DNA of 64,000 nucleotides from Paenibacillus sp. FSL H7-0737 (GTDB lineage: Bacteria > Bacillota > Bacilli > Paenibacillales > Paenibacillaceae), in contig NZ_CP009279.1 in assembly GCF_000758545.1 (NCBI RefSeq), forward strand, positions 1,612,001 through 1,676,000. The letters are read 5' to 3'. Numbering within the stretch: position 1 is the first letter of the stretch; each line of letters starts with the position of its first letter. Shown here piece after piece: positions 1 to 64,000 of the stretch. The notes under the pieces were generated by a model. It saw only the letters and a list, made by a program, of their open reading frames with translations. It was not told the origin of the DNA and searched no databases. Both the position numbers and the translations under genes were made by a program.

Positions 1-986
1 TCGAACAGCTTTCCGGTTACCGGCATCAATAAACCCATAATGAGCGCACCAGGAAGCAGCAGTAAGCCGGATTCCATCGCTGTAAAGCCACGGGCATTTT
101 GAAGATACAAAGGCAGCAGCATCATATCTGCATACATCACGATAGTGACTGCGATACTGATGACAGTCGTTAAGGAAAACATGCTGTATTTGAAAGCTCG
201 AAGATCAAGCAACGGGTTCTGGGAGGCTAGCTGTTTCCAAGTAAACAAGCCAAGGGAAAGGACACCTAGACCCAGAGACAACAGTACTTCTGCGCTTGAC
301 CAGCCTGCGCTGGCAGCACGGCTGAAGCCATACAGCAAGGTGCCAAAACCGATAGTAGAAAGAACTACACCAACAATATCCAGCTTAGGATAGATGCGCT
401 CCGATACATTTCTCAAATAAATAAATCCACATATGATTACAATGACGGTCAAAGGAATCATGCCATAGAACATAGTCTCCCAAGAATAATGCTCCAAAAT
501 ATATCCGGCCAGAGTAGGTCCAATCGCAGGTGCGAAAATAATGGCTAAGCCTACCATCCCCATGGCAGCCCCTCTCTTTGCAGGAGGGAACAGGGTCAAG
601 ATGACATTTGTGAGCAGTGGCATGATAATCCCAGCGCCAGCTGCCTGAATCATACGCCCGGTCAGTAGAATAGGGAAGTTTGTCGCGATGGCTGAGACGA
701 TCGTTCCAGCTAAAAATATAAACATGGAAGCTTGAAAAAGCTCTCGTGTCGTAAACCGTTGCATCAAATAAGCTGTAATTGGGATTAGAACACCATTAAC
801 CAGCATATAGCCTGTTGTCAGCCACTGAGCGGTTGCAGCCGAGATATTAAAATCATGCATTAACTCGGGAACGGCAACGCTCATTACTGTCTGATTCAGT
901 GTCGCAAGAAAAGCGCCCAAAATCATAATGAATAAGATGGGTCCCTTTTTTACGGAACTGCTTGATACTTCTGTCTTTGTACTCAC
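1..986 (-). CDS. MFS drug exporter, DHA2 (EmrB/QacA-like) family, C-terminus beyond the window
   Basis: Reading the minus strand from a GTG at 986 gives an uninterrupted frame to the window edge. It starts VSTKTEVSSSSVKKG and continues with a first membrane helix and the DHA2-type run LNQTVMSVAVPELM. The last visible residues (PGALIMGLLMPVTGKLFD) are the conserved loop near helix 5 of a 14-helix exporter. Proton-driven export of drugs or other lipophilic compounds is the family role. The GTG is chosen because GGATGGAG lies just upstream and the nearby ATG at 996 is out of frame. The gene is divergent from a TetR-type regulator with repeated palindromes between them, which suggests direct repression. 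The substrate cannot be told. Confidence 0.9.
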   Translation of the reverse strand, partial: MSTKTEVSSSSVKKGPILFIMILGAFLATLNQTVMSVAVPELMHDFNISAATAQWLTTGYMLVNGVLIPITAYLMQRFTTRELFQASMFIFLAGTIVSAIATNFPILLTGRMIQAAGAGIIMPLLTNVILTLFPPAKRGAAMGMVGLAIIFAPAIGPTLAGYILEHYSWETMFYGMIPLTVIVIICGFIYLRNVSERIYPKLDIVGVVLSTIGFGTLLYGFSRAASAGWSSAEVLLSLGLGVLSLGLFTWKQLASQNPLLDLRAFKYSMFSLTTVISIAVTIVMYADMMLLPLYLQNARGFTAMESGLLLLPGALIMGLLMPVTGKLF

Positions 987-1035
987 TCCACTCCATCCTC
1001 TCAAATCGTCGATCATGGACTAAATTTACAGTGTG

Positions 1036-1191
1036 TTGTATAGTTTACAATGCATGAATTAGATTATAAATGAAATTTTCATGTAATCAAGCAACGATTT
1101 GCGAAAAAATGTAAAATAGTTTACATTCATTTTAAATTTGTAGTGTTTTCTCATGAAAAAACAACAATTTTTTATAAATTGTAGTTTACGA
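1036..1191. promoter_or_regulatory. Three related TTGTA...TTTACA palindromic sites between MFS exporter and TetR gene
   Basis: TTGTATAGTTTACAA (1036-1050), TGTAAAATAGTTTACA (1110-1125) and the weaker TTGTAGTTTACGA (1179-1191) share a TGTA/TTTACA core. The middle copy is a perfect 6-bp inverted repeat around ATAG. They sit in the 234-bp divergent intergenic region, at the spacing expected for operators overlapping both promoters. Binding by the adjacent TetR protein is inferred. Confidence 0.6.
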
Positions 1192-1220
1192 TATGAAAGT
1201 TAAAGATTGGAGAGAGTAAG

Positions 1221-1802
1221 ATGAATAACACAACGCAACGTACAGATCCCCGGGTACTTCGTACACGTCAATTGCTTAGAGATGCTGTGATTGAATTGCT
1301 TGAGGAAATGGATATTGAGAAAATATCAGTAAACCGTATTGCAGAGCGGGCTAAAATCAATCGTGTTACTTTTTATCTGCATTATCGGGATCTCCCGGAT
1401 ATGTTGGAAAAGATGGCGGATGAGATGGTGGAGGACATTTTACAAGTGGTCAACAACGATGACAACGATCACGAATCGGTTGAAGAAGAGAATTTGAGGA
1501 TATTAGAGAGTCTGCTTAAGCATATTGCGGAAAATGCCAAATTCTATAAAGTGATACTCACATCGAAAAGAAGCCCTATTTTTACAGACCGTCTGTTCAA
1601 CTTGATGGCGGAAATCATCTCTGCACACCAGGAGAAAAAGGAGGGTGCTGCTGAGCATTCCAAGATGCCCATACAGAAGGACATTGCCGTTTGGTACGGT
1701 TCAGCAGCCCTGATTGGCACGGTTATTTCTTGGCTTCGAGATGACATGCCCTATACACCAGTGTATCTTGCCAGACAAATTAGTATGCTGCGTGCGAACT
1801 AA
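1221..1802 (+). CDS. TetR/AcrR-family transcriptional regulator
   Basis: A 193-residue protein, the usual TetR length. Residues 10-62 hold the TetR helix-turn-helix, with the recognition-helix signature RVTFYLHYRDLPDML. The rest is an all-helical ligand-binding and dimerization domain. The start ATG follows GGAGAGAG with good spacing. The divergent position from a DHA2 exporter and the three palindromes between them make it the likely repressor of the exporter and of itself, released by an exporter substrate. That role is inferred from context; the fold assignment is secure. Confidence 0.9.
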   Translation: MNNTTQRTDPRVLRTRQLLRDAVIELLEEMDIEKISVNRIAERAKINRVTFYLHYRDLPDMLEKMADEMVEDILQVVNNDDNDHESVEEENLRILESLLKHIAENAKFYKVILTSKRSPIFTDRLFNLMAEIISAHQEKKEGAAEHSKMPIQKDIAVWYGSAALIGTVISWLRDDMPYTPVYLARQISMLRAN

Positions 1803-1826
1803 TCAAATGAATACGATCAAAAGAAA

Positions 1827-1850
1827 AAGCCGCGCATCATTGCGCGGCTT
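1827..1850. terminator. Bidirectional intrinsic terminator
   Basis: A perfect 10-bp stem (AAGCCGCGCA / TGCGCGGCTT) closes a TCAT loop, with an A-rich run before it and T-rich sequence after it. It lies between the convergent TetR gene and the sugar ABC operon and can serve both. Confidence 0.9.
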
Positions 1851-1871
1851 TTGATGTACAGAGCGGGTAAC

Positions 1872-3143
1872 TCACTGCACACTGAGATTATCCCAGTTGA
1901 CTTGGAATTCCTTCAGCATGCCTTCTTTGGTCAGCTTGCCACCGAGATACCCTTGAATGCTGCTGGATAATTCCTGCGGCATCCCGTTCGGCAGACGGGT
2001 CCAGTTCCAGGTCAGCGCTTGATCCTTATCGGTATAAGCCAGCACCTCGGCGCCCAGCGCTCCAAGATCTTCTTCGGTGCCCTTAATGCTGTCGAGCGCA
2101 GGGATGAACTGGAATTCCTTAGTGATATACTTTTTCCCGGTCTCGGAGGTGACCAGCCAATCCAGGAAGACCTTGGCTTCCTCCTTAACGGGGGAGTTTT
2201 TATTGATCACCCAATTGCTGGGCACGCCTACATACAGCTTGTCATTGTCTTCTGGGGTGTCGTCAATGGGCATCGGTAGGATACCCAGATTTAAATTAGG
2301 ATCGATGCCGTCGATCTGTCCTTGCGTCCAGTTACCCTGCTGCATCATCGCGGCTTCTCCGCTCGCTACCATCGTGACTTGGGTATTATAGTCGGTGGAG
2401 AGTGGATTTTTGTTGCCGTACTCTACAGTAAGGTCCAGCAGGTCGATCCATTTGGAGAAAACCGGGTCTCCAGCGAAAGTTTTGGTGCCGTCCGTAAGCC
2501 CGGCGATAAATGCTTCGGGATCTGGCTGCTGGGCGAAAGCTACGTTCACATTATGATTGCCGAGCACGAACCATTCCTGATATCCATTTGCAAAAGGTGT
2601 GATGCCTGCTGCCTTTAACTTCTCGGAGGCTTCGCGCAGAGCGGTTAGAGTTAAGGGTTTCTCGGTGATGCCTGCTTTCTTAAACAGGTCCTTATTATAG
2701 ATGAAGCCGTATCCTTCGAGATTCATGGGCATGCCATAGAGCTTGCCATCTGCAGTCATTTGTTCTGCTGCAAGGGGCTTTACATCCTTGGCCCAAGCTT
2801 CACCGCTTAAATCCTCCAGATATTCCATCCACATATCACGTTCATTGTTGCCACCAATGGTGAAGATATCCGGTTCATCTCCAGATGAGAACTTGGCGCG
2901 TAGGGAGGCACCATAATCGGTCCCGCCACCCACGCTTTGCACCTCCAGCTTAATATCGGGGTGTTCCTTCTCAAACTCAGTCTTAAGCGAAGCTAGCGCT
3001 TCAGATATTTCAACCTTGAACTGGTAGATATGCACGGTTTTAACTCCATTCGCATTGTCACTGCCACGTCCGCAGCCGGCTGTCAGAGCAGCCAGCAGCA
3101 GGGAGCATGCGAGGAGAATTCCACGTTTGGTTCTCATATTCAT
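1872..3143 (-). CDS. Sugar ABC transporter substrate-binding lipoprotein (CUT1, family 1)
   Basis: 423 residues. An N-terminal lipoprotein signal (basic start, hydrophobic stretch, LTAGC with the lipidated Cys at 24) is followed by an extracellular solute-binding protein family 1 fold: FKVEISEALASLKTEFEK near the start and WTRLPNGMPQEL near the end. Such proteins capture oligosaccharides at the membrane surface and hand them to two permeases, which are encoded directly downstream of the operon promoter (3176-4896). Of two overlapping ATGs, the start was chosen by the GAGG placed 4-8 nt ahead. It is the last gene of the three-gene operon on the minus strand. The sugar is unknown. No ATPase gene is present, as is common where a shared MsmX-type ATPase is used. 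Confidence 0.92.
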   Translation of the reverse strand: MNMRTKRGILLACSLLLAALTAGCGRGSDNANGVKTVHIYQFKVEISEALASLKTEFEKEHPDIKLEVQSVGGGTDYGASLRAKFSSGDEPDIFTIGGNNERDMWMEYLEDLSGEAWAKDVKPLAAEQMTADGKLYGMPMNLEGYGFIYNKDLFKKAGITEKPLTLTALREASEKLKAAGITPFANGYQEWFVLGNHNVNVAFAQQPDPEAFIAGLTDGTKTFAGDPVFSKWIDLLDLTVEYGNKNPLSTDYNTQVTMVASGEAAMMQQGNWTQGQIDGIDPNLNLGILPMPIDDTPEDNDKLYVGVPSNWVINKNSPVKEEAKVFLDWLVTSETGKKYITKEFQFIPALDSIKGTEEDLGALGAEVLAYTDKDQALTWNWTRLPNGMPQELSSSIQGYLGGKLTKEGMLKEFQVNWDNLSVQ

Positions 3144-3175
3144 TCATCCTCTCTGGCTGAAAATAACATGTATCG

Positions 3176-4015
3176 TTAGCCCTTTACGGAGCCTTGGGCA
3201 ATGCCTTCAATAATATATTTTTGCATCGCTAGGAAAAAGATGACCACGGGCGTAATCCCGAGCACAAGTCCCGGAAGTGCTAAATCCCACTGTTTCGTAT
3301 ATTGTCCGAAGAAGCTATAAGTGGCGATGGGAATGGTGCGAAGCACCGGGTCCTGCAGAATAAGCGAAGGCATCAGGTAATCGTTCCAGATCCACAGGGT
3401 ATTCAGAATAATGACAGTGACAATAATCGGCTGCATGAGCGGAAGCACAATCCGGAAAAAGGTACCATAAGGACTGTTGCCATCTACTCTCGAAGCTTCC
3501 TCAATATCAAGAGGTACCGATTTGACGAAGCCATGGAACAGAAATACAGTCATCGGGGCGCCAAATCCAAGATACGCTAAAATCAAACCTGTGGTTGAAT
3601 CCATGACGCCCAGACCGCTAACAACTTGCACCAGCGGGATCATGATCGCCTGAAACGGAATAACCATAGCGGCCACTAAAGCAATATAAAGTATGCGGTT
3701 ATATAAGCTGTTATTGCGAACCATTTTGTAAGCGCACATAGAGCAGAGGAACGCTAGCAGAATATTACTAATCACCGTGATAATAAAAGAGTTCAGGAAG
3801 GCACGAGGAAAATTGATAGCTTTCCAAGCTTCGGCGTAGTTGCTCCACTGGAATACGGAGGGCAGCGCAGCGGAATCCGAAAGAATCTCACTATAGCTTT
3901 TAACCGAGTTAGCTAGAAGAAAGTAAAACGGTACTAGAAATAGAAGGCCCAGGAGGATCACAATTACTTCGACGAGAAGCAGAGACACATTGAATTTTTT
4001 GGCGGTAGTCTCCAT
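3176..4015 (-). CDS. Sugar ABC transporter permease, MalG-like
   Basis: 279 residues with six predicted membrane helices. Residues around 183-206 carry the binding-protein-dependent permease EAA loop (EASRVDGNSPYGTFFRIVLP), which docks on the ATPase. The C-terminal end (KYIIEGIAQGSVKG) is typical of MalG/LacG-type CUT1 permeases. Its ATG shares one base with the stop of the upstream permease gene at 4015, so the two are translationally coupled. It forms the heterodimeric channel with the 4015-4896 product. Confidence 0.94.
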   Translation of the reverse strand: METTAKKFNVSLLLVEVIVILLGLLFLVPFYFLLANSVKSYSEILSDSAALPSVFQWSNYAEAWKAINFPRAFLNSFIITVISNILLAFLCSMCAYKMVRNNSLYNRILYIALVAAMVIPFQAIMIPLVQVVSGLGVMDSTTGLILAYLGFGAPMTVFLFHGFVKSVPLDIEEASRVDGNSPYGTFFRIVLPLMQPIIVTVIILNTLWIWNDYLMPSLILQDPVLRTIPIATYSFFGQYTKQWDLALPGLVLGITPVVIFFLAMQKYIIEGIAQGSVKG

Positions 4016-4896
4016 TACAGCTCCACCTCTCTTTTCTTGGTTGCTCTAACCTGTAGCAGGGAGATTACGGCCACAATGACGAAGAAAATCATCGCTTTTG
4101 CGGAGCCCATCCCGAATCGGCTAATAGTGTAGGCCTCATTGTAAATATTCAACGCTACAGATTCAGTAGCTTTGAAGGGACCACCCTTGGTCAGCGACAG
4201 GTTAAGGTCGAACAGCTTAAATGACCAAGAGATAGAAAGGAACAGACAAACGGTTACAGCTGGCATAACCAGCGGGATGGTGACATGGCGTAAAGCCTGA
4301 AAGCGTCCGGCGCCATCCACTTTTGAGGCTTCAATCAGGCTTTTGGGAACGTTGTTGATTGCAGAAATGTAGATGACCATTAGGTACCCTGCATTTTGCC
4401 AGACAAATACGATTACAATCGCCCAGAAGGCTGTCCCTCCGGTGCCCAGCCACGGAAGATTAAAGAAGGACCAGCCCGTAGCCTGTCCAATCGAGGAGAA
4501 CCCTCTGACAAAAATAAACTGCCAAATGAACCCGAGCAAAAGTCCACCGATAACATGAGGTACAAAAAATACCGTTCTCAGGACATTGCGCGTGAATAGC
4601 TTGCGGGTCAGTACATAAGCGAGTGCGAAGCCGAGCAGATTGGTCAGTATCAGACCGAAGAAAGTGAACTTCGCCGTGAACCAGAATGAATGAAGAAAGG
4701 AAGGGTCCTTTGTGAAGATATGTAGATAATTCCGGAGTCCGGTCCACTCCACATCACGTGAGATTCCGTTCCAACTGGTAAAAGAATAATAGAGTCCTAA
4801 AAAGAAAGGAATCAGCACAATCATAAAGAAAAACAAGGAAGTCGGCCCGACAAAAACAAACTGCTGCATCAGGCGTGATCTTTTTCTATGGTCCAT
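4015..4896 (-). CDS. Sugar ABC transporter permease, MalF/UgpA-like
   Basis: 293 residues, six membrane helices, and the EAA loop EASKVDGAGRFQALRHVTIP. This is the first gene of the permease-permease-binding protein operon. A GGGGTGAGG ribosome binding site precedes the ATG. It pairs with the MalG-like permease to move an oligosaccharide across the membrane. No regulator or ATPase lies next to it, so regulation of the operon is not visible here. Confidence 0.94.
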   Translation of the reverse strand: MDHRKRSRLMQQFVFVGPTSLFFFMIVLIPFFLGLYYSFTSWNGISRDVEWTGLRNYLHIFTKDPSFLHSFWFTAKFTFFGLILTNLLGFALAYVLTRKLFTRNVLRTVFFVPHVIGGLLLGFIWQFIFVRGFSSIGQATGWSFFNLPWLGTGGTAFWAIVIVFVWQNAGYLMVIYISAINNVPKSLIEASKVDGAGRFQALRHVTIPLVMPAVTVCLFLSISWSFKLFDLNLSLTKGGPFKATESVALNIYNEAYTISRFGMGSAKAMIFFVIVAVISLLQVRATKKREVEL

Positions 4897-5009
4897 CGTT
4901 CCTCACCCCTTTTTGTTAATGTAAACTTTTCATTCTATAACCGGATTGGTGATTAAGCGAAACAAACATACTTGAAATTATCGCTGCTCAGAATGATTTC
5001 AACACAGGC

Positions 5010-5039
5010 TTGACAGCCCTTTCAAAGAATCGGTATGGT
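5010..5039 (+). promoter_or_regulatory. Sigma-A-type promoter for the VOC/SDR pair
   Basis: TTGACA at 5010-5015 and TATGGT at 5034-5039, separated by 18 bp. It lies 33 bp upstream of the VOC-family start. The -35 is perfect and the -10 matches 4 of 6 bases. Confidence 0.55.
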
Positions 5040-5071
5040 GGACTTGTCAGACTAATAGGAGGTTGATGCGC

Positions 5072-5536
5072 ATGTCAGGATTGCTTGGTAATTTTGTTAC
5101 GCAGATTGGAATATTGGTGAATGATGTGGAGAAGGTAAGTACGGCATATGCGGAGTTTTTTGGACTCAAAAAGCCGGAAATTATCGTTACAGATACAGAA
5201 GATATTGCGCAGACCCGGCATAATGGCGTGGCTACGCAGGCGCGGGCTAAGCTAGCTTTTTTTGATATGGGCTCTTTACAGCTGGAATTGATTGAACCGG
5301 ATCATGAGCCGAGTACGTGGCGGGATTACTTGAATGAACATGGTGAGGGGCCTCATCATATTGCTTTTGTAGTTGAAGGAATGAAAGAAAAGATAATGCT
5401 GCTAGAAGGCAAAGGCTTCCCACTCCAGCAAAAGGGTGAGTATACCGGGGGGCGTTATGCTTATATGGACACTTTCAAGGAGTTAAAAGTAATTGTGGAG
5501 CTGCTAGAGAACGATAAGGATAACGGGGAGGAATAA
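5072..5536 (+). CDS. VOC-family (glyoxalase/methylmalonyl-CoA epimerase-like) metalloprotein
   Basis: About 154 residues with one or two beta-alpha-beta-beta-beta units: QIGILVNDVEKVSTAYAEFFG at the start, LELIEPDHEPSTW in the middle and GPHHIAFVVEGM in the second half. These resemble lactoylglutathione lyase and methylmalonyl-CoA epimerase. His and Glu metal ligands appear in QIGILV(N), the LELIEP strand and GPHHIAF. Three in-frame starts are close together (TTG 5063, ATG 5066, ATG 5072); AGGAGG ends at 5062, so the ATG at 5072 has the best spacing. The SDR gene follows after 2 nt, so they form an operon. The substrate is unknown. Confidence 0.85.
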   Translation: MSGLLGNFVTQIGILVNDVEKVSTAYAEFFGLKKPEIIVTDTEDIAQTRHNGVATQARAKLAFFDMGSLQLELIEPDHEPSTWRDYLNEHGEGPHHIAFVVEGMKEKIMLLEGKGFPLQQKGEYTGGRYAYMDTFKELKVIVELLENDKDNGEE

Positions 5537-5538
5537 CT

Positions 5539-6237
5539 ATGAATATTATCATTACAGGTGCTGGACGTGGACTGGGTTATGAACTGGCGGCCGAAGCGCT
5601 GAAGCGGGGCTATGGAGTTATTGCTGGGGTTCGCCGGCCCGATCAGGAACAAACAGCGCTATCGAAGCTTGCTGAAACCTATGGAGAGAAGCTAACCATC
5701 GCTGCGATGGACGTGACGGACGAGGCAGGAATCGCGGCACTGGCTGCGAGTCTACAAGAACAAGGTCGGACCCTCGGTGCCATTATTAATAATGCGGCGG
5801 TACTCAACGCTCGGGATACATCGATTGAAGCGTTGGATTTCCAAGATATGCTTATAACGATGGATATTAATCTGTATGGACCGATACGAGTGGTTAAGCA
5901 TTTCCTGCCGCTACTTACGGAACCCGAATGCTCGATCATCAATATATCGTCGGAAGCAGGAAGTATCACCAATGCTTATCCGAACGACTATCCTTATGGC
6001 ATTTCCAAAGCGGCGCTCAATATGTTCACACAGCAGTTGCATGTCTATGTAAAAGAACGTGGGATTCAAGTGCTCAGCGTGCATCCGGGGTGGATGCAAA
6101 CCGATATGGGTGGGGCAGAGGCACCGACAAATCCAAATCAAAGTGCCGAGGGGATCCTTGACCTGATCGAGAAGCGTACTACACCAGAAGGTCATTTCAT
6201 GTTTGTAGATTATACGGGTAAGGATATGAAGATTTAG
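5539..6237 (+). CDS. Short-chain dehydrogenase/reductase (SDR)
   Basis: 232 residues, classical SDR. The dinucleotide-binding TGAGRGLG motif is at residues 6-13, NNAA follows near residue 82, the catalytic Ser is in NISSEAGS, and Tyr/Lys are in YGISKAALN. The motif VHPGWMQTDMGG follows. It should catalyze NAD(P)-dependent reduction or oxidation of a carbonyl or hydroxyl group in the cytoplasm. It is co-transcribed with the VOC protein two bases upstream, whose end carries the ribosome binding site GGGGAGG. The two may act on one small carbonyl metabolite, but this is a guess. Confidence 0.92.
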   Translation: MNIIITGAGRGLGYELAAEALKRGYGVIAGVRRPDQEQTALSKLAETYGEKLTIAAMDVTDEAGIAALAASLQEQGRTLGAIINNAAVLNARDTSIEALDFQDMLITMDINLYGPIRVVKHFLPLLTEPECSIINISSEAGSITNAYPNDYPYGISKAALNMFTQQLHVYVKERGIQVLSVHPGWMQTDMGGAEAPTNPNQSAEGILDLIEKRTTPEGHFMFVDYTGKDMKI

Positions 6238-6280
6238 GTGATATATAGGCTGAACTAAATTTGCGAACAAAAAGCTCAGT

Positions 6281-6380
6281 ATTCACTGCGGTGAATCATT
6301 GGACTTCCGGCCGTTGTTGTCCCCAGATTTCTTGATTGAACCGCTCGTAGCGGTGGAAATCTGGGGACAGAGACGGTCAG
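6281..6380. repeat. Structured intergenic element with nested inverted repeats
   Basis: Three hairpins lie in 100 bp. The first is ATTCAC-TGCG-GTGAAT (6281-6296). The second is a 13-bp perfect stem, GTCCCCAGATTTC (6319-6331) with GAAATCTGGGGAC (6356-6368). It encloses the third, ACCGCT-CGT-AGCGGT (6340-6354). The long stem can be extended outward as GGCCGTTGTT against AGAGACGGTC with wobble pairs and mismatches. It sits just before a separate intrinsic terminator, so it is not needed for termination. It looks like a REP/MITE-type dispersed element or a structured RNA; copy number cannot be seen from one window. Confidence 0.6.
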
Positions 6381-6381
6381 T

Positions 6382-6418
6382 AAAGAGAACCTCGGCAATT
6401 ATGCCGAGGTCCTCTTTT
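6382..6418. terminator. Bidirectional intrinsic terminator
   Basis: CCTCGGCA-ATTA-TGCCGAGG forms an 8-bp stem that extends through AAAGAG / CTCTTT, followed by a T-run. It separates the SDR gene from the convergent siderophore permease genes. Confidence 0.9.
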
Positions 6419-6434
6419 TTGTTTATAGAACTGC

Positions 6435-7442
6435 TTATTTCTTAAGCAATAAATAAGCGAAATAAGGTACGCCGATTAGCGACACCATGATCCCTGCCGG
6501 AATGCCGTCAGGATCGACGAGATTGCGGCCAACGGTGTCCGCGATCAGAAGTAACCAGCCGCCCAGCAATACAGCGACGGGAATAAACATCTGATTACGC
6601 GGGCCGACTAGCGATTTGGCAATATGTGGAGCCATCAGTCCGATGAAGGCGATCCCGCCTGTGACAGAAACCGCGGAGGCGGATGCTGCAACTGCCGTGA
6701 GAATCAGAACGATACGTTCACGTTCGAGATTCAGCCCGACACCAATGGCAGAGACTTCACTTAGGCTGAGCAGGTTGAGTCGCTGTGATTTGTACAGGGT
6801 AAAGGGAACTAGTAAGATCAACCAAGGCAGTAAAGCCCAAATGAATGGCCAATCTGTACCCCATATATTCCCTGCGATCCATTTTGCAATAAAATCTACC
6901 TTGGCACGATCCGCGGACGAAATGATCACGATCATAACGCCAGACAACGCTAGGGAGAACCCTACCCCAACGAGCACCAATCGAACAGGATCAAGCCCCT
7001 TAGTCCGACTATATGAAAATAGATAGATTAACGCTGCCGTAAGTAATGCCCCTATAAAAGCAACCAGCGGCAGCGCATAAATGAATGATCCAGCGCTAAC
7101 CGGGAAAAAAAGAAAGAAAACAGCGACAGCGACACCCGCACCAGAGTTGATACCAATAATACCGGGGTCGGCTAGATCGTTTCGTGTAACGCTTTGCAGA
7201 ATGGAACCGGATAACGCCAAGGCCATGCCTGCCAGCAGTGTTATCAGAATCCTCGGCAATCTTACAGAGAATAATACAAAGTCTTCTTTAAAGGTTCCAT
7301 GCCCGAACAGAACCGGAAGCAGTCTGTCAAAAGATAGGGAAGAGTACCCGATTCCCATACTGACGATTGCTGTTAGCAGAATCAAACCGGTGCATACACA
7401 AAGGATAATACGTTGCTTTCGCACGGGTGCAGAGGAAATCAT
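6435..7442 (-). CDS. FecCD-family iron-siderophore ABC permease (second subunit)
   Basis: 335 residues with about nine to ten membrane helices. Family signatures include RLPRILITLLAGMALALSGSILQSVTRNDLADPGIIGIN in the first third and GGIAFIGLMAPHIAKSLVG near residue 260, with GWLLLIADTVGRNLVDP after it. It forms the transmembrane channel with the preceding permease; the start codon overlaps that gene's stop by 4 nt. The role is energy-dependent uptake of Fe(III)-siderophore handed over by the lipoprotein at 8452-9399. As in the Bacillus feu system, no ATPase gene follows; a distantly encoded FecE-type ATPase probably serves it. Confidence 0.95.
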   Translation of the reverse strand: MISSAPVRKQRIILCVCTGLILLTAIVSMGIGYSSLSFDRLLPVLFGHGTFKEDFVLFSVRLPRILITLLAGMALALSGSILQSVTRNDLADPGIIGINSGAGVAVAVFFLFFPVSAGSFIYALPLVAFIGALLTAALIYLFSYSRTKGLDPVRLVLVGVGFSLALSGVMIVIISSADRAKVDFIAKWIAGNIWGTDWPFIWALLPWLILLVPFTLYKSQRLNLLSLSEVSAIGVGLNLERERIVLILTAVAASASAVSVTGGIAFIGLMAPHIAKSLVGPRNQMFIPVAVLLGGWLLLIADTVGRNLVDPDGIPAGIMVSLIGVPYFAYLLLKK

Positions 7443-8446
7443 GAGAGTGTTTTACCTCCTTTCCGAACAACAAACAAGAAGAAAGGTAGCCCAAGCATAG
7501 CAACGACGGCGACCACTGGCGTCTCATAAGGTGCATGGATTGTCCGTCCAATTGTATCCGCGAGAAGCATGAACGATGCACCCGTAAAGATCGATATCGG
7601 CAAAATATACCGGTAATCGGTACCGACAATCTTACGGACAATATGCGGAATCATCAGCCCTACAAAAGCCATATCCCCAATTAGAGCGACCGATGCTCCA
7701 GTCAGCAGAATAATAAGAGTGAATAGAATCCCTTTAACCACAGCAAGGTTTTGTCCTAATCCGATGGCTACCACGTCACTTAAGCTAAGAATTGTTAACT
7801 GGTTTGAAAATATTAATGCCACCACAATGCCGATGAGAATAACGGGTGCGATAGCCTGAAGCTGGCCCCAGGTTGTGCCGATCAATCCACCCGCTGTCCA
7901 CATGGATACATCCTTGGATATTTTGAAGGCAATGCTTACACCACTTGCAATAGCATACAGAAAGGCAGATACCGCTGCACCGGCGAGTACGATTCGAATC
8001 GGAGAGAAGCCACCTTGGCGCACAGAACCGAGAACAAGTACTAGCACGGCTCCTAGGGCAGCGCCAAAGAAACAAGCGATCATGGTACCAAAATAATTCA
8101 GTCCCGGCAGAAATACAAACGTAAGAGCCAGCGCCATATTCGCGCCCGAGGTCAGACCGAGCAGGCCTGGGTCGGCTAATGGATTGCGTGTAACCCCCTG
8201 CATGATAGCACCGGATACGGCAAAGGCAGCACCGATTAGCATGGCGGCGAGTTCGCGAGGCAGCCGGATCTCGCGCAGAATAAGGACATTGTCTGCCTTT
8301 GAATTTGAGGTGATGGCAAGCCACAGATCATTGAAAGTGGTTTCTTTAGCCCCGAATAGCATAGCAATCACGAGGCATATAACCATTACCAGCACGCTAC
8401 CAAGCAGTTTATATAAAAATGGAAAGGAAGTTTGCTTCGTAGTCAT
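7439..8446 (-). CDS. FecCD-family iron-siderophore ABC permease (first subunit)
   Basis: 335 residues, paralogous to the next gene. It has REIRLPRELAAMLIGAAFAVSGAIMQGVTRNPLADPGLLGLTSGA-type signatures and the motif GLMIPHIVRKIVG. Its frame overlaps the following permease by 4 nt (7439-7442) and it starts 5 nt after the lipoprotein stop, so the three genes form one operon. It is a subunit of the heterodimeric siderophore channel in the membrane. Iron control is inferred from the Fur-like box ahead of the operon. Confidence 0.95.
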   Translation of the reverse strand: MTTKQTSFPFLYKLLGSVLVMVICLVIAMLFGAKETTFNDLWLAITSNSKADNVLILREIRLPRELAAMLIGAAFAVSGAIMQGVTRNPLADPGLLGLTSGANMALALTFVFLPGLNYFGTMIACFFGAALGAVLVLVLGSVRQGGFSPIRIVLAGAAVSAFLYAIASGVSIAFKISKDVSMWTAGGLIGTTWGQLQAIAPVILIGIVVALIFSNQLTILSLSDVVAIGLGQNLAVVKGILFTLIILLTGASVALIGDMAFVGLMIPHIVRKIVGTDYRYILPISIFTGASFMLLADTIGRTIHAPYETPVVAVVAMLGLPFFLFVVRKGGKTLS

Positions 8447-8451
8447 TATCT

Positions 8452-9399
8452 TTATTTTCCAAGAAATTGTTGTTCAAAGAATTCCAACTGGTACTCAAGG
8501 CTAAGCGGATCGTTAAAATAGAATGCTTTTGCATCAGCCTCGAATACGCGATTGTTTTTGACGGCAGGGATGCTCTTGTAGATTTCTGTATTCTGGAAGG
8601 AATTATCTTCATCCGCATTTTTACTGAAAATAACGTAATCGCCCAGATAATCCTTCAGCACTTCTGTCGAGACAGCAAAGAATCCATCCGTTTTGGTGCT
8701 TTCTTTTACTGTTTCTGGCATGCCAAGCTTGAAGTCCCCATAGAGGAGTTCAGTTCCGCGGCCAAAGTTATACCCGTATACATACAATTGCTTATTAAAG
8801 GTCTCAATAACAGAGACAGTTGCATTATCACCGATCTTCGCTCTGATTTCTTCACCCGCTTTTTTGGTACGGGCACTAAAATCATCGACCCAAGCTTGAG
8901 CTTCTTTTTCTTTGTTCACCAATTTGCCGACTTCCAGCTGTTGGGTTAAGTAATCCACTTTATTATAAGTATAAGTAACGGTTGGTGCGATTTGCTTGAA
9001 TTTATCGATATTCTTAATATCGGAGAGCCCGATGATCAGATCCGGCTGCAGTTCAATGATTTTCTCCAGACTTTCATCGCTAACTGCCTCTACGTCTTTT
9101 AGTTGCTCTTCAAAGCGCGGGTTAGTTTTGGACATTTCATCTACGCCCACAACAGGTACACCCAGTGCCATGACATTACCTGTTAAAAAACGGGTGAGTA
9201 CAACAACACGCTGAGGATGTGTTGGAACCTCAACAGGTCCATCTTCGGATTGATAAGTAAAGGTCGCACTTTCTGACTCCGCAGCAGGAGTAGAAGATGG
9301 GCTGTTTGTAGGACTAGCATCATTTTTCGCCTGGTTTCCCCCACAAGCACTAAGTGCAATCCCCATAATAAGTACAAACGGAATAAATATCTTTCTCAT
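8452..9399 (-). CDS. Iron-siderophore substrate-binding lipoprotein (FeuA/FhuD-like)
   Basis: 315 residues from the ATG at 9399. An upstream in-frame start 18 codons earlier lacks a ribosome binding site, whereas GGGGAGAA precedes this ATG. The lipoprotein signal ends LSAC with the lipidated Cys at 19. A Ser/Pro/Thr-rich linker and a TroA/periplasmic-binding fold follow, with HPQRVVVLTRFLTGNVMALG, LQPDLIIGLSD and a C-terminal FNDPLSLEYQLEF. It binds a ferric siderophore outside the cell and delivers it to the two FecCD permeases downstream. The siderophore type is not determinable. Expression is probably repressed by Fur and may be activated by the AraC-type regulator upstream. Confidence 0.93.
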   Translation of the reverse strand: MRKIFIPFVLIMGIALSACGGNQAKNDASPTNSPSSTPAAESESATFTYQSEDGPVEVPTHPQRVVVLTRFLTGNVMALGVPVVGVDEMSKTNPRFEEQLKDVEAVSDESLEKIIELQPDLIIGLSDIKNIDKFKQIAPTVTYTYNKVDYLTQQLEVGKLVNKEKEAQAWVDDFSARTKKAGEEIRAKIGDNATVSVIETFNKQLYVYGYNFGRGTELLYGDFKLGMPETVKESTKTDGFFAVSTEVLKDYLGDYVIFSKNADEDNSFQNTEIYKSIPAVKNNRVFEADAKAFYFNDPLSLEYQLEFFEQQFLGK

Positions 9400-9485
9400 T
9401 AAATAATTCTCCCCTTTTTTGTATGACAGTGTTACTTTGAACAATTCAAACAATGTAAATCAATCTTCAGCCTATGCCTTAGAGT

Positions 9486-9504
9486 GATTATGAGAATCAT
9501 TCGC
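9486..9504. promoter_or_regulatory. Candidate Fur box upstream of the siderophore uptake operon
   Basis: GATTATGAGAATCATTCGC matches the classical 19-bp consensus GATAATGATAATCATTATC at 15 positions. It lies in the 175-bp region between the AraC-type regulator gene and the lipoprotein start, inside a wider TGATTA...TAATCA inverted repeat. Iron-dependent repression is inferred. Confidence 0.65.
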
Positions 9505-9574
9505 ATTTGTAATCATTATAGGGATCACTCATGTGCCTAACCATGCCTTTTTGTTGGAAAAAAGACTTGGACTA

Positions 9575-11227
9575 TTATTTGCCTCCGAATAAAGCTACCG
9601 CTCGTCCTAGTTGTAAGCGAATCGAAGCCGGGTTATAAGGCACCCAATCATCCAGATCAAGAATATGGACTTTCTTCTGCTGCACTGCGGGAAGCTGGCT
9701 CCAATAAGGGGATTGAAAGATCGCTTCAGTATGCGCAGTAGAGCCTTTGGCATCGGGAAATACAATGACTAAAATTCGGTCTCCTGCATAATCTGCAAGA
9801 TCTGAAACCCCGATCGAAATCGAATGGAACTGATCTCCCAATCTTTTTATCTCGTTGTCAATCAAGGTCGGTGCTCTAAGTCCAAGGGATTGGTACATCA
9901 CATAACCTACATTCCTTGCTCCGTAAACGAGTAGCTCCTCAGGCTTGATTACCAGAATGGTGATGATATCGTTAGCGACTGTGCTGTGCTGTACTATTTC
10001 TCGGGCTTCTAGCTCTTCTTGTTCAAAATCCTTCAGCCACTGCTCCGCCCGTTCACTCCGCTGAATGGCTCGGCCGATTAGGCGTAGCTGATCTTTCCAG
10101 CCGATTTCGTTCCAAGAGATCTCCATAATAGGTGCTACAGCTCGCAGCTGCCCGGCCTTCAATCCGTATTCCTCCAGATGTTCTTTGGCCGCAATAATCA
10201 GTTCAACGTTGGCATCAATTAATAGCGATCTGATCTGTTCAGCCGAGCTGTTTGTATTGATAAACTTCATCGACTGCGGTGGCTCCTGATCCGAAAGATT
10301 CAAATATTCACTACTTTCAGAGATGGTTACCGCAGGTTCTAAGCCAAGTAACAGCAAATGGCTTGCATAAGGGGTAAGCATTACGGCAACTCGCTGGAAA
10401 GAGCTTCGGCTGTAACCAGACGGAGATGCGCCTGTCTGCAGCTTAAAACGACGACTGAGATAAAATTCATCCTTGTAGCCTACCTTTAGCGCAATTTCCC
10501 TAAGTGTGCCTGAACCGTTAAGCAAAAGCTCCTTGGCACTATGAACCCGTAGCCGCGACAGATATTCGCTCTGGCTGAAGCCTGTCACCTGCTTAAACAA
10601 CGTTGAATAATGCGAGCTGCTTACACCCGCAATGGCGGCTAAGTGCTCACGTGTTATTTTTTCGCTAAAGTGATTCTCCAGGTAAGAAATGCTCCGTTCC
10701 ATCGATGGTTGCTCGTTAACTGTATATCTGGCTTCCTGCTGTTCGAGCAATTGTAGAATAATCTGATGAAAAAGCATTTGATTCTGTACATGGCGTGTTT
10801 CTCGATCTGGCAGTCGGTGAAGATACAATTCCTTGACACTGGATACAATAGTAGGCTCATAAGGAAACAACAGCATATTTGTACTCGAAGCCATTTCGCT
10901 TTTTCGTATCATCGCACCGCCTGGTATAGCCTGAGTCTGCTCTTGAATCCAGATGGTGAGCTTATAGGCATGAAGCGGCTGCTGGAGATTTGTAATTAAA
11001 GAGGCATGAGTATTAGCGGGGAGAAGGATTACGCTTCCTTCCGTAAGCTCATAAGTCAGATTATTAACCTCAAGGCTCCCTTTACCAGCGGCAACGGCCA
11101 GTAATACGGTTAGATTCTCATGAATCTGAACTCTTGGTAGATTTGAGGTCCCATACATCGATTGAATGCTGCCAGCGCTATATAAAGGAAAATGAGATTC
11201 GGCCCATTCCGGGATAACGTTATTCAA
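9575..11227 (-). CDS. AraC-family regulator fused to a siderophore-binding-like domain (Btr-like)
   Basis: About 550 residues. The N-terminal part (to about 170) is a cupin-like AraC sensor (NLTVLLAVAAGKGSLEVNNL). Two AraC helix-turn-helix units follow at about 175-275 (HLAAIAGVSSSHYSTLFKQV; IALKVGYKDEFYLSRRFK). The C-terminal 270 residues resemble a FecB/FhuD ligand-binding domain. This is the architecture of Bacillus subtilis Btr, which senses Fe-bacillibactin and activates feuABC. The gene sits directly upstream of, and co-oriented with, a FeuABC-like set, which fits the same role. The TTG at 11227 is preferred: GGAGG lies 7 nt before it, while the longer TTG start at 11260 has no ribosome binding site. 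Confidence 0.9.
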   Translation of the reverse strand: MNNVIPEWAESHFPLYSAGSIQSMYGTSNLPRVQIHENLTVLLAVAAGKGSLEVNNLTYELTEGSVILLPANTHASLITNLQQPLHAYKLTIWIQEQTQAIPGGAMIRKSEMASSTNMLLFPYEPTIVSSVKELYLHRLPDRETRHVQNQMLFHQIILQLLEQQEARYTVNEQPSMERSISYLENHFSEKITREHLAAIAGVSSSHYSTLFKQVTGFSQSEYLSRLRVHSAKELLLNGSGTLREIALKVGYKDEFYLSRRFKLQTGASPSGYSRSSFQRVAVMLTPYASHLLLLGLEPAVTISESSEYLNLSDQEPPQSMKFINTNSSAEQIRSLLIDANVELIIAAKEHLEEYGLKAGQLRAVAPIMEISWNEIGWKDQLRLIGRAIQRSERAEQWLKDFEQEELEAREIVQHSTVANDIITILVIKPEELLVYGARNVGYVMYQSLGLRAPTLIDNEIKRLGDQFHSISIGVSDLADYAGDRILVIVFPDAKGSTAHTEAIFQSPYWSQLPAVQQKKVHILDLDDWVPYNPASIRLQLGRAVALFGGK

Positions 11228-11454
11228 AATAAGGCCTCCGTTACTTGAATATATTTTCAAACTATAATGCTATGGATCGAACTGTATTATTGACGTCTGT
11301 GGAACTAATTATAACATCTTACCTTTTTAGATAAGCCTGTTAATTATCTGCCCTATTATTCTTTTTAAAGGATACGTCTGTCCAAGAGAAAGCATATTGG
11401 ATCGAATATATATACTACCAGGTATTCTTCATCCATTTTAAAGAGGTGATTAAG

Positions 11455-12288
11455 ATGAAAAAGCAGACAGCCTCCACTAAGAAGCGAAGGCTTCTCGCCA
11501 GTCCTAAGCCCAAACGTAATCTGAATCCTAAAGCAACAGCCCAGACTATCAACTTCGCGGTAATTGGGGATAGTCATGTGGGATATGGGAATAGCGCAAG
11601 CATTTTTAGAAATCTATTGCCAAAGGCTGTAGGGAGCGGGAATAAGAGATTTGTTATTTTTGGAGGAGATAACACGCAAGCGGGAGCGAATCATGGAAAT
11701 AATGCAAATGCCTATTACAAGGACTTCAAGGATACAGTAACTAGCACGCTCGGAAGTATCCCCTATAAAGCATCGATAGGAAATTGGGAGGCAAGTACCC
11801 AGTCCTTATTCACGCAATATTTAGGTGCAGTAGAAGGGCAAATGAATTTCCCTGGGACACAGGGTAAGGTGAAGTACGTGTGGCTTAATTGTGCTCTGGG
11901 TCTGTTCACTCCGGGAAGCATAAATATATTGAAAAATTTAGATGATCAGCATTTTTATATTATTGATTTTCATTGGCCTTTAAAAGTGGGCGGGATCACG
12001 GTCGATCCTAGCCATGTATTAAGCGCGGCGGAGACTGCTAAGTTTTTTGCAGCTATTCCTACGAAAGTGAGGGATAAAGTGCTAGCTATTTTCACACATC
12101 ATGGACATTTGTTTTATCGAAAGCTTACTAATATATATCCAGGTTATACAAATACAAAATTCTTTGTGTGCGGATGTTCGGGTGATTATAAATGTAAGCC
12201 GAGTGGTGATCGCGGTTATTACAACGCCACATTAACCATCAATGGGACGGCATTGAATGTCGATGCTTTTAAGGTAGCGGTCACTTAG
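11455..12288 (+). CDS. Calcineurin-like metallophosphoesterase
   Basis: 277 residues, with a very basic N-terminus (about 28 residues, KKQTASTKKRRLLASPKPKR) and no signal peptide. The metallophosphatase motifs are in order: FAVIGDSHVGYG (D and H), FGGDNTQ, GNWE where GNHE is usual, and FTHHGH. The change of the active-site His to Trp in GNWE is notable and may lower activity or change the substrate. The start at ATG 11455 was chosen because AGAGGTGA is well spaced; an in-frame GTG at 11446 overlaps that site. It stands alone with its own terminator. The substrate is unknown. Confidence 0.8.
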   Translation: MKKQTASTKKRRLLASPKPKRNLNPKATAQTINFAVIGDSHVGYGNSASIFRNLLPKAVGSGNKRFVIFGGDNTQAGANHGNNANAYYKDFKDTVTSTLGSIPYKASIGNWEASTQSLFTQYLGAVEGQMNFPGTQGKVKYVWLNCALGLFTPGSINILKNLDDQHFYIIDFHWPLKVGGITVDPSHVLSAAETAKFFAAIPTKVRDKVLAIFTHHGHLFYRKLTNIYPGYTNTKFFVCGCSGDYKCKPSGDRGYYNATLTINGTALNVDAFKVAVT

Positions 12289-12312
12289 TGAAGAAGTGGA
12301 TGCGGTTAAAAT

Positions 12313-12353
12313 AAAACGCTAATTTTCGGGAGATAACCGAGATTAGCGTTTTT
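12313..12353 (+). terminator. Intrinsic terminator after the metallophosphatase
   Basis: AAACGCTAAT pairs with ATTAGCGTTT, with an inner TCGG/CCGA pair, and T-rich sequence follows. Confidence 0.88.
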
Positions 12354-12477
12354 CTTATATTAAGAATAACCCATTAACCATGGAGTCACAGGTAAATAAT
12401 AAGTAAGCGGGATTATTTAACATATTTGTATAATAGTTTATATATGTATTGAATAAATTTATTTAGGAGGGCTACCC

Positions 12478-13638
12478 ATGAAAGAACTATTATTTCATTC
12501 TTTAGAACAGGCGGGTGTGTCGGCTTACGGTGTAGAGCGCATACGTATAGCAGCTGCACAAATGGTTGAAGACAACATCACACCGGCACAAGTTATTGTT
12601 GCTGCGAGAAAGGGGATGCTACTGGTCCATCAAGCGAACGGGAAATTCGGTCCAGAGCCAGGCGCAGCGGAATTAACTGTAGATGCTATTTATCCACTGT
12701 GTTCCATAACAAAACTGTTTACGGCAACCGCTATAATGATGTTAATGGAACAAGGGAAGATTGGTCTAAACAGACCTGTTTCCGATTACATCCCCGAATT
12801 TACAGGTGAAGGCAAAACTAAGGTATGCGTACATCACTTATTGACACATACCTCTGGCCTGGAGGGTGAGGTGATTTGGCAGAACGGACAGTTGAAAAAG
12901 GAACAAGGAGAGTACCCTCCACACGAACCTAATCAAGATCCAGATCAGCATAAGTACTTATATGGCGGTTATGATGCACCGCTTAGTAACGAACCTGGTA
13001 CGGTCATGTCTTATTGCGGGTATGGCTATGAGCTGTTGGGTGAAATCATCCGGCGCGTTAGCGGACAGGCTTATGATGTATTCGTAAAGGAAACCATTTT
13101 TAAACCGCTTGGTATGGAAAATACATATTATCGTGTACCCATGGATGTGCGGGACAAAGTAGTAAGACGTGCACCAGAAGCAGCGTGCGCGGAATGGGTG
13201 GACAGCGAGTATAATTTGAATTCCGTATCTGCGGGGGGCGGCGCTTACTCGACGGCTATGGATTTGGCTGTCTTTGGCCAGATGTTTCTTAACGGTGGGA
13301 TATATAACGGAGTACGATTTCTTAGTCCGGTAACCGTAAAAGAAATGACCCGCAACCAAATTCCAGGCGTATCCTCACAATATAGAAACGAGGTTTTTCC
13401 AGAAGCGTATTGGGGGTACGGATGGGCGATTAACGGCTCGAAGCGTGATGGTGGAGATTTGTTTTCTCCAGAAGCCTATTCACACTGGGGCGCGGCAGGT
13501 CCTTTCCTCTGCGTTGATCCGATTTATCAGACAGTTACGGTGCATTTATCTGTAGAGCTAGATCACCAGAAGCCATTTAAAAATATGTATGTGGATTACT
13601 TCAATAATACTGTTCTGGCAGCCATCACTGATCTTTAA
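12478..13638 (+). CDS. Serine hydrolase, class C beta-lactamase family
   Basis: 386 residues. The active-site SITK (Ser76, Lys79) matches SxxK. Tyr179 in SYCGYGYE occupies the YxN position, with Gly replacing Asn, and HWGAAG near residue 340 stands for the HxG/KTG motif. LLTHTSGL is the usual conserved loop. No signal peptide is present, so this is probably a cytoplasmic esterase, amidase or peptidase rather than an antibiotic-resistance enzyme. AGGAGGG precedes the ATG. It is monocistronic, with the AraC gene converging from the right. The substrate is unknown. Confidence 0.88.
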   Translation: MKELLFHSLEQAGVSAYGVERIRIAAAQMVEDNITPAQVIVAARKGMLLVHQANGKFGPEPGAAELTVDAIYPLCSITKLFTATAIMMLMEQGKIGLNRPVSDYIPEFTGEGKTKVCVHHLLTHTSGLEGEVIWQNGQLKKEQGEYPPHEPNQDPDQHKYLYGGYDAPLSNEPGTVMSYCGYGYELLGEIIRRVSGQAYDVFVKETIFKPLGMENTYYRVPMDVRDKVVRRAPEAACAEWVDSEYNLNSVSAGGGAYSTAMDLAVFGQMFLNGGIYNGVRFLSPVTVKEMTRNQIPGVSSQYRNEVFPEAYWGYGWAINGSKRDGGDLFSPEAYSHWGAAGPFLCVDPIYQTVTVHLSVELDHQKPFKNMYVDYFNNTVLAAITDL

Positions 13639-13673
13639 TCCTCTTTTTAGTTTTTTTGTCGTGTTATCTATAC

Positions 13674-14951
13674 TTAAAGCGTGCTTTCCCAGTTTCTTCT
13701 GAATTGTTTAGGGGTGGTGCCAGTATATTTCTTAAACACTTTGGTAAAATAGCTCTGGTCATTGAAATGTAGCCTCGTAGCGATATCAGATAAGCTAATG
13801 CCCGGTAATTCGATTAATCGTTTGGCTTCTACAATCCGCTCGAATTGAATAAAATCACTGATGGTGAATCCTGTTTCCTTCTTAAATAATAGGGAGAGAT
13901 AGCTTCTGTTCAATCCAGCGACTTCAGCCAGCTTATCTAAGGAGAGTTCCTCATATAAGTGATTAAAAATATAGTTCTGACAGAGGGCCACGGTGCGCGA
14001 AAGTTTCGCCATCCGGCTCTCTTTGACATGGTCGGCGAAATCGCAAAGCGCATTAAGAATAGCATGATCTACAGCCGGAACATCCTTTAGTTCTTCGATA
14101 TGCTGGATATGAAAGTCGCTGAGGGTATAAGAAATCTCCCAATACAGTCCTCCATCTATTGCTGCACGAGTAGCGAGCGTAATACAGGAGATCGCCAGAT
14201 TTTTTTTGTTGCGTAAATGGCTCTTCTTGGAGAGTACTCCGTAATTGTCTTCGGAGAAGGTTGCTTGGACACGAAGTAGCTCAGCCTTATTTCCATTTTT
14301 GATATGGTGAAATAAGGATTTTTCCAGCATGGGTTCGTGGTGCAGCCATGTATTCTCACGTCGATAGGAAACATCCAAGTCCAAACTGCCTGCGGGAGGC
14401 TGTTTATGCTCAAGAGTTCGGGTGTCGAGTAGCAGTTCGCTAAGAGATAACGTCTTTCCGGTGACGAGCGAGTACATCAGCATAGCGGTATGGTAGAGTC
14501 TCATTTTATTTAGCACGGTCAAGCTGCGGTAGTATTTCATCCATTGCTCTTGAAGCTTTAATGGAACTTCATGGTCACGCATCAGACTTGTCATATTGTC
14601 CTCTGAAAGGTGAGTATAAAGTGTAGGACCGATCACAATGCTTCCCCCGTTACTGCTGCCTGAGGGCAGATGGAGAAGGATGTAATTCTCTAGGAAGTTA
14701 GTGGTGCGAATGATCGGTATAGAGGCATTTGAGCTATCGTGCTTAGAGTTGTTCTCGCTTTTAGTAGAGTCTGCAATTTCTGAAAGAAGCTCGTTGAGGT
14801 TATGAACCCACGGGGCGCTCTCTGAAGAGGAAGGCAGCGCTAGCTCGATTCTCCGATTGGCATCTAGCAGAAACACAGGAATTTGCAGCGATTCATACAA
14901 CACTTTACAAATATATTGAGCTCCTTCATGACCGTCCAAATGATTCAACAT
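13674..14951 (-). CDS. AraC-family transcriptional regulator beside GH3 gene
   Basis: 425 residues from the ATG at 14951. The upstream in-frame start at 14984 is rejected because GAGGAGG lies 8 nt before 14951, inside the longer frame. The last 100 residues hold two AraC helix-turn-helix motifs (KLAEVAGLNRSYLSLLFKKETGF; IATRLHFNDQSYFTKVFKKYTG). The first 300 residues form a sensor domain of unclear family. The gene is divergent from a GH3 beta-glucosidase at 15063, so it probably activates that gene in response to a glucoside or its breakdown product. The function of the sensor domain is unknown. Confidence 0.88.
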   Translation of the reverse strand: MLNHLDGHEGAQYICKVLYESLQIPVFLLDANRRIELALPSSSESAPWVHNLNELLSEIADSTKSENNSKHDSSNASIPIIRTTNFLENYILLHLPSGSSNGGSIVIGPTLYTHLSEDNMTSLMRDHEVPLKLQEQWMKYYRSLTVLNKMRLYHTAMLMYSLVTGKTLSLSELLLDTRTLEHKQPPAGSLDLDVSYRRENTWLHHEPMLEKSLFHHIKNGNKAELLRVQATFSEDNYGVLSKKSHLRNKKNLAISCITLATRAAIDGGLYWEISYTLSDFHIQHIEELKDVPAVDHAILNALCDFADHVKESRMAKLSRTVALCQNYIFNHLYEELSLDKLAEVAGLNRSYLSLLFKKETGFTISDFIQFERIVEAKRLIELPGISLSDIATRLHFNDQSYFTKVFKKYTGTTPKQFRRNWESTL

Positions 14952-15005
14952 TCTTTCAACCTCCTCGCCCAACCAGAATACCAAAAATACAATGATAATG
15001 CCATA

Positions 15006-15025
15006 AATCTAACATGAAGTAGATT
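15006..15025. promoter_or_regulatory. Inverted repeat between AraC and GH3 genes
   Basis: AATCTA-N8-TAGATT, a perfect 6-bp dyad in the 111-bp divergent intergenic region, 38 bp before the GH3 start. It is a candidate operator for the adjacent regulator; AraC proteins more often use direct repeats, so certainty is low. Confidence 0.4.
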
Positions 15026-15062
15026 AAAATGGGGATAGTATACATTCAGAGGAGGTATTTTT

Positions 15063-17327
15063 ATGAAAACCAATATTCATGAACTCATATCACAAATGAC
15101 CCTTGAGGAGAAAGCAGGACTCTGCTCAGGGCTTGATTTCTGGAATACAAAGGGCATTGAACGACTCGGAATCCCCTCTTTAATGGTAACGGACGGACCC
15201 CATGGTTTACGCAAGCAAAAAGAGAGCGCCGATCACCTCGGACTCCATAACAGTGTACCCGCGACTTGTTTTCCTTCGGCAGCAGGGATGGCTTCTTCCT
15301 GGGATCGGGAGTTAATCGGGCGTGTAGGTAAAGCACTCGGGAAAGAGTGTCAAGCAGAGAACGTTGCTGTTCTGCTCGGACCGGGAACAAATATTAAGCG
15401 CTCTCCACTGAACGGTCGTAACTTTGAATATTTTTCGGAAGACCCTTATCTTTCCTCGGAGATGGGTGGGAATCATATCAAAGGTGTGCAAAGTGAAGGG
15501 GTAGGCACCTCGCTTAAGCATTTTGCTGCTAATAATCAGGAACACCGGAGAATGTCTGTAGATGCTGTGATTGATGAGCGGACGCTACGAGAAATTTATT
15601 TGGCTAGCTTTGAAGGCGCAGTTAAGCAGAGTCAGCCATGGAGCGTGATGTGCTCTTACAATCGGGTAAATGGTGAATATGCCTCCGAGAGTGAATTTCT
15701 CCTGACAAAGATTCTTAGAGAGGAATGGGGCTACAAGGGATTCGTCGTTTCCGACTGGGGAGCGGTTAATGAACGGGTGAAGGCTCTACAAGCAGGACTG
15801 GAGCTGGAAATGCCGTCACCCGGAGGCATTGGTGATGCCAAGATTGTCGCAGCAGTACAAAGTGGCGAGCTGTCTGAAGAAACGTTAGATCTTGCAGTGG
15901 AACGGTTACTTACCTTTGTTTTTAAGGCGGTGGAGAACCGTAAAGATAATGCTTCATTTAATGCTGATGAGCATCACCGTCTGGCTCGTGAAGTGGCGCG
16001 GGAGAGTATGGTTCTCCTTAGAAATGAGGAAGGCATTCTGCCGCTGTCAAAGCAAGGAACGATTGCGGTCATTGGCGAGTTTGCTAGAAATCCGCGTTAT
16101 CAGGGCGGGGGCAGCTCACATGTGAATCCGACGAAATTGGACGATGCTTTTGAAGAGATGAAGGCCCATGCAGGTTCTGCCGAACTGCTATATGCGCAAG
16201 GATATGAACTGAATCATGACGGGATTAATGAAGCTTTGCTACAAGAGGCACGGGATACAGCGGCAAAAGGGGATGTAGCCGTATTGTTCCTTGGACTTCC
16301 GGATAACTATGAATCAGAGGGTTATGATCGTAGTCATTTGTCGCTTCCAGAGAGCCATAAAGCGTTGATCGAAGCAGTGTCTGAGGTGCAAAGCAATATC
16401 GTTGTTGTACTCAGCAATGGTTCACCCATAGAAATGCCTTGGATTCATAAAACTAAGGGGATTCTTGAAGGTTATCTAGGCGGTCAGGCTTTTGGCGGTG
16501 CAGTGGCAGATTTACTGTTTGGAGAGGTTAGTCCAAGTGGTAAACTGGCAGAGACCTTTCCGATGAAGCTGAGCGATAATCCATCCTTTCTTAATTTCCC
16601 AGGTGAAGGGGATACGGTAGAGTACAAAGAAGGCTTGTTTGTAGGCTATCGTTATTATGATAAAAAAGAGCTTGAACCGCTGTTTCCTTTCGGCTTCGGA
16701 CTAAGCTACACAGCGTTTCAATACAGCAATTTGAGAATCTCCAAGAGCAGTATAAAAGATACCGAGAACGTACAAGTTACGGCCACCGTCAAAAACACGG
16801 GTACTCGCGCAGGAAAAGAAATCGTTCAGCTCTATGTTAGCGATGTGAAGAGCAGCGTGATCCGTCCACTTAAGGAGCTTAAGGGCTTCCAGAAGATAGA
16901 GCTTCAGCCTAGGGAAGAGCAAGAGGTTTCTTTTGAACTGGATAAACGCTCCTTTGCTTATTACAACGTTAACATTGGTGATTGGCATGTGGAAAGTGGA
17001 GTCTTTGAGATTGCTATCGGTTCATCTTCGCGGGATATTCGTCTGACTGCTTCTATTGAAGTGGAATCGACTGCTCCGCTTGCATTAAGTTATCATCGCA
17101 ACAGTACCGTTGGTGATTTGCTGGACAATCCACGCACGGCAGATAAAGTGAAGAAGTTCAGCAGTATTTTTGGCATGGAAGGTGCGATGGATGATAATCC
17201 GGAAATGTTCATGGCGATGATGAAATATATGCCGCTACGGGCGCTGGTTGGGTTCGGTCAAGGGAAATACACAGAAGAAGATTTAGCCAAGGATCTGCAA
17301 GAATTTAATGCTTTGGCTGTAGAGTAG
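15063..17327 (+). CDS. Glycoside hydrolase family 3 beta-glucosidase
   Basis: 754 residues without signal peptide. The GH3 N-terminal barrel carries [12 protein letters not shown] and the nucleophile Asp231 in FVVSDWGAV. The C-terminal alpha/beta domain has [10 protein letters not shown], which supplies the acid/base Glu. A fibronectin-III-like domain follows at about 560-650 ([21 protein letters not shown]), and an extra tail of about 80 residues ends the protein. The expected role is release of glucose (or a related sugar) from beta-linked oligosaccharides inside the cell. AGAGGAGG precedes the ATG. Control by the divergent AraC protein is likely. Exact sugar specificity is not readable. 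Confidence 0.94.
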
Positions 17328-17375
17328 GAGATAGAAAAGGCCAAGTCTGATCTTTAATAAAAATCTAATATAAGT

Positions 17376-17428
17376 AAGCCAGTAGTTCATATTAGTCATT
17401 TATAATATGCACCACTGGCTTTTTTTTA
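17376..17428 (+). terminator. Intrinsic terminator after GH3 gene
   Basis: AAGCCAGT at 17376 pairs with ACTGGCTT, with further pairing of TTCATATTA and TATAATATG inside, followed by eight T. Confidence 0.88.
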
Positions 17429-17493
17429 TATTTCGTGTTCGGCTACCGTGATCCGTAAACTTGATGATTGTGGCATGATTTCATAGGTGTGCT

Positions 17494-18702
17494 TCAACGC
17501 TTTCTTGAAGGAAATCCGTATTCTTTAGCGCGCCACGCTACTAGTAGCGCAAGAATTAATAGAATAAACAGTACCCACGGGAAGGAGCGGACACCAACTG
17601 TTTCAATAAGAATCCCACCCATCACGCCGCCACCGCCGATAGCTAGGTTCCATGCCGTCACTAACATCGACTGGGCCACATCTGCACTTTCGCCAGCTGC
17701 TTCAGCAACTGCTGTTTGTAGCAAAGTAGCCGCTCCTCCGAACGTCAACCCCCATACAGCAACCACTAGATAGATCACTATGGGTTGGCTGCTGCTAATG
17801 CCCAGTGCAATGGATGACAAGGCGAAAGCAACGAGGCTGTTAAGAACCAATGGACGTAGTTTACGGTCGATCAAAATACCGATGACCCAGATGCCAATAA
17901 GCGCAGTAATGCCGAAAATAAGCAGTACCAAGTCAACGCGCTGGGTAAGCCCAGCCTGAGTAAGATAGGGTGCAATGTAGGTATACAGGATGTTATGTGC
18001 TAGCACCCATGTCAGAACGACAAACAGTACCGGCCGTACCCCTGGAATAACAAAAACCTTGTAGAGAGGGAGCCGCTTATCAGGAGCCCCCCCTGGATAG
18101 TCCGGTAGCTTCCAAAGTACCCAGCCGACCAGCATCAGAGCCAGCAGCGACATGATCCCGAAGATGGAGCGCCAGCCCACAAGAGTGCCAAGAAGTGTTC
18201 CAGCAGGGACTCCGAGTGCCAGAGCTAGAGGCGTGCCAACCATCGCTACCGCCATTGCTCGTCCCTTGAGTGACTCCGGCACCATGCGCCGGGCATAACC
18301 TGCTATCATGCCCCATAAGACTCCAGCGGATACACCTGCGAAGAACCGAGCTGCCAGCGTAAGTATATAATTGGAAGAAAAAGTGGTGACGGTGTTGAAT
18401 ACGAGAAAACCAAGGATGCACATTAGTAGCAGTGGTCGCCGCCGCCATCCACGCGTCATGGTGGTTAAGGGAATCGCGGCCAACAGTGAACCAAGGGCGT
18501 ACAAAGTGACAAGTTGACCCGCAAGGGCCTCGGAGACACCAAGCCCATCACCTATTTGGAGCAACAAGCCGGCCGGAATCGTTTCGGTAAGAATACAGAT
18601 AAACCCCGTCATAGCAAGGGCGAGTAATCCTGCCCATGGTAAATGTTCAGAAGAGGGAGTACTGGAGGCACTTTGTGTGGCAGAAGTTGTGTTTTGGGTC
18701 AT
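17494..18702 (-). CDS. MFS transporter, DHA1 (AraJ/YdhP-like) family
   Basis: 402 residues with 12 predicted helices. It has the family's ETIPAGLL motif in helix 1 and TRGWRRRPLLL at the helix 2-3 loop; GVLWGMIAGYARRMVP, LALGVPAGTLLGTLVGWRSIF (motif C region) and GGAATLLQTAVAEAA also fit sugar or drug efflux permeases of the AraJ type. GAGAGGTG precedes the ATG. It shares orientation with the serine hydrolase at 18821, but a hairpin lies between them. Efflux of a small molecule is the likely role. Confidence 0.92.
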   Translation of the reverse strand: MTQNTTSATQSASSTPSSEHLPWAGLLALAMTGFICILTETIPAGLLLQIGDGLGVSEALAGQLVTLYALGSLLAAIPLTTMTRGWRRRPLLLMCILGFLVFNTVTTFSSNYILTLAARFFAGVSAGVLWGMIAGYARRMVPESLKGRAMAVAMVGTPLALALGVPAGTLLGTLVGWRSIFGIMSLLALMLVGWVLWKLPDYPGGAPDKRLPLYKVFVIPGVRPVLFVVLTWVLAHNILYTYIAPYLTQAGLTQRVDLVLLIFGITALIGIWVIGILIDRKLRPLVLNSLVAFALSSIALGISSSQPIVIYLVVAVWGLTFGGAATLLQTAVAEAAGESADVAQSMLVTAWNLAIGGGGVMGGILIETVGVRSFPWVLFILLILALLVAWRAKEYGFPSRKR

Positions 18703-18772
18703 TGGAGAAGCACCTCTCTTTTAAATTGTAAAAAACTCAATGATACACACTCGAATAGGATTTACTAGACAG

Positions 18773-18809
18773 AGAGCCTAGACCGGTTCATTCCGGACCA
18801 AGGCTCTTT
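18773..18809. terminator. Hairpin between serine hydrolase and MFS genes
   Basis: AGAGCCT...AGGCTCT with an inner CCGG-rich stem forms a stable hairpin of about 14 pairs. It lies downstream of the serine hydrolase on the minus strand; the T-tract is weak, so it may terminate only partly and allow read-through into the MFS gene. Confidence 0.6.
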
Positions 18810-18820
18810 GTGTTCGTTCT

Positions 18821-19999
18821 TTATTTATTACGTCTATCATAAATGGCATCACAAAGGTCAACGGTAAACTGACCCGACATACCTTCTAGTGCAGTATTAG
18901 TAAATGCCACGACACTGAGCCGTTGCTCGGGGTCGACGAACCACGAATGACCATAGGTGCCACCCATACGCCATGTACCCGGGGATTCCGAAGTGTCTGC
19001 GGCGACAGGATCCTTCAGTACCGTAATGCCTAGGCCAAAGCCTCGTCCTGGCCAGAAGGCCATTGGCAGATCACCGATCTGGTTGGTCGTCATATCGTGA
19101 ACCAGAGACTCTGGTAGCAGCGGTGCTCCGCCCTTACGTAATGTTTCCAGCAGCTGCAAAAAATCCCCAGCACTGCCGACCATGCCAGCTCCTCCAGAAT
19201 GATAGGCAGTATCGTCAAGTGCTCGACCAGGGGCAAGCAGGAATCCAGCCGTTCCCTCCATAAAGGCAATACTGTCGGGATCATGTAAAGGACGTGGCTC
19301 TGGAGTATCATTGGCATAGGAAGTAGCCAGTCGTTCTCGATTGACTGCAATAAAACCCGTGTCGCTCATGCCAAGCGGTTTTGTCACGAGTGAATGTACG
19401 GCCTCATTGAGCGGTGTTTCTGTGACCTTTGCAATTACTGCTCCTAGCACATCTGTCGCGATGGAGTATTTCCACTCGGTACCTGGCGTATAGAGGAGGG
19501 GGACAGAGGCAAGACGACGCAAGTTCTCTTCCAATGTGATGCCGGACTGATCCATACCATCTGATACCCCTGCTGACTGATAGGAACCATTCTCTTCTTG
19601 GAAAAATCGGTAAGAAAGGCCTGCTGTGTGCGTCATCAAATGACGAATCGTCAATGTCGCGAACTCGCCATTCTGCAAACGTGGCCGAAACTCTGGGAGC
19701 CAACGATCAACGCGGTCATCCAGCTGTAGTCGACCTTGCGCAACTAATACTAGGGCTGCCGTTGAAACGATAGGTTTGCTAACTGAGGCGAGCCGGAATA
19801 AGGCGTCTTCTTGCATAAGTCTGCTCATCTCGCGGTCGGCAAGACCGGCAGCGCGGCTATAAACCAGTTCCCCATCTATCGCCACTTTAATGACAGCACC
19901 GACCAGGCGCTTGTCAGCAAGGGTTCGATCAATTACTTCATCGATGCGACCTGATAACCATTCTGTATTTATTTTGTTTGAATCCAATATACTCAACAT
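18821..19999 (-). CDS. Serine hydrolase, beta-lactamase-related
   Basis: 392 residues, no signal peptide. The SxxK motif is SVSK (Ser72, Lys75), followed by LTIRHLMTHTAGL, a YSI motif (WKYSIATDVLG) at the YxN position, and THGHSW-like residues (GGTYGHSWFVDPEQ) in the third motif region. This groups it with EstB/LpqH-type carboxylesterases of the class C fold. It is divergent from an Lrp-type regulator across an inverted repeat, so regulation by that protein is plausible. It is only distantly similar to the 12478 hydrolase; the substrate is unknown. Confidence 0.9.
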   Translation of the reverse strand: MLSILDSNKINTEWLSGRIDEVIDRTLADKRLVGAVIKVAIDGELVYSRAAGLADREMSRLMQEDALFRLASVSKPIVSTAALVLVAQGRLQLDDRVDRWLPEFRPRLQNGEFATLTIRHLMTHTAGLSYRFFQEENGSYQSAGVSDGMDQSGITLEENLRRLASVPLLYTPGTEWKYSIATDVLGAVIAKVTETPLNEAVHSLVTKPLGMSDTGFIAVNRERLATSYANDTPEPRPLHDPDSIAFMEGTAGFLLAPGRALDDTAYHSGGAGMVGSAGDFLQLLETLRKGGAPLLPESLVHDMTTNQIGDLPMAFWPGRGFGLGITVLKDPVAADTSESPGTWRMGGTYGHSWFVDPEQRLSVVAFTNTALEGMSGQFTVDLCDAIYDRRNK

Positions 20000-20080
20000 T
20001 CTTCATCCCTTCGGAATAGTTAAAGCCAGGAACACTTTACTATTGTAGGGTTATTATATATAACAAGTTATCTTGATTAC

Positions 20081-20109
20081 ATAAGGCAACTAAGTTAAAT
20101 TAGCCTTAT
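20081..20109. promoter_or_regulatory. Inverted repeat ATAAGGC-N15-GCCTTAT, candidate Lrp operator
   Basis: Perfect 7-bp arms lie in the divergent region between the serine hydrolase (19999) and the Lrp-family gene (20169). The spacing of about two helical turns fits a dimeric regulator of the Lrp/AsnC type. Confidence 0.5.
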
Positions 20110-20168
20110 AACGGTTAATTACAAGCTAGTTTATAGGGGGAACCTTAAATTTAAAGGATGTGATTTTG

Positions 20169-20627
20169 ATGGACCATATTGATAAGCAAATTCTTTTTCA
20201 TCTTCAAAATCAAGCGAGAATTTCTATGACAGAGCTGGGAAAATGTGTCGGTTTATCGCAACCTGCAGTTACGGAAAGAGTTAGGCGTATGGAGGAGAAA
20301 GGCATCATCAGCGAGTATCGCACCATTATTTCCCCTGAAAAAATTGGAAAACATGCTGCTGCCTACATGTTATTTCATTCTAGGGATTGTAATGCATTCC
20401 TTGATTTCTGCCGCTCAAGTCCTGATGTCGTCGAATGTTACCGTATAAGTGGGGAACACAACTACTTATTGAAAGTAGTAACCGACTCTACACGAGCCCT
20501 CGAGGATTTCGGAAATCAATGTGACAAATACGGTACCTATACGATTCTAATCGTGATGTCATCGCCAATCGATCATAAATTTCTTATACCTTCGCTTGAA
20601 GAAGAAAGCATCAACTTGCTGAGTTAG
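20169..20627 (+). CDS. Lrp/AsnC-family transcriptional regulator
   Basis: About 152 residues. The N-terminal winged HTH (IDKQILFHLQNQARISMTELGKCVGLSQPAVTERVRRME) is typical of Lrp. The C-terminal RAM ligand-binding domain is seen in VVECYRISGEHNYLLKV. Such proteins form octamers and respond to amino acids. The frame opens at GTG 20160, but Lrp proteins begin with a short MDxIDxxIL segment and AAGGATGT is better placed for the ATG at 20169. It is divergent from the serine hydrolase and may control it and the MFS gene behind it. Confidence 0.92.
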   Translation: MDHIDKQILFHLQNQARISMTELGKCVGLSQPAVTERVRRMEEKGIISEYRTIISPEKIGKHAAAYMLFHSRDCNAFLDFCRSSPDVVECYRISGEHNYLLKVVTDSTRALEDFGNQCDKYGTYTILIVMSSPIDHKFLIPSLEEESINLLS

Positions 20628-20660
20628 AATTGAACATTACTTCTGCCAGCCCTTCAACGC

Positions 20661-20696
20661 AAAAAGACTCTTCTATATAAATAGAGGAGTCTTTTT
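20661..20696. terminator. Bidirectional terminator, copy 1 of a repeated hairpin
   Basis: AAAAAGACTC and GAGTCTTTTT enclose TCTAT-ATAA-ATAGA. It lies between the convergent Lrp gene and the histidine kinase gene. A 26-bp core (20666-20691) is identical to the terminator at 24318-24353. Confidence 0.92.
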
Positions 20697-20759
20697 GATT
20701 GGAATATTTTTCAGGATAAATGGTTCCACAAATCGTTGTCGGTCCCCTTTACATTCAAA

Positions 20760-21686
20760 TTAATTAGCTAAGACATTGCCAGCATCGCCTAGTTTCCAAC
20801 GGCAGGTCATTATCAGCTTCTCACCCTCCAGTTCGGCTGTCAGCGTGCCACCCATTTTATTCATTAGACTTTTGGCGATGGAGAGACCCAGCCCGGAAGC
20901 TTGAGAAGATCGGGTACGGTCTGCGGTATAGAATCGGTCAAATAAGAGGTTAATATCGCTTCCGGCTAGTTCCTTCGCATCGTTTACTATCGTTAAGTCA
21001 GCTGTTACCTGCCGTCGTTCGAAACGGATTTCCACATACCCGGTCGCGTGTTTGACCGTATTGACAAGTAAATTCTCGACAACCCTCCGCACAGCGGACT
21101 CATCGGCGTATACGGATACATTTTCCTCAGGTAGCCGTATATCCGGTGTAATATTGCGTTCGTTGAAAGAATCGTAAAATCCGACCAGAATTTCCGAGAG
21201 TAGGGCCGTCATCCCAAGCTTTTCGGTATGTAGAGGATAATCTAGCGATTCGATCAAGGAAAGCTCAAAAAAATCATTCAGCAGTGCCTGCAGCCGTTTC
21301 GTCCGATTTTTAACGATGGCAACATATTCAAGTTTTTCATCAGGGGTAATTGACTCATCCTCCAACAGTTGAATATAACCGAAGATGGAGGTGAGGGGGG
21401 TACGGATATCATGTGAAATATTCGCTACAGCCTGACGGAATTCTTGTTCGACACGTTTTCGTTGGGCTTCCGCTTCGACGATTAAATTAGATTGACGATT
21501 GATTTGTCCCGCAAGTGCCTCAAGCTTCTGGTCGAATAGAGCCACATCGATTTTTTTACCGGTTGATCGCTCATTGTAGGTATGCAATTGCCCTGTTATC
21601 CGCCCTAGCTCTCGCCTTAACATCAACAAACGGAAAAGCAGGAGAGCTCCTACCGCAAACAATATGATTGTCAGAATAAGCAACAC
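20760..21686 (-). CDS. Sensor histidine kinase of the ABC/two-component unit
   Basis: 308 residues from GTG 21686. The frame runs further upstream, but AGGAGGTG ends 7 nt before this GTG and the longer version would overlap the permease gene with non-membrane sequence. A single N-terminal membrane helix (1-23) is followed by a coiled segment, the H-box with His92 in NISHDIRTPLTSIFGY, an N-box (ENLLVNTVKHA), and GLGLSIAKSL. There is almost no extracellular sensor, as in kinases that sense through a partner ABC transporter. It is the last gene of the RR-ATPase-permease-kinase operon and should phosphorylate the response regulator at 23467. Confidence 0.9.
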   Translation of the reverse strand: MLLILTIILFAVGALLLFRLLMLRRELGRITGQLHTYNERSTGKKIDVALFDQKLEALAGQINRQSNLIVEAEAQRKRVEQEFRQAVANISHDIRTPLTSIFGYIQLLEDESITPDEKLEYVAIVKNRTKRLQALLNDFFELSLIESLDYPLHTEKLGMTALLSEILVGFYDSFNERNITPDIRLPEENVSVYADESAVRRVVENLLVNTVKHATGYVEIRFERRQVTADLTIVNDAKELAGSDINLLFDRFYTADRTRSSQASGLGLSIAKSLMNKMGGTLTAELEGEKLIMTCRWKLGDAGNVLAN

Positions 21687-21706
21687 TCTCCTGCACCTCC
21701 TATTTA

Positions 21707-22468
21707 TTATTTGATTTCTTTTCTGTGGAATACGAGAATACCGAGTACCCCGGAAACGGCTATTGTCAACAACGGTACAAGTAAAAGCGCTGGCCAATCT
21801 CCACTGTCGATACTGGGCTTACCGATATCGCTCACCAGTTTGAAGATGGAATAATCGTACAAATTACTAAAGAAAGAGATCTTCGAAACTATACCAGCCA
21901 AAACCGTATCGATCATAAGGAAGAAAATCATTGAGAAGCCGATAGTTTTGCCGCTGTCGGTTAGGATTACGGTGAACAGCGCCCCGATGGCTGCGTAACC
22001 AGCTGTGTACAACAACGTTAGCCCGAGGGCTCGCGGTATAAAAAGTGTAGTGCTTCCTTCCGGCAGATGACCGAAGCCCGAAAGCAGCGTGACTTCGACT
22101 GTGCTGACAATAGGAAAGACGAGAGAAATCGCCATGGCCCCAACTGCGAATACGATTAGTTTTGCCGCGAACAGCCGGCCTCTGGTGTTGCCCGAAGATG
22201 CGATCGTCTTCATGACTCCCGTGGAATATTCGTTAGAGATAAAGAATCCAGCCAGAATGGCTACGCCGAATTTAATAATGTAGGCATTGCTTGAAATAAA
22301 GGTAGTCAGAAATTCAGCGCCGGTGATCTGAGGTTCCCCATTGGACCGATGATCAAAATAATATAGCAATGGGTAAGCAAGCGAGAGAACGGAAAGTGCC
22401 AATAGAAAAGTCCAAAATGATCTATTCTTACGGAGCTTGAAAAACTCGACTCTGATCAGATTATACAT
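21707..22468 (-). CDS. ABC-2 type permease (BcrB-like) of antimicrobial-peptide exporter
   Basis: 253 residues from ATG 22468, preceded by GGGGGG. The start codon lies inside the end of the ATPase gene (8-nt overlap), indicating coupled translation. The protein starts MYNLIRVEFFKLRKN, then has six membrane helices with ISNEYSTGVMKTI after the second, the usual ABC-2 signature. With the ATPase upstream it should form an exporter or flippase-like pump that removes peptide antibiotics (bacitracin or lantibiotic type) from the membrane. The substrate class is inferred from BcrAB resemblance and the two-component partners. Confidence 0.9.
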   Translation of the reverse strand: MYNLIRVEFFKLRKNRSFWTFLLALSVLSLAYPLLYYFDHRSNGEPQITGAEFLTTFISSNAYIIKFGVAILAGFFISNEYSTGVMKTIASSGNTRGRLFAAKLIVFAVGAMAISLVFPIVSTVEVTLLSGFGHLPEGSTTLFIPRALGLTLLYTAGYAAIGALFTVILTDSGKTIGFSMIFFLMIDTVLAGIVSKISFFSNLYDYSIFKLVSDIGKPSIDSGDWPALLLVPLLTIAVSGVLGILVFHRKEIK

Positions 22469-23384
22469 TTGGATTCCCCCCAATCCGCTTCGTAAAATAA
22501 CTTTCCAAGTCTTCACCCATAGGCATAAACTTCTCGATCTCGAGGCCTGCAGAGAATAACGCTGTTGATACTTTGCCTGGCTGCTCAATACGGCTATACA
22601 ACTTGATGGTTCCATCCTGCATCACTTCGAAATCGGCCGTACCCAGCTCGTTCTGAATGACGGCTGTTGCCTTGCCCGGATCATCCACTTTGATAAACAA
22701 ATACTGCTGACATTTCTCGTTTAATTCCTCCGCAGTGAGTTGTTCAAGCAACTGACCGCGATGAATAATGCCATAATGACTTGCCATTAAATGCAGCTCA
22801 CTTAGAATATGACTTGAGATCATTATCGTAATGCCAAGCTCACGGTTTAGTCGCTTGAGCAGTTCGCGCATTTCGACGACACCCATCGGATCTAACCCAT
22901 TGGTCGGCTCGTCCAGAATCAGAAATTCTGGATCTCCCAGCAAGGCGATGGCAAGACCTAACCGCTGCTTCATTCCAAGTGAGAAATTCTTGGCTTTCTT
23001 CTTGCCGGCGCCCTGCAGTCCAACTTGCTCTAGCATTCTAGGAACGCAATCTTTGCCGGGAATACCACGTAGAATCCGGTTTGCTTCTAAATTTTCGCTC
23101 GCAGTCATATGGGGGAACAAAGCGGGACTCTCGATAATCGAGCCGATTCGCTTACGAGCCTGGATCAAGGCCTGCTCTTCACTGGCTCCGAACAGCTCGA
23201 TCGTCCCCTGAGTCGGAAAAGCAAGTCCGGTCACAATCCGGATTAATGTTGATTTTCCAGCTCCGTTTTGCCCAATAAAACCATAAATAGAGCCTTTACG
23301 GATTGACAAATTGACTTTGTCCAGCGCTGTATGGCCCTTGAACTTTTTGGATAGCTGATTTGTTTTTAATACATACTCGTACAT
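22461..23384 (-). CDS. ABC transporter ATP-binding protein (BcrA-like)
   Basis: 307 residues. Walker A GQNGAGKST (about 38-46), Q-loop, ABC signature LSLGMKQRLGLA in the form FSLGMKQRLGLAIAL, Walker B FLILDEPTNGLDP and the His switch SSHILSE are all present. The C-terminal 80 residues after the ATPase core are typical of BcrA/lantibiotic-type exporters. AGGAGG precedes the ATG. It pairs with the ABC-2 permease encoded in overlap downstream. A direct repeat and -10 element lie in the 82 bp in front, so this gene probably heads an inducible transcript controlled by the neighboring response regulator. Confidence 0.94.
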   Translation of the reverse strand: MYEYVLKTNQLSKKFKGHTALDKVNLSIRKGSIYGFIGQNGAGKSTLIRIVTGLAFPTQGTIELFGASEEQALIQARKRIGSIIESPALFPHMTASENLEANRILRGIPGKDCVPRMLEQVGLQGAGKKKAKNFSLGMKQRLGLAIALLGDPEFLILDEPTNGLDPMGVVEMRELLKRLNRELGITIMISSHILSELHLMASHYGIIHRGQLLEQLTAEELNEKCQQYLFIKVDDPGKATAVIQNELGTADFEVMQDGTIKLYSRIEQPGKVSTALFSAGLEIEKFMPMGEDLESYFTKRIGGNPNV

Positions 23385-23415
23385 CTCGTCTTGGCCTCCT
23401 TTTCGTGATAGACCA

Positions 23416-23471
23416 AGTATAGAATTGAAAACATAAGAAGAGCTAAAGCCAAATCTTAAGAATGTCTTAAG
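23416..23471 (-). promoter_or_regulatory. Response-regulator-type promoter with 11-bp-spaced direct repeats
   Basis: On the minus strand CTTAAGA-CATT-CTTAAGA (23471-23454) gives two identical 7-bp repeats with an 11-bp period. It lies upstream of a -10 TATACT at 23421-23416. The -35 position, 17 bp above, is poor (AGCTCT), as expected of an activator-dependent promoter. The second repeat overlaps the stop codon of the response regulator gene. Confidence 0.6.
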
Positions 23472-24159
23472 GCTTGAGCCGATAACCTATGCCCCATACT
23501 GTCTCGATAAATTCGCTTCCTGGTGCGGCCTTGGTTAGCTTGCTGCGCAAATTGCTCATATGGACATTGACCGTATTGTCATCCCCGTAATATGGCTCGT
23601 GCCAGACCCTTTCGTACAAATTCGCTTTCGTGAACACCTTCTTAGGGGCCGACAAAAGCAACGAGAGAATCTCAAACTCTAGAGCTGTGAGCGTCAGTTT
23701 CGCTCCATTTGCCGTAACCGACATCGCATCTCGATGAAGTACAAGGCCCTGATGCTGGAGCACGTTAGGCATAGCCGATTGCGCAATCCGCGAATACAAA
23801 CGTAGATGAGAATCGATCCGTGCAGAGACTTCCTCAACGTCGAAGGGTTTCGTAATGAAATCATCCGCCCCCGCCCGCAGGGCAGATACCTTGGTCTGGG
23901 GCTCACCCTTGGCTGAAATGATAATTACGGACATATCGACCCGCCCGGCAATCTTCTCAAGTAGTTCCTCTCCCGACATGCCAGGCAGCATCAGATCCAG
24001 TAGCAGCATGCTCCATTGACGTTGCTCCAGATAGAGAAGTGCCTCCGTTCCCGAGTAAGCAGGTTGGGGGATGTAGCCACTTTTCTTAATAATGTTGCAC
24101 AGCAATCGGTTGATGTCGCTGTCGTCCTCAGCAACGAGAATATGTATCGGGTTATTCAT
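23467..24159 (-). CDS. OmpR/PhoB-family response regulator
   Basis: 230 residues. The receiver domain has the acidic pair EDD at 11-13, phospho-acceptor Asp55 in LLLDLMLPG and Lys in ITKPF. The C-terminal winged helix is of the OmpR type (LTALEFEILSLLLSAPKKVFTKANLYERVW; DDNTVNVHMSNLRSKL; VWGIGYRL). It is the first gene of the set that continues with ABC ATPase, permease and histidine kinase. It probably binds the CTTAAGA direct repeats before the ATPase gene and induces the exporter on peptide-antibiotic stress. The second part is inference. Confidence 0.94.
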   Translation of the reverse strand: MNNPIHILVAEDDSDINRLLCNIIKKSGYIPQPAYSGTEALLYLEQRQWSMLLLDLMLPGMSGEELLEKIAGRVDMSVIIISAKGEPQTKVSALRAGADDFITKPFDVEEVSARIDSHLRLYSRIAQSAMPNVLQHQGLVLHRDAMSVTANGAKLTLTALEFEILSLLLSAPKKVFTKANLYERVWHEPYYGDDNTVNVHMSNLRSKLTKAAPGSEFIETVWGIGYRLKP

Positions 24160-24317
24160 TTAATCTCCTTATTCCACCTAAAATAGGTCATTATTCGGAT
24201 GAATGCCTATTAAATAGGATAGCAGGTTTTAGATTCTGTATCCAGATCCAGCCAATTTCTGCATTTTGGTTATTCAAATCTATATCACCGATTCTGGTGA
24301 GTTCATTTTTATATAAC

Positions 24318-24353
24318 AAAGAGACTCTTCTATATAAATAGAGGAGTCTCTTT
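24318..24353. terminator. Terminator, copy 2 of a repeated hairpin
   Basis: AAAGAGACTC and GAGTCTCTTT enclose TCTAT-ATAA-ATAGA. It lies downstream of the CoA-disulfide-reductase-like gene on the minus strand and upstream of the response regulator. Its 26-bp core (24323-24348) is identical to 20666-20691. Confidence 0.9.
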
Positions 24354-24368
24354 GTGGTGTTAAGGTAT

Positions 24369-26948
24369 TTAGATAAATAGATTATGACTAGATTGATCAG
24401 CTTGACCGAGGTAATATCCTACACCGCCGATTCCAACACCGTCGATCAGTTCTTCACGGGTAATGCCCATAAGATCCATAGACATTTGGCAGGCAACGAT
24501 CTCGACACCTTGGTCGACAGCCATCTGAATCAATTCTTCCAAAGAAGAGACATTATTGTTCTTCATTACAGAGCGGATCATTTTGGAGCCCATGCCCATC
24601 ATGTTCATATTCGAAAGCGTTAGCTTCCGACTGCCGCGGGGCATCATTGCTCCGAACATTTTGCCGATGAAATTTTTGTTCACAGCCACTTTTTCATCCT
24701 TGCGGATAATATTGAGACCCCAGAAGGTAAAGAACATCGTCACTTTTTTGCCGCTGGAGGCTGCTCCGTTGGCAATGATGAAAGAAGCGATCGCTTTATC
24801 CAGATCACCGCTGAATACCACCATCGTACTTGCATTATTAGTTTGGACGGGTTGTGCTCCTGCTGGTTCGGATTCCGCGGTAATGCCTTTGCGCAGATAA
24901 GCTTCAATCATGCCAGTAGGCAGCTTCGTTAATTGCAAAAGCGTGTGCTTCGACATGCGAGCCCATGCCTTAATATCTTCATAGAATCCCGGATCGGAAG
25001 CCGTTACCTTCAAGACTTGCCCGTCCAAGAGCGGGTCCATGCTCATCTTGACTTGGATCAGCGGCCCAGGGCAGCATAGTCCGCAAGCATCAAGCACGGA
25101 ATCAGGTGTTAGATTCAATTCTTGTTCGGCAGGGGTGGATATAGATGCGCTGGTGTTGGCTGCGAAAGCTGTAGTATTGGTATTGGCTGTAGCAGTCCCA
25201 CTCCCAGTGCTAGTGTCAGTCCCCGCCGGTGCTCCCGTTGCTGCGATTTCTTTACGGACTGCTGAAATGCCTGCGTTTGGCGTCAGGCTATCTTTTTTTT
25301 TAGGCGAATATTTGCTCAGTTGATACGTCTTATAGCCTCCGGTCAGATTCTTCACACGGAAACCTTTTTGCTGCAATATCCGGGAAGCCGTGTAGCCTCT
25401 AAGTCCAACTTGGCAATACACCCATATTTCTTTATTAGGGTCAAACTCGGCTAGACGACCACGCAGATCATCCACAGGGATGTTAATGGAGCCTTCAATA
25501 TGACCGTTGGCATGCTCGATTTCCGAACGTACGTCAACTAAAATGGTATTGTTGTTGTCACGACCTTCTAAATCCTTAGGAACGAATACTGTAGTCATGC
25601 CTTTCAAAATATTTTCAGCAGCAAAGCCAGCCATATTCACTGGATCTTTAGCAGAAGAGTAAGGAGGGGCATAAGTAAGCTCCAATTCCGTTAAATCAGT
25701 GACCGTACCTCTAAAGCGAATCACTGTAGCGATATCGTCGATACGTTTATCTACTCCACTGTAACCCACAGCTTGTGCGCCGAGTACTGTACCTTTTGGA
25801 TCAAAAATCAGCTTCATAGATATTGGAGTTGCTCCCGGATAATAAGTTGCATGAGAGCTTGGATGTACGTAAATCACGTGATATGGTAAGCCCAAACGTT
25901 GTAATGTTTTTTCGTTATTGCCGGTAGAAGCACCCGTGACTCCAAAAACCTTAATAATAGAAGTCCCTTGTGATCCTTTGTAAGTAGTGCCTAGACCGCT
26001 GACGTTGTCCGCAGCAATCCGTCCTTGCTTATTGGCAGGACCAGCTAGTGGAATAGCAGTTTTAGTTCCGTTCACGAAATCAACCACCTCGACCGCGTCA
26101 CCTACTGCATAGACCTGATCCAAATTTGTTTCCATGCGCTCGTTGACCAAGATATGGCCGCGTGGACCGAACTCTAAACCACTATCCTTCAGGAAAGAGG
26201 TATCCGGCGAAACGCCGATGGCCAACAGAACCATATCACTTTGAAGCACAGTGCCACTTGCCAACTGAACCTCTATTTGTTCACCCACTTCTGCAAACCC
26301 CTGGACCATATCGGAAAAAATAAGATTAACGCCATGCTCGTCGAGCTCTTTTGCCAAAATAGAAGACATTTCAGTATCGAACGGAGCTAAGATTTGTGGA
26401 CCCGCCTCGATCAAGCTTACTTCCAGACCTGCTTCTCTGAGGTTCTCCGCCATCTCAACACCGATAAACCCACCACCGATCACAACGGCGGAACGAGTGC
26501 CTTCGGCTGCGACTTTGGTTTTGATTTTGTCGGTGTCGGGAATGTTGCGCAGCATGTGAATTTTGGAACTCTCGATACCAGGTAGATTCGGACGAATCGG
26601 TTTAGCGCCGGGTGATAAAATAAGCGCATCATAGCTCTCTTCATAGGAGCCTTTTTCTATACTTTCTACTCTTACTTTCTTGTTCACAGGGTCGATAGAC
26701 ACCACTTCACTTTGAATCCGAACATCGATGTTAAAACGTTTATGCATCGCCTCTGGTGTCTGAACCAGCAGCTTGGAGCGATCCTGAATGGAACCTCCGA
26801 TATAATAAGGCAGTCCGCAATTGGCAAAAGAAATGTACGGATCACGTTCAAACATGATGATATGAGCCTCTTCATCTAATCTCCGAAGCCTGGCGGCCGC
26901 TGATGCGCCTCCTGCAACTCCTCCGACAATCAGTACTTTTTTACTCAT
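24369..26948 (-). CDS. CoA-disulfide reductase-like flavoprotein fused to rhodanese, TusA and DsrE domains
   Basis: 859 residues. Residues 1-310 form a FAD/NAD(P)H disulfide reductase with VLIVGGVAGGASAAARLRR, active Cys44 in FANCGLPYYIGG and the second nucleotide site VVIGGGFIGVE. Residues 330-450 are the dimerization domain. A rhodanese domain with catalytic Cys512 (WVYCQVGLRG) follows at 455-545. An Ala/Thr/Ser/Asn-rich linker spans 565-610. Next come a TusA/SirA domain with CGLCCPGPL (Cys626 reactive) and a DsrE-like domain at about 705-859 with a Cys in IVACQMSMDLMG. CoADR-rhodanese fusions reduce CoA disulfides or persulfides; the added sulfur carriers suggest in-protein relay of sulfane sulfur. 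Clustered with an ArsR regulator and three rhodaneses. Confidence 0.93.
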   Translation of the reverse strand: MSKKVLIVGGVAGGASAAARLRRLDEEAHIIMFERDPYISFANCGLPYYIGGSIQDRSKLLVQTPEAMHKRFNIDVRIQSEVVSIDPVNKKVRVESIEKGSYEESYDALILSPGAKPIRPNLPGIESSKIHMLRNIPDTDKIKTKVAAEGTRSAVVIGGGFIGVEMAENLREAGLEVSLIEAGPQILAPFDTEMSSILAKELDEHGVNLIFSDMVQGFAEVGEQIEVQLASGTVLQSDMVLLAIGVSPDTSFLKDSGLEFGPRGHILVNERMETNLDQVYAVGDAVEVVDFVNGTKTAIPLAGPANKQGRIAADNVSGLGTTYKGSQGTSIIKVFGVTGASTGNNEKTLQRLGLPYHVIYVHPSSHATYYPGATPISMKLIFDPKGTVLGAQAVGYSGVDKRIDDIATVIRFRGTVTDLTELELTYAPPYSSAKDPVNMAGFAAENILKGMTTVFVPKDLEGRDNNNTILVDVRSEIEHANGHIEGSINIPVDDLRGRLAEFDPNKEIWVYCQVGLRGYTASRILQQKGFRVKNLTGGYKTYQLSKYSPKKKDSLTPNAGISAVRKEIAATGAPAGTDTSTGSGTATANTNTTAFAANTSASISTPAEQELNLTPDSVLDACGLCCPGPLIQVKMSMDPLLDGQVLKVTASDPGFYEDIKAWARMSKHTLLQLTKLPTGMIEAYLRKGITAESEPAGAQPVQTNNASTMVVFSGDLDKAIASFIIANGAASSGKKVTMFFTFWGLNIIRKDEKVAVNKNFIGKMFGAMMPRGSRKLTLSNMNMMGMGSKMIRSVMKNNNVSSLEELIQMAVDQGVEIVACQMSMDLMGITREELIDGVGIGGVGYYLGQADQSSHNLFI

Positions 26949-26954
26949 GATGTT

Positions 26955-27239
26955 TTATTCCTCCCCTAAAAATAGCTGAATTAGATGTTTGATTTTCTCG
27001 TCTTTAACAGAATAGTTAATTTCCAGTCCATTACGTTCGGTTTCGACAATGCCTAGAGCTCTAAGCTTCTGCAAATGCTGGGATACCGTAGATTGTGGAA
27101 GGTCGAGACAGTCCTGCATGAAGCTAACGTTGCAGCTGCCTTTTTCAAGCAGACCTTTAATGATGCACAAGCGAACGGGATGAGCGATTGCCTTTAGGGT
27201 TTCGGCGGTTTGATTATAGGCTTTGAAATTTTTGTCCAT
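26955..27239 (-). CDS. ArsR-family repressor of the sulfur-transfer genes
   Basis: 94 residues. The winged HTH is clear (LKAIAHPVRLCIIKGL; MQDCLDLPQSTVSQHLQKLRALGIV). Three cysteines, 25, 36 and 44, lie in or near the second helices; none is near the C-terminus. Persulfide sensors of the ArsR fold (SqrR/BigR type) use paired Cys, so sulfane-sulfur sensing by this protein is plausible, but their usual C-terminal Cys is missing. It lies 6 nt before the flavoprotein gene in the same operon and is divergent from the rhodanese genes, with a 38-bp dyad between. It probably represses both directions. Confidence 0.88.
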   Translation of the reverse strand: MDKNFKAYNQTAETLKAIAHPVRLCIIKGLLEKGSCNVSFMQDCLDLPQSTVSQHLQKLRALGIVETERNGLEINYSVKDEKIKHLIQLFLGEE

Positions 27240-27261
27240 GGTTATGAACTCCTCGCTTTAC

Positions 27262-27299
27262 AATATCCTTATATCGTAATATTATGATATAGTGATATT
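27262..27299. promoter_or_regulatory. 38-bp dyad: operator between ArsR gene and rhodanese genes
   Basis: The inner 20 bp (ATATCGTAATATTATGATAT, 27271-27290) matches its own reverse complement at 18 positions. The outer arms AATATC (27262-27267) and GATATT (27294-27299) share the same center, 27280.5. It lies midway between the two divergent start codons, as expected of an ArsR operator. Confidence 0.7.
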
Positions 27300-27342
27300 A
27301 AAATCAAGTTATTTTTTAAAAAAAGAGAAGGAGAGATGCTCG

Positions 27343-27663
27343 ATGTCTTTTAAAATTTTAAAGGAAATTACCCCTCAGCAAGTGGCGGAACGTCTGAAGA
27401 ATGGAGAGGCTCCTACGCTGCTGGATGTACGCGAACCCGCCGAATGGGTGGAGGGACATGTGATCGGTGCGAAGCATATTCCGCTTGGGCAGCTGTTAAT
27501 GCGTATAGATGAACTAGATCCTAATGGAGAGATGATTGTAATGTGCTTAAGTGGTGGTCGAAGCGGATTGGCTTGTGAGCTGCTGAGCGAAAAGGGTTAT
27601 AACGTTGTGAACATGACGGGTGGATTAAGCGCTTGGACGGATGATTTTTTGGTACGGGGGTAA
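27343..27663 (+). CDS. Single-domain rhodanese, catalytic Cys present
   Basis: About 106 residues from ATG 27343, which follows GAAGGAGAG; the frame is open 17 codons further upstream but without a ribosome binding site. The rhodanese fold has LLDVREPAEWVEGHVIGAKHIPLG and the active loop VMCLSGGRSG with the thiosulfate/persulfide-accepting Cys. It should transfer sulfane sulfur between small thiols or carriers in the cytoplasm. It is the first of three rhodanese-domain genes in tandem (gaps of 3 nt and a 1-nt overlap), divergent from the ArsR-flavoprotein operon. Confidence 0.93.
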   Translation: MSFKILKEITPQQVAERLKNGEAPTLLDVREPAEWVEGHVIGAKHIPLGQLLMRIDELDPNGEMIVMCLSGGRSGLACELLSEKGYNVVNMTGGLSAWTDDFLVRG

Positions 27664-27666
27664 TAG

Positions 27667-28086
27667 ATGAACATGATGTTTAGGATCCTACTGAGTATAG
27701 TAATTGCTTTTAGTATAGTAAGGTTCTTACGTTCCGCTTGGCCAGTCCGTTCACTCTCCTATGTAGAAGCCCGTGACGTTCGCGAATTAGCAGATCAATC
27801 ACTGGACATGAAAATGCTCGATGTTAGAGATGCCGTAGATTATGAGAAGGATAGTATCCGTGGCTCGATAAATATATCGATCGGGCGGTTAGCCTATGTC
27901 TGGCAACATTGTCTATCTACTGACGATTCGGTTCTAATCCTTGCTGATAGTTACTATAAAAGAAACAAAGCTGCGAGAATTCTGTATAAACAGGGCTTTC
28001 GAAAGTTATATGCGGTAAATGGTGATTTTTTAGGAAGTAAAAGAACACTCTCCGACATTTCGGTGAAAGGTTGTTGTGAAGGATAA
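27667..28086 (+). CDS. Membrane-anchored rhodanese-like protein lacking the catalytic Cys
   Basis: 139 residues. A hydrophobic N-terminal segment (about 3-20) suggests a membrane anchor. A rhodanese domain follows with MLDVRDAVDYEKDSIRGSINISIG. At the active loop position the sequence is LILADSYYKRNKA, with no Cys, so sulfur transfer by this loop is not possible. A CC pair near the C-terminus (VKGCCEG) is unusual. It overlaps the next rhodanese gene by one base. It may bind or tether a partner rhodanese or sense sulfur rather than catalyze transfer; this is inference. Confidence 0.85.
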   Translation: MNMMFRILLSIVIAFSIVRFLRSAWPVRSLSYVEARDVRELADQSLDMKMLDVRDAVDYEKDSIRGSINISIGRLAYVWQHCLSTDDSVLILADSYYKRNKAARILYKQGFRKLYAVNGDFLGSKRTLSDISVKGCCEG

Positions 28087-28448
28087 TGGATTTAAGCTCA
28101 TTAATGTCCCGTCTCGGATTTGGTAAAAGCGCAAGTGTAAGTGTAAGAACGTTAAAGGTGTCAGAGTTTCGGAGCGAAATGGAGCAATCCAAAAATAGGC
28201 TGCTGATCGATGTCCGCGAACCGGATGAATACAAGAGTGGATTTATTCCGGGGGCGAAAAACATCCCGCTGTCTCAGTTGGAAAAGCGGCTCGGTGAAAT
28301 CCCTAAGGATCGGGATGTGTTGCTCTACTGCCGCAGCGGTATGCGAAGCAAAAGTGCAGCGCGGATTCTGAGCAAGCAGGGGTATACTCGCCTTGCACAT
28401 TTGCAGGGCGGGGTAAGCAGCTGGAATGGGAAGTTGAGTCGACGGTAA
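28086..28448 (+). CDS. Rhodanese-domain sulfurtransferase
   Basis: 120 residues, with LLIDVREPDEYKSGFIPGAKNIPLSQ and the active loop LLYCRSGMRSKSA, which has the catalytic Cys and flanking Arg. It has a short Ser/Val-rich start and no signal peptide. Its ATG shares one base with the stop of the membrane-anchored homolog, so translation is coupled. As third gene of the rhodanese set it fits intracellular sulfane-sulfur handling. Confidence 0.93.
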   Translation: MDLSSLMSRLGFGKSASVSVRTLKVSEFRSEMEQSKNRLLIDVREPDEYKSGFIPGAKNIPLSQLEKRLGEIPKDRDVLLYCRSGMRSKSAARILSKQGYTRLAHLQGGVSSWNGKLSRR

Positions 28449-28602
28449 CTGAACTAATTTCTCTGAACAAACTCTAATAGAGCTAACTCCAAATGAGCTT
28501 ACTAAAGCTGGCTTTGCTTTAACGCAACGTACTTAAACCAATTAGCTTTTTTGATGGATAAGTTAAATTTTGCTGGATCTATCATTGAATGTAGAGTGTT
28601 TA

Positions 28603-28632
28603 TTGACAGCATCAGAAAGTGAATACTATACT
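28603..28632 (+). promoter_or_regulatory. Strong sigma-A-type promoter upstream of an attenuator-like terminator
   Basis: TTGACA (28603-28608) and TATACT (28627-28632), spacing 18 bp. The -35 is perfect and the -10 matches 5 of 6 bases. The predicted start, near 28639, is only about 17 nt before a strong terminator stem. Confidence 0.65.
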
Positions 28633-28655
28633 TTTGAGGAATAGGACGAAGCACG

Positions 28656-28687
28656 TCCCGTACCCATATTGGGTGCGGGATTTTTTT
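28656..28687 (+). terminator. Terminator directly behind a promoter and ahead of the nuclease-like gene
   Basis: TCCCGTACCC-ATATT-GGGTGCGGGA, a 10-bp stem with one wobble or mismatch, is followed by seven T. The 5' arm overlaps a shorter possible stem, GGACG-AAGCA-CGTCC (28644-28658). It may end a leader RNA of about 50 nt or act as attenuator for the gene at 28710; it may also stop read-through from the rhodanese genes. Confidence 0.85.
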
Positions 28688-28709
28688 ATGCCAAGAAGGA
28701 GGGTGACGT

Positions 28710-29336
28710 ATGGGATTTACGGAGGAGCATCGTAAGTGGGTAGAGGATCATATTAGTAGAAGAACGGGAGAACGGCGGGGGAGATTGGAGCGTGGACATG
28801 GCCATGGTGAGCGGATGTTTTTGGAGAAGGTATGGTGGCCTATGATGGGGCATTTCAATAATCTTCATCCTGAATATGAAGTGTTGGATTGGCGTAGTAA
28901 GCCCTACTTTGTTGATTTTGTGTGGAAGCCTGGCCAGGTTAAGTTTGCGTTTGAAGTTAAAGGCTACGGCCCACATGTGCAAAATACAGACCGAACACGC
29001 TACAGACAGGAGCTGAATCGAGAGACTTATCTGCAAATCGCGGGTTATCGGGTCGTGGCGATTCCTTATGATGATCTGGATGCGAATCCTGAACTTACGA
29101 TTACTTTGCTAAGACCATTGCTGATGCCTTACCTCGCTGTGAAGATGGAGGAGCAGGGGGAGTTTAGCCGACTGGAGCGTGATATTTTGCGGATTGCGGT
29201 TCGCACGAATGGGTGCATTCGTCCGGTTGATTTGGTGAGGGAGCTTGGGATTGATAAGCGTACGGCTCGAAAAGGACTGAGTGCTCTCAGCCAAAAAAGG
29301 AAAGTTCTCCCCAATAGTTTCTCAGGAGAGCGGTAG
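28710..29336 (+). CDS. PD-(D/E)xK nuclease-like (DUF559/Vsr-type) protein with C-terminal winged helix
   Basis: 208 residues. Residues 30-140 read as a restriction-endonuclease-like fold: GERMFLEKVWWPMM with Glu in helix 1, then VDFVW (Asp69) and FAFEVKGYGPH (Glu82-x-Lys84), and later RETYLQIAGYRVVAIPYDDL, the helix-strand pattern of DUF559/Vsr proteins. Residues 150-205 are a winged HTH (LERDILRIAVRTNGCIRPVDLVRELGIDKRTARKGLSAL). AAGGAGGGTGA gives a strong ribosome binding site. The gene stands between a terminator-bearing leader and the 51-bp repeat array. The family function is unknown to me; it may be a nuclease, a degraded nuclease or a DNA-binding regulator. Confidence 0.8.
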   Translation: MGFTEEHRKWVEDHISRRTGERRGRLERGHGHGERMFLEKVWWPMMGHFNNLHPEYEVLDWRSKPYFVDFVWKPGQVKFAFEVKGYGPHVQNTDRTRYRQELNRETYLQIAGYRVVAIPYDDLDANPELTITLLRPLLMPYLAVKMEEQGEFSRLERDILRIAVRTNGCIRPVDLVRELGIDKRTARKGLSALSQKRKVLPNSFSGER

Positions 29337-29396
29337 AGTCTGCAAATATGAATATATCCATTCCTTAAAGGATATTCAGTTATGGTAAGGCAATTA

Positions 29397-29817
29397 AAAT
29401 ACCCCAGATGCGACCCAAAAGGCTGAAATTGAGCAAAAGAGGGGTAGAAATACCCCAGATGCGACCCAAAAGGCTGGAATTGAGCAAAAGAGGGGTAGAA
29501 ATACCCCAGATGCGACCCAAAAGGCTGGAATTGAGCAAAAGAGGGGTAAAAATACCCCAGATGCGACCTAAAAGGCTGGAATTGAGCAAAAGAGGGGTAG
29601 AAATACCCCAGATGCGACCCAAAAGGCTGGAATTGAGCAAAAGAGGGGTGAAAATACCCCAGATGCGACCCAAAAGGCTGGAATTGAGCAAAAGAGGGGT
29701 AAAAATACCCCAGATGCGACCCAAAAGGCTGGAAATGAGCAAAAGAGGGGTGAAAATACCCCAGATGCGACCCAAAAGGCTGGAATTGAGCGAAAGAGGG
29801 GTAAAAATACCCCAGAT
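29397..29817. repeat. Eight 51-bp tandem repeats with hairpin-forming junctions
   Basis: Units start at 29401, 29452, 29503, 29554, 29605, 29656, 29707 and 29758, each 51 bp, with a ninth partial start at 29809. They differ by single bases. Every junction reads GGGGTR-AAA-TACCCC in the form GGGGTA-GAAA-TACCCC, GGGGTA-AAAA-TACCCC or GGGGTG-AAAA-TACCCC, so stems are kept (G-C or G-U) while loop bases vary. As 51 is divisible by three, several frames stay open through the array (17-residue protein repeats), but none has a convincing ribosome binding site. There is no unique spacer between units, so it is not CRISPR. The remaining bases up to 30054 hold no recognized feature. Confidence 0.95.
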
Positions 29818-30054
29818 CAGCCCTCTCCAATCCACCTCGTCCCGTTATCATCCGCATCACTTCACCAAGGGAGACGGGCGAGCGAAGCATACGATAAATC
29901 TCTAATTTTGACCTGATTTTCACTTAGATTGTTTAGGTGTTACTTATCAAGCTAATCTTCTATGATTAAGTTGATAGACCAGATTTGTGTTAGACACAGA
30001 CAACTACCTCGAGAACATATGAAACCGCTATCAACTTGAATCGAAGGAGCGATT

Positions 30055-32889
30055 ATGATGGAAACAGTGACATCTAAATATCCATTTCAACAGATTGATT
30101 TACCCTTAAAAGACCGAGTGCAGGATTTGATCTCCAGATTAACGCTTGATGAAAAAGTAAGCCTGATCCCCCAGTATCAAGCGGCCATAGAGCGTTTGGG
30201 CGTTGGAGCCTATAAGCATGGTACAGAAGCGGCGCACGGAATCTCCTGGCTTGGAAAAGCGACCTCTTTTCCTCAACCAAGCGGACTGGCTTGTACTTGG
30301 AATCCAGAGCTAATGAAGGAAATCGGCTCGGCTATTGGAGATGAAGCAAGAGCATTTTACAAAAAGAATCCAACGGTGAATGGCCTGACGTTATGGGCAC
30401 CAACGGTGGATATGGAGCGTGACCCACGTTGGGGTAGAACGGAAGAAGCCTACGGTGAAGATCCAGAGTTAACTGGACAACTCAGCACATCACTTGTGCA
30501 AGGAATCCAAGGCGATCACCCGGTTTATTTGAAAGCGGTCGCAACGCTTAAACACTTCCTAGGGAACAACAACGAAATCGAACGCGGAAATTGTTCCGCC
30601 AGCATCGATCCGAGAAATATGCGTGAGTATTATCTGGAAGCATTCAAGCCTGCTTTTCAAGAAGGTGGCGCGCAGTCTATGATGACCGCCTATAACTCGG
30701 TGAATGGCGTGCCTGTTATTCTTCATCCGGCAGTGATGGATGTTGTCAAAGGCGAATGGGACATGGACGGTTTTGTCGTCAGTGATGCTGGTGATTTATT
30801 CGGGATTGTGAAAGATCATAAGTATTATGAATCTTTTGCACAGTCGATGGCGGAATCTATCAAAAACGGTATTGACAGCGTAACAGAAGAAACTGAAGAG
30901 ACGATCAAGGTTCTTCATGAAGCACTAGACCAAGGCCTACTGGCAGAGGAAGATCTGGATCGTGCACTAACTAACACATTTAGAGTTCGTTTCCGTCTGG
31001 GAGAGTTTGATCCCGCTGAAGGTAATCCATACACAGCAATCGACGATTCCGTAATTCTTAGTAAAAAACATGCCGCACTTTCCTTGGAAGCTGCCAAACA
31101 ATCCATTGTGCTGCTGAAGAATGATCAGGCAACATTGCCACTGAGCAAGACTGAATTAAACAAAGTGGCGATTATTGGTCCACTTGGCGATGAAGCTTTC
31201 AGAGACTGGTATTCCGGCACATTACCTTATGGAGTGACTCCACTGCAAGGTGTTAGTAAGAAACTGCCTGGTAAACAAGTTACTTTTGAGAGCGGCGCAG
31301 ATCAAATCATTCTTACCTCAGCTGCAAACGGCCAAGCCATCGGAATCACGGGTGAGGACGGAAGGCTGGCTGTACAACATGACATAGCAGAGCACGGAGA
31401 ATTGTTCCAACATACCGCTTGGGGCTGGACTAGCAATACTCTGAAGGCGACAAGTCGTGGACAGTATGTAACTTTAAGCGAAGCGGAGACACTTACAGCA
31501 TCTGCTGATGAAATCTACGGCTGGTTTGTAAAAGAATCCTTGAACATCGTCCCGGAAGCTGAGGGTAAAGTCTCTTTGCGGACTTGGAATGACAAATTGA
31601 TCTCTGTGAATGCTGAGGATGGCACGCTGCAGGTTGCTGATCAGGTCGCAAGTGCGGACGCTCGTCTTTTCAAAAAGAACATCGTTACAAACGGACTGGA
31701 CGCTGCGGTAGAAGCTGCCAAAGCAGCTGAAGTAGCAGTGGTTTTTGTCGGTAATCATCCACTCCTTAATGGAAAAGAAGAAATCGACAGACCTGATATT
31801 ATACTTCCGGAAGAGCAGGAGCGCCTGGTCAAAGCAGTCTATGAAGCGAATCCAAATACAGTGGTAGTTATTGTCGGCAGTTATCCGATTTCTTCCACTT
31901 GGATTGACGAGAATATCCCGGCAGTATTGTATACATCCCACAGTGGACAAGAGCTTGGTAATGCGGTTGCAGAAGTGTTGTTCGGAGATTACAGTCCTTC
32001 TGGTAAGCTGAATATGACTTGGTTCCGTTCTGTGGAGCAGCTGCCTGAGCTGATGGATTATGATATTATCAAAGGTAAAAGAACCTATATGTACTTTGAC
32101 GGTAAGCCATTGTATCCTTTTGGTCACGGCCTAAGTTATGCTGAAGTGAATTACAAGAATCTAAATTTGAGTACAAAGGAACTGCAGCAAGACGATACGC
32201 TTAACATTGCCGTTCAAGTGGATAATACTGGTGCAGTCGATGGGGACGAGGTTGTTCAGTTATATGTGCAAGCTTTGAATTCCCGGGTCAAACGTCCGAT
32301 TAAGCAGCTGAAGGGTTTTGAAAAAGTGAGCACCGCCGCAGGTCAATCGAATACTATAGAGTTTGCATTACCAGTTACAGAGTTAGCATTCTGGGATGTT
32401 ACACGCGAACAATATTGCGTCGAAAATGGAGAATACGCAATTTTGATCGGCTGTTCTTCTGCTGATATTAAATTATCTTCAGTAGTAACGGTGAAAGGGG
32501 ACATCATTCCTTCCCGTAATTTATATAACAACACCAAAGCAGAGAACTATGATGACTACGAAGGCGTATATCTGGACGAATGCAAAGCAGGCGGGGCTTC
32601 GGTACATCCGGTAAAAGAGGGCGCTTGGATCGCTTTTAATGACGTATTGTTCGATCATGGAGCAGTAGCAATTGAAGCTCAGGTCTCCTCTGCAAAAGGT
32701 GGCAGCATTGAGATCAGAACCGGAAGCGCAGCTGGGAAACTGGTTGGAACCGTGACCGTCCCTTCTGGTGGAGTTCTGCAACAGTGGAGCACATTGAAAG
32801 GCGAAGTATCCGTGGAGACGGGTACTAGCGATGTTTATGTAGTTTTTAACGGTGAGGTGCTTCTCAGCCGGTTTCAATTTAATCAATAA
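30055..32889 (+). CDS. Glycoside hydrolase family 3 enzyme with inserted domain and C-terminal CBM6-like domain
   Basis: 944 residues, no signal peptide. The GH3 barrel has TLWAPTVDMERDPRWGRTEE, LKHFLGNNNEIERGN and nucleophile Asp244 in FVVSDAGDL, a pattern closer to beta-xylosidase/beta-glucosidase types than the 15063 enzyme. The second GH3 domain is split by about 120 residues (about 425-545, with repeated short beta strands such as QHTAWGWTSNTLKATSRG), which look like a small beta-trefoil-type insert. A fibronectin-III-like domain (about 705-790) and a CBM6-like end (about 825-944: GAWIAFNDVLFDHG, GGSIEIRTG) follow. AAGGAGCG precedes two adjacent ATGs (30055, 30058). It probably acts on xylo- or gluco-oligosaccharides. 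Confidence 0.92.
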   Translation: MMETVTSKYPFQQIDLPLKDRVQDLISRLTLDEKVSLIPQYQAAIERLGVGAYKHGTEAAHGISWLGKATSFPQPSGLACTWNPELMKEIGSAIGDEARAFYKKNPTVNGLTLWAPTVDMERDPRWGRTEEAYGEDPELTGQLSTSLVQGIQGDHPVYLKAVATLKHFLGNNNEIERGNCSASIDPRNMREYYLEAFKPAFQEGGAQSMMTAYNSVNGVPVILHPAVMDVVKGEWDMDGFVVSDAGDLFGIVKDHKYYESFAQSMAESIKNGIDSVTEETEETIKVLHEALDQGLLAEEDLDRALTNTFRVRFRLGEFDPAEGNPYTAIDDSVILSKKHAALSLEAAKQSIVLLKNDQATLPLSKTELNKVAIIGPLGDEAFRDWYSGTLPYGVTPLQGVSKKLPGKQVTFESGADQIILTSAANGQAIGITGEDGRLAVQHDIAEHGELFQHTAWGWTSNTLKATSRGQYVTLSEAETLTASADEIYGWFVKESLNIVPEAEGKVSLRTWNDKLISVNAEDGTLQVADQVASADARLFKKNIVTNGLDAAVEAAKAAEVAVVFVGNHPLLNGKEEIDRPDIILPEEQERLVKAVYEANPNTVVVIVGSYPISSTWIDENIPAVLYTSHSGQELGNAVAEVLFGDYSPSGKLNMTWFRSVEQLPELMDYDIIKGKRTYMYFDGKPLYPFGHGLSYAEVNYKNLNLSTKELQQDDTLNIAVQVDNTGAVDGDEVVQLYVQALNSRVKRPIKQLKGFEKVSTAAGQSNTIEFALPVTELAFWDVTREQYCVENGEYAILIGCSSADIKLSSVVTVKGDIIPSRNLYNNTKAENYDDYEGVYLDECKAGGASVHPVKEGAWIAFNDVLFDHGAVAIEAQVSSAKGGSIEIRTGSAAGKLVGTVTVPSGGVLQQWSTLKGEVSVETGTSDVYVVFNGEVLLSRFQFNQ

Positions 32890-32926
32890 TAGAGATGACC
32901 TTTGATTATGGGATGGAGTGTGCTAT

Positions 32927-33340
32927 ATGGAGTGTTTGGGGTGTCGGATTGCTAACGGAATTGAGCCTAACGTAAAAGTAGTATATGAGAATGAATTTAT
33001 TACTTGTGTGCTAGATATCGCTCCGTTTAACGAAGGACATCTCCTGATCCTTCCTAAAAAGCATTATTGGGATCTCGAAGAAATCGATTCAGAGACTTCC
33101 TATGCGATAATGGACGCATCAAAGAAGCTGTCAATCGTCTTGAAGGATCTATTCAAACCAGATGGCATAAGCATATGCCAAAATGGCGGGAAGTTTAACG
33201 ACCTGACCCATTACCATATGCACCTCATCCCTAGATACGAAGGAGACGGATTTGTTTGGAGTGAACCACTACACCCGCACGGTGCTGAGAATTTTTTAAG
33301 TCACACGCAAGCAAAGATTATTGGTGTTTTAAAAAAGTAA
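32927..33340 (+). CDS. HIT-family nucleotide hydrolase/transferase
   Basis: 137 residues. The histidine triad is HYHMHLIPR near residue 105, with GHLLILPKKHY upstream and a N-terminal CLGC pair of the Zn-binding HIT type. Such proteins hydrolyze nucleoside phosphoramidates or dinucleoside polyphosphates. The ATG at 32927 is preferred over the in-frame GTG at 32918, because GGATGGAG is 8 nt before it. It follows the GH3 gene by 37 nt and could be read through from it. Confidence 0.9.
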   Translation: MECLGCRIANGIEPNVKVVYENEFITCVLDIAPFNEGHLLILPKKHYWDLEEIDSETSYAIMDASKKLSIVLKDLFKPDGISICQNGGKFNDLTHYHMHLIPRYEGDGFVWSEPLHPHGAENFLSHTQAKIIGVLKK

Positions 33341-33347
33341 TAAACAT

Positions 33348-33387
33348 AAAAAGGGCATTCCTGAAGCAATATCAGGGATGCCCTTTT
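33348..33387. terminator. Bidirectional terminator after HIT gene
   Basis: AAAAAGGGCAT pairs with ATGCCCTTTT, plus an inner CCTGA/TCAGG pair. It lies between convergent HIT and His/Gly-rich genes. Confidence 0.92.
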
Positions 33388-33409
33388 CCTTTTGTTATAG
33401 AGTAACGCT

Positions 33410-33742
33410 CTAATCACATCCGCCACCGCCACCAGCATCTCCGCCACCGAAATCTCCCCCGCTGCTGTGCCCGCTATCCCCGCCCCAGCTATGACCGCTG
33501 TCATGTCCAGAATGGTGATGGGAGTCGCTCCCGTGATGTTGATGGTGATGTTGGTGATTAGAATGATTCGGGTTATTTGGATCCAGCAGATCTGGATGGC
33601 TAGCTGCCATAAAAGACATGCTGGCGGCGTCATCTCGTCTATTTCTCTCAAATCTGTTACTGTTCGAGTTTGAACCATTACTAACTATGGACTGTATGAT
33701 TATAAATACAACGACTCCAATAAACAGTATCCCAAAGACCAT
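33410..33742 (-). CDS. Small membrane protein with His-rich and Gly-rich tail
   Basis: 110 residues, family not recognized. One N-terminal membrane helix (residues 1-20, MVFGILFIGVVVFIIIQSIV) is followed by a polar Asn/Ser/Arg stretch, a His-rich part (HQHHHQHHGSDSHHHSGH) and a Gly/Asp/Ser repeat that ends GGGGGCD. GGAGGG stands before the ATG, so it is a real gene. The tail could bind metal such as zinc, nickel or copper at the membrane; this is inferred from composition only. Its terminator is shared with the HIT gene. Confidence 0.8.
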   Translation of the reverse strand: MVFGILFIGVVVFIIIQSIVSNGSNSNSNRFERNRRDDAASMSFMAASHPDLLDPNNPNHSNHQHHHQHHGSDSHHHSGHDSGHSWGGDSGHSSGGDFGGGDAGGGGGCD

Positions 33743-34015
33743 TAGATCGCCCTCCTAGTTGTTCATTATAAGCTGTATTCACTTAAATTGTACCATAATA
33801 TTGAATAAATGGATTGTGAAAAAGAATATAAGCGGCTAGCTGTTTTGAACAGAAACTTGGTTTCTTTGTAGTTCAATCCTTGGAACACGAATTGTGCTGC
33901 CTATGTGTAGCGTTGTGTCGAGAGGGCAGTAGCTTTAAATCCAAGTAGAAAATATTGGTATTCTATAGTATGATCAAAATTGCTAGAATTACAAAAAAAT
34001 ACAAGGAGCGCGAAC

Positions 34016-37000
34016 ATGAAAAAGGGGAAGAATTATTTTATTCTAGTGTTATTATTTATTTTACTGATTAACTCACTGGGGGTTGGAGTTCCCACAGCGA
34101 GTGCGGATTCCTCAGCGGTGCCTTTAGAACTTTCGCTTCCGGCTAATTTGACAGACTGGGTAATGGATGAAGAAGCGGGCTATATTTATGCCATCTCCAG
34201 CGCGGAGAATAATCTTTATTTTATTCGGCTTAGTGATCTTAAGATTGAGAAGACGCTCAATGTGGGCTCGAACCCGTCTTATCTTGCAAGGGATGGGCAA
34301 TCTCTGCAGATCGCGCTTTCCGGAGCGACGATGATCAAGACAGTAGACTTGTCCACTCAACAAATCTCGAACACGATAATCACAACTGGAATCCCCAACT
34401 CAGTCGCTGCTACTTCCAAATTTCTTTTCTATGGTACTAGTAATGGGGTTTATAAATATGACAAGTCCAATCAGTCGAACAGTCTATTATTCCGAAACTT
34501 TTTATATAACGGTGTGGCTCTGGCAGTTGATGAGTCCTCCAATATGCTGTTTGTCGGTGAAATATCCTCGTATGCCGGAATAACGGCTGTAGATATTAAG
34601 ACCGGTGCCGTGCTGAGCCAGGATATTGACGACGATATGGAGATTGGAGGAAATTCCATATCGCTTCAGCATATTTTTGTGGATGATCAATCCGTATATT
34701 TTGGTGGGCATCAGTTCAATAAAAGGAATTTGATAGAGACCACGGGTACCTACTCGAGAACGAATGGCGATTACACCTATCTCGAAGCTGTTATATTGGA
34801 TGTATCAGATACATATGTTCTTACTACGCAAGGGGTATACGATAAGGAGACTTATACTCCATTGGCGTTATTCCCTTCCGACAAAAGATTTGCTTTGCTC
34901 GACTCGAACGGTCAAGCTTATCTGGCAGGTGAATCGAACTGGTTCGATAATGCCAAAAGTATTACCCGAATTGGACTTACCATCCCGTCTAGACCCACTT
35001 CGCTGTTAACGACAGATGCTTATTCCATTCGAAGCAATCAAGCGATTACGGATTGGACTACTACGGATAATTCTCCTTATATCTATGCTATTATGGCAAG
35101 CACTAATGAGCTTGTCACTATCAGTAAGGCAGATATGAGAGATGTAAAGAAGATGTTCATTGGTTCCAACCCGAGTAAGATCAAAATACTTAATAATAAG
35201 CTCTATATCCTCTTTAAAGGTGAAAACAATATCAATATTATGGATCTGCAAAATGGTATTCCATCAGATGCTGCTGTCAGCAAAATTACCACTAAGCACT
35301 ATCCGCTTGATGTCTATCCTGATAACAATAATCGAATTTTATATTACGGCGGGACATTTGGGGGCGGTATCAGTGTAACCTCGGCAGTCTATACCTCGGT
35401 TACAGATACGGTATATGAAAAGGAAACTGGGATCAATCGCTCCAGCACCTATTTGCTTCTCCCGGATCAACATATTTTGTATGGTGGAGATACCTTCTCT
35501 CTCTATAAATACAACTCTGATAATTTTGATGTGATAGAGAGAAAAGACGGACAAAGTGGTTCTTATGATGCAAAGCTCTTTCTCGATGAAGGTAGTCTGT
35601 ACTTTGGGAACCGTAGAATGGATGCGAATCAAACGTCTACCCTGTACGGGACCTATGCGGAGCAAATTATCTACGCGCGCGGCAGCCTCGTATTCAGTAA
35701 CAGCGCCGTCTACGACAGAGACAGCTTTACCAAACTGTATGATTTGTTAATGTTCAACCAGCACACATATGTTGATGCGGATCATACTATTTTTGTATCC
35801 GATGCAGGTAGGTTATATAAATTCAATAATCTTCAAGAGATGCAGGCGATAATGAATGAGGGGCGTCAGCCTTCTAATGCCATCTTCGTGGACGAAAACT
35901 TGACACTTGGCGCGATTGACGGTTATTTATCTTTTGAACCTCCTGCTAACCAAGATGGTATTACGAATTATACAGCCTATTATCTTGATCAGAATGGAAA
36001 TAAACTTAAGCAGATTGGTATCTATAAGAAGACAGAATTATCGACAGATTCACTCCTTGTTTATGAAATATCCCATTCGACTCTGCCCGCAGGAGCGGTA
36101 AGTATTGGGGTATACCCGGTTGTTCGTTTTGTAGATTATGGAAGTGAAAGAACACTTGATGTTCATACAACGGCTCCAATCTATGATGCGCCGAGTTATC
36201 TGCCTGTGGACTTTTCAGTCACAGATACGAATCCGGACATCAATAAATTTTCGGGTACAGTGACATGGAAATCTGGAATCGCTGAATTACCAGGTGTCCG
36301 CTATTCCTTATACTTTATCAATGAAGAAGGTGAGCTTGGAGATGCCATCGCAGTAGTAAATGGTGGGCAAAAGAGTTACTCCCTTACTATTTCTGAAAGA
36401 AATGTGCCGGTGGAAGCTTTAGCAATCGGTATTTTCATGGAAAATGATGATTTCATATCACCATTCTATAGCAGATCAATTCTTGAAGATAAAGTCACAC
36501 CAGATATCTTGGTATCGTCCATTACTATACACAAATACCAGGTGCAAGCGGATAATATCGTTGTGAATAACCTGGTCGCCGGAGATATCGTTCGTGTTTA
36601 CAATGAGCGACTAACCCGTTTACTTGGTTACGGGATCGTTGATCCAAACAAAACCGCAATTACGATTACTATAAGTAACGTTGGAAATCCGGGGGAGAAA
36701 CTCCTTATAACCCGGCAATCAGCCAAGAAAATTGAAAGTATGGGGACTTTAGTCGTTGTACCTCCTATTACAAATGATAGCGGCGGCAATGGAACCGGCG
36801 GCGGTGGTACTGGCGGCGGTGGAACTGGTGGTGGTGGAACTGGCGGCGGTGGAGCTGGTGGTGGCGGAACTGGTGGCGGTGGCAGCACGGGTGCTGTCCC
36901 TACTGACAGTGCCAAGGTAGTAACCACAATCAAAGAAAACACAGATGGAACCAAGTCATCTATGACAGAAGTGGCAACAGCGTTTATTTCAAAGACAATA

Positions 37001-38125
37001 AATGATCCTGAATTCAAGAAAAATCCAGTAATCATTATCAAGGCTGATGAAAAAACGCCAACTCAAAGCAGTCAATTTCAGATAGATTTAAGTTTATTAA
37101 CAAGTATTAATAATAACTCTAAGGATGCTGTACTTATTCTGGAATCATCATCGGGCAAGATTCAGCTCCCTGTAAATTCCTTGTTCTTGGCAGTTTCCGG
37201 GAACAGTGGTTCGGGGCAGAGTGTTATCATTACGATTGCGCAAGCAGCAAGTGACTACAAGGCCAAATTGACTACTCAACTGAGTGGCTCTGCCAGTGTT
37301 ACGCTGGGAGGACCTGTGGAGTATGAAGTTAAATTGATTGGAAGTGGCCAGGATCGTATTCTTTCCAATTTCTCAAGTTATGTCGGTCATGTGATGAATT
37401 TTAACGTAGCCCAAGATGCTAACGCTGTTTATACTGGCCTGACCTATGATTCGGTCACACGGACTTACGTTCCGGTTCCGACCATCTGGGAATGGAAGGA
37501 TGGAGTTTTGCAGGTCACAATGAAACGTAAAGGGAACTCTGTATATACTGTAGTTCAAAACCATACACAATTTAATGATCTGAATAACAGCAATCCGTTT
37601 AAAAACAGTATCTTAGCCTTAGCGAACCGAAGCGTGATCAATGGCTATTCTGATGGAAGTTTTAAGGCGGAATCTGTTGTCACGCGTGCTGAGTTTGCCA
37701 CCATGCTAAATCGTGCTTTAGGTATTTTACCGAAGCTGGAGGCTTCTAGAAGTTTTAAGGATGTTAAGGAAGGTGCTTGGTATGTATCGCAGGTCAATGC
37801 TGCCATCGATGCTGGTCTGATAAACGGTTTTACAGATGGAACATTCCGCCCGAATCAAGAAATTACGCATCAAGAGATGATTGTTATGCTTGTCAACGCC
37901 TTGAAATATGGCGAAATGAACACAAATGTTAATAAAACCTCTTCGACAGCACTTCCTATTAAGTTGCCGGATTGGGTAAAACCTTATTATGTTATTGCCT
38001 TGGATAATGGAATTCTGCCGACGGACGGTCCGTTCCAATTCCAGTTGGGTAAAAAAACTGAGCGCCAAGAGAGTGCAATGCTATTGTTCCAATTGATGAA
38101 GATCCTTAAACTTACAAACGCTTAG
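34016..38125 (+). CDS. S-layer-anchored protein: signal peptide, beta-propeller-like repeats, Gly linker, three SLH domains
   Basis: 1369 residues from ATG 34016 (AAGGAG 6-9 nt before; the frame opens 12 codons earlier without ribosome binding site). A signal peptide (about 1-32, ending ASA) leads to two related halves, at about 40-330 and 345-620. Each begins with a TDW/YIYAI strand, a VGSNPS(Y/K) turn and about five more short strand repeats, resembling beta-propeller or WD-like surface proteins. Fibronectin-like segments follow at about 640-900, then a Gly/Thr linker (about 921-958), a NEAT-like or beta-rich domain, and three SLH repeats (about 1190, 1245 and 1317; SDGSFKAESVVTRAEFATML, TDGTFRPNQEITHQEMIVML, PFQFQLGKKTERQESAMLL). 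SLH repeats bind pyruvylated cell-wall polymer. Ligand unknown. Confidence 0.9.
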   Translation: MKKGKNYFILVLLFILLINSLGVGVPTASADSSAVPLELSLPANLTDWVMDEEAGYIYAISSAENNLYFIRLSDLKIEKTLNVGSNPSYLARDGQSLQIALSGATMIKTVDLSTQQISNTIITTGIPNSVAATSKFLFYGTSNGVYKYDKSNQSNSLLFRNFLYNGVALAVDESSNMLFVGEISSYAGITAVDIKTGAVLSQDIDDDMEIGGNSISLQHIFVDDQSVYFGGHQFNKRNLIETTGTYSRTNGDYTYLEAVILDVSDTYVLTTQGVYDKETYTPLALFPSDKRFALLDSNGQAYLAGESNWFDNAKSITRIGLTIPSRPTSLLTTDAYSIRSNQAITDWTTTDNSPYIYAIMASTNELVTISKADMRDVKKMFIGSNPSKIKILNNKLYILFKGENNINIMDLQNGIPSDAAVSKITTKHYPLDVYPDNNNRILYYGGTFGGGISVTSAVYTSVTDTVYEKETGINRSSTYLLLPDQHILYGGDTFSLYKYNSDNFDVIERKDGQSGSYDAKLFLDEGSLYFGNRRMDANQTSTLYGTYAEQIIYARGSLVFSNSAVYDRDSFTKLYDLLMFNQHTYVDADHTIFVSDAGRLYKFNNLQEMQAIMNEGRQPSNAIFVDENLTLGAIDGYLSFEPPANQDGITNYTAYYLDQNGNKLKQIGIYKKTELSTDSLLVYEISHSTLPAGAVSIGVYPVVRFVDYGSERTLDVHTTAPIYDAPSYLPVDFSVTDTNPDINKFSGTVTWKSGIAELPGVRYSLYFINEEGELGDAIAVVNGGQKSYSLTISERNVPVEALAIGIFMENDDFISPFYSRSILEDKVTPDILVSSITIHKYQVQADNIVVNNLVAGDIVRVYNERLTRLLGYGIVDPNKTAITITISNVGNPGEKLLITRQSAKKIESMGTLVVVPPITNDSGGNGTGGGGTGGGGTGGGGTGGGGAGGGGTGGGGSTGAVPTDSAKVVTTIKENTDGTKSSMTEVATAFISKTINDPEFKKNPVIIIKADEKTPTQSSQFQIDLSLLTSINNNSKDAVLILESSSGKIQLPVNSLFLAVSGNSGSGQSVIITIAQAASDYKAKLTTQLSGSASVTLGGPVEYEVKLIGSGQDRILSNFSSYVGHVMNFNVAQDANAVYTGLTYDSVTRTYVPVPTIWEWKDGVLQVTMKRKGNSVYTVVQNHTQFNDLNNSNPFKNSILALANRSVINGYSDGSFKAESVVTRAEFATMLNRALGILPKLEASRSFKDVKEGAWYVSQVNAAIDAGLINGFTDGTFRPNQEITHQEMIVMLVNALKYGEMNTNVNKTSSTALPIKLPDWVKPYYVIALDNGILPTDGPFQFQLGKKTERQESAMLLFQLMKILKLTNA
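36780..36890 (+). repeat. GGCGGTGGNACT-type repeat coding the Gly-rich linker
   Basis: About eight imperfect 15-bp units code GTGGG/GAGGG within the SLH protein. Synonymous third-base changes (GGC/GGT/GGA) are common between units, so the repeat is old or under selection for protein. It is the disordered hinge between the stalk and the SLH anchor. Confidence 0.85.
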
Positions 38126-38201
38126 TAAGATGCAGGGGGATTGTGGATCAACTGGTTCACGCCTATTTCAGAATTGTTGTCAAACTTTTATTTAGAAAAG
38201 G

Positions 38202-38230
38202 TTGATTTTATCACCCCGATTTGCTACCAT
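38202..38230 (+). promoter_or_regulatory. Candidate promoter of the riboswitch leader
   Basis: TTGATT (38202-38207), 17 bp, TACCAT (38225-38230), placing the transcript start near 38237, about 20 nt before the aptamer. Both elements match the consensus at 4 of 6 bases. Confidence 0.4.
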
Positions 38231-38256
38231 ACGATGTAACTTAATAGTTATTGTTT

Positions 38257-38387
38257 TCTAGGGTTCCGCAGCTGGTGCACAGCTGGTCTGGTCCGAGGGG
38301 AAACGCACGAACAGCATCGTTCGTGTCTACACGGAGGGATAAAAGCCCGGGAGGTATCGTTATAAATGACGATGACCTTCCGGGCTT
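38257..38387 (+). ncRNA. Guanidine-I (ykkC/yxkD) riboswitch
   Basis: The leader shows the conserved aptamer blocks in order: TCTAGGGTTCCGCAG, TGGTCTGGTCCGAG, AAACGCACGA, then ACACGGAGGGATAAAAGCCCGGG. These are the hallmark sequences of guanidine-I. The 3' GCCCGGGAGGT block can join the terminator (38343-38387), so guanidine binding would favor the antiterminated form. It lies directly upstream of a pair of SMR exporter genes, the classic guanidine-I target (ykkCD). Identity is from motif recognition without covariance search, but the match is extensive. Confidence 0.93.
38343..38387 (+). terminator. Riboswitch expression-platform terminator
   Basis: AAGCCCGGGAGGT (38343-38355) pairs with ACCTTCCGGGCTT (38375-38387) with one mismatch. 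An inner ATCGT/ACGAT pair lies in the loop region, and T-rich sequence follows. The 5' arm overlaps the riboswitch 3' block. Confidence 0.88.
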
Positions 38388-38441
38388 ATTTGTTTGTTTC
38401 GTGGGCAATTATAAAGTTAGTGAATTGAAGGAGGGCTTGGA

Positions 38442-38786
38442 ATGAAGAACAATTCAGAGTGGTTAAAGGTAGTTGGTGCAGCTGTTTTCGAGGTCATGTG
38501 GGTCATCGGCTTAAAACATGCTTCCACGATGTGGGAGTGGCTGATAACTGTGGTAGCTATAATAATAAGCTTCTATGTGATGATTTCAGCGAGTACCAAA
38601 TTGCCGGTCGGCACGGTATATTCCGTGTTTGTTGGTCTAGGAACTGCAGGGACAGTAGTTGCGGACATGGTTTTATTCGGAGAACCGTTCAAGTTGATGA
38701 AGCTGGTTCTAGTGGTTATTTTGCTGGCAGGCGTTATAGGATTGAAAATGGTGACCAAAGAAGCCGAAGTAAAGGGGGAGTCTTAA
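38442..38786 (+). CDS. ykkC: SMR-family guanidinium exporter subunit (YkkC-like)
   Basis: 114 residues with four membrane helices. The conserved SMR Glu is in AAVFEVMWVIGLKHA (residue 16-17), and the GTVYSVFVGLGTAGTVVADMVLFGE block is present. Together with the next gene it forms a heteromeric small multidrug resistance transporter. Under a guanidine-I riboswitch such pairs export guanidinium in exchange for protons. AAGGAGGG lies before the ATG. The gene symbol is given by analogy with the Bacillus ykkCD pair. Confidence 0.9.
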   Translation: MKNNSEWLKVVGAAVFEVMWVIGLKHASTMWEWLITVVAIIISFYVMISASTKLPVGTVYSVFVGLGTAGTVVADMVLFGEPFKLMKLVLVVILLAGVIGLKMVTKEAEVKGES

Positions 38787-39101
38787 ATGGCATGGGTATT
38801 TCTGGTCGTTGCTGGTTTATTTGAAATGTTTGGAGTAGCTATGATTAATAGGTTGAATAAACACCGGAATTTCCTGTCGTTCGCGCTGCTCTTTCTTGGT
38901 TTTGGAGCAAGCTTTCTGTTTCTGTCTTTAGCTATGAAGAGTCTGCCGATGGGAACAGCTTATGCGGTATGGACGGGGATCGGTGCATCCGGCGGAGCGA
39001 TTCTGGGGATGATATTGTATGGAGAGGCCAAAGACTGGCGCCGGATCGTCTGTATTATTATGATTCTGGGGGCCGCTGTGGGACTAAAGCTGATAGCTTA
39101 G
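38787..39101 (+). CDS. ykkD: SMR-family guanidinium exporter subunit (YkkD-like)
   Basis: 104 residues, four membrane helices. It has the key Glu in AGLFEMFGVAMINRL, PMGTAYAVWTGIGASGGAILGMILYGE and a Lys/Arg-rich loop. Its ATG directly follows the ykkC-like stop codon. It is the partner subunit of the paired exporter in the membrane, co-regulated by the riboswitch ahead of ykkC. Confidence 0.9.
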   Translation: MAWVFLVVAGLFEMFGVAMINRLNKHRNFLSFALLFLGFGASFLFLSLAMKSLPMGTAYAVWTGIGASGGAILGMILYGEAKDWRRIVCIIMILGAAVGLKLIA

Positions 39102-39235
39102 TTAGGTATTCATTCTTTACTTTTTCTCTTCAAAAGAGAGATTAGTTATAAATTGGACACGATTCAGATGTTTAGAAAGGTTCTTATAGGTCGTATAAAG
39201 TAAGTATACAATACTTCAATAAGGGGATTTTTAAT

Positions 39236-40135
39236 ATGACTAAGGATTCAATCGAACATTTGGCTGAAATCGCAAGAATGAACCAATCTAACCGCATGCT
39301 GCTTCCAGATGGAACGTCACTTCCCAGAATTGGGCAGGGAACTTGGAATATGGGTGACGACAATTCCCGTAGGGAGGAAGAGATTGCTGCCCTGCGATTA
39401 GGCGTGGAGCTAGGCATGGATTTAATAGATACGGCTGAGATGTATGGGGACGGACGCTCGGAGCTTTTAGTAGGTGAGGCTATCCAAGGCATTCGGGATC
39501 AAGTTTACCTGGTGTCAAAAGTCTATCCACATAATGCCGGGAATGAGCAACTTATCCGCAGCTGTGAAGAAAGCTTGAAACGCTTGAATACGGATCATCT
39601 GGATCTTTATTTGCTGCATTGGCGGGGAGATATTCCACTAGAAGAGACTGTTGTCGGTATGGAGAAACTAGTCTCACAAGGAAAAATAGCAAGATGGGGT
39701 GTATCCAATTTCGATGTCGACGATATGAAAGAACTGCTTGGTATTGCTGGAGGAACTCATTGTGCAACCAATCAGATTCTATATCATTTAGGGTCCAGAG
39801 GAATTGAAACTGAACTGCTGCCATGGCAGAGAAGTCACAAGATCCCGGTAATGGCTTACTCACCGCTTGCTCAAGCTGGTTCACTCCGAAAAGGAGTAAT
39901 CGAGAGTGAAGTCGTTCAGGAAATCGCCAGTGCACATCAGGCAACACCGCTTCAGATTATGTTAGCTTGGACGATGCGTGAAGAGGATGTTATTTCTATC
40001 CCAAAAGCTTCTTCTCGTAAGCACGTCATTGAGAATGCTGCTGCAGGCTTGATTACGCTAAGTGACGATGAAATTTGGAAGCTGGACGAAGCTTTCCCAA
40101 TACCTTCTTGGAAAGTACCGCTAGATATGATTTAA
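39236..40135 (+). CDS. Aldo/keto reductase
   Basis: 299 residues of a (beta/alpha)8 barrel. The tetrad is visible: Asp and Tyr in DLIDTAEMYGDGRSE, Lys in VSKVYPHNA, His in LYLLHWRG. NADPH-binding residues lie in SIPKASSRKHVIENA near residue 258. It should reduce aldehydes or ketones with NADPH in the cytoplasm. AAGGGGA precedes the ATG. It is monocistronic. No substrate can be told from the sequence. Confidence 0.93.
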   Translation: MTKDSIEHLAEIARMNQSNRMLLPDGTSLPRIGQGTWNMGDDNSRREEEIAALRLGVELGMDLIDTAEMYGDGRSELLVGEAIQGIRDQVYLVSKVYPHNAGNEQLIRSCEESLKRLNTDHLDLYLLHWRGDIPLEETVVGMEKLVSQGKIARWGVSNFDVDDMKELLGIAGGTHCATNQILYHLGSRGIETELLPWQRSHKIPVMAYSPLAQAGSLRKGVIESEVVQEIASAHQATPLQIMLAWTMREEDVISIPKASSRKHVIENAAAGLITLSDDEIWKLDEAFPIPSWKVPLDMI

Positions 40136-40156
40136 ATTAGTTCTATTCACATAAAG

Positions 40157-40195
40157 AGAAGCCCTCAATCACTGTAAAAGTGTTTGAGGGCTTCT
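40157..40195. terminator. Bidirectional terminator
   Basis: GAAGCCCTCAA with TTGAGGGCTTC, extended by CACT/AGTG, forms a long stem between the convergent aldo/keto reductase and M42 peptidase genes. Confidence 0.93.
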
Positions 40196-40214
40196 TCTGT
40201 CATTCCTTGTGCGA

Positions 40215-41288
40215 TTAGCTGTTCTCAATAATTGTCTGTAGTGTAGTCCGGTCAAGGCCTTCTACCAGCTTGATCAGAAGCTCTTTAGCAGCATCGTAGT
40301 CATCACTGTGAATCACTGATGAAGCGGTGTGTATGTAGCGGGAGCATATTCCGATTACTGCGGAAGGAACGCCAATTCCACTAACATGAACCTGACCTGC
40401 ATCTGTTCCGCCTTGGGATACAAAATACTGATATTTGATCCGGTGGGTATCCGCTGTATCTTGTACATATTCAATCAGACCGCGATGTGTAACCATCGTA
40501 GGATCAAAAATACGTAAGAGAGCTCCTTTGCCCAGATGGCCAAATGCCTGACTGTCACCAGTCATATCGGCAGCAGCGCTCGCGTCCAGACCGAAGAAGA
40601 TGTCAGGTGACAGGAGATTAGCCGCAGTACGCGCACCCCGAAGACCTACTTCCTCTTGTACAGTGGCACCAGCGAAAACGGTATTCGGCAGCTTTTTACC
40701 GTGCAATGCTTTAACTAGTTCAATGGCAAGACCTACGCCGTAACGGTTGTCCCAAGCTTTCGCCAAGATTTTTTTGGGATTAGCAAGGGGAGTAAAAGGA
40801 CAAATCGGCAGAACTTGTTGGCCTGGTCTAACGCCAAAGCTTTCTGCTTCTTCACGGCTGTCTGCACCGATATCAATATACATTTTGCTGATTTCGCCAG
40901 TCTTACCACGTTCTTCGTTGCTTAGCAAATGGATAGGCGTACTGCCAACAACTCCGGTCAGTGTTCCTTTAGGTGTAATGATATGTAGGCGCTGGGATGC
41001 AACAGCAGAGGCAAGCCAGCCGCCAAGTGGTTGAAAACGGATCATACCGGTGTTAGTAATTCCAGTTACCATGAAACCTACTTCGTCAAAATGCCCAGCG
41101 ACCATAATCTTTGGCCCGTTCTCTTCGCCGCGGAGTACGCCGAACAAACTACCGAGACGATCCTGTACGAACTCTTCAGTATAAGGAGTCATAGCATCCT
41201 TGACGTAAGCGCGGAGTTCGCGCTCAAATCCTGGGGCTGAGGGAAATTCGGTAAGTGTTTTGAACATGTCCAATGTTTCTTGATTCAT
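40215..41288 (-). CDS. M42-family metallo-aminopeptidase (glutamyl aminopeptidase/YsdC-like)
   Basis: 357 residues. The zinc-binding pattern is complete: His and Asp in [11 protein letters not shown], Asp in KAWDNRYG, the catalytic Glu pair in [11 protein letters not shown], Asp in GLDASAA and the last His in [10 protein letters not shown]. Members are dodecameric cytoplasmic aminopeptidases that trim peptides after proteasome-like or ATP-dependent proteolysis. A good ribosome binding site (AGGAGTG) lies before the ATG. It is single and uses the terminator shared with the AKR gene. Confidence 0.94.
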
Positions 41289-41524
41289 ATGAATTCACTC
41301 CTTTATTAAAATATAAGAACTCATTTATACATCATTCTTATATTTCTACGAGAAACGGATGTTATCCATAATGGACCACATCGTTATTTCTTCCTGCAAC
41401 CTAGTATGAACATTCTGAGCTCACTTGTCCATGACAAGAGACAATGAACACCGGGCACGAGCTCCACGAATACTATGCATTAGAGGCTTTGGTGGCAGGA
41501 GCCTTAGAAAGGATGCGAAGATGA

Positions 41525-41701
41525 ATGAGGGTAGCGGGTAGCGTACCCCCAAGAAGGGTGCAGGGAGGATTATCAAGTAGGAGCCTACAAGGAAACGGAA
41601 CGCGCAGACGATACTGGCGCCACAATCCAAGGGAAAGAGAAGCAGTACTTATTTTTGTGCTCTTTTTATTGCTGATTGTTGTGTTACTGTATTTTTCCTG
41701 A
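41525..41701 (+). CDS. 58-residue membrane-tail protein upstream of spoVA
   Basis: The frame from ATG 41525 to TGA 41699-41701 codes 58 residues: a basic, Gly/Ser/Arg-rich head (about 39 residues, with RRRYWRHNPREREAV) and a purely hydrophobic end (VLIFVLFLLLIVVLLYFS). The basic-inside pattern suggests a tail-anchored membrane protein. AAAGGATG lies about 9 nt before the start. It resembles in form small sporulation membrane proteins (YjcZ-like), but identity is not established. It precedes spoVAC by 135 nt. The stretch from 41289 to 41524 holds no other supported gene; a weak GGGGCT/AGCCCC hairpin lies at 41769-41811. Confidence 0.5.
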   Translation: MRVAGSVPPRRVQGGLSSRSLQGNGTRRRYWRHNPREREAVLIFVLFLLLIVVLLYFS

Positions 41702-41836
41702 ACTGGAGGGACATAACGAAGCGGAGGATGGCAAACAATAAGGAAAACTTCTAAGCGAAGAACAACTTAAGGGGCTTAAAAGTGAGTACTATGATGCTTG
41801 TCAGCCCCCTTCGCCTAACTTTCAGGAGGTGCCTCA

Positions 41837-42340
41837 ATGCCGGCGAAAACTAAGAAATCGGGTGTCAAGCTGAAGCTTGACACCCTGACTCCACAAGATT
41901 ATGAGAAATTGTCCAAGCCTTTTGTTCCTGCTAGGCCCGTATTCAAAAACTGCATACGAGCGTTTATTGCTGGCGGCATAATCTGCGTTATTGGACAAGG
42001 GATTCAGGAGGCTTTTATGGCAATCTTCGATATGACCTCCAAAGAAGCTGCCAGTCCCACAGTCGCGGTGATGATCCTACTCTCTGTAATTCTGACCAGC
42101 TTTGGCGTATACGACAAAATGGCGCAATGGGCTGGTGCAGGAACCGCAGTTCCAGTGACGGGGTTCGCAAACAGTATGTGCTCTGCAGCTCTGGAGCACC
42201 GCGCTGAGGGTCTTGTACTTGGTGTAGGCGGCAATATGTTTAAGCTTGCGGGTTCGGTCATCGTATTTGGTGCCGTCGCTGCTTTCATAATTGGTATCGT
42301 CTATATCTTTTTGGGCACAGGAGGTGCACACCATACATGA
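41837..42340 (+). CDS. spoVAC: Stage V sporulation protein AC
   Basis: 167 residues with about five membrane helices. KNCIRAFIAGGIICVIGQG, GAGTAVPVTGFANSMCSAA and GGNMFKLAGSVIVFG are SpoVAC/SpoVAE-type signatures. Together with SpoVAD and SpoVAE it belongs to the inner spore-membrane channel that moves dipicolinic acid with calcium into the forespore and releases it during germination. CAGGAGGTG precedes the ATG. The stop overlaps spoVAD by 4 nt. Forespore (sigma-G) control is known for this family, but no clear promoter was seen. Confidence 0.95.
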   Translation: MPAKTKKSGVKLKLDTLTPQDYEKLSKPFVPARPVFKNCIRAFIAGGIICVIGQGIQEAFMAIFDMTSKEAASPTVAVMILLSVILTSFGVYDKMAQWAGAGTAVPVTGFANSMCSAALEHRAEGLVLGVGGNMFKLAGSVIVFGAVAAFIIGIVYIFLGTGGAHHT

Positions 42341-43368
42341 AACAGCTTGGTAGTCAGACATGGGAGTTCACGAACCGCCCCATTATTTTAGGCTCTTCCG
42401 CAGTAGTTGGACCGGAGGAGGGAGAAGGTCCTTTAGCTTCTGATTTTGATTTTATTTTTGATACGCTGGAAATGGATGAGAAGACATGGGAGAAGGCCGA
42501 GCGCGCTCTGTTCGAGAAGGCTTGCCATCTGGCTCTGATTAATGCGAATATCGATAAACAAAAGCTGGAGTTTTTTGTTGGCGGAGATTTGATGAACCAG
42601 ATTATCAGCAGCTCTTTCGCGGCAAGAAAATTAGGTGTGCCTTATCTCGGAGTCTTTGGTGCTTGCTCTACTTCTATGGAGAGCCTTGCGATTGCCTCAA
42701 TGATCGTTGATTCTGGAGGCGGTAAGTATGCGCTAGCGGGAACATCAAGTCATAACTGTACGGTGGAGAAGCAGTTTCGTTATCCAACGGAATATGGTTC
42801 GCAGAAACCCCCAACGGCGCAATATACAGTTACAGGTTCGGGTTGTGCTGTAGTGGGTCAGAATGACGGTTCGGGTAACTATCCAGTCGTGGTGTCTGCC
42901 ACGCTTGGACGTATTATGGATCTTGGTTTGACAGATCCTTTTAATATGGGGACGGCTATGGCACCCGCGGCCGCGGATACAATCACTGCGCATTTTCGGG
43001 ATACAGGTCTATCGCCCGGGCACTATGATTTAATTGTTACCGGCGACCTGGCATCCGTAGGGTTACCTATAGCCAAGACCCTATTGGCTAAAGAAGGAAT
43101 TCCTATGGAGCAAACAACCTTTGACGATTGTGGTTTGCTTATCTACGACTTGGAGAAACAGAAATATGTGATCGCTGGAGGAAGCGGCTGCGGGTGCTCA
43201 GCGGTTGTAACCTATGGTCATATCCTTAAGCGGTTAAAAAAAGGTGAACTTAAACGGGTTCTTATAGTGGCAACGGGCGCACTTTTATCACCTTTGTCTT
43301 ATCAGCAGGGAGAGAGTATTCCATGTGTTGCTCATGCCGTAGCCATAGAGAGCGGAGGTCAAGCATAA
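42337..43368 (+). CDS. spoVAD: Stage V sporulation protein AD
   Basis: 343 residues, a thiolase-like fold: GVFGACSTSMESLAIAS near residue 110, then SSHNCTVEKQFRYPTEYG and VIAGGSGCGCSAVV. The family lacks thiolase activity and binds dipicolinic acid at the spore inner membrane. It overlaps spoVAC by 4 nt and spoVAE by 1 nt, indicating coupled translation. The protein length and order AC-AD-AE match the conserved spoVA locus. Confidence 0.96.
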   Translation: MKQLGSQTWEFTNRPIILGSSAVVGPEEGEGPLASDFDFIFDTLEMDEKTWEKAERALFEKACHLALINANIDKQKLEFFVGGDLMNQIISSSFAARKLGVPYLGVFGACSTSMESLAIASMIVDSGGGKYALAGTSSHNCTVEKQFRYPTEYGSQKPPTAQYTVTGSGCAVVGQNDGSGNYPVVVSATLGRIMDLGLTDPFNMGTAMAPAAADTITAHFRDTGLSPGHYDLIVTGDLASVGLPIAKTLLAKEGIPMEQTTFDDCGLLIYDLEKQKYVIAGGSGCGCSAVVTYGHILKRLKKGELKRVLIVATGALLSPLSYQQGESIPCVAHAVAIESGGQA

Positions 43369-43721
43369 TGATGATTTACTTATGGGCTTTTCTGATTGGA
43401 GGAGCCATTTGCGTTATAGGACAGCTGATGTTCGATGTATTGAAGCTGACACCTGCACATACGATGAGTACCTTAGTTGTAGCCGGAGCGATTGCTGATG
43501 CTTTTGGTATCTACGACCCACTTGTGAAATTTGCGGGTGCTGGGGCAACCATTCCGATCACAAGCTTTGGGAACTCATTGGTTCATGGGGCATTAACGGA
43601 GCTGGAGCGGGATGGCTGGATCGGTGTAGTTACGGGTATCTTTGATATTACAAGTGCGGGCATCTCGTCAGCTATTGTGTTCTCCTTTTTGGCAGCTTTA
43701 GTTGTACGGCCGAAGGGGTAA
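43368..43721 (+). CDS. spoVAE: Stage V sporulation protein AE
   Basis: 117 residues with four membrane helices, homologous to the SpoVAC type (AFLIGGAICVIGQLMFDVLKL; GAGATIPITSFGNSLVHGA). The frame is open from 43323, but GGAGG lies 9 nt before the ATG at 43368, which overlaps the spoVAD stop. It is a further part of the dipicolinate channel. A strong terminator follows, so the operon ends here. Confidence 0.95.
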   Translation: MMIYLWAFLIGGAICVIGQLMFDVLKLTPAHTMSTLVVAGAIADAFGIYDPLVKFAGAGATIPITSFGNSLVHGALTELERDGWIGVVTGIFDITSAGISSAIVFSFLAALVVRPKG

Positions 43722-43736
43722 AGTCGATGCTACATG

Positions 43737-43774
43737 AAAAGGTTGTCGTCAGAAAAAGACGGCATCCTTTTTTT
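43737..43774 (+). terminator. Terminator of the spoVA operon
   Basis: AAAAGGTTGTCGTC-AGAAAAA-GACGGCATCCTTTT followed by further T forms a stem with one mismatch. Confidence 0.88.
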
Positions 43775-43850
43775 GTTATTTTAAAATTGTAGGATGTTTC
43801 ATCTTATGGTTTTTTTTGTATCCTCACTTCGTGATCTTCAACAATGTACT

Positions 43851-43879
43851 TTGGGTCCCCTAATCATGTAAAATATAAA
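43851..43879 (+). promoter_or_regulatory. Candidate promoter of the MoxR operon
   Basis: TTGGGT (43851-43856), 17 bp, TATAAA (43874-43879), 33 bp before the MoxR start. The -35 matches weakly; the -10 is good. Confidence 0.45.
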
Positions 43880-43912
43880 TAATACTGTTTATTCTGACTA
43901 GGAGGATCATAT

Positions 43913-44869
43913 ATGCCCGTACGTCAAGAATCGATGCACACTATGAATGCTGTACGCACTAATTTGGAATCCTGCATACTTGGAAAATCATTTGAAATAC
44001 AATTATTGTTAACCGCTCTGCTTGCTGGTGGTCATGTATTGATCGAGGATGTACCGGGAACAGGAAAAACCCAGCTAATACGCGCACTTTCAAGATCAAT
44101 GTCCGGTGAATATCGCCGAATTCAGTGTAATCCAGATATACTTCCGAGTGATATTACAGGTGTATCTGTTTATCATCCTAGGGATGAGATGTTTCATTTC
44201 CGGCCTGGTCCGGTGATGACGAATATTTTGCTAGCCGATGAAATTAACCGTGCTACTACGAAGACACAATCCGCACTTCTGGAAGTGATGGAGGAACGAA
44301 ACGTTACCGTAGATGGAGAGACGTATCCACTTCCTCATCCTTTCATGTTATGCGCTACCCAGAATCCGATAGACTTTGAGGGAACCTTTACACTGCCTGA
44401 AGCCCAATTAGATCGATTCATGCTAAGAATTAGCCTTGGATATCCTGATGCAGCGACGGAGAAAAATTTATTGCTGAGCCATCAGGAAGGCCAACCGGTG
44501 GACAGGCTTTCGCCAGTAACAAGCATGGAACAAATTGCAGGGATTCAGGAAGAAATTCGTGACATCTTCATGAGTGATCCTGTGCTGAATTACTTGTTAG
44601 ATATTGTGCGGCAGACAAGAGAACATCCACTTGTAATGCTGGGTGCAAGTCCACGTGCCTCACTATCCTTTATGATGGCTTGTAAAGCTTATGCCTTTTT
44701 GCAAGGACGAGATTACGTTCTGCCTGATGACGTGAAGATCCTTACTCCATTTGCCTTGGGTCATCGAATATTGCTGCGTCCAGAGTCGCGCCTAGATAAT
44801 ATTAGCGTAGAATCTTTGCTTCAAAAGCTTCTGCAGAGCATTCATGTGCCTGTTACGATGAGGCAATGA
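43913..44869 (+). CDS. MoxR-family AAA+ ATPase
   Basis: 318 residues. Walker A EDVPGTGKT (about 45-53), Walker B LLADEINRA, sensor-1 ATQNP, and PEAQLDRFMLR are clear. MoxR proteins act as chaperone-like ATPases, often with the DUF58 and transglutaminase proteins encoded next. Only 1 nt separates it from the DUF58 gene. GGAGG is 7 nt before the ATG. Confidence 0.94.
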   Translation: MPVRQESMHTMNAVRTNLESCILGKSFEIQLLLTALLAGGHVLIEDVPGTGKTQLIRALSRSMSGEYRRIQCNPDILPSDITGVSVYHPRDEMFHFRPGPVMTNILLADEINRATTKTQSALLEVMEERNVTVDGETYPLPHPFMLCATQNPIDFEGTFTLPEAQLDRFMLRISLGYPDAATEKNLLLSHQEGQPVDRLSPVTSMEQIAGIQEEIRDIFMSDPVLNYLLDIVRQTREHPLVMLGASPRASLSFMMACKAYAFLQGRDYVLPDDVKILTPFALGHRILLRPESRLDNISVESLLQKLLQSIHVPVTMRQ

Positions 44870-44870
44870 T

Positions 44871-46115
44871 ATGAGACGTTATTTGTCGTCGGTTGCAGCC
44901 ATCATTCAGCCCTCTAAGCTTGCAAGCATCCTTGTAATTTGGAGTATTACACTCTTATATGTACTTTTTCAGGGCGGGAAAACAGCATTTATGTTGTTTA
45001 TCATGGTCTCTGTACTTATTGCATATTTGATTGCTGGAGGTTTAGGAGGCGTTCGGCGAGCTAAGGGCACTCGCAGTCTTTATTCTGAACAAGACAAGGG
45101 AGATTTGCTCTCTGCCGGAGGGCATCTTCGTGTAAAACTAAAGGTTACAATCCCCGGGATTTTGCCCTTGCCTTACGTTGTTGTAAGGGAAGTTCTTAAG
45201 CGGCATAATGGAGAATCGTGGGTATTTGAAGAAAGTGTGATTCCAAGCCTCAGAGGCATTGGGGAACTGAAGTTTCAGACACCAGCCTTAGAGCGTGGAA
45301 CATACACATTCGCTAATACGGATATTATCAGCCAAGATATATTTGGGCTTGTCGAGCATAAGGGAACATTTTTATCGGAAGGACAATTTCAGGTTTTGCC
45401 TCGTGCGATCTACGTTCCGCGCTGGCAGTTATATGAGAGAAAATCTCGGCTATCTGGACCGCAGACATCCGTTGTTCAATCTCGGCGTGAAACCACACAG
45501 ATTAATGGCGTCCGTGACTATGTATATGGTGATCGCTTGACGCGAATTCACTGGAACGCTACTGCTAAGACAGGCTCTTGGAAATCCAAAGAGTTTGAGC
45601 ATGAGTCGATTCCCAAAACCATTCTAGTCCTTGATGGAAGCACATCAGCTTATATGAATACGAATCAATTCGAACTAGCAGTTTCGGTGACGGCATCACT
45701 ACTCGGCTTCGGCATTCGGGAGAGAATTGGAATTGGACTGTGTTGTTTGGATAAGACGACGAAGGTGTTCGCACCAGTTGAAGGTGCTGCTGAGCGTCAG
45801 AAGATGATTCAATATTTAATCGATCTAAACGCTGAGGGACGCGGTCCGCTTATCTCCCGATTGGAAAAAGGATACCGTATGTTTCCTAAAGGCTCTTACT
45901 TCGTGTTAATTAGTCCACAGCGTGGACAGCCTGTACTTGATGCACTACGTTGGGCTGACAGCAGAGGAATGACTGCTTCTCACATTCATGTGCGAAATTT
46001 GGCAGAGGTAAATAGAGGTAACGATTGGATAGACGTCCTTAGATCTCGTGGAATAACCGGTTATGGTATTAGCTCGCTTCAAGAGCTTCCCTCAGTGTTA
46101 GGAGGGGAAGGTTGA
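44871..46115 (+). CDS. DUF58 domain protein (MoxR partner)
   Basis: 414 residues. Two membrane helices lie near the N-terminus (about 16-60). The DUF58 signature is YVYGDRLTRIHWNATAKTG, followed by SKEFEHES and a von Willebrand A-like end (TILVLDGSTSAYM with the D-x-S-x-S pattern). It is expected to be anchored in the membrane with the vWA part in the cytosol. It is translated from within the MoxR-DUF58-transglutaminase operon and is the probable partner or client of the MoxR ATPase. Confidence 0.93.
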   Translation: MRRYLSSVAAIIQPSKLASILVIWSITLLYVLFQGGKTAFMLFIMVSVLIAYLIAGGLGGVRRAKGTRSLYSEQDKGDLLSAGGHLRVKLKVTIPGILPLPYVVVREVLKRHNGESWVFEESVIPSLRGIGELKFQTPALERGTYTFANTDIISQDIFGLVEHKGTFLSEGQFQVLPRAIYVPRWQLYERKSRLSGPQTSVVQSRRETTQINGVRDYVYGDRLTRIHWNATAKTGSWKSKEFEHESIPKTILVLDGSTSAYMNTNQFELAVSVTASLLGFGIRERIGIGLCCLDKTTKVFAPVEGAAERQKMIQYLIDLNAEGRGPLISRLEKGYRMFPKGSYFVLISPQRGQPVLDALRWADSRGMTASHIHVRNLAEVNRGNDWIDVLRSRGITGYGISSLQELPSVLGGEG

Positions 46116-46116
46116 T

Positions 46117-48354
46117 ATGAGAACCTGGTGGAATCAGATAAAATTCTCCTGGCACCGTTCCGTCGGCCTATTATGGCTATTGATTATTGCACAGCAGTGG
46201 ATTTCTTATACGGAACCCATCTGGCTAAATCAAACCACTGCTTCTGTATGGGCTGCCCTATTAACGATCACTGTCATTGAGATTTTTATCCCTGTTAAAG
46301 TCCAATTCAGACTGATTATAGAAGCAGTAGCTATTATCTATATCGTTTATCGCAACATTACTAATTATGGAATTTATGTTCCTGATCCATGGGCCACAAG
46401 CCTTCTTGATAAGCTCCAGGATATTAGTGTGTATATGGTGCCGTATATCTGGTTTGCTCTTGGTGCCTCTGCTTTGCTGTTGCTATCGTCTTGGTGGGTA
46501 TCCTCTAAGAAGCGTATCTTATGGTTTATAGGAATGAACATTGTAGCGCTGGCTGCGCTTGATTCCTTTACATCTATTGTATTGTGGCAGGAAGTGGCTT
46601 GGACAGTATTTGCGGGTATGGGCTGGCTTGTCAGCCAGCACCTGAGAAGTTTTCAGCTACATTATCCGCGTGGATGGGTACATTTGCTGGAATATCCCTC
46701 GAAAATAGTCATGAATATCGCAATCGTCTTCTCTCTGGTTATTTTAATCGGTGTGAATATGCCGGATGTAAGGCCTACTTTGACGGATCCTTATACGGCG
46801 TGGCAAGAGTGGAATGGAATTGGAAAGTCTTCTGGTAAGAGCACAACTGGAACAACAAATTCCAATACGGGCTCAGGTTCCTCGGTTAACAATACTTCGT
46901 CTGGCTATAGTCTGAATGATGACAACCTGGGCGGGGGCTTTAACTTCGATTATACCCCGGTGATGACAGTAGTTTCAGATTTACGTGTTTATATGCGAGG
47001 AGAAACACGCAGAGTCTATTCTGGAAGTGGATGGTCGGATAAGGATCGATTGAAGCGAGGACCAATAGAAGAGGTGGAGACGGGGAAATCCTTGGAGCGA
47101 AGTGTGGCTTCTAAGGTCACTACCCGCACATTGAAACAGACGGTTAAAGTGCTTAACAATAATGAATTTCCGGTGTTATTCGGTGCTTATTCTGTAACTT
47201 CGGTGGATTCATTGAATGGTGAGGCAGCCGGGAAGGGTCTTTTCTGGAGAGATCGTGATAGTGAGCTTCTATGGGATATGGATAAGAAGAAACTAGACTA
47301 TCCCTCGACCTTCGAGCTGACTTCTGAAGTTCCCGTCATTCCTGTTCAGGAATTGACAGCAAAGACCTATGAGGAGCTATACAAAGGTAATGATCTGGAG
47401 GAAAGCTTCCTTCAGCTGCCTGATGACTTCCCTCAACGGGTTAAAGATCTGGCCGAGGAAATTACAGCCCAAGGAAGAACACCGTATGAAAAAACAGCAC
47501 TTTTGCAACAATACTTACAACAAACCTTTCCATATACCAACAAGCCGGATATAACACGTGTTTCAAGTGAGGATTTTGTAGATGGATTTTTGTTCGAGTT
47601 GAAGGAAGGTTACTGTGATTATTATTCTACGGCACTAGTCACTATGGCACGTTCCCTAAACATCCCTGCAAGATGGGTTAAGGGTTATGCACCTGGAGAA
47701 CAGCCAGAAATGCCTATGAATCTGGCGCAGCAGGTGGGTGCGGCAAATAATAATTACACGATTACCAATGCAGATGCCCATTCCTGGGCTGAAGTCTATT
47801 TTGGTGAGTATGGTTGGATTCCTGTTGAAGCTACACCGGGGTTTAATGTTCCTCTCCTGACTAAGAATGAGCAAATACCGGAGACAGACCCGGAAGATCA
47901 AGATGAAATGGCAGAACCAACACCTGCACCTGTGACTAATGCACAAGCAGATCAAGGCTTCCATGTGGGTTTATGGGTAATTTTGGCGGCAGTGGTTGTA
48001 TTATTATCCTGGACTATTTTTAAAGTTTGGCATATTCGCTTTAAGCTTCGCTTCTTCGTTCAACAGATGCGAATGGGCCGACCTTTAACGCCTGATCAGA
48101 AAGTTGTGGCTGAAACTGAGCGTTGGGTAAGGTATTTGCATCGTAAGGGAATGATGAAGGAAGAGCATGAAACATTGCGTGAAGCCGTAGTCCGCTGGAG
48201 TCAGGAACGACCTGCTGTGGCCAATCATCTTTCTTCACTGCTAACGATGTTTGAACAAGCGAAGTATAGCCCTGATGTTATTGAAGACAAAGACTGGCAG
48301 AGCGTGTATACTGAAGCTTTGCGGCTGCGGAGAACGATAAGATCCAAGAAATAG
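46117..48354 (+). CDS. Membrane transglutaminase-like protein (TgpA/DUF3488-type)
   Basis: 745 residues. About seven N-terminal membrane helices (1-225) are followed by a Ser/Thr/Gly-rich stretch, then the extracytoplasmic transglutaminase core: Cys about 499 in GYCDYYSTALVTMARSLNIPARWV, His about 554 in DAHSWAEVYF and an acidic residue in VEATPG (Glu where Asp is common). A further membrane helix at about 610-632 leads to a cytoplasmic DUF4129-like end. Such proteins join or cut protein or peptide bonds at the cell surface; the natural substrate is unknown. It begins 1 nt after the DUF58 gene stop. Confidence 0.93.
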   Translation: MRTWWNQIKFSWHRSVGLLWLLIIAQQWISYTEPIWLNQTTASVWAALLTITVIEIFIPVKVQFRLIIEAVAIIYIVYRNITNYGIYVPDPWATSLLDKLQDISVYMVPYIWFALGASALLLLSSWWVSSKKRILWFIGMNIVALAALDSFTSIVLWQEVAWTVFAGMGWLVSQHLRSFQLHYPRGWVHLLEYPSKIVMNIAIVFSLVILIGVNMPDVRPTLTDPYTAWQEWNGIGKSSGKSTTGTTNSNTGSGSSVNNTSSGYSLNDDNLGGGFNFDYTPVMTVVSDLRVYMRGETRRVYSGSGWSDKDRLKRGPIEEVETGKSLERSVASKVTTRTLKQTVKVLNNNEFPVLFGAYSVTSVDSLNGEAAGKGLFWRDRDSELLWDMDKKKLDYPSTFELTSEVPVIPVQELTAKTYEELYKGNDLEESFLQLPDDFPQRVKDLAEEITAQGRTPYEKTALLQQYLQQTFPYTNKPDITRVSSEDFVDGFLFELKEGYCDYYSTALVTMARSLNIPARWVKGYAPGEQPEMPMNLAQQVGAANNNYTITNADAHSWAEVYFGEYGWIPVEATPGFNVPLLTKNEQIPETDPEDQDEMAEPTPAPVTNAQADQGFHVGLWVILAAVVVLLSWTIFKVWHIRFKLRFFVQQMRMGRPLTPDQKVVAETERWVRYLHRKGMMKEEHETLREAVVRWSQERPAVANHLSSLLTMFEQAKYSPDVIEDKDWQSVYTEALRLRRTIRSKK

Positions 48355-48442
48355 CCTTTATGCAGTAAATCATTGCTATAGATTTATTTGCGTAGCGCAT
48401 GGAGTATGTTATAGTTTTTTGTATGAAATCGAGGTGAACGTA

Positions 48443-48964
48443 TTGTTTGAAATGTTAGTTCCCAAACTCCGGGTGAATACGGTATTCGATATTTCTCTAG
48501 AAGAGCTGTATCGACAGGGATACCGTGGAATCATTACGGATCTGGATAACACACTGGTCGGTGCCAAAGCGCCTGTGGCTACTCCGGAGCTGTTGTTATG
48601 GTTTGAGAAGGTGAAGGAAGTGGGCTTTAAGCTCATCATCGTATCCAATAACAACATGGAACGGGTGTCACGCTTTGCTACACCGCTTAATATTGAATTT
48701 GTGCATCAGGCTCGTAAACCGAGTAATGCTCCTTTTCTCAAAGCGATGAAGCAGATGGAGTTGCCACCGGAGCAGACGATTGTGGTGGGAGACCAAATGC
48801 TTACAGATGTATACGGCGGCAATCGGCTTGGCCTGTATACCGTATTGGTGCTGCCAATCTCCGTTAAGGATGAAGGGTTCGGCACAAGATTTAATCGTCG
48901 GGTAGAGCGAGTTGCTCTGACACGGCTTCGTAAAAAAGGATTGTGGCACGAGGAGGAAAAATAG
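48443..48964 (+). CDS. yqeG: YqeG-family HAD phosphatase
   Basis: About 173 residues from TTG 48443, chosen because GAGGTGA is 5 nt before it; the ATG at 48452 is possible. The HAD motif I is GIITDLDNTLVG, motif II IIVSNNN, and motif IV VVGDQMLTDVYGG. The protein is HAD IIIA, as in Bacillus YqeG, of mitochondrial PTPMT/GEP4 likeness. It is first in the conserved yqeG-yqeH-aroE-yqeI-nadD-yqeK-rsfS-yqeM run; yqeH starts 2 nt after it. Its precise substrate in bacteria is unknown to me. Confidence 0.93.
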   Translation: MFEMLVPKLRVNTVFDISLEELYRQGYRGIITDLDNTLVGAKAPVATPELLLWFEKVKEVGFKLIIVSNNNMERVSRFATPLNIEFVHQARKPSNAPFLKAMKQMELPPEQTIVVGDQMLTDVYGGNRLGLYTVLVLPISVKDEGFGTRFNRRVERVALTRLRKKGLWHEEEK

Positions 48965-48966
48965 TA

Positions 48967-50094
48967 ATGAACGAACAAAGTGAAACACAGCGTACTGAGA
49001 AGTGTAGCGGCTGTGGTATCAAGCTTCAGACGGAGCATAAGGATCAACCAGGATACCTTCCGGAAGTCGCACTAGATCGGGACCCTGTGATTTGCCAACG
49101 CTGTTTCCGGATTAAGAATTATAACGAGGCTTCATCTGTTTCTGTGAACCAGGATGAATTTCTTCGCTTGCTGAGTGGAGTAGGGGAGAAGAATGCACTT
49201 GTTATTCATATTGTTGACATTTTCGATTTTGAAGGCAGTTTGATTTCCGGCCTTCAGCGGTTTGTCGGTAATAACCCAGTTATTCTTGCAGTGAATAAAT
49301 GTGATCTGCTGCCTAAGGTTACGAACTGGAATAAACTGCGTAACTGGATGCAACAACGCTGTAAAGAAGAAGGATTGCGGACAGCTGAAATCGTACTTTG
49401 TAGTGCGAAACGTAATCAAGGCTTTGACCGTTTACTGGAAGCTGTAACAGAACTGCGTGGTGGGCGTGATGTTTATGTAGTGGGTGCTACGAATGTAGGG
49501 AAATCCACGCTTATCAACCGTTTGATTTCGGACTATAGTGATTTGGAGCAGGAGTTAACCACCTCGCGTTACCCTGGTACAACACTGGATACGGTCAAAA
49601 TCCCACTAGATGATGGCCACTATATTATAGATACGCCAGGGATCGTGTATCCATGGCGTTATAGTGAACTAGTTGAGCGTCAGGATCTGGATGCAGTTAT
49701 GCCGGCCAATCCGTTGAAGCCTGCTGTCTACCAGTTGAATGAAGGACAGACGCTATTCTTCGGTGGACTGGGACGTTTTGATTTCGTGCAAGGTCCGCAT
49801 CAATCGTTCACTTGCTTTATTAGTGGTACTTTAAAAATCCATCGCACCAAACTGGAACGTGCAGATTCCCTTTATGCGGACCATCGTGGTGAAATGTTGT
49901 CTCCTCCAGGAAGTGACCGGATGGACAAGCTGCCACCATGGCAACGGCATGAGTTCCGAATTAATAAAGGCAGTCGGAGCGATCTATATATTTCAGGTTT
50001 GGGCTGGATTAAGGTCAACGGGACAGAAGGCGCAGTCGTGGCTATCCACGTTCCGCGTGGTGTGAAGGTGCTTACCCGCCCTTCGATGATCTAA
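48967..50094 (+). CDS. yqeH: Circularly permuted GTPase YqeH, ribosome assembly
   Basis: 375 residues. A Zn-finger (CSGCG, CQRCFRI) begins the protein. The G motifs are in permuted order: G4 NKCD, G5 SAKR, then G1 VVGATNVGKSTLINRL, G2 and G3 DTPG. This is the YqeH/RbgA group that works in 30S subunit assembly. The C-terminal RNA-binding region follows. The ATG at 48967 is used because GAGGAGG precedes it; the frame is open 8 codons longer. Confidence 0.96.
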   Translation: MNEQSETQRTEKCSGCGIKLQTEHKDQPGYLPEVALDRDPVICQRCFRIKNYNEASSVSVNQDEFLRLLSGVGEKNALVIHIVDIFDFEGSLISGLQRFVGNNPVILAVNKCDLLPKVTNWNKLRNWMQQRCKEEGLRTAEIVLCSAKRNQGFDRLLEAVTELRGGRDVYVVGATNVGKSTLINRLISDYSDLEQELTTSRYPGTTLDTVKIPLDDGHYIIDTPGIVYPWRYSELVERQDLDAVMPANPLKPAVYQLNEGQTLFFGGLGRFDFVQGPHQSFTCFISGTLKIHRTKLERADSLYADHRGEMLSPPGSDRMDKLPPWQRHEFRINKGSRSDLYISGLGWIKVNGTEGAVVAIHVPRGVKVLTRPSMI

Positions 50095-50109
50095 CGGGAG
50101 GCTATTACA

Positions 50110-50985
50110 GTGTCTTTGATAACTGCAACCGAGGGCTACAATACCGGGAATATTTTACTGGGCGTAATGGGAGATCCTATTATACAATCCAAATCTCCTA
50201 TTATGCATGAAGCAGCACTGCAAGCACTGGGAATTCCGGGTGCTTACGTGCCGCTTCATATCCTTCCAGAGAATCTGGAGGATGCGGTGCAAGCGATTCG
50301 CACGCTTGGATTCCGTGGCGTAAATGTGACGATTCCGCATAAGGTTGCGGTGATGGCTTATGTGGATCTATTAGATGAAAGTGCGGTAGCCGTTGGTGCA
50401 GTCAATACGATTGTTAATAATAACGGGATACTCACCGGATATAATACGGATGGAATCGGTTATGTACGTTCGCTTAAAGCGGAAGCTATTTCTGATTTGT
50501 CAGGTACGAAGATTATGGTGATTGGAGCCGGTGGAGCAGCAAGAGGAATTGTTGCCGCACTGCTTCAGGAGAAGCCTTCTTCTATCCTTATCGCTAATCG
50601 CAGTGTTGATAAGGCACAGGACTTGGCTGCAGAGTGCCAGAGCAAAGGGAATGTGGTCGGGATTAGCATGAACGAAGTAGCGGAAATGCTAGATGGCGTT
50701 GATGTACTGATCAATACAACCTCCGTAGGAATGTATCCTCATATGGATGAGACACCTATAGATCCTGAACTGCTTCGTGCAGGGATGGTCGTAAGTGATC
50801 TGATTTATAATCCACTGCGCACGCGTCTATTGTTAGAAGGACTTGAACGAGGCTGTACGATTCATGGAGGCCTCGGGATGTTTGTCTATCAGGGAGCCTA
50901 TGCACTGGAATATTGGACAGGGCAGCCTGCTCCTACGGAAATCATGCGACAGACCATACTCCATTGTCTGGGTGGAAAAGAGTAA
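50110..50985 (+). CDS. aroE: Shikimate 5-dehydrogenase
   Basis: 291 residues from a GTG start at 50110, with GGGAGG ahead. It has the shikimate-binding GVMGDPIIQSKSPIMHEAAL, catalytic Lys in VNVTIPHKVAVM, the NADP-binding GAGGAARGIV, and NRSVDKA. It reduces 3-dehydroshikimate to shikimate with NADPH in the aromatic amino acid pathway. It sits between yqeH and yqeI, as in Bacillus. Confidence 0.96.
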   Translation: MSLITATEGYNTGNILLGVMGDPIIQSKSPIMHEAALQALGIPGAYVPLHILPENLEDAVQAIRTLGFRGVNVTIPHKVAVMAYVDLLDESAVAVGAVNTIVNNNGILTGYNTDGIGYVRSLKAEAISDLSGTKIMVIGAGGAARGIVAALLQEKPSSILIANRSVDKAQDLAAECQSKGNVVGISMNEVAEMLDGVDVLINTTSVGMYPHMDETPIDPELLRAGMVVSDLIYNPLRTRLLLEGLERGCTIHGGLGMFVYQGAYALEYWTGQPAPTEIMRQTILHCLGGKE

Positions 50986-51042
50986 GAAATGGATTCATCA
51001 ATTTAGGGTAATAATATATGTTAATTAAGGAGTTATTCATTT

Positions 51043-51336
51043 ATGTTAACTGGTAAACAAACACGGTATCTTCGTTCATTGGCGCATCACCTCGATCCTA
51101 TTTTTCAAGTGGGCAAAGGTGGAGTAAACGATCACCTCGTACGTCACATTGAAGAAGCTATTGAGAAGCGTGAGCTTATGAAGATTAGTATATTGAGCAA
51201 CAATATTGAGAATCCCAAGGAAATCGGTGCTGCATTGGCCGAACAATCGGGTTCTGAGCTTGTACAAGTGATCGGAAAGACCATTGTCCTTTACAAGGAA
51301 TCGCGTGATAACAAAACTATTGAGCTGCCACGCTAA
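51043..51336 (+). CDS. yqeI: CRS1/YhbY RNA-binding protein (YqeI)
   Basis: 97 residues. LTGKQTRYLRSLAHHLDPIFQVGKGG at the start, a middle VNDHLVRHIEEAIEKRELMKI, and GKTIVLYKES at the end fit the CRM domain. Members bind pre-50S ribosome RNA. AAGGAG is placed before the ATG. It stands in its usual place between aroE and nadD. Confidence 0.95.
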   Translation: MLTGKQTRYLRSLAHHLDPIFQVGKGGVNDHLVRHIEEAIEKRELMKISILSNNIENPKEIGAALAEQSGSELVQVIGKTIVLYKESRDNKTIELPR

Positions 51337-51370
51337 TACCTGAAAGCATACTACCGAGGAGGTCGTCCTC

Positions 51371-51973
51371 TTGAAAGTTGGAATTATGGGAGGTACCTTT
51401 GATCCTCTTCATATTGGTCATATGATGGCAGCGGAAGCAGCTAGAGAAACTTATGGACTTCAAGAAGTATGGTTTATGCCTTCACATATTCCGCCTCATA
51501 AACATGAGGCAGGGGTATCTGGAGCAGATCGGCTGGCAATGGTGCAGGAAGCGATACACAATCATGAAGCTTTTCGCACATTAGATTGGGAAGTTGTCAG
51601 AGGTGGCGTTTCTTATACGTATGAGACCATAAGACGGCTGCAAGAGGCGTATCCGCATTTCGATCTTTATTTCATCATTGGAGCGGATATGGTCCAGTAT
51701 TTACCGAAATGGAACGAGATTGAAGAGCTTGTGCAGCGGCTTACATTTATCGGCGTAGGTCGTCCGGGAACACCTCTTGATCTAGACGCATTGCCAACTT
51801 ATATAGCAGAAAAGGTACTACTAGCAGATATGCCTCTGGTTGATATTTCGTCAACGATGTTGAGAGAACGGGCTGCAACTGGAAAATCCATTCGTTATAT
51901 GGTACCTGAGGCAGTGTTCGATTATGTTCAAAGGAGTGGATTGTATGGCATACAGCCGCGAAGCTCTGATTGA
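51371..51973 (+). CDS. nadD: Nicotinate-nucleotide adenylyltransferase
   Basis: 200 residues from a TTG at 51371, with GAGGAGG nearby. The nucleotidyltransferase motif GGTFDPLHIGHM, PSHIPPHK and ISSTMLRERAATGKSIRYMV are diagnostic. It forms nicotinate adenine dinucleotide from NaMN and ATP, on the NAD pathway. The yqeK start lies 29 nt inside its end. Confidence 0.96.
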   Translation: MKVGIMGGTFDPLHIGHMMAAEAARETYGLQEVWFMPSHIPPHKHEAGVSGADRLAMVQEAIHNHEAFRTLDWEVVRGGVSYTYETIRRLQEAYPHFDLYFIIGADMVQYLPKWNEIEELVQRLTFIGVGRPGTPLDLDALPTYIAEKVLLADMPLVDISSTMLRERAATGKSIRYMVPEAVFDYVQRSGLYGIQPRSSD

Positions 51974-52523
51974 GGCGGTCTCGACACAAATGCCTGCTAA
52001 GCGCTGGAAGCATACACTGGGCGTCATGGAGTCATCCATTCAACTAGCGGAGCAATATGGCGCTGATCCTGAGCGTGCGGAGACAGCGGCAATTCTGCAT
52101 GATGTGGCCAAGTATTGGCCTGTGGAGAGAATGAAGGAGATTATCGAGCAGAATCATCTGAACTTGAATCTTCTGAAGCATGACAAGCAGCTGTGGCATT
52201 CGGAAGTAGGTGCCTTTGTAGCAGAGCAAGATTATGGGATCACAGATCCGGATATTCTTAATGCGATCCGTTTTCACACCTCAGGTCGTGAAGACATGAG
52301 TTTACTTGAGAAAATTGTCTGTCTCGCCGACTATATCGAGCCTGGCCGAGATTTTCCAGGCGTTGATAAGATACGTAAGCTGGCTAAAGTAAGTTTGGAA
52401 GAAGGACTAGTCGCTGGATTTGATTCTACGATTAGTTTGCTACTGGAAAAACGCCGAGTGATCTTTCCGTTAACGGTACTGGCGCGTAATGATTTAGTTA
52501 GAATATTGGAGGATAAAATATGA
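51945..52523 (+). CDS. yqeK: HD-domain Ap4A hydrolase YqeK
   Basis: 192 residues, with the HD motif AAILHDVAKYW near residue 57 and FHTSGREDMSLLEKIVCLADYIEPGRDF as the second metal-binding region. YqeK proteins split diadenosine tetraphosphate symmetrically into two ADP. AAAGGAGTGG precedes ATG 51945, which lies inside the end of nadD. The last 4 nt overlap rsfS. Confidence 0.95.
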   Translation: MAYSREALIEAVSTQMPAKRWKHTLGVMESSIQLAEQYGADPERAETAAILHDVAKYWPVERMKEIIEQNHLNLNLLKHDKQLWHSEVGAFVAEQDYGITDPDILNAIRFHTSGREDMSLLEKIVCLADYIEPGRDFPGVDKIRKLAKVSLEEGLVAGFDSTISLLLEKRRVIFPLTVLARNDLVRILEDKI

Positions 52524-52867
52524 GTGTACAACCAAGCAAGCTGTTAGAACTGGCCCTTAAGGCTGTGGAAGATAAAAAAGCAATGAACGTAGTGGCATTA
52601 GATCTGCGTACTGTTTCACCGATTAGTGATTACTTTGTTGTATGTCACGGTAATTCGGATACCCAAGTTCAGTCCATCGCCACCGAAGTCCGCAAAGTGG
52701 TCCATGAAGCAGGCGGAGTAATTAAGGGGATCGAAGGAATGGATTCAGCACGCTGGGTGCTGATGGATCTTGGAGATGTTATTGTTCATATTTTCCACCG
52801 CGATGAACGTGAATACTACAATATTGAGCGTCTGTGGTCGGATGCGAAGGTAGTGGAGACTGTATGA
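52520..52867 (+). CDS. rsfS: Ribosomal silencing factor RsfS
   Basis: 115 residues. DLRTVSPISDYFVVCHGNSDTQVQSIA and GMDSARWVLMDLGDVIVHIFHRDEREYYNIERLW are RsfS (Iojap) signatures. The protein binds L14 on the 50S subunit and prevents joining under stress. ATG overlaps yqeK by 4 nt. Confidence 0.96.
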   Translation: MSVQPSKLLELALKAVEDKKAMNVVALDLRTVSPISDYFVVCHGNSDTQVQSIATEVRKVVHEAGGVIKGIEGMDSARWVLMDLGDVIVHIFHRDEREYYNIERLWSDAKVVETV

Positions 52868-53784
52868 GCCTGATTGCAGGAACTACAGTTACACTTAATG
52901 TAGTAAGAGAGGTATCCCCATACGGATTTTTCCTGAATGCAGGAGATCAGGATGTTATGCTGCATTATACTGAGCTTACCGAGAAGGTTAAGACAGGCGA
53001 TAAAGTAGAAGTCTTTATCTTCTTCGATACCGAGGACCGTCTAGCGGCAACGATGAAGAAACCGTTTCTGACATTGGGCGAAATGGCCTTATTGGAAGTG
53101 GCTGATATCCATCCGCGTCTAGGTTGCTTCTTGGAAATGGGTCTCGGACGGCAGCTGCTGCTGCCTATTCGTGAGCTTCCAGAGCTTCCAGAGCTGCGCC
53201 CTCAGATCGGCGACTATGTGTATGCGATTATGGAGCATGATAAACAGGGGCGTCTTCGTGCTAAATTAGCTGGAGAACAGGAACTAGCTCCGCTAGCTCT
53301 TCCTGCGCCTGAATCCTGGATGGGACAGACTGTGACAGCCCGGGTGTACAAACCGCTGCAAATGGGGACTTTTGTTCTTGTAGATGCTGGGGTTTTAGGC
53401 TTTGGTATTATCGGTATGGTCCATTCCTCTGAACGGAGTCGTCTACTACGTCTTGGAGAGCAGTTCGAAGCACGTGTCTCCCATATTCGCGAGGATGGTC
53501 GTGTTAACCTTTCTATGGGTCTCCGTAAAGAAGTAGGCATGGATGTAGACTCTGCCACGATTTTGGAATTCTTGCATGCCCGTCCGGGTGGAGCGATGCC
53601 TTATTCGGATGCTACACCACCGGATATTATCAAGCAGCGTTTCGGAATTAGTAAATCAGCCTTTAAGCGTGCGCTTGGAAAGCTGATGAAGGAAGGCCAT
53701 ATTACCCAAAAAGAGAATTGGACGTATCTTGCTCCTAAGGAAGAGGAAGGTTCAACCGAGGGAAATGAAGAAACAACCGAATAA
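52864..53784 (+). CDS. cvfB: S1-domain RNA-binding protein CvfB/YitL-like
   Basis: 306 residues from ATG 52864, which overlaps the rsfS stop by 4 nt. Several S1-type OB folds (VVREVSPYGFFLN; YKPLQMGTFVLVDAG; GEQFEARVSHIREDGRVNLSMG) are followed by a winged helix (IIKQRFGISKSAFKRALGKLMKEGHI) and an acidic tail (KEEEGSTEGNEETTE). CvfB proteins bind RNA and influence virulence or stress genes. This gene between rsfS and yqeM is an addition to the Bacillus order. Confidence 0.9.
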   Translation: MSLIAGTTVTLNVVREVSPYGFFLNAGDQDVMLHYTELTEKVKTGDKVEVFIFFDTEDRLAATMKKPFLTLGEMALLEVADIHPRLGCFLEMGLGRQLLLPIRELPELPELRPQIGDYVYAIMEHDKQGRLRAKLAGEQELAPLALPAPESWMGQTVTARVYKPLQMGTFVLVDAGVLGFGIIGMVHSSERSRLLRLGEQFEARVSHIREDGRVNLSMGLRKEVGMDVDSATILEFLHARPGGAMPYSDATPPDIIKQRFGISKSAFKRALGKLMKEGHITQKENWTYLAPKEEEGSTEGNEETTE

Positions 53785-53884
53785 TTTAAAACATAAGAGA
53801 TCTTGTGGGGACGCCTAGAGCGTTTATGCTCGATGGGTCAATAATAGAATCATATTAAATGTTGTAATAGAAAGCGGTGTACTA

Positions 53885-54655
53885 GTGTCTTCCTATGGGA
53901 AATTTGCTTATGTATACGATGAGCTCATGGCAGATATGCCGTATCCTGATTGGATCTCCTTTGCTGAAACCGCATGGAGCAAATACGGTAAGCCTGTAAC
54001 CGTGGCTGAGCTTGGCTGCGGCACCGGGAGTATCACTATTCCTTTGGCGGGTTCAGGGTATCATATGACCGGAATCGATCTATCTTCAGATATGCTCTCA
54101 GTGGCACAGCGCAAAATGGAAGAGCATCCCCAGGGACGGCGTTTCTTGCGTGAAGGTAGTGTTCGTTGGATTAGACAAAACATGAAGGAATGGGAGCTTC
54201 CAGAGCTTGTGGATTCTGTGATTTCTTTCTGTGATTGTCTGAATTATGTGCTGGAAGAAGACGATATCAGAGCTGTCTTTGCTAGTACCTTTGCAGGACT
54301 AAAGCAAGGTGGCACCTTTCTGTTCGATGTGCATCACCCAAACACACTGATCCGTTATGAAGAAGAGCAGCCCTTTATTCTGGACGAACCATCGGTGTCT
54401 TATATTTGGACTTGTGAGATGGATGTTCCACGCCGCGAAATAGAACATCATCTGTCCATTTTCGCTCGCGAAGAGGGACGGAGTGATGTATATCGCCGTT
54501 TCGAAGAGACGCATATTCAGCGTGCCTACGATCCCCAGTGGATGAAGGATGAACTGCTTAAGGCTGGATTTAGTGATGTGAAGACCTACGCCGATTTCGA
54601 GTGGATAGAGGCGGATGATGATGCGGAACGTTTATTTTATATTGCTATAAAATAA
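53885..54655 (+). CDS. yqeM: Class I SAM-dependent methyltransferase YqeM
   Basis: 256 residues from a GTG at 53885. The SAM-binding motif VAELGCGTGSITIPLAGSG and IDLSSDMLSVAQRKM are clear; SVISFCDCLNYV and LFDVHHPN follow. It is the last gene of the yqe cluster, 100 nt after cvfB. The methyl acceptor is not known. Confidence 0.94.
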   Translation: MSSYGKFAYVYDELMADMPYPDWISFAETAWSKYGKPVTVAELGCGTGSITIPLAGSGYHMTGIDLSSDMLSVAQRKMEEHPQGRRFLREGSVRWIRQNMKEWELPELVDSVISFCDCLNYVLEEDDIRAVFASTFAGLKQGGTFLFDVHHPNTLIRYEEEQPFILDEPSVSYIWTCEMDVPRREIEHHLSIFAREEGRSDVYRRFEETHIQRAYDPQWMKDELLKAGFSDVKTYADFEWIEADDDAERLFYIAIK

Positions 54656-54669
54656 ATATTCAACACTAA

Positions 54670-54718
54670 GAGGGGCTGTCCCAAAAGCTATGAAAATAGC
54701 TGATGGGACAGCCCTTCT
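54670..54718 (+). terminator. Terminator of the yqe cluster
   Basis: AGGGGCTGTCCC and GGGACAGCCCTT enclose an AGCTAT/ATAGCT hairpin, and a T-run follows. The stretch 54719-54874 holds only a short ATTCATGATTCATG repeat and no gene. Confidence 0.9.
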
Positions 54719-54874
54719 TTTTTGAGTTCGGTGTGGTTCCTGCTATTGAAAACGAGGGGCTAAAAATAAGCAGATAACGTCATCTGAGTCCGTATGCTTC
54801 ATGGAATGTTGGATTCATGATTCATGATTCGTGTATGAAGAAGTAGCTCTAATTGCGCAAAATATGTATATCAA

Positions 54875-54904
54875 AAAAACCGGGCAGTGTTTATGCCACC
54901 CGGC
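54875..54904 (-). terminator. Terminator of the 52-residue membrane protein gene
   Basis: On the minus strand CCGGG-TGGC...GCCCGG is followed by seven T, just past the stop at 54917. Confidence 0.75.
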
Positions 54905-54916
54905 ATCTTCCAATCC

Positions 54917-55075
54917 TTACCGATGCTCAAACAGATCAATGGCACCCAATACGACATGAGCCAGACCAAATCCAAGTACGCCTGTTGCTGCCATCTTATA
55001 CTTGCTTCCAAGAAAAGCGGCGCTAGAAGCGGTTACGACGGTTCCAAGAACAGCGGGAATTAGACCTTCACGCAT
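54917..55075 (-). CDS. 52-residue hydrophobic membrane protein
   Basis: On the minus strand the frame starts at ATG 55075 after GAAGGAGTG and codes MREGLIPAVLGTVVTAS and further residues to a TAA at 54917. Two short hydrophobic helices (about 5-22 and 29-47) are separated by SKYKMA, and the end is AIDLFEHR. It has its own ribosome binding site and terminator, so it is likely to be real. I do not recognize the family; its place next to the yqe cluster gives no function. Confidence 0.75.
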   Translation of the reverse strand: MREGLIPAVLGTVVTASSAAFLGSKYKMAATGVLGFGLAHVVLGAIDLFEHR

Positions 55076-55151
55076 TCGAAACACTCCTTCTCGGTGGTTT
55101 GGGAGACAGGGTTATTATGAGTCAAACTCAAAAAAATATACAAAGTAAAAG

Positions 55152-55192
55152 AAGACCTTAGACCAGTTATTGCTGGTTCTAAGGTCTTTTTG
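55152..55192. terminator. Bidirectional terminator
   Basis: AAGACCTTAGA-CCAG with CTGG-TTCTAAGGTCTT and a T-run. It lies just after the ArsR-like gene on the minus strand. Confidence 0.88.
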
Positions 55193-55205
55193 TTTAGGGA
55201 ATATT

Positions 55206-56162
55206 TTACTCTGATAAGGTAACGGCAGTACGAGAAGCGCCAATTTCTACTTCATGAACATCATATAGTACACGCGCCAGTAAGTCCTGGCTATAGTTGC
55301 CGAAATGTTTGCCGTAAATGGTGAGCCCGCGTTTGTTTACAGGCTTGTCCGTTACGGCTATCCGGAAAGTAAGCTCGCTCTTGTAATCAAGCTGAATATC
55401 ATCCAGGGTCACGTCAGAAATCCGGCAACCGTCAATAAAGCTACCTTCATTATTAATACGGATCAGTTTGAGCATACCATATTGGTTTAAATGTGGAGGC
55501 CACCAGTCTGGATTAAACGTTCCACGGGTGTCTCCGAAATCTCCAGGACTAGTCCAGTAGCCGATTTCAATTCCATTTAAGTAGAAATAAAGATCGGAGG
55601 GATAGTTATCGTTAGATCCAGGGGCCTCAGAGCCAATCTCCATCGAGAATTGGATTTCGCGGAACGTTTGATTAGCTTTAAGATAGTTCGGAATTCTATA
55701 TTCGAGAAAGCCTTCAGCCATCCAAATGATCTCGGATTCAATCCGCTGAGGATCAGCGAAATAACGGGGTTCGTCGAAGTCGCCGATAATGCTGTCTTTG
55801 GTAGCAAGACCGCAGGTCGGAACAGCCTGATAGTTGCTATAATGTCCTACTTGGATTTCTACTTCGTAGAGATTATCAACATCCTTGCTGCGAAGATCAA
55901 CAATAAGCTTATCCTTATTTAAATAGCAGACCTTCTGAATACCGTGTTTACCCACAGATGTGTTTATCTCGATGAGACCGCTTTCTTCTAGCTTTTTAAT
56001 ATGCATCGTGATTGCGCCATTGCTGAGGTTCAGCTTCTTGGCAATTTCATTCAGATTCAGTGCTTGATTGGTAGCTAAAAGTTCGAGTATGAGGATTCTG
56101 ATTTCAGAACTAAGCGCCTTGAATATTTCAAGACCACTCATTAAATCTTTAATATAGATCAT
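55206..56162 (-). CDS. ArsR-type HTH regulator with large C-terminal beta-rich domain
   Basis: 318 residues from ATG 56162 (AGAAGG about 10 nt before it; a TTG 7 codons earlier lacks one). Residues 1-80 are an ArsR-like winged HTH (IFKALSSEIRILILELL; NLNEIAKKLNLSNGAITMHIKKLEESGLI). The remaining 230 residues, rich in beta-strand pattern with aromatic and acid residues (EYRIPNYLKANQTFREIQF, SDLYFYLNGIEIGYW, WPPHLNQYGMLKLI), look like a beta-sandwich that could bind a sugar. It is divergent from the GH27/GH43 genes and probably controls them. Typical ArsR proteins are only about 100 residues, so the extension is notable. Confidence 0.85.
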   Translation of the reverse strand: MIYIKDLMSGLEIFKALSSEIRILILELLATNQALNLNEIAKKLNLSNGAITMHIKKLEESGLIEINTSVGKHGIQKVCYLNKDKLIVDLRSKDVDNLYEVEIQVGHYSNYQAVPTCGLATKDSIIGDFDEPRYFADPQRIESEIIWMAEGFLEYRIPNYLKANQTFREIQFSMEIGSEAPGSNDNYPSDLYFYLNGIEIGYWTSPGDFGDTRGTFNPDWWPPHLNQYGMLKLIRINNEGSFIDGCRISDVTLDDIQLDYKSELTFRIAVTDKPVNKRGLTIYGKHFGNYSQDLLARVLYDVHEVEIGASRTAVTLSE

Positions 56163-56422
56163 TTTATCAATACCTTCTTCCAAATGGTCATAAATGAATA
56201 CTGTTTTATGAAATTATAAACTAATATAGCATATAAATAAAGCATCCTTCCTTGTTTTGTAGAATGATAAAAATAAGGGGGATTTTTTCCTTTTTTTGCA
56301 TTTAATCTAATTTAATTTAAAAATTAATGAAACTAATTCACGAAATAAGATGGTTTTACACCGGAATCATGTTACTTTCACTATTTATTTTATAAAAGTA
56401 TTAAAAGGTTTAAATAAATATG

Positions 56423-56451
56423 TTTACAAGTCTTTTTGTCTATGCTATTTT
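56423..56451 (+). promoter_or_regulatory. Candidate promoter of the GH27-GH43 operon
   Basis: TTTACA (56423-56428), 17 bp, TATTTT (56446-56451), 38 bp before the GH27 start. The rest of the 326-bp AT-rich divergent region (56163-56488) shows no clear palindrome. Confidence 0.5.
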
Positions 56452-56488
56452 TAAACTGAAAGTCTAAGAAAAGGACGTGAAAATCATT

Positions 56489-57754
56489 ATGTTAGCTGCA
56501 ACGCCCCCGATGGGCTGGAATAGCTGGGACTGTTACGGAGCTAGTGTTAATGAAGAAGAGGTAAGAGGCAACGCTGAATATATGGCTGCTCATTTGAAGG
56601 GATTTGGCTGGGAATATGTTGTTGTAGATATTCAGTGGTATGAGCCTGGAGCGAACTCTTCGCAATATCGTAACTTTGTACCGCTGGTCATGGACGAGTA
56701 TTCCAGACTTCAACCGGCAGAAAATCGTTTTCCTTCCGCAAAGGGAGGCAAAGGTTTTGCCCCACTCGCTGAATATGTGCATGGATTAGGGTTGAAATTC
56801 GGCATCCATATTATGCGTGGAATCCCTCGACAGGCCGTTCATGCGGCAAGTTCCATTCTAGGATCTGAGCAAACTGCACGTGATATCGCACATCCCAATT
56901 CTATATGTCCGTGGAATACAGATATGTATGGAGTAGATGCTTCTAAAGAAGGCAGTCAGGCTTACTATGATTCTCTTTTCCAGCTGTATGCCAGTTGGGG
57001 CGTAGATTATGTGAAGGTGGATGATATTGCCGCTTCACGTATTTATGGATACCACAAAGACGAAGTTGCCATGATCCGTAAGGCTATCGACCGCTGTGGT
57101 CGTGAAATGGTGCTTAGTCTTTCACCTGGACCTGCTCCGGTAGAAGAGGCTGAACACTTAGCTGAACATGCTAACCTGTGGAGAATGACCGACGATTATT
57201 GGGATCATTGGCATTTGCTGCGTGGAATGTTCGAGCGCTGCGAAAAATGGGCTCCTTACGTTCAGCCAGGCCATTGGCCAGACTGCGATATGCTGCCGCT
57301 AGGTCATCTTGGGATTCGTTCCGTTGATGGCGGGGGAGACCGATTTACAAGGTTTACTCCAGACGAACAGGTTACCATGATGACGCTCTGGACTATTTTC
57401 CGTTCGCCTTTAATGTTCGGGGGAGAGCTTAGAGACAATGATGAGTGGACATTATCTTTGTTAACCAATAGGGAAGTGCTTCACCTACATCATTTTGGTA
57501 AGGGTGGTAGACAAGTAGAGCGGAACGAAGAGTATGCGATCTGGACTTCTGAGGATGAACAAGGTAACCACTATGTAGCGTTGTTTAATCTCAGTGACAA
57601 AGAGTCGACACTCCAGGTATCGTTCCAAAAGCTAAATGTTTCAGTTCCAAAAACGATACGTAATCTGTGGCAAAGCCATGACCTGGAAGTTACTAATGAA
57701 GGGGTTACGCAGGTTCTTCCACCGCATGGTTCTGCATTGTTAAAGCTTTTATAG
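56489..57754 (+). CDS. Glycoside hydrolase family 27 (alpha-galactosidase type)
   Basis: 421 residues from ATG 56489, behind AAGGACGTGA, rather than the GTG at 56477 that lies within that site. The GH27 start PPMGWNSWDCYG, the nucleophile Asp178 in YVKVDDI and the acid/base Asp around 235 in WRMTDDYWDHW are present. RSPLMFGGELRDNDEW is typical of the C-terminal barrel, followed by a beta-sandwich end. It should remove alpha-galactosyl or beta-L-arabinopyranosyl ends from plant sugars. No signal peptide. It forms an operon with GH43, 12 nt later. Confidence 0.93.
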   Translation: MLAATPPMGWNSWDCYGASVNEEEVRGNAEYMAAHLKGFGWEYVVVDIQWYEPGANSSQYRNFVPLVMDEYSRLQPAENRFPSAKGGKGFAPLAEYVHGLGLKFGIHIMRGIPRQAVHAASSILGSEQTARDIAHPNSICPWNTDMYGVDASKEGSQAYYDSLFQLYASWGVDYVKVDDIAASRIYGYHKDEVAMIRKAIDRCGREMVLSLSPGPAPVEEAEHLAEHANLWRMTDDYWDHWHLLRGMFERCEKWAPYVQPGHWPDCDMLPLGHLGIRSVDGGGDRFTRFTPDEQVTMMTLWTIFRSPLMFGGELRDNDEWTLSLLTNREVLHLHHFGKGGRQVERNEEYAIWTSEDEQGNHYVALFNLSDKESTLQVSFQKLNVSVPKTIRNLWQSHDLEVTNEGVTQVLPPHGSALLKLL

Positions 57755-57766
57755 AGGAGAGAGATT

Positions 57767-58726
57767 ATGGATACGAGTAGAGAGTACAACAACCCATTGG
57801 TGGAGCAACGTGCTGATCCATGGGTATATAAACATACGGATGGATATTACTATTTCACAGCTTCTGTTCCAGAATACGACCGGATCGAATTAAGAAGATC
57901 GACAACCATCGAAGGATTAACTACTGCAGAACCAGTTGTAGCATGGCGCAAGTATGAGACGGGGCCGCTTAGTGCTAACATTTGGGCGCCGGAAATTCAT
58001 TACATAGACGGAAAATGGTACATTTATTTTGCCGCAGCACGGACTACGGAGACGACGGATGGTTTGTTCGATCACCGTATGTTTGCGCTCGAGAATGCAT
58101 CTGCTAATCCTTTAGAAGGAACATGGGTAGAAAAAGGTCAAGTGAAGACCGCTTGGGAATCGTTCGCTTTGGATGCGACAACGTTTCAGCATAAAGGAAA
58201 ACTGTACTATGTATGGGCTCAGAAGGACCTGAATATTGAAGGTAATTCTAATCTGTATATTTCTGAAATGAGCAACCCGTGGACACTCACAGGTCCTCAG
58301 ACTATGATTGCTACTCCAGAGCATGACTGGGAAATTATAGGGTACAAAGTAAACGAAGGCGCAGCAGTACTGAAACGAAATGGTTGTATCTTTATCAGCT
58401 TTTCGGCGAGTGCTACAGACTTCAATTATTGCATGGGACTATTAGTAGCGGATGAAGACAGCGAACTTCTGGAGGCAGCTTCATGGACTAAACTACCAAA
58501 TCCTGTATTCCAAACAAATGAAGAAAATGGACAATTCGGTCCAGGCCATAATAGCTTTACGGTCAATGAAAATGGGGAAGATGTGCTCATCTACCACTGT
58601 CGCAATTATAAAGAAATTACTGGCGATCCTCTTTATGATCCAAACCGTCATACACGTGCTCAGGTCTTCCATTGGAATGAAAATGGCACGCCGAATTTTG
58701 GAGTACCTGTTAAGGATGCGCAATAA
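57767..58726 (+). CDS. Glycoside hydrolase family 43
   Basis: 319 residues, a five-bladed propeller enzyme. The catalytic triad is visible: Asp17 in QRADPWVYKH, Asp136 in SFALDATTF and Glu197 in KVNEGAAVL. WAPEIHYIDGKWYIYFAA and GPGHNSFT are family blocks. It should release arabinofuranose or xylose from short hemicellulose-derived sugars inside the cell. GAGGAGAGAG precedes the ATG. It works with the GH27 enzyme and is probably controlled by the divergent ArsR-type regulator. Confidence 0.92.
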   Translation: MDTSREYNNPLVEQRADPWVYKHTDGYYYFTASVPEYDRIELRRSTTIEGLTTAEPVVAWRKYETGPLSANIWAPEIHYIDGKWYIYFAAARTTETTDGLFDHRMFALENASANPLEGTWVEKGQVKTAWESFALDATTFQHKGKLYYVWAQKDLNIEGNSNLYISEMSNPWTLTGPQTMIATPEHDWEIIGYKVNEGAAVLKRNGCIFISFSASATDFNYCMGLLVADEDSELLEAASWTKLPNPVFQTNEENGQFGPGHNSFTVNENGEDVLIYHCRNYKEITGDPLYDPNRHTRAQVFHWNENGTPNFGVPVKDAQ

Positions 58727-58742
58727 AAATAATCCGTTTTGC

Positions 58743-58799
58743 AAAAAAAAGAGGGTTACCCCTAAGCCACGTAAATGGCCGCTGGGTAACCCTCTTTTT
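58743..58799. terminator. Bidirectional terminator
   Basis: AAAAAGAGGGTTACCC and GGGTAACCCTCTTTTT form a perfect 16-bp stem with an inner GCC/GGC pair, between convergent GH43 and small secreted protein genes. Confidence 0.95.
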
Positions 58800-58819
58800 C
58801 ATATGTTACGTGTTGCTGC

Positions 58820-59347
58820 TTAAGGTATATATTGTTGCACGATGGAAGTGATTACGCCGTCCTGAATCGTAAGGTGATAAGGGAACTGGCTTAGATCGAA
58901 AATATCCGTTTTATTAAATTGATCGATAAATTGCTGTAAGGTGATAGCTTCGTTCCACTGAATGTCTAAGTCCTCAATGTTACCAGTGTGATCAAAGATC
59001 TGCATGGTGACTTTTGCGTTATCCGCGATCGGATAGGTTGTCAGTGTATCAACATCATTAACAACATAATATCCGTCTGGAGCTCCGCCAATTTCTGCTG
59101 CACCTTCTGGGTCTCTCTCAGCAAAGATTCGGTCAGCATCAGCACCCTGATACCAGTTTATTTCATCGGCTGTAATGGAAAGCTTGCCATTCTCGGATTG
59201 AATAGTATGGATATATACCGTCTGTTGCTGAGTCTTGCCACTATCTTGCGCATCTACTCGTGTTCCAACGGTACTAGCAGTAGTAATTAGGGAAAGAAAC
59301 AATAGAACAACAACCGGTAACACATACGCTGACTTTTTCTTAAACAT
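58820..59347 (-). CDS. Small secreted protein of unknown function
   Basis: 175 residues. A signal peptide or N-terminal anchor (about 1-28, KKKSAYVLPVVVLLFLSLIT) is followed by a polar region (DAQDSGKTQQQ) and a beta-rich domain with GYYVVNDVDTLTTYPIADNAKVTM and FPYHLTIQDGVITSIVQQYIP at its end. GGGGGAGA precedes the ATG. I do not recognize a family with certainty. It faces the GH43 gene across a terminator and is divergent from the YhgE-like gene. Confidence 0.75.
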   Translation of the reverse strand: MFKKKSAYVLPVVVLLFLSLITTASTVGTRVDAQDSGKTQQQTVYIHTIQSENGKLSITADEINWYQGADADRIFAERDPEGAAEIGGAPDGYYVVNDVDTLTTYPIADNAKVTMQIFDHTGNIEDLDIQWNEAITLQQFIDQFNKTDIFDLSQFPYHLTIQDGVITSIVQQYIP

Positions 59348-59582
59348 TAGAAATCTCCCCCTTGAGATATGTAAAAAGGTTGTATATATCTTATTACCCG
59401 CTACGTTTTTTCCTAAACGGGCTATATACTTCTATTACGTTAAATGAGCAGGTTTTGTTGCAATTTTTTAAAAATATTTCTGAAAAACGATGCCGGTCAT
59501 GAATCCGCTAAAAATGATAGTAAAAGTTTGTCTCCTCGGGCATATTAAAATGTCAAAACATACAGATTAGGGGGAGCAACGA

Positions 59583-62258
59583 ATGGGTGGAATACTACGG
59601 ATTTATAGGAACGACTGGCGCAACGTATTTAAGGTTCCTGTGGCCGTGTTCCTGATCGCTGCTTTGGTGGTGTTACCTTCTGTGTATGATTGGTTTAATG
59701 TTGCGGCGGTGTGGGATCCCTACAGTAATACCTCTGGCATTAAGATTGCTGTAACCAGTTTGGATGAAGGGACCACTGTGAAGGATAAGAGCTTCAATAT
59801 CGGCAATGATGTCATGGAAAGTCTTCGGAATAATAAAAGCTTAGGCTGGACCTTCGTAGATGCAGAAGCTGCGCACAACGGTGTGAAGCGTGGAGATTAT
59901 TATGCGAGTATTGTTATCCCTGCTGATTTCTCCAAAAGAATGACAGGAATCCTCGAAGGCAGGATCGTGAAACCAGAGATTGAATATACCGTCAATGAGA
60001 AGATAAATGCTATTGCCCCTAAAATCACAGATAAAGGTGCCTCTTCAATTACAACACAGATCAGTGAGAATTTTACGGAAACCATTAGCGAAACCGTATT
60101 TACGGCTTTAAAGCAAATTGATTCAAAATTCCAATCTGAATTGCCTATTATACGCAAGGTTGAAAAAGGGTTGTTTAAGTTAGAGGCAAGTCTCCCCGAG
60201 ATTGAAACGGCAGGCCAACATGTATTGAAAATTGAGGAGCAATGGCCGCAAATTCATGCATCGGCAACGCGCATCTCTAAGCTGGAGGATAAGCTGCCTG
60301 AGGTTGAAAAGGCGGGATTGGCTTTAGAAAAAATAGCTGAACATTGGCCTCAAATTGCCAATGTTGCAGATCATTTAGGGGAGCTGCAGGATAAGCTACC
60401 AAAAATTGAACAAGCAGCACAGCTAATCGTTCAACTTGATAATCATTTTGGTGAAGTTGAACAAATCATGGACAAGGCGTCGGAAGGTCTTGCGGAAGCA
60501 AATAAAGTTGTTAACACTGCTCTAACTGCGCTACCTAAGGCCGACAAAATTGTAACTGCTGGAAATGATTTTGTTCTAGAGCTTCAACAGTTCTTAGAGA
60601 AGAGTAATGCTGCATTTGAAGCGGTACCTGCCGCCCTCAAACAAAATATATACCTGCTGCAAAATACGGAGGACGCAGTAGTTCAGCTTGCTGAACTGCT
60701 GCAGGGAGAAGATCTTGACCCGCAAGCGGTACGCGAGCAACTTGAGTCAGTTTCCGCTCAGCTGGTGTCGGGAAGTAACGTGATGGATCATACGCTTTCT
60801 TTGTTATCGGCACTGAATACATTCTCACCAGGAACAGTAACTAATGCTGAGATTGGCACCTTGAAGGCTGTAAACAATGCCTTAAGCAGACAGACTTCTT
60901 TGGTAAACTCACTGGCGACGGATCTACAAAATGAGGGTCAGCCTGATCCGAGTAATGTTAAGCAATTGGGTCTTAAATCTGGCGAAGGGAACGTAGCCAT
61001 TTCGAAGCTTATTTCCGAATATGAAGCGGCAACTATCCCTGCTATAAAAAATACATTAGAGCAAATATCCACTGCTGCTGAGACTACAGCCACTGCCCTG
61101 GATCAAGTTCCGGATCGTCTATCGGCGCTGGGTACCCTTCTTGAGGAGACTATGGCAACGATTGAGTTCGGACAATCAAGCTTGGCTAGTCTACAGCAGG
61201 ACTTACCAGCTATTCGTGAAGCGGTACATACAGCAGCTAGCGGTGTCGCAGATAAGACACAGAGCTTTGGTACTTTTGTTCGCGATACACTTCCACTAAT
61301 TCAGAGCAGCTTGCCTGTTGCAGGAGAAAAAATACAACAAGCTGCAAATTTTGTCCGTAAGGATCTGCCGTCTGTAGAGGAACGGGTGCACCAGATTTCT
61401 GATCTGATTCGTACAGGTCTCCCCCGTGCGGATAAGGGAGTGGCGGTCGCAGCGGATATGGTGCGAAATGATCTTCCGATCCTGGAAGATTCGATTCGTA
61501 AAGCGGCAGCTACCATCCGTCAGATCAAAGATGAGGTGGATCTGGGAGAGATTGCTGAGCTGCTCGGAGGGGATATTAAGAGCAAAAGTGATTTTTTAGC
61601 CAATCCGGTAGTATTAAAAGAGAATAAGTTATATCCTATTCCGAATTATGGTTCGGCTATGACTCCTTTTTATGTTGTACTTTCCTTATGGGTAGGTGGC
61701 ACACTCCTAATCTCACTTCTCCGTACGGGAGTGGATACTGAGGGAATTGTGTACAAGCGGTATCAATTGTATTTTGGACGTCTGCTGACGTTTCTTACGG
61801 TTGGAATTCTGCAAGCGTTGGTGGCTGTACTTGGTAATATCTTTATTCTGAAATGTTATGTGGTGGACAAGGTGTGGTTTGTCCTTTTTGCAGTATTAAT
61901 TAGTATCGTATTCGTGACGATTGTATTTACGCTTGTATCCGTATTCGGAAACGTTGGGAAGGGGATAGCAATCGTATTCATGGTGCTTCAATTCTCAAGC
62001 TCTGGCGGTACGTTTCCAATCAGTACAACAGGCCATTTCTTTCAAATGTTGAATCCGTTTATGCCATTTACTTATGCGATTAGTTTGATGCGGGAGGCGG
62101 TAGGGGGGATTCTGCCGGAAGTGGCGATTCGCGATTGTCTTTATTTGATCCTATTCGGTGTAATAGCACTCTTACTGGCGCTAACGCTCAAGAAGCCGCT
62201 GGAGCGTTATATCGAAAAGGCGGCTGAACAAGCCGAAGAATCCAAATTGATCTCTTAA
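59583..62258 (+). CDS. YhgE/Pip-like (phage infection protein) membrane protein with coiled repeats
   Basis: 891 residues. One membrane helix near residues 15-37, then about 640 residues of extracytoplasmic helical sequence with repeated units built around LP-E/D motifs (KLPEVEKAGLALEKI, KLPKIEQAAQLIVQL, DLPSVEERVHQISDL, DLPILEDSIRKAA). Five or six helices of the ABC-2 type end it (about 690-875; SSGGTFPISTTGHFFQMLNPFMPF). The family includes YhgE, Pip (a phage entry factor) and EsaA of type VII secretion. AGGGGGAGC lies before the ATG. It stands alone, so its role here is not clear. Confidence 0.9.
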   Translation: MGGILRIYRNDWRNVFKVPVAVFLIAALVVLPSVYDWFNVAAVWDPYSNTSGIKIAVTSLDEGTTVKDKSFNIGNDVMESLRNNKSLGWTFVDAEAAHNGVKRGDYYASIVIPADFSKRMTGILEGRIVKPEIEYTVNEKINAIAPKITDKGASSITTQISENFTETISETVFTALKQIDSKFQSELPIIRKVEKGLFKLEASLPEIETAGQHVLKIEEQWPQIHASATRISKLEDKLPEVEKAGLALEKIAEHWPQIANVADHLGELQDKLPKIEQAAQLIVQLDNHFGEVEQIMDKASEGLAEANKVVNTALTALPKADKIVTAGNDFVLELQQFLEKSNAAFEAVPAALKQNIYLLQNTEDAVVQLAELLQGEDLDPQAVREQLESVSAQLVSGSNVMDHTLSLLSALNTFSPGTVTNAEIGTLKAVNNALSRQTSLVNSLATDLQNEGQPDPSNVKQLGLKSGEGNVAISKLISEYEAATIPAIKNTLEQISTAAETTATALDQVPDRLSALGTLLEETMATIEFGQSSLASLQQDLPAIREAVHTAASGVADKTQSFGTFVRDTLPLIQSSLPVAGEKIQQAANFVRKDLPSVEERVHQISDLIRTGLPRADKGVAVAADMVRNDLPILEDSIRKAAATIRQIKDEVDLGEIAELLGGDIKSKSDFLANPVVLKENKLYPIPNYGSAMTPFYVVLSLWVGGTLLISLLRTGVDTEGIVYKRYQLYFGRLLTFLTVGILQALVAVLGNIFILKCYVVDKVWFVLFAVLISIVFVTIVFTLVSVFGNVGKGIAIVFMVLQFSSSGGTFPISTTGHFFQMLNPFMPFTYAISLMREAVGGILPEVAIRDCLYLILFGVIALLLALTLKKPLERYIEKAAEQAEESKLIS

Positions 62259-62259
62259 G

Positions 62260-62313
62260 AAAAAAGAGGTTGTACCTAAGCCAATTGCTGTGGCTTTTGG
62301 TACAACCTCTTTT
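62260..62313. terminator. Bidirectional terminator
   Basis: AAAAGAGGTTGTACC and GGTACAACCTCTTTT with an inner GCC/GGC hairpin, between convergent genes. Confidence 0.95.
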
Positions 62314-62316
62314 AGA

Positions 62317-63291
62317 TTATCTCGCTGGAGCGAAATCGGCTACTGGCTTTAGAATCTCTTCAATTCGCTCCAAAGTATCTAGAGATAGAACGGCATCAAC
62401 AGCTTTGGCGTTCTCTTCCACCTGCACCGGCTTACTGGCCCCAATAATTGCAGAACTTACACCAGGTTGCCGTAGGGTCCAAGCTAACGCTAGTTGCGAC
62501 AGCTTCAAATCAAGACTGTTAGCTAGTTCATCCAGCTGTCCGACAACAGTCAGTACATCATCGCGGAAGTAGCTGCGAATGACGCCATTTACCGAATCAT
62601 CAGCTGCGCGGGTTCCTGCCGGAGGCTGTTGTCCAGGTTTGTATTTACCTGTCAGGATACCTTGGGCGAGTGGGGAAAAGACCACTTGTCCGAGGCCCTC
62701 ACGCTGAGATACCTCAAGTACCTCATCTTCAATGTAACGTTCGAACATGTTATAGATAGGCTGATTGGAAATAAGCGGACGCAGATTTAGTCTGCGTGAA
62801 ATGCCGGTGGCGTCAGAAATTTGAGCTGCGCTCCATTCGCTCACTGCTGAATACAGAATTTTACCTTGTGCAGTTAGGTCGTCCAGTGCGCGTAAAGTTT
62901 CCTCCACAGGCGTCTCTCTGTCAAAGCGATGACAAAAATAAACATCAATATAATCGGTTCCTAAACGGCGAAGGCTAGCTTCACATTGCTCCATGATGTG
63001 CTTGCGAGACAAACCGCGATTATTCACATCATCCCCCATGGGGAAGAATACCTTTGTACTCAGCACATAAGATGATCTTTCATAGGCGCGAAGAGCAGCG
63101 CCCATTGCTTTTTCGCCTTCACCACGGTTATAAGCATTAGCTGTATCAAAGAAATTGATACCGCATTCAAAAGCTTTGCTGATGCAGGCATCTGCTGCCT
63201 TTTGCTCTGCTGCTGTTCCATATGTAAGCCAGCTGCCTAAGCCGATTTCACTGACTTTTAGTCCTGATTTGCCTAGTCTTCTGTATTTCAT
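62317..63291 (-). CDS. Aldo/keto reductase, Kv-beta/YghZ-like
   Basis: 324 residues from ATG 63291, with AAGGAGGG in front; the frame extends 19 codons upstream without a site. The AKR tetrad is seen in NFFDTANAYNRGEGE (Asp, Tyr), STKVFFP (Lys) and VYFCHRFD (His). SSAIIGASKPVQVEENAKAV binds NADPH. The length and blocks are close to the voltage-gated-channel beta-subunit-like reductases. It is divergent from an SGNH hydrolase across a perfect palindrome. Confidence 0.93.
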   Translation of the reverse strand: MKYRRLGKSGLKVSEIGLGSWLTYGTAAEQKAADACISKAFECGINFFDTANAYNRGEGEKAMGAALRAYERSSYVLSTKVFFPMGDDVNNRGLSRKHIMEQCEASLRRLGTDYIDVYFCHRFDRETPVEETLRALDDLTAQGKILYSAVSEWSAAQISDATGISRRLNLRPLISNQPIYNMFERYIEDEVLEVSQREGLGQVVFSPLAQGILTGKYKPGQQPPAGTRAADDSVNGVIRSYFRDDVLTVVGQLDELANSLDLKLSQLALAWTLRQPGVSSAIIGASKPVQVEENAKAVDAVLSLDTLERIEEILKPVADFAPAR

Positions 63292-63339
63292 TATTTTCTT
63301 CCCTCCTTGAGTTGTATATGTTAACTTTACTTGTATCCT

Positions 63340-63366
63340 ATGAAACATTCAACTTGAATGTTTCAT
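63340..63366. promoter_or_regulatory. Perfect 27-bp palindrome between AKR and SGNH hydrolase genes
   Basis: ATGAAACATTCAA (63340-63352), C, TTGAATGTTTCAT (63354-63366): 13-bp arms with one central base. It lies 49 bp from the AKR start and 35 bp from the hydrolase start, as expected of an operator for both genes (for example TetR or MarR type). No regulator gene lies beside it in the window. Confidence 0.7.
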
Positions 63367-63400
63367 GTAAAAGACGAGATCAAGGAGATGAATCGTAGTA

Positions 63401-64000
63401 ATGACTATTCCAACTTCTAAAGCTAAAAAAGTGATTTTGTTTCAGGGTGATTCTATTACGGATGGAAGCCGTGGTCGTGATGAAGATCCCAATCATATTC
63501 TAGGACATAGCTATGCATATATCATTGGCGGTAAGCTAGGCAACGAAAGGGCTGAGCAGAATCTCGTGTTCTATAACCGTGGAATTAGTGGGGATCGGAT
63601 CTCCGATTTATATGCACGCTGGAATGAGGATGCGATTTACCTTCAACCGAATATCATCAGTATTTTAATTGGTGTTAATGATCTTTGGAGAACAATGAAA
63701 GGGGAACCAAGTGGTATAACGGACCGCTTTGAACGTGCGTACCGTCATGTGCTTGAAGAAACTGGGGAAGTACTTCCGCAAACGAAGCTGGTCTTGTGTG
63801 AGCCTTTTATTCTAAATACCGGAGCTCCGGCAGAACAATGGGACGAATGGAAAGAGCGGATTACTCATTATCAGGGTGTTGTTAAGCAGCTTGCAGAGGA
63901 ATTTAATGCTGTGTTTGTTCCTTTACAGGAAGCATTTGATGCAGCTACTCGTAGAATAGATCCAGCCTACTGGCTGTGGGACGGCGTTCACCCGACAGCG
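63401..64000 (+). CDS. SGNH/GDSL-family hydrolase, C-terminus beyond the window
   Basis: 200 codons from ATG 63401 to the window edge without stop. The block I GDSITDGSRG holds the catalytic Ser, block II has NRGISGDRISDL, block III has GVNDLW (Asn), and the last visible block WLWDGVHPTA holds the catalytic Asp and His. These are the features of SGNH esterases of the acetylxylan esterase/lysophospholipase type. AAGGAGATGA lies upstream with rather long spacing. It probably removes acetyl groups from sugars; specificity is not proven. Only a short tail should be missing. Confidence 0.92.
   Translation, partial: MTIPTSKAKKVILFQGDSITDGSRGRDEDPNHILGHSYAYIIGGKLGNERAEQNLVFYNRGISGDRISDLYARWNEDAIYLQPNIISILIGVNDLWRTMKGEPSGITDRFERAYRHVLEETGEVLPQTKLVLCEPFILNTGAPAEQWDEWKERITHYQGVVKQLAEEFNAVFVPLQEAFDAATRRIDPAYWLWDGVHPTA

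Follow-up and report, generated by a model that had tools for sequence, protein, structure and literature searches.

A gene for a predicted Vsr-like nuclease is linked to an attenuator-like leader and to replication-oriented hairpin arrays in Paenibacillus

In many Paenibacillus genomes, a gene for a predicted nuclease with a winged helix is strongly linked to an attenuator-like leader and to an array of hairpin repeats. Further arrays of the same class are dispersed over the chromosome in an orientation that follows the replication strand, and taken together, these parts have the look of a system, as yet undescribed, that spreads repeats (or marks the chromosome). No published description of it was found in the open-licence papers searched. 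The linkage was observed directly; the binding, cutting, and amplification attributed to the nuclease, and the signal to which the attenuator would respond, we infer. The window (the whole stretch of 64,000 nucleotides that was analyzed) lies in the 6.77-Mb, single-contig genome of Paenibacillus sp. FSL H7-0737, here termed the host genome.

Organization of the locus

All features of the locus are on the forward strand. It begins with a σA-like promoter (TTGACA-N18-TATACT; positions 28603 to 28632, with the −35 at 28603 to 28608 and the −10 at 28627 to 28632), which is identical or nearly so in five of six close orthologues as aligned and is also present in the sixth on the correct strand. A leader hairpin (hairpin 1, GGACG-AAGCA-CGTCC; 28644 to 28658) overlaps a terminator hairpin with a T-run (28655 to 28687; stem, 28655 to 28666 and 28670 to 28681; T-run up to 28687), the two having CGTCC in common. 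With an RNA fold z score of −4.7 for the terminator, the original prediction of a near-consensus promoter soon meeting a strong terminator was borne out.

The open reading frame that follows (28710 to 29336) encodes 208 amino acids, predicted to form a Vsr/DUF559-like PD-(D/E)XK nuclease joined to a MarR-like winged helix. Asp69, Glu82, and Lys84 are present as had been claimed, but 208 residues is not the intact length. Compared with the intact orthologues examined, the last ∼25 residues are lost through an apparent frameshift at a run of six A residues (29293 to 29298). Intact orthologues have ∼225 amino acids and a C terminus of the form RYEYIHSF.D..LW, and the window encodes the same end in another frame past the A run (G000:1641290-1641385; E value, 1.6e−5). 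The TAA stop of the orthologous frame (29386 to 29388) lies 7 bp ahead of an array of 8.3 units of 51 bp with 96% match (29396 to 29817), in which each unit consists of one hairpin (GGGGTA-NAAA-TACCCC) and a spacer. The expected eight 51-bp repeats were found, although they begin 60 rather than 65 bp past the annotated stop. The array exceeds what chance would give: a sample of 400 kb, drawn at even spacing from the host genome, contained no 51-bp array. The neighbors of the gene, held in synteny, are rhodanese genes and a GH3 glycosidase gene. Elsewhere in the window, a Guanidine-I riboswitch (38247 to 38355; 93.8 bits) was identified just 5′ of two short ORFs, beginning at 38442 and 38787 and resembling SMR-type transporters.

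The attenuator-like leader

The leader element is present within 130 nt of the start codon at 115 of 131 family loci and is common to both main clades of the family (I and II). In a set of 39 diverse leaders, hairpin 1 (GGACG-AAGMA-CGTCC type) was paired in 85% of cells, with 11 both-side changes compared with 2.5 in shuffles, and the terminator helix showed 75 both-side cells versus 29 in shuffles (score, 0.613 versus 0.286). As the terminator reuses the 3′ arm of hairpin 1, the two helices are mutually exclusive, and both covary; with a terminator as the second helix, this constitutes the anatomy of an attenuator. The leader shares these features with known attenuator leaders and riboswitches but differs in that Rfam returned no family at gathering score for the site in the window, and a known RNA family was rejected as its identity on these grounds.

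A covariance model of the leader was used to search 12 genomes. The strong matches examined were located at family genes or their remnants, save one or two that are unexplained. G009 and G027 carry leaders without an intact gene, including the orphan clade I leaders L258 (G009:C74) and L254 (G027:C43), where the gene is missing or broken; by inspection, the sequence 3′ of the orphan leader in G027 resembles a broken family gene.

The nuclease-winged-helix family

The AlphaFold model of the window protein, a confident one (pLDDT, 85.8), has the order helix-strand-strand-strand-helix-strand followed by a winged helix, and the expected α-β-β-β-α-β core with D and ExK is present in it. Structure comparison matched the nuclease half to the catalytic domain of I-Bth0305I (3r3p; Z score, 10.3; 97 of 97 residues) and to Vsr (1cw0; Z score, 9.7 over 105 residues), and the C-terminal half to MarR-type regulators (Z scores up to 10.9); Foldseek alone gave no match at an E value of <0.001. 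The original assignment of a PD-(D/E)xK core plus winged helix thus agrees with the model, and the protein is predicted to be a Vsr/I-Bth0305I-like PD-(D/E)XK nuclease fused to a MarR-like winged helix. By structure comparison, the nuclease fold is shared with Vsr and I-Bth0305I (an EDxHD homing endonuclease). The family described here differs from these and from DUF559 in its canonical D...ExK site, its C-terminal MarR-like winged helix, and its link to hairpin arrays, and the mismatch-repair or intron context was not seen.

Asp69 is conserved in 78 of 78 members, Glu82 in 77, and Lys84 in 74, and the site is conserved in both clades. The four Lys84 exceptions form a single subclade in which Glu34 is also lost, all having Asn at position 34. 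In one of these, L059 (G000:C1:2914909-2917017), Lys84 is replaced by Met and Glu34 by Asn, and the gene is followed by a 52-bp array of ∼22 copies.

Pfam DUF559 scored 12.5 bits against the window protein (gathering score, 20.6) and weakly matched 51 of 78 members at an E value of ≤0.1 (best member, 1.6e−6). NCBIfam gave no match for the window protein. Membership in a known named family was rejected, as the matches of members in NCBIfam, PADLOC, and PHROGs were weak and were largely to regulators or winged helices.

Family genes were identified in 82 of 100 Paenibacillus genomes, with up to 10 copies per genome; the host genome has four full-length members and one fragment. The family is largely confined to Paenibacillaceae. 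Outside the genus, a phylum-wide sample yielded a single full-length match (L144, G226:C10:10350-10982; E value, 8e−59). It comes from G226, which is assigned to a different class of the phylum, and could reflect horizontal transfer or contamination. No copies were found in phages and only one plasmid record was found, and a phage or plasmid origin was rejected accordingly.

Hairpin arrays beside the gene

In a tree of 85 protein sequences, the window gene belongs to a fully supported clade I, the arrays of which have a 51- or 52-bp period and start approximately −1 to +120 bp from the stop codon. Under a strict TRF criterion (array start within −20 to +200 bp of the stop), 21 of 37 clade I loci carry a tandem array, and many of the remainder lie at assembly gaps or contig ends, have an apparent insertion, or retain a few degenerate copies at the site. 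An array at the stop is present in nearly every readable clade I locus. Away from clade I genes, the background is 0.003 to 0.005 arrays/kb. Leader, gene, and array recur as a positional unit in relatives, so that what had been deduced from position alone was right.

Each unit contains one hairpin with a stem closed by an A-T pair and a four-base, usually A-rich loop. The stems differ strongly between species yet stay paired, with 68 both-side changed cells versus 24 in shuffles and a covariation score of 0.439 versus 0.153; sliding controls fail. Because cores were selected by at least four of five inner pairs, the outer three pairs provide the fairer test, and these covary too. The spacer has no conserved structure (mean fold z score over 47 arrays, −0.07), and a second hairpin within it was rejected for that reason. 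A protein-coding repeat was likewise rejected, since several gene-adjacent arrays have a 52-bp period, which breaks any frame.

Clade II (∼42 sequences, L096 to L141) has the same leader and an intact active site but mostly lacks arrays, and the association with an array is thus not needed for the function of the family. At a few family genes (L085, L113, L123, L127, and others), a 51-bp array ends ∼150 to 260 bp 5′ of the start codon, and these upstream arrays replace or accompany downstream ones.

Dispersed arrays and their tie to the gene

Twelve arrays of this class were identified in the host genome, and 11 of them adjoin unrelated genes. Such a distribution had been regarded in advance as evidence against a unit, and it is indeed what was found, but in the form of a dispersed family, of which a single "mother" copy sits beside the gene. 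Most of the orphan arrays in the host lie 3′ of a co-directional gene, and one lies between divergent genes. In relatives, up to 308 array dimers were found per genome. Across 100 genomes, at least six array dimers were present in 39 of the 43 that have a clade I gene and in 3 of the 57 that lack one (Fisher, 1e−19), a co-occurrence that is partly confounded by phylogeny and rests on pattern searches that miss other core types (e.g., in G075, G097, and G098). Two of the three gene-less genomes with arrays are the orphan-leader genomes G009 and G027, in which arrays (127 and 41 dimers, respectively) outlast the lost gene. G056 carries the gene and has no dispersed arrays.

The core class follows the gene subclade. 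The CAACGGCANAAATGCCGTTG core has 13 to 159 copies in exactly the six genomes with an identified EVIHSFSD-type gene and 0 to 2 copies in the other 94, the ACGGTATAAATCCCGTAGA core occurs almost only in company of the window subclade, and the corresponding core was also present in three genomes that possess both gene subclades. Between two species, five orphan arrays occupy orthologous positions although their units have been replaced, indicating that the arrays are old and are homogenized within each site. In L053, a perfect CAACC repeat of 36 copies (positions 2140 to 2320; G000:C1:754139-754319) was observed 183 bp 3′ of one 51-bp array.

Array orientation follows replication

GC skew places the terminus of the host chromosome between 3.5 and 3.82 Mb, and all host arrays are in the + orientation before it and in the − orientation after it. 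The same replichore orientation holds for all 189 dimers of G039 and all 38 core copies of G048. For gene-adjacent arrays, the replication strand was assigned from local GC skew over ∼20 kb, leaving out balanced loops. Read on the strand of the gene, the loop was A-rich for 26 of 26 leading-strand genes and T-rich for 5 of 5 lagging-strand genes, which represent at most four independent lineages (Fisher P, 6e−6). Array orientation therefore follows the replication strand and not the gene, and the suggestion that the repeats control expression of the gene is unsupported. A mutational A/T skew was rejected as the cause of loop orientation: the AT skew of the leading strand amounts to just 0.015, and similarly shaped hairpins elsewhere are evenly divided (450:439). 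Lagging-strand synthesis uses the strand bearing the A-rich loop as its template, and this strand is transiently single stranded.

Comparison with RAYT/REP and CRISPR

To our knowledge, HUH transposases are the enzymes with which REP-like repeats have been associated until now. The published genomic criteria for RAYT/REP are that repeat abundance depends on the gene, that orthologues are flanked by different repeats, and that leftovers remain after gene loss (PMC3686654). By analogy, the system described here appears to work like RAYT/REP, as all of these recur: repeat class and abundance are gene dependent, orthologues differ in the class they carry, and repeats persist once the gene is lost. 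Both systems also have intergenic palindromes in many dispersed copies, and in both one repeat class flanks the enzyme gene and matches the dispersed class, although here on one flank only. The substrate of TnpAREP is REP in folded, single-stranded form, and the enzyme distinguishes between strands (PMC8266576); the comparable asymmetry in Paenibacillus would be indirect, through orientation with the replication strand.

There are also differences. The enzyme is a predicted Vsr-like PD-(D/E)XK nuclease with a MarR-like winged helix and not an HUH/Y1 enzyme such as TnpAREP, the repeats are arranged head to tail, in arrays with a 51/52-bp period to one side of the gene, rather than as inverted doublets, and there is an attenuator leader. 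A GTAG/CGTC tag beside the palindrome was not conserved across 38 cores, although some cores have CCCGTAGA by sequence. No match to the Y1 transposase (PF01797) was found in the host genome or in five array-rich relatives (G006, G008, G009, G039, and G059), and RAYT was rejected as the mover; with the defining enzyme absent from the host genome, the system is not a member of RAYT/REP.

Regular spacing, a palindromic repeat, and a nuclease adjoining the array are also features of CRISPR arrays. Here, however, the spacer repeats with the unit at 96% identity over the full 51 bp, unique spacers are absent, and the arrays are dispersed over the chromosome. PADLOC matches to Cas-linked models (CARF/Csa3) were weak and fell within the winged helix.

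Possible mechanism and alternative explanations

The window locus could plausibly be the "mother" copy of a repeat-propagating system resembling RAYT/REP with an unrelated enzyme, a reading that we favor tentatively and place a little short of probable. Still more tentatively, it is proposed that the PD-(D/E)XK nuclease with its winged helix drives amplification in 51-bp steps and a replication-oriented spread, and that the attenuator limits the nuclease. The protein would recognize the A-loop hairpin folded on the transiently single-stranded lagging-strand template and would nick or cut it; repair or template switching would then duplicate and homogenize units, which would occasionally be seeded elsewhere with their orientation kept. 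Conditional termination in the leader would presumably hold down expression of the nuclease, and autoregulation is a possible route. Propagation is favored by the leader-gene-array unit, stem covariation, co-occurrence, the match of classes, replication orientation, the lack of RAYT in the host, the conservation of the catalytic residues in both clades, and the orthologous orphan arrays with replaced units. Against it stand the phylogenetic share in the co-occurrence, the mostly array-free clade II, the arrays that remain after gene loss, G056 with its gene and no dispersed arrays, and the host member that lacks Lys84 and Glu34 and keeps its ∼22-copy array.

That last member would fit the main alternative, which we regard as rather unlikely: the arrays could be selected, oriented tandem binding sites for the winged-helix protein, with a role in fork pausing, segregation, condensation, or repair and a nuclease fold that binds or occasionally cuts. 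Strict replichore orientation, a constant period of 51/52 bp (about five helical turns), and the long retention of orthologous sites while their sequence changes would all fit. However, the stems vary freely among orthologues with >90% protein identity, which is unusual for a sequence-specific double-stranded site, and several genomes of the genus with only clade II genes have no arrays. The array could instead be a 3′ untranslated region of the gene (stabilizer, terminator, sponge, or autoregulatory target) with a protein that acts on RNA, given that no terminator separates it from the stop codon, where it starts, that its stems covary, that a structured RNA leader exists, and that orphan arrays are mostly 3′ of co-directional genes. 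This appears improbable, as orientation relative to the gene flips for lagging-strand genes, one orphan array lies between divergent genes, and the leader is common to clade II, which lacks arrays.

Slippage-prone 51-bp arrays might also have been inherited, without function, in one Paenibacillus lineage marked by the nuclease clade, and both arrays and gene are largely lineage bound, with arrays that outlive the gene. An adjacency far above background density already disfavors this explanation, both core classes are present in genomes that have two gene subclades, and orientation and covariation need a cause; we consider it very improbable. Equally doubtful is a defense against phages or plasmids, in which the nuclease would target invaders and the host arrays would serve as decoys or marks. 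Weak PADLOC matches to PDC-S01 and AbiEi-like domains and the variable number of paralogues per genome point that way, but those matches are mostly to the winged helix, the rhodanese and glycosidase neighbors are not defense genes, and phage copies are lacking and plasmids contributed a single record. As a whole, the earlier interpretation of the locus was partly supported.

Implications

If propagation by the nuclease is correct, the system would be an independent PD-(D/E)XK counterpart of RAYT/REP, and a second, unrelated enzyme with gene-linked, replication-oriented palindromes would demonstrate the repeated emergence of intragenomic populations of this kind. A testable explanation would also be at hand for the numerous arrays of array-bearing Paenibacillus genomes, for which no description was found. 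Given their strict strand rule, the arrays could serve as a natural reporter of structure on the lagging strand. The conserved leader, for its part, may be a new cis-regulatory RNA. The orphan-leader genomes G009 and G027 represent natural gene-loss strains in which array decay can be followed, and the function of clade II could reveal the ancestral role of the family.
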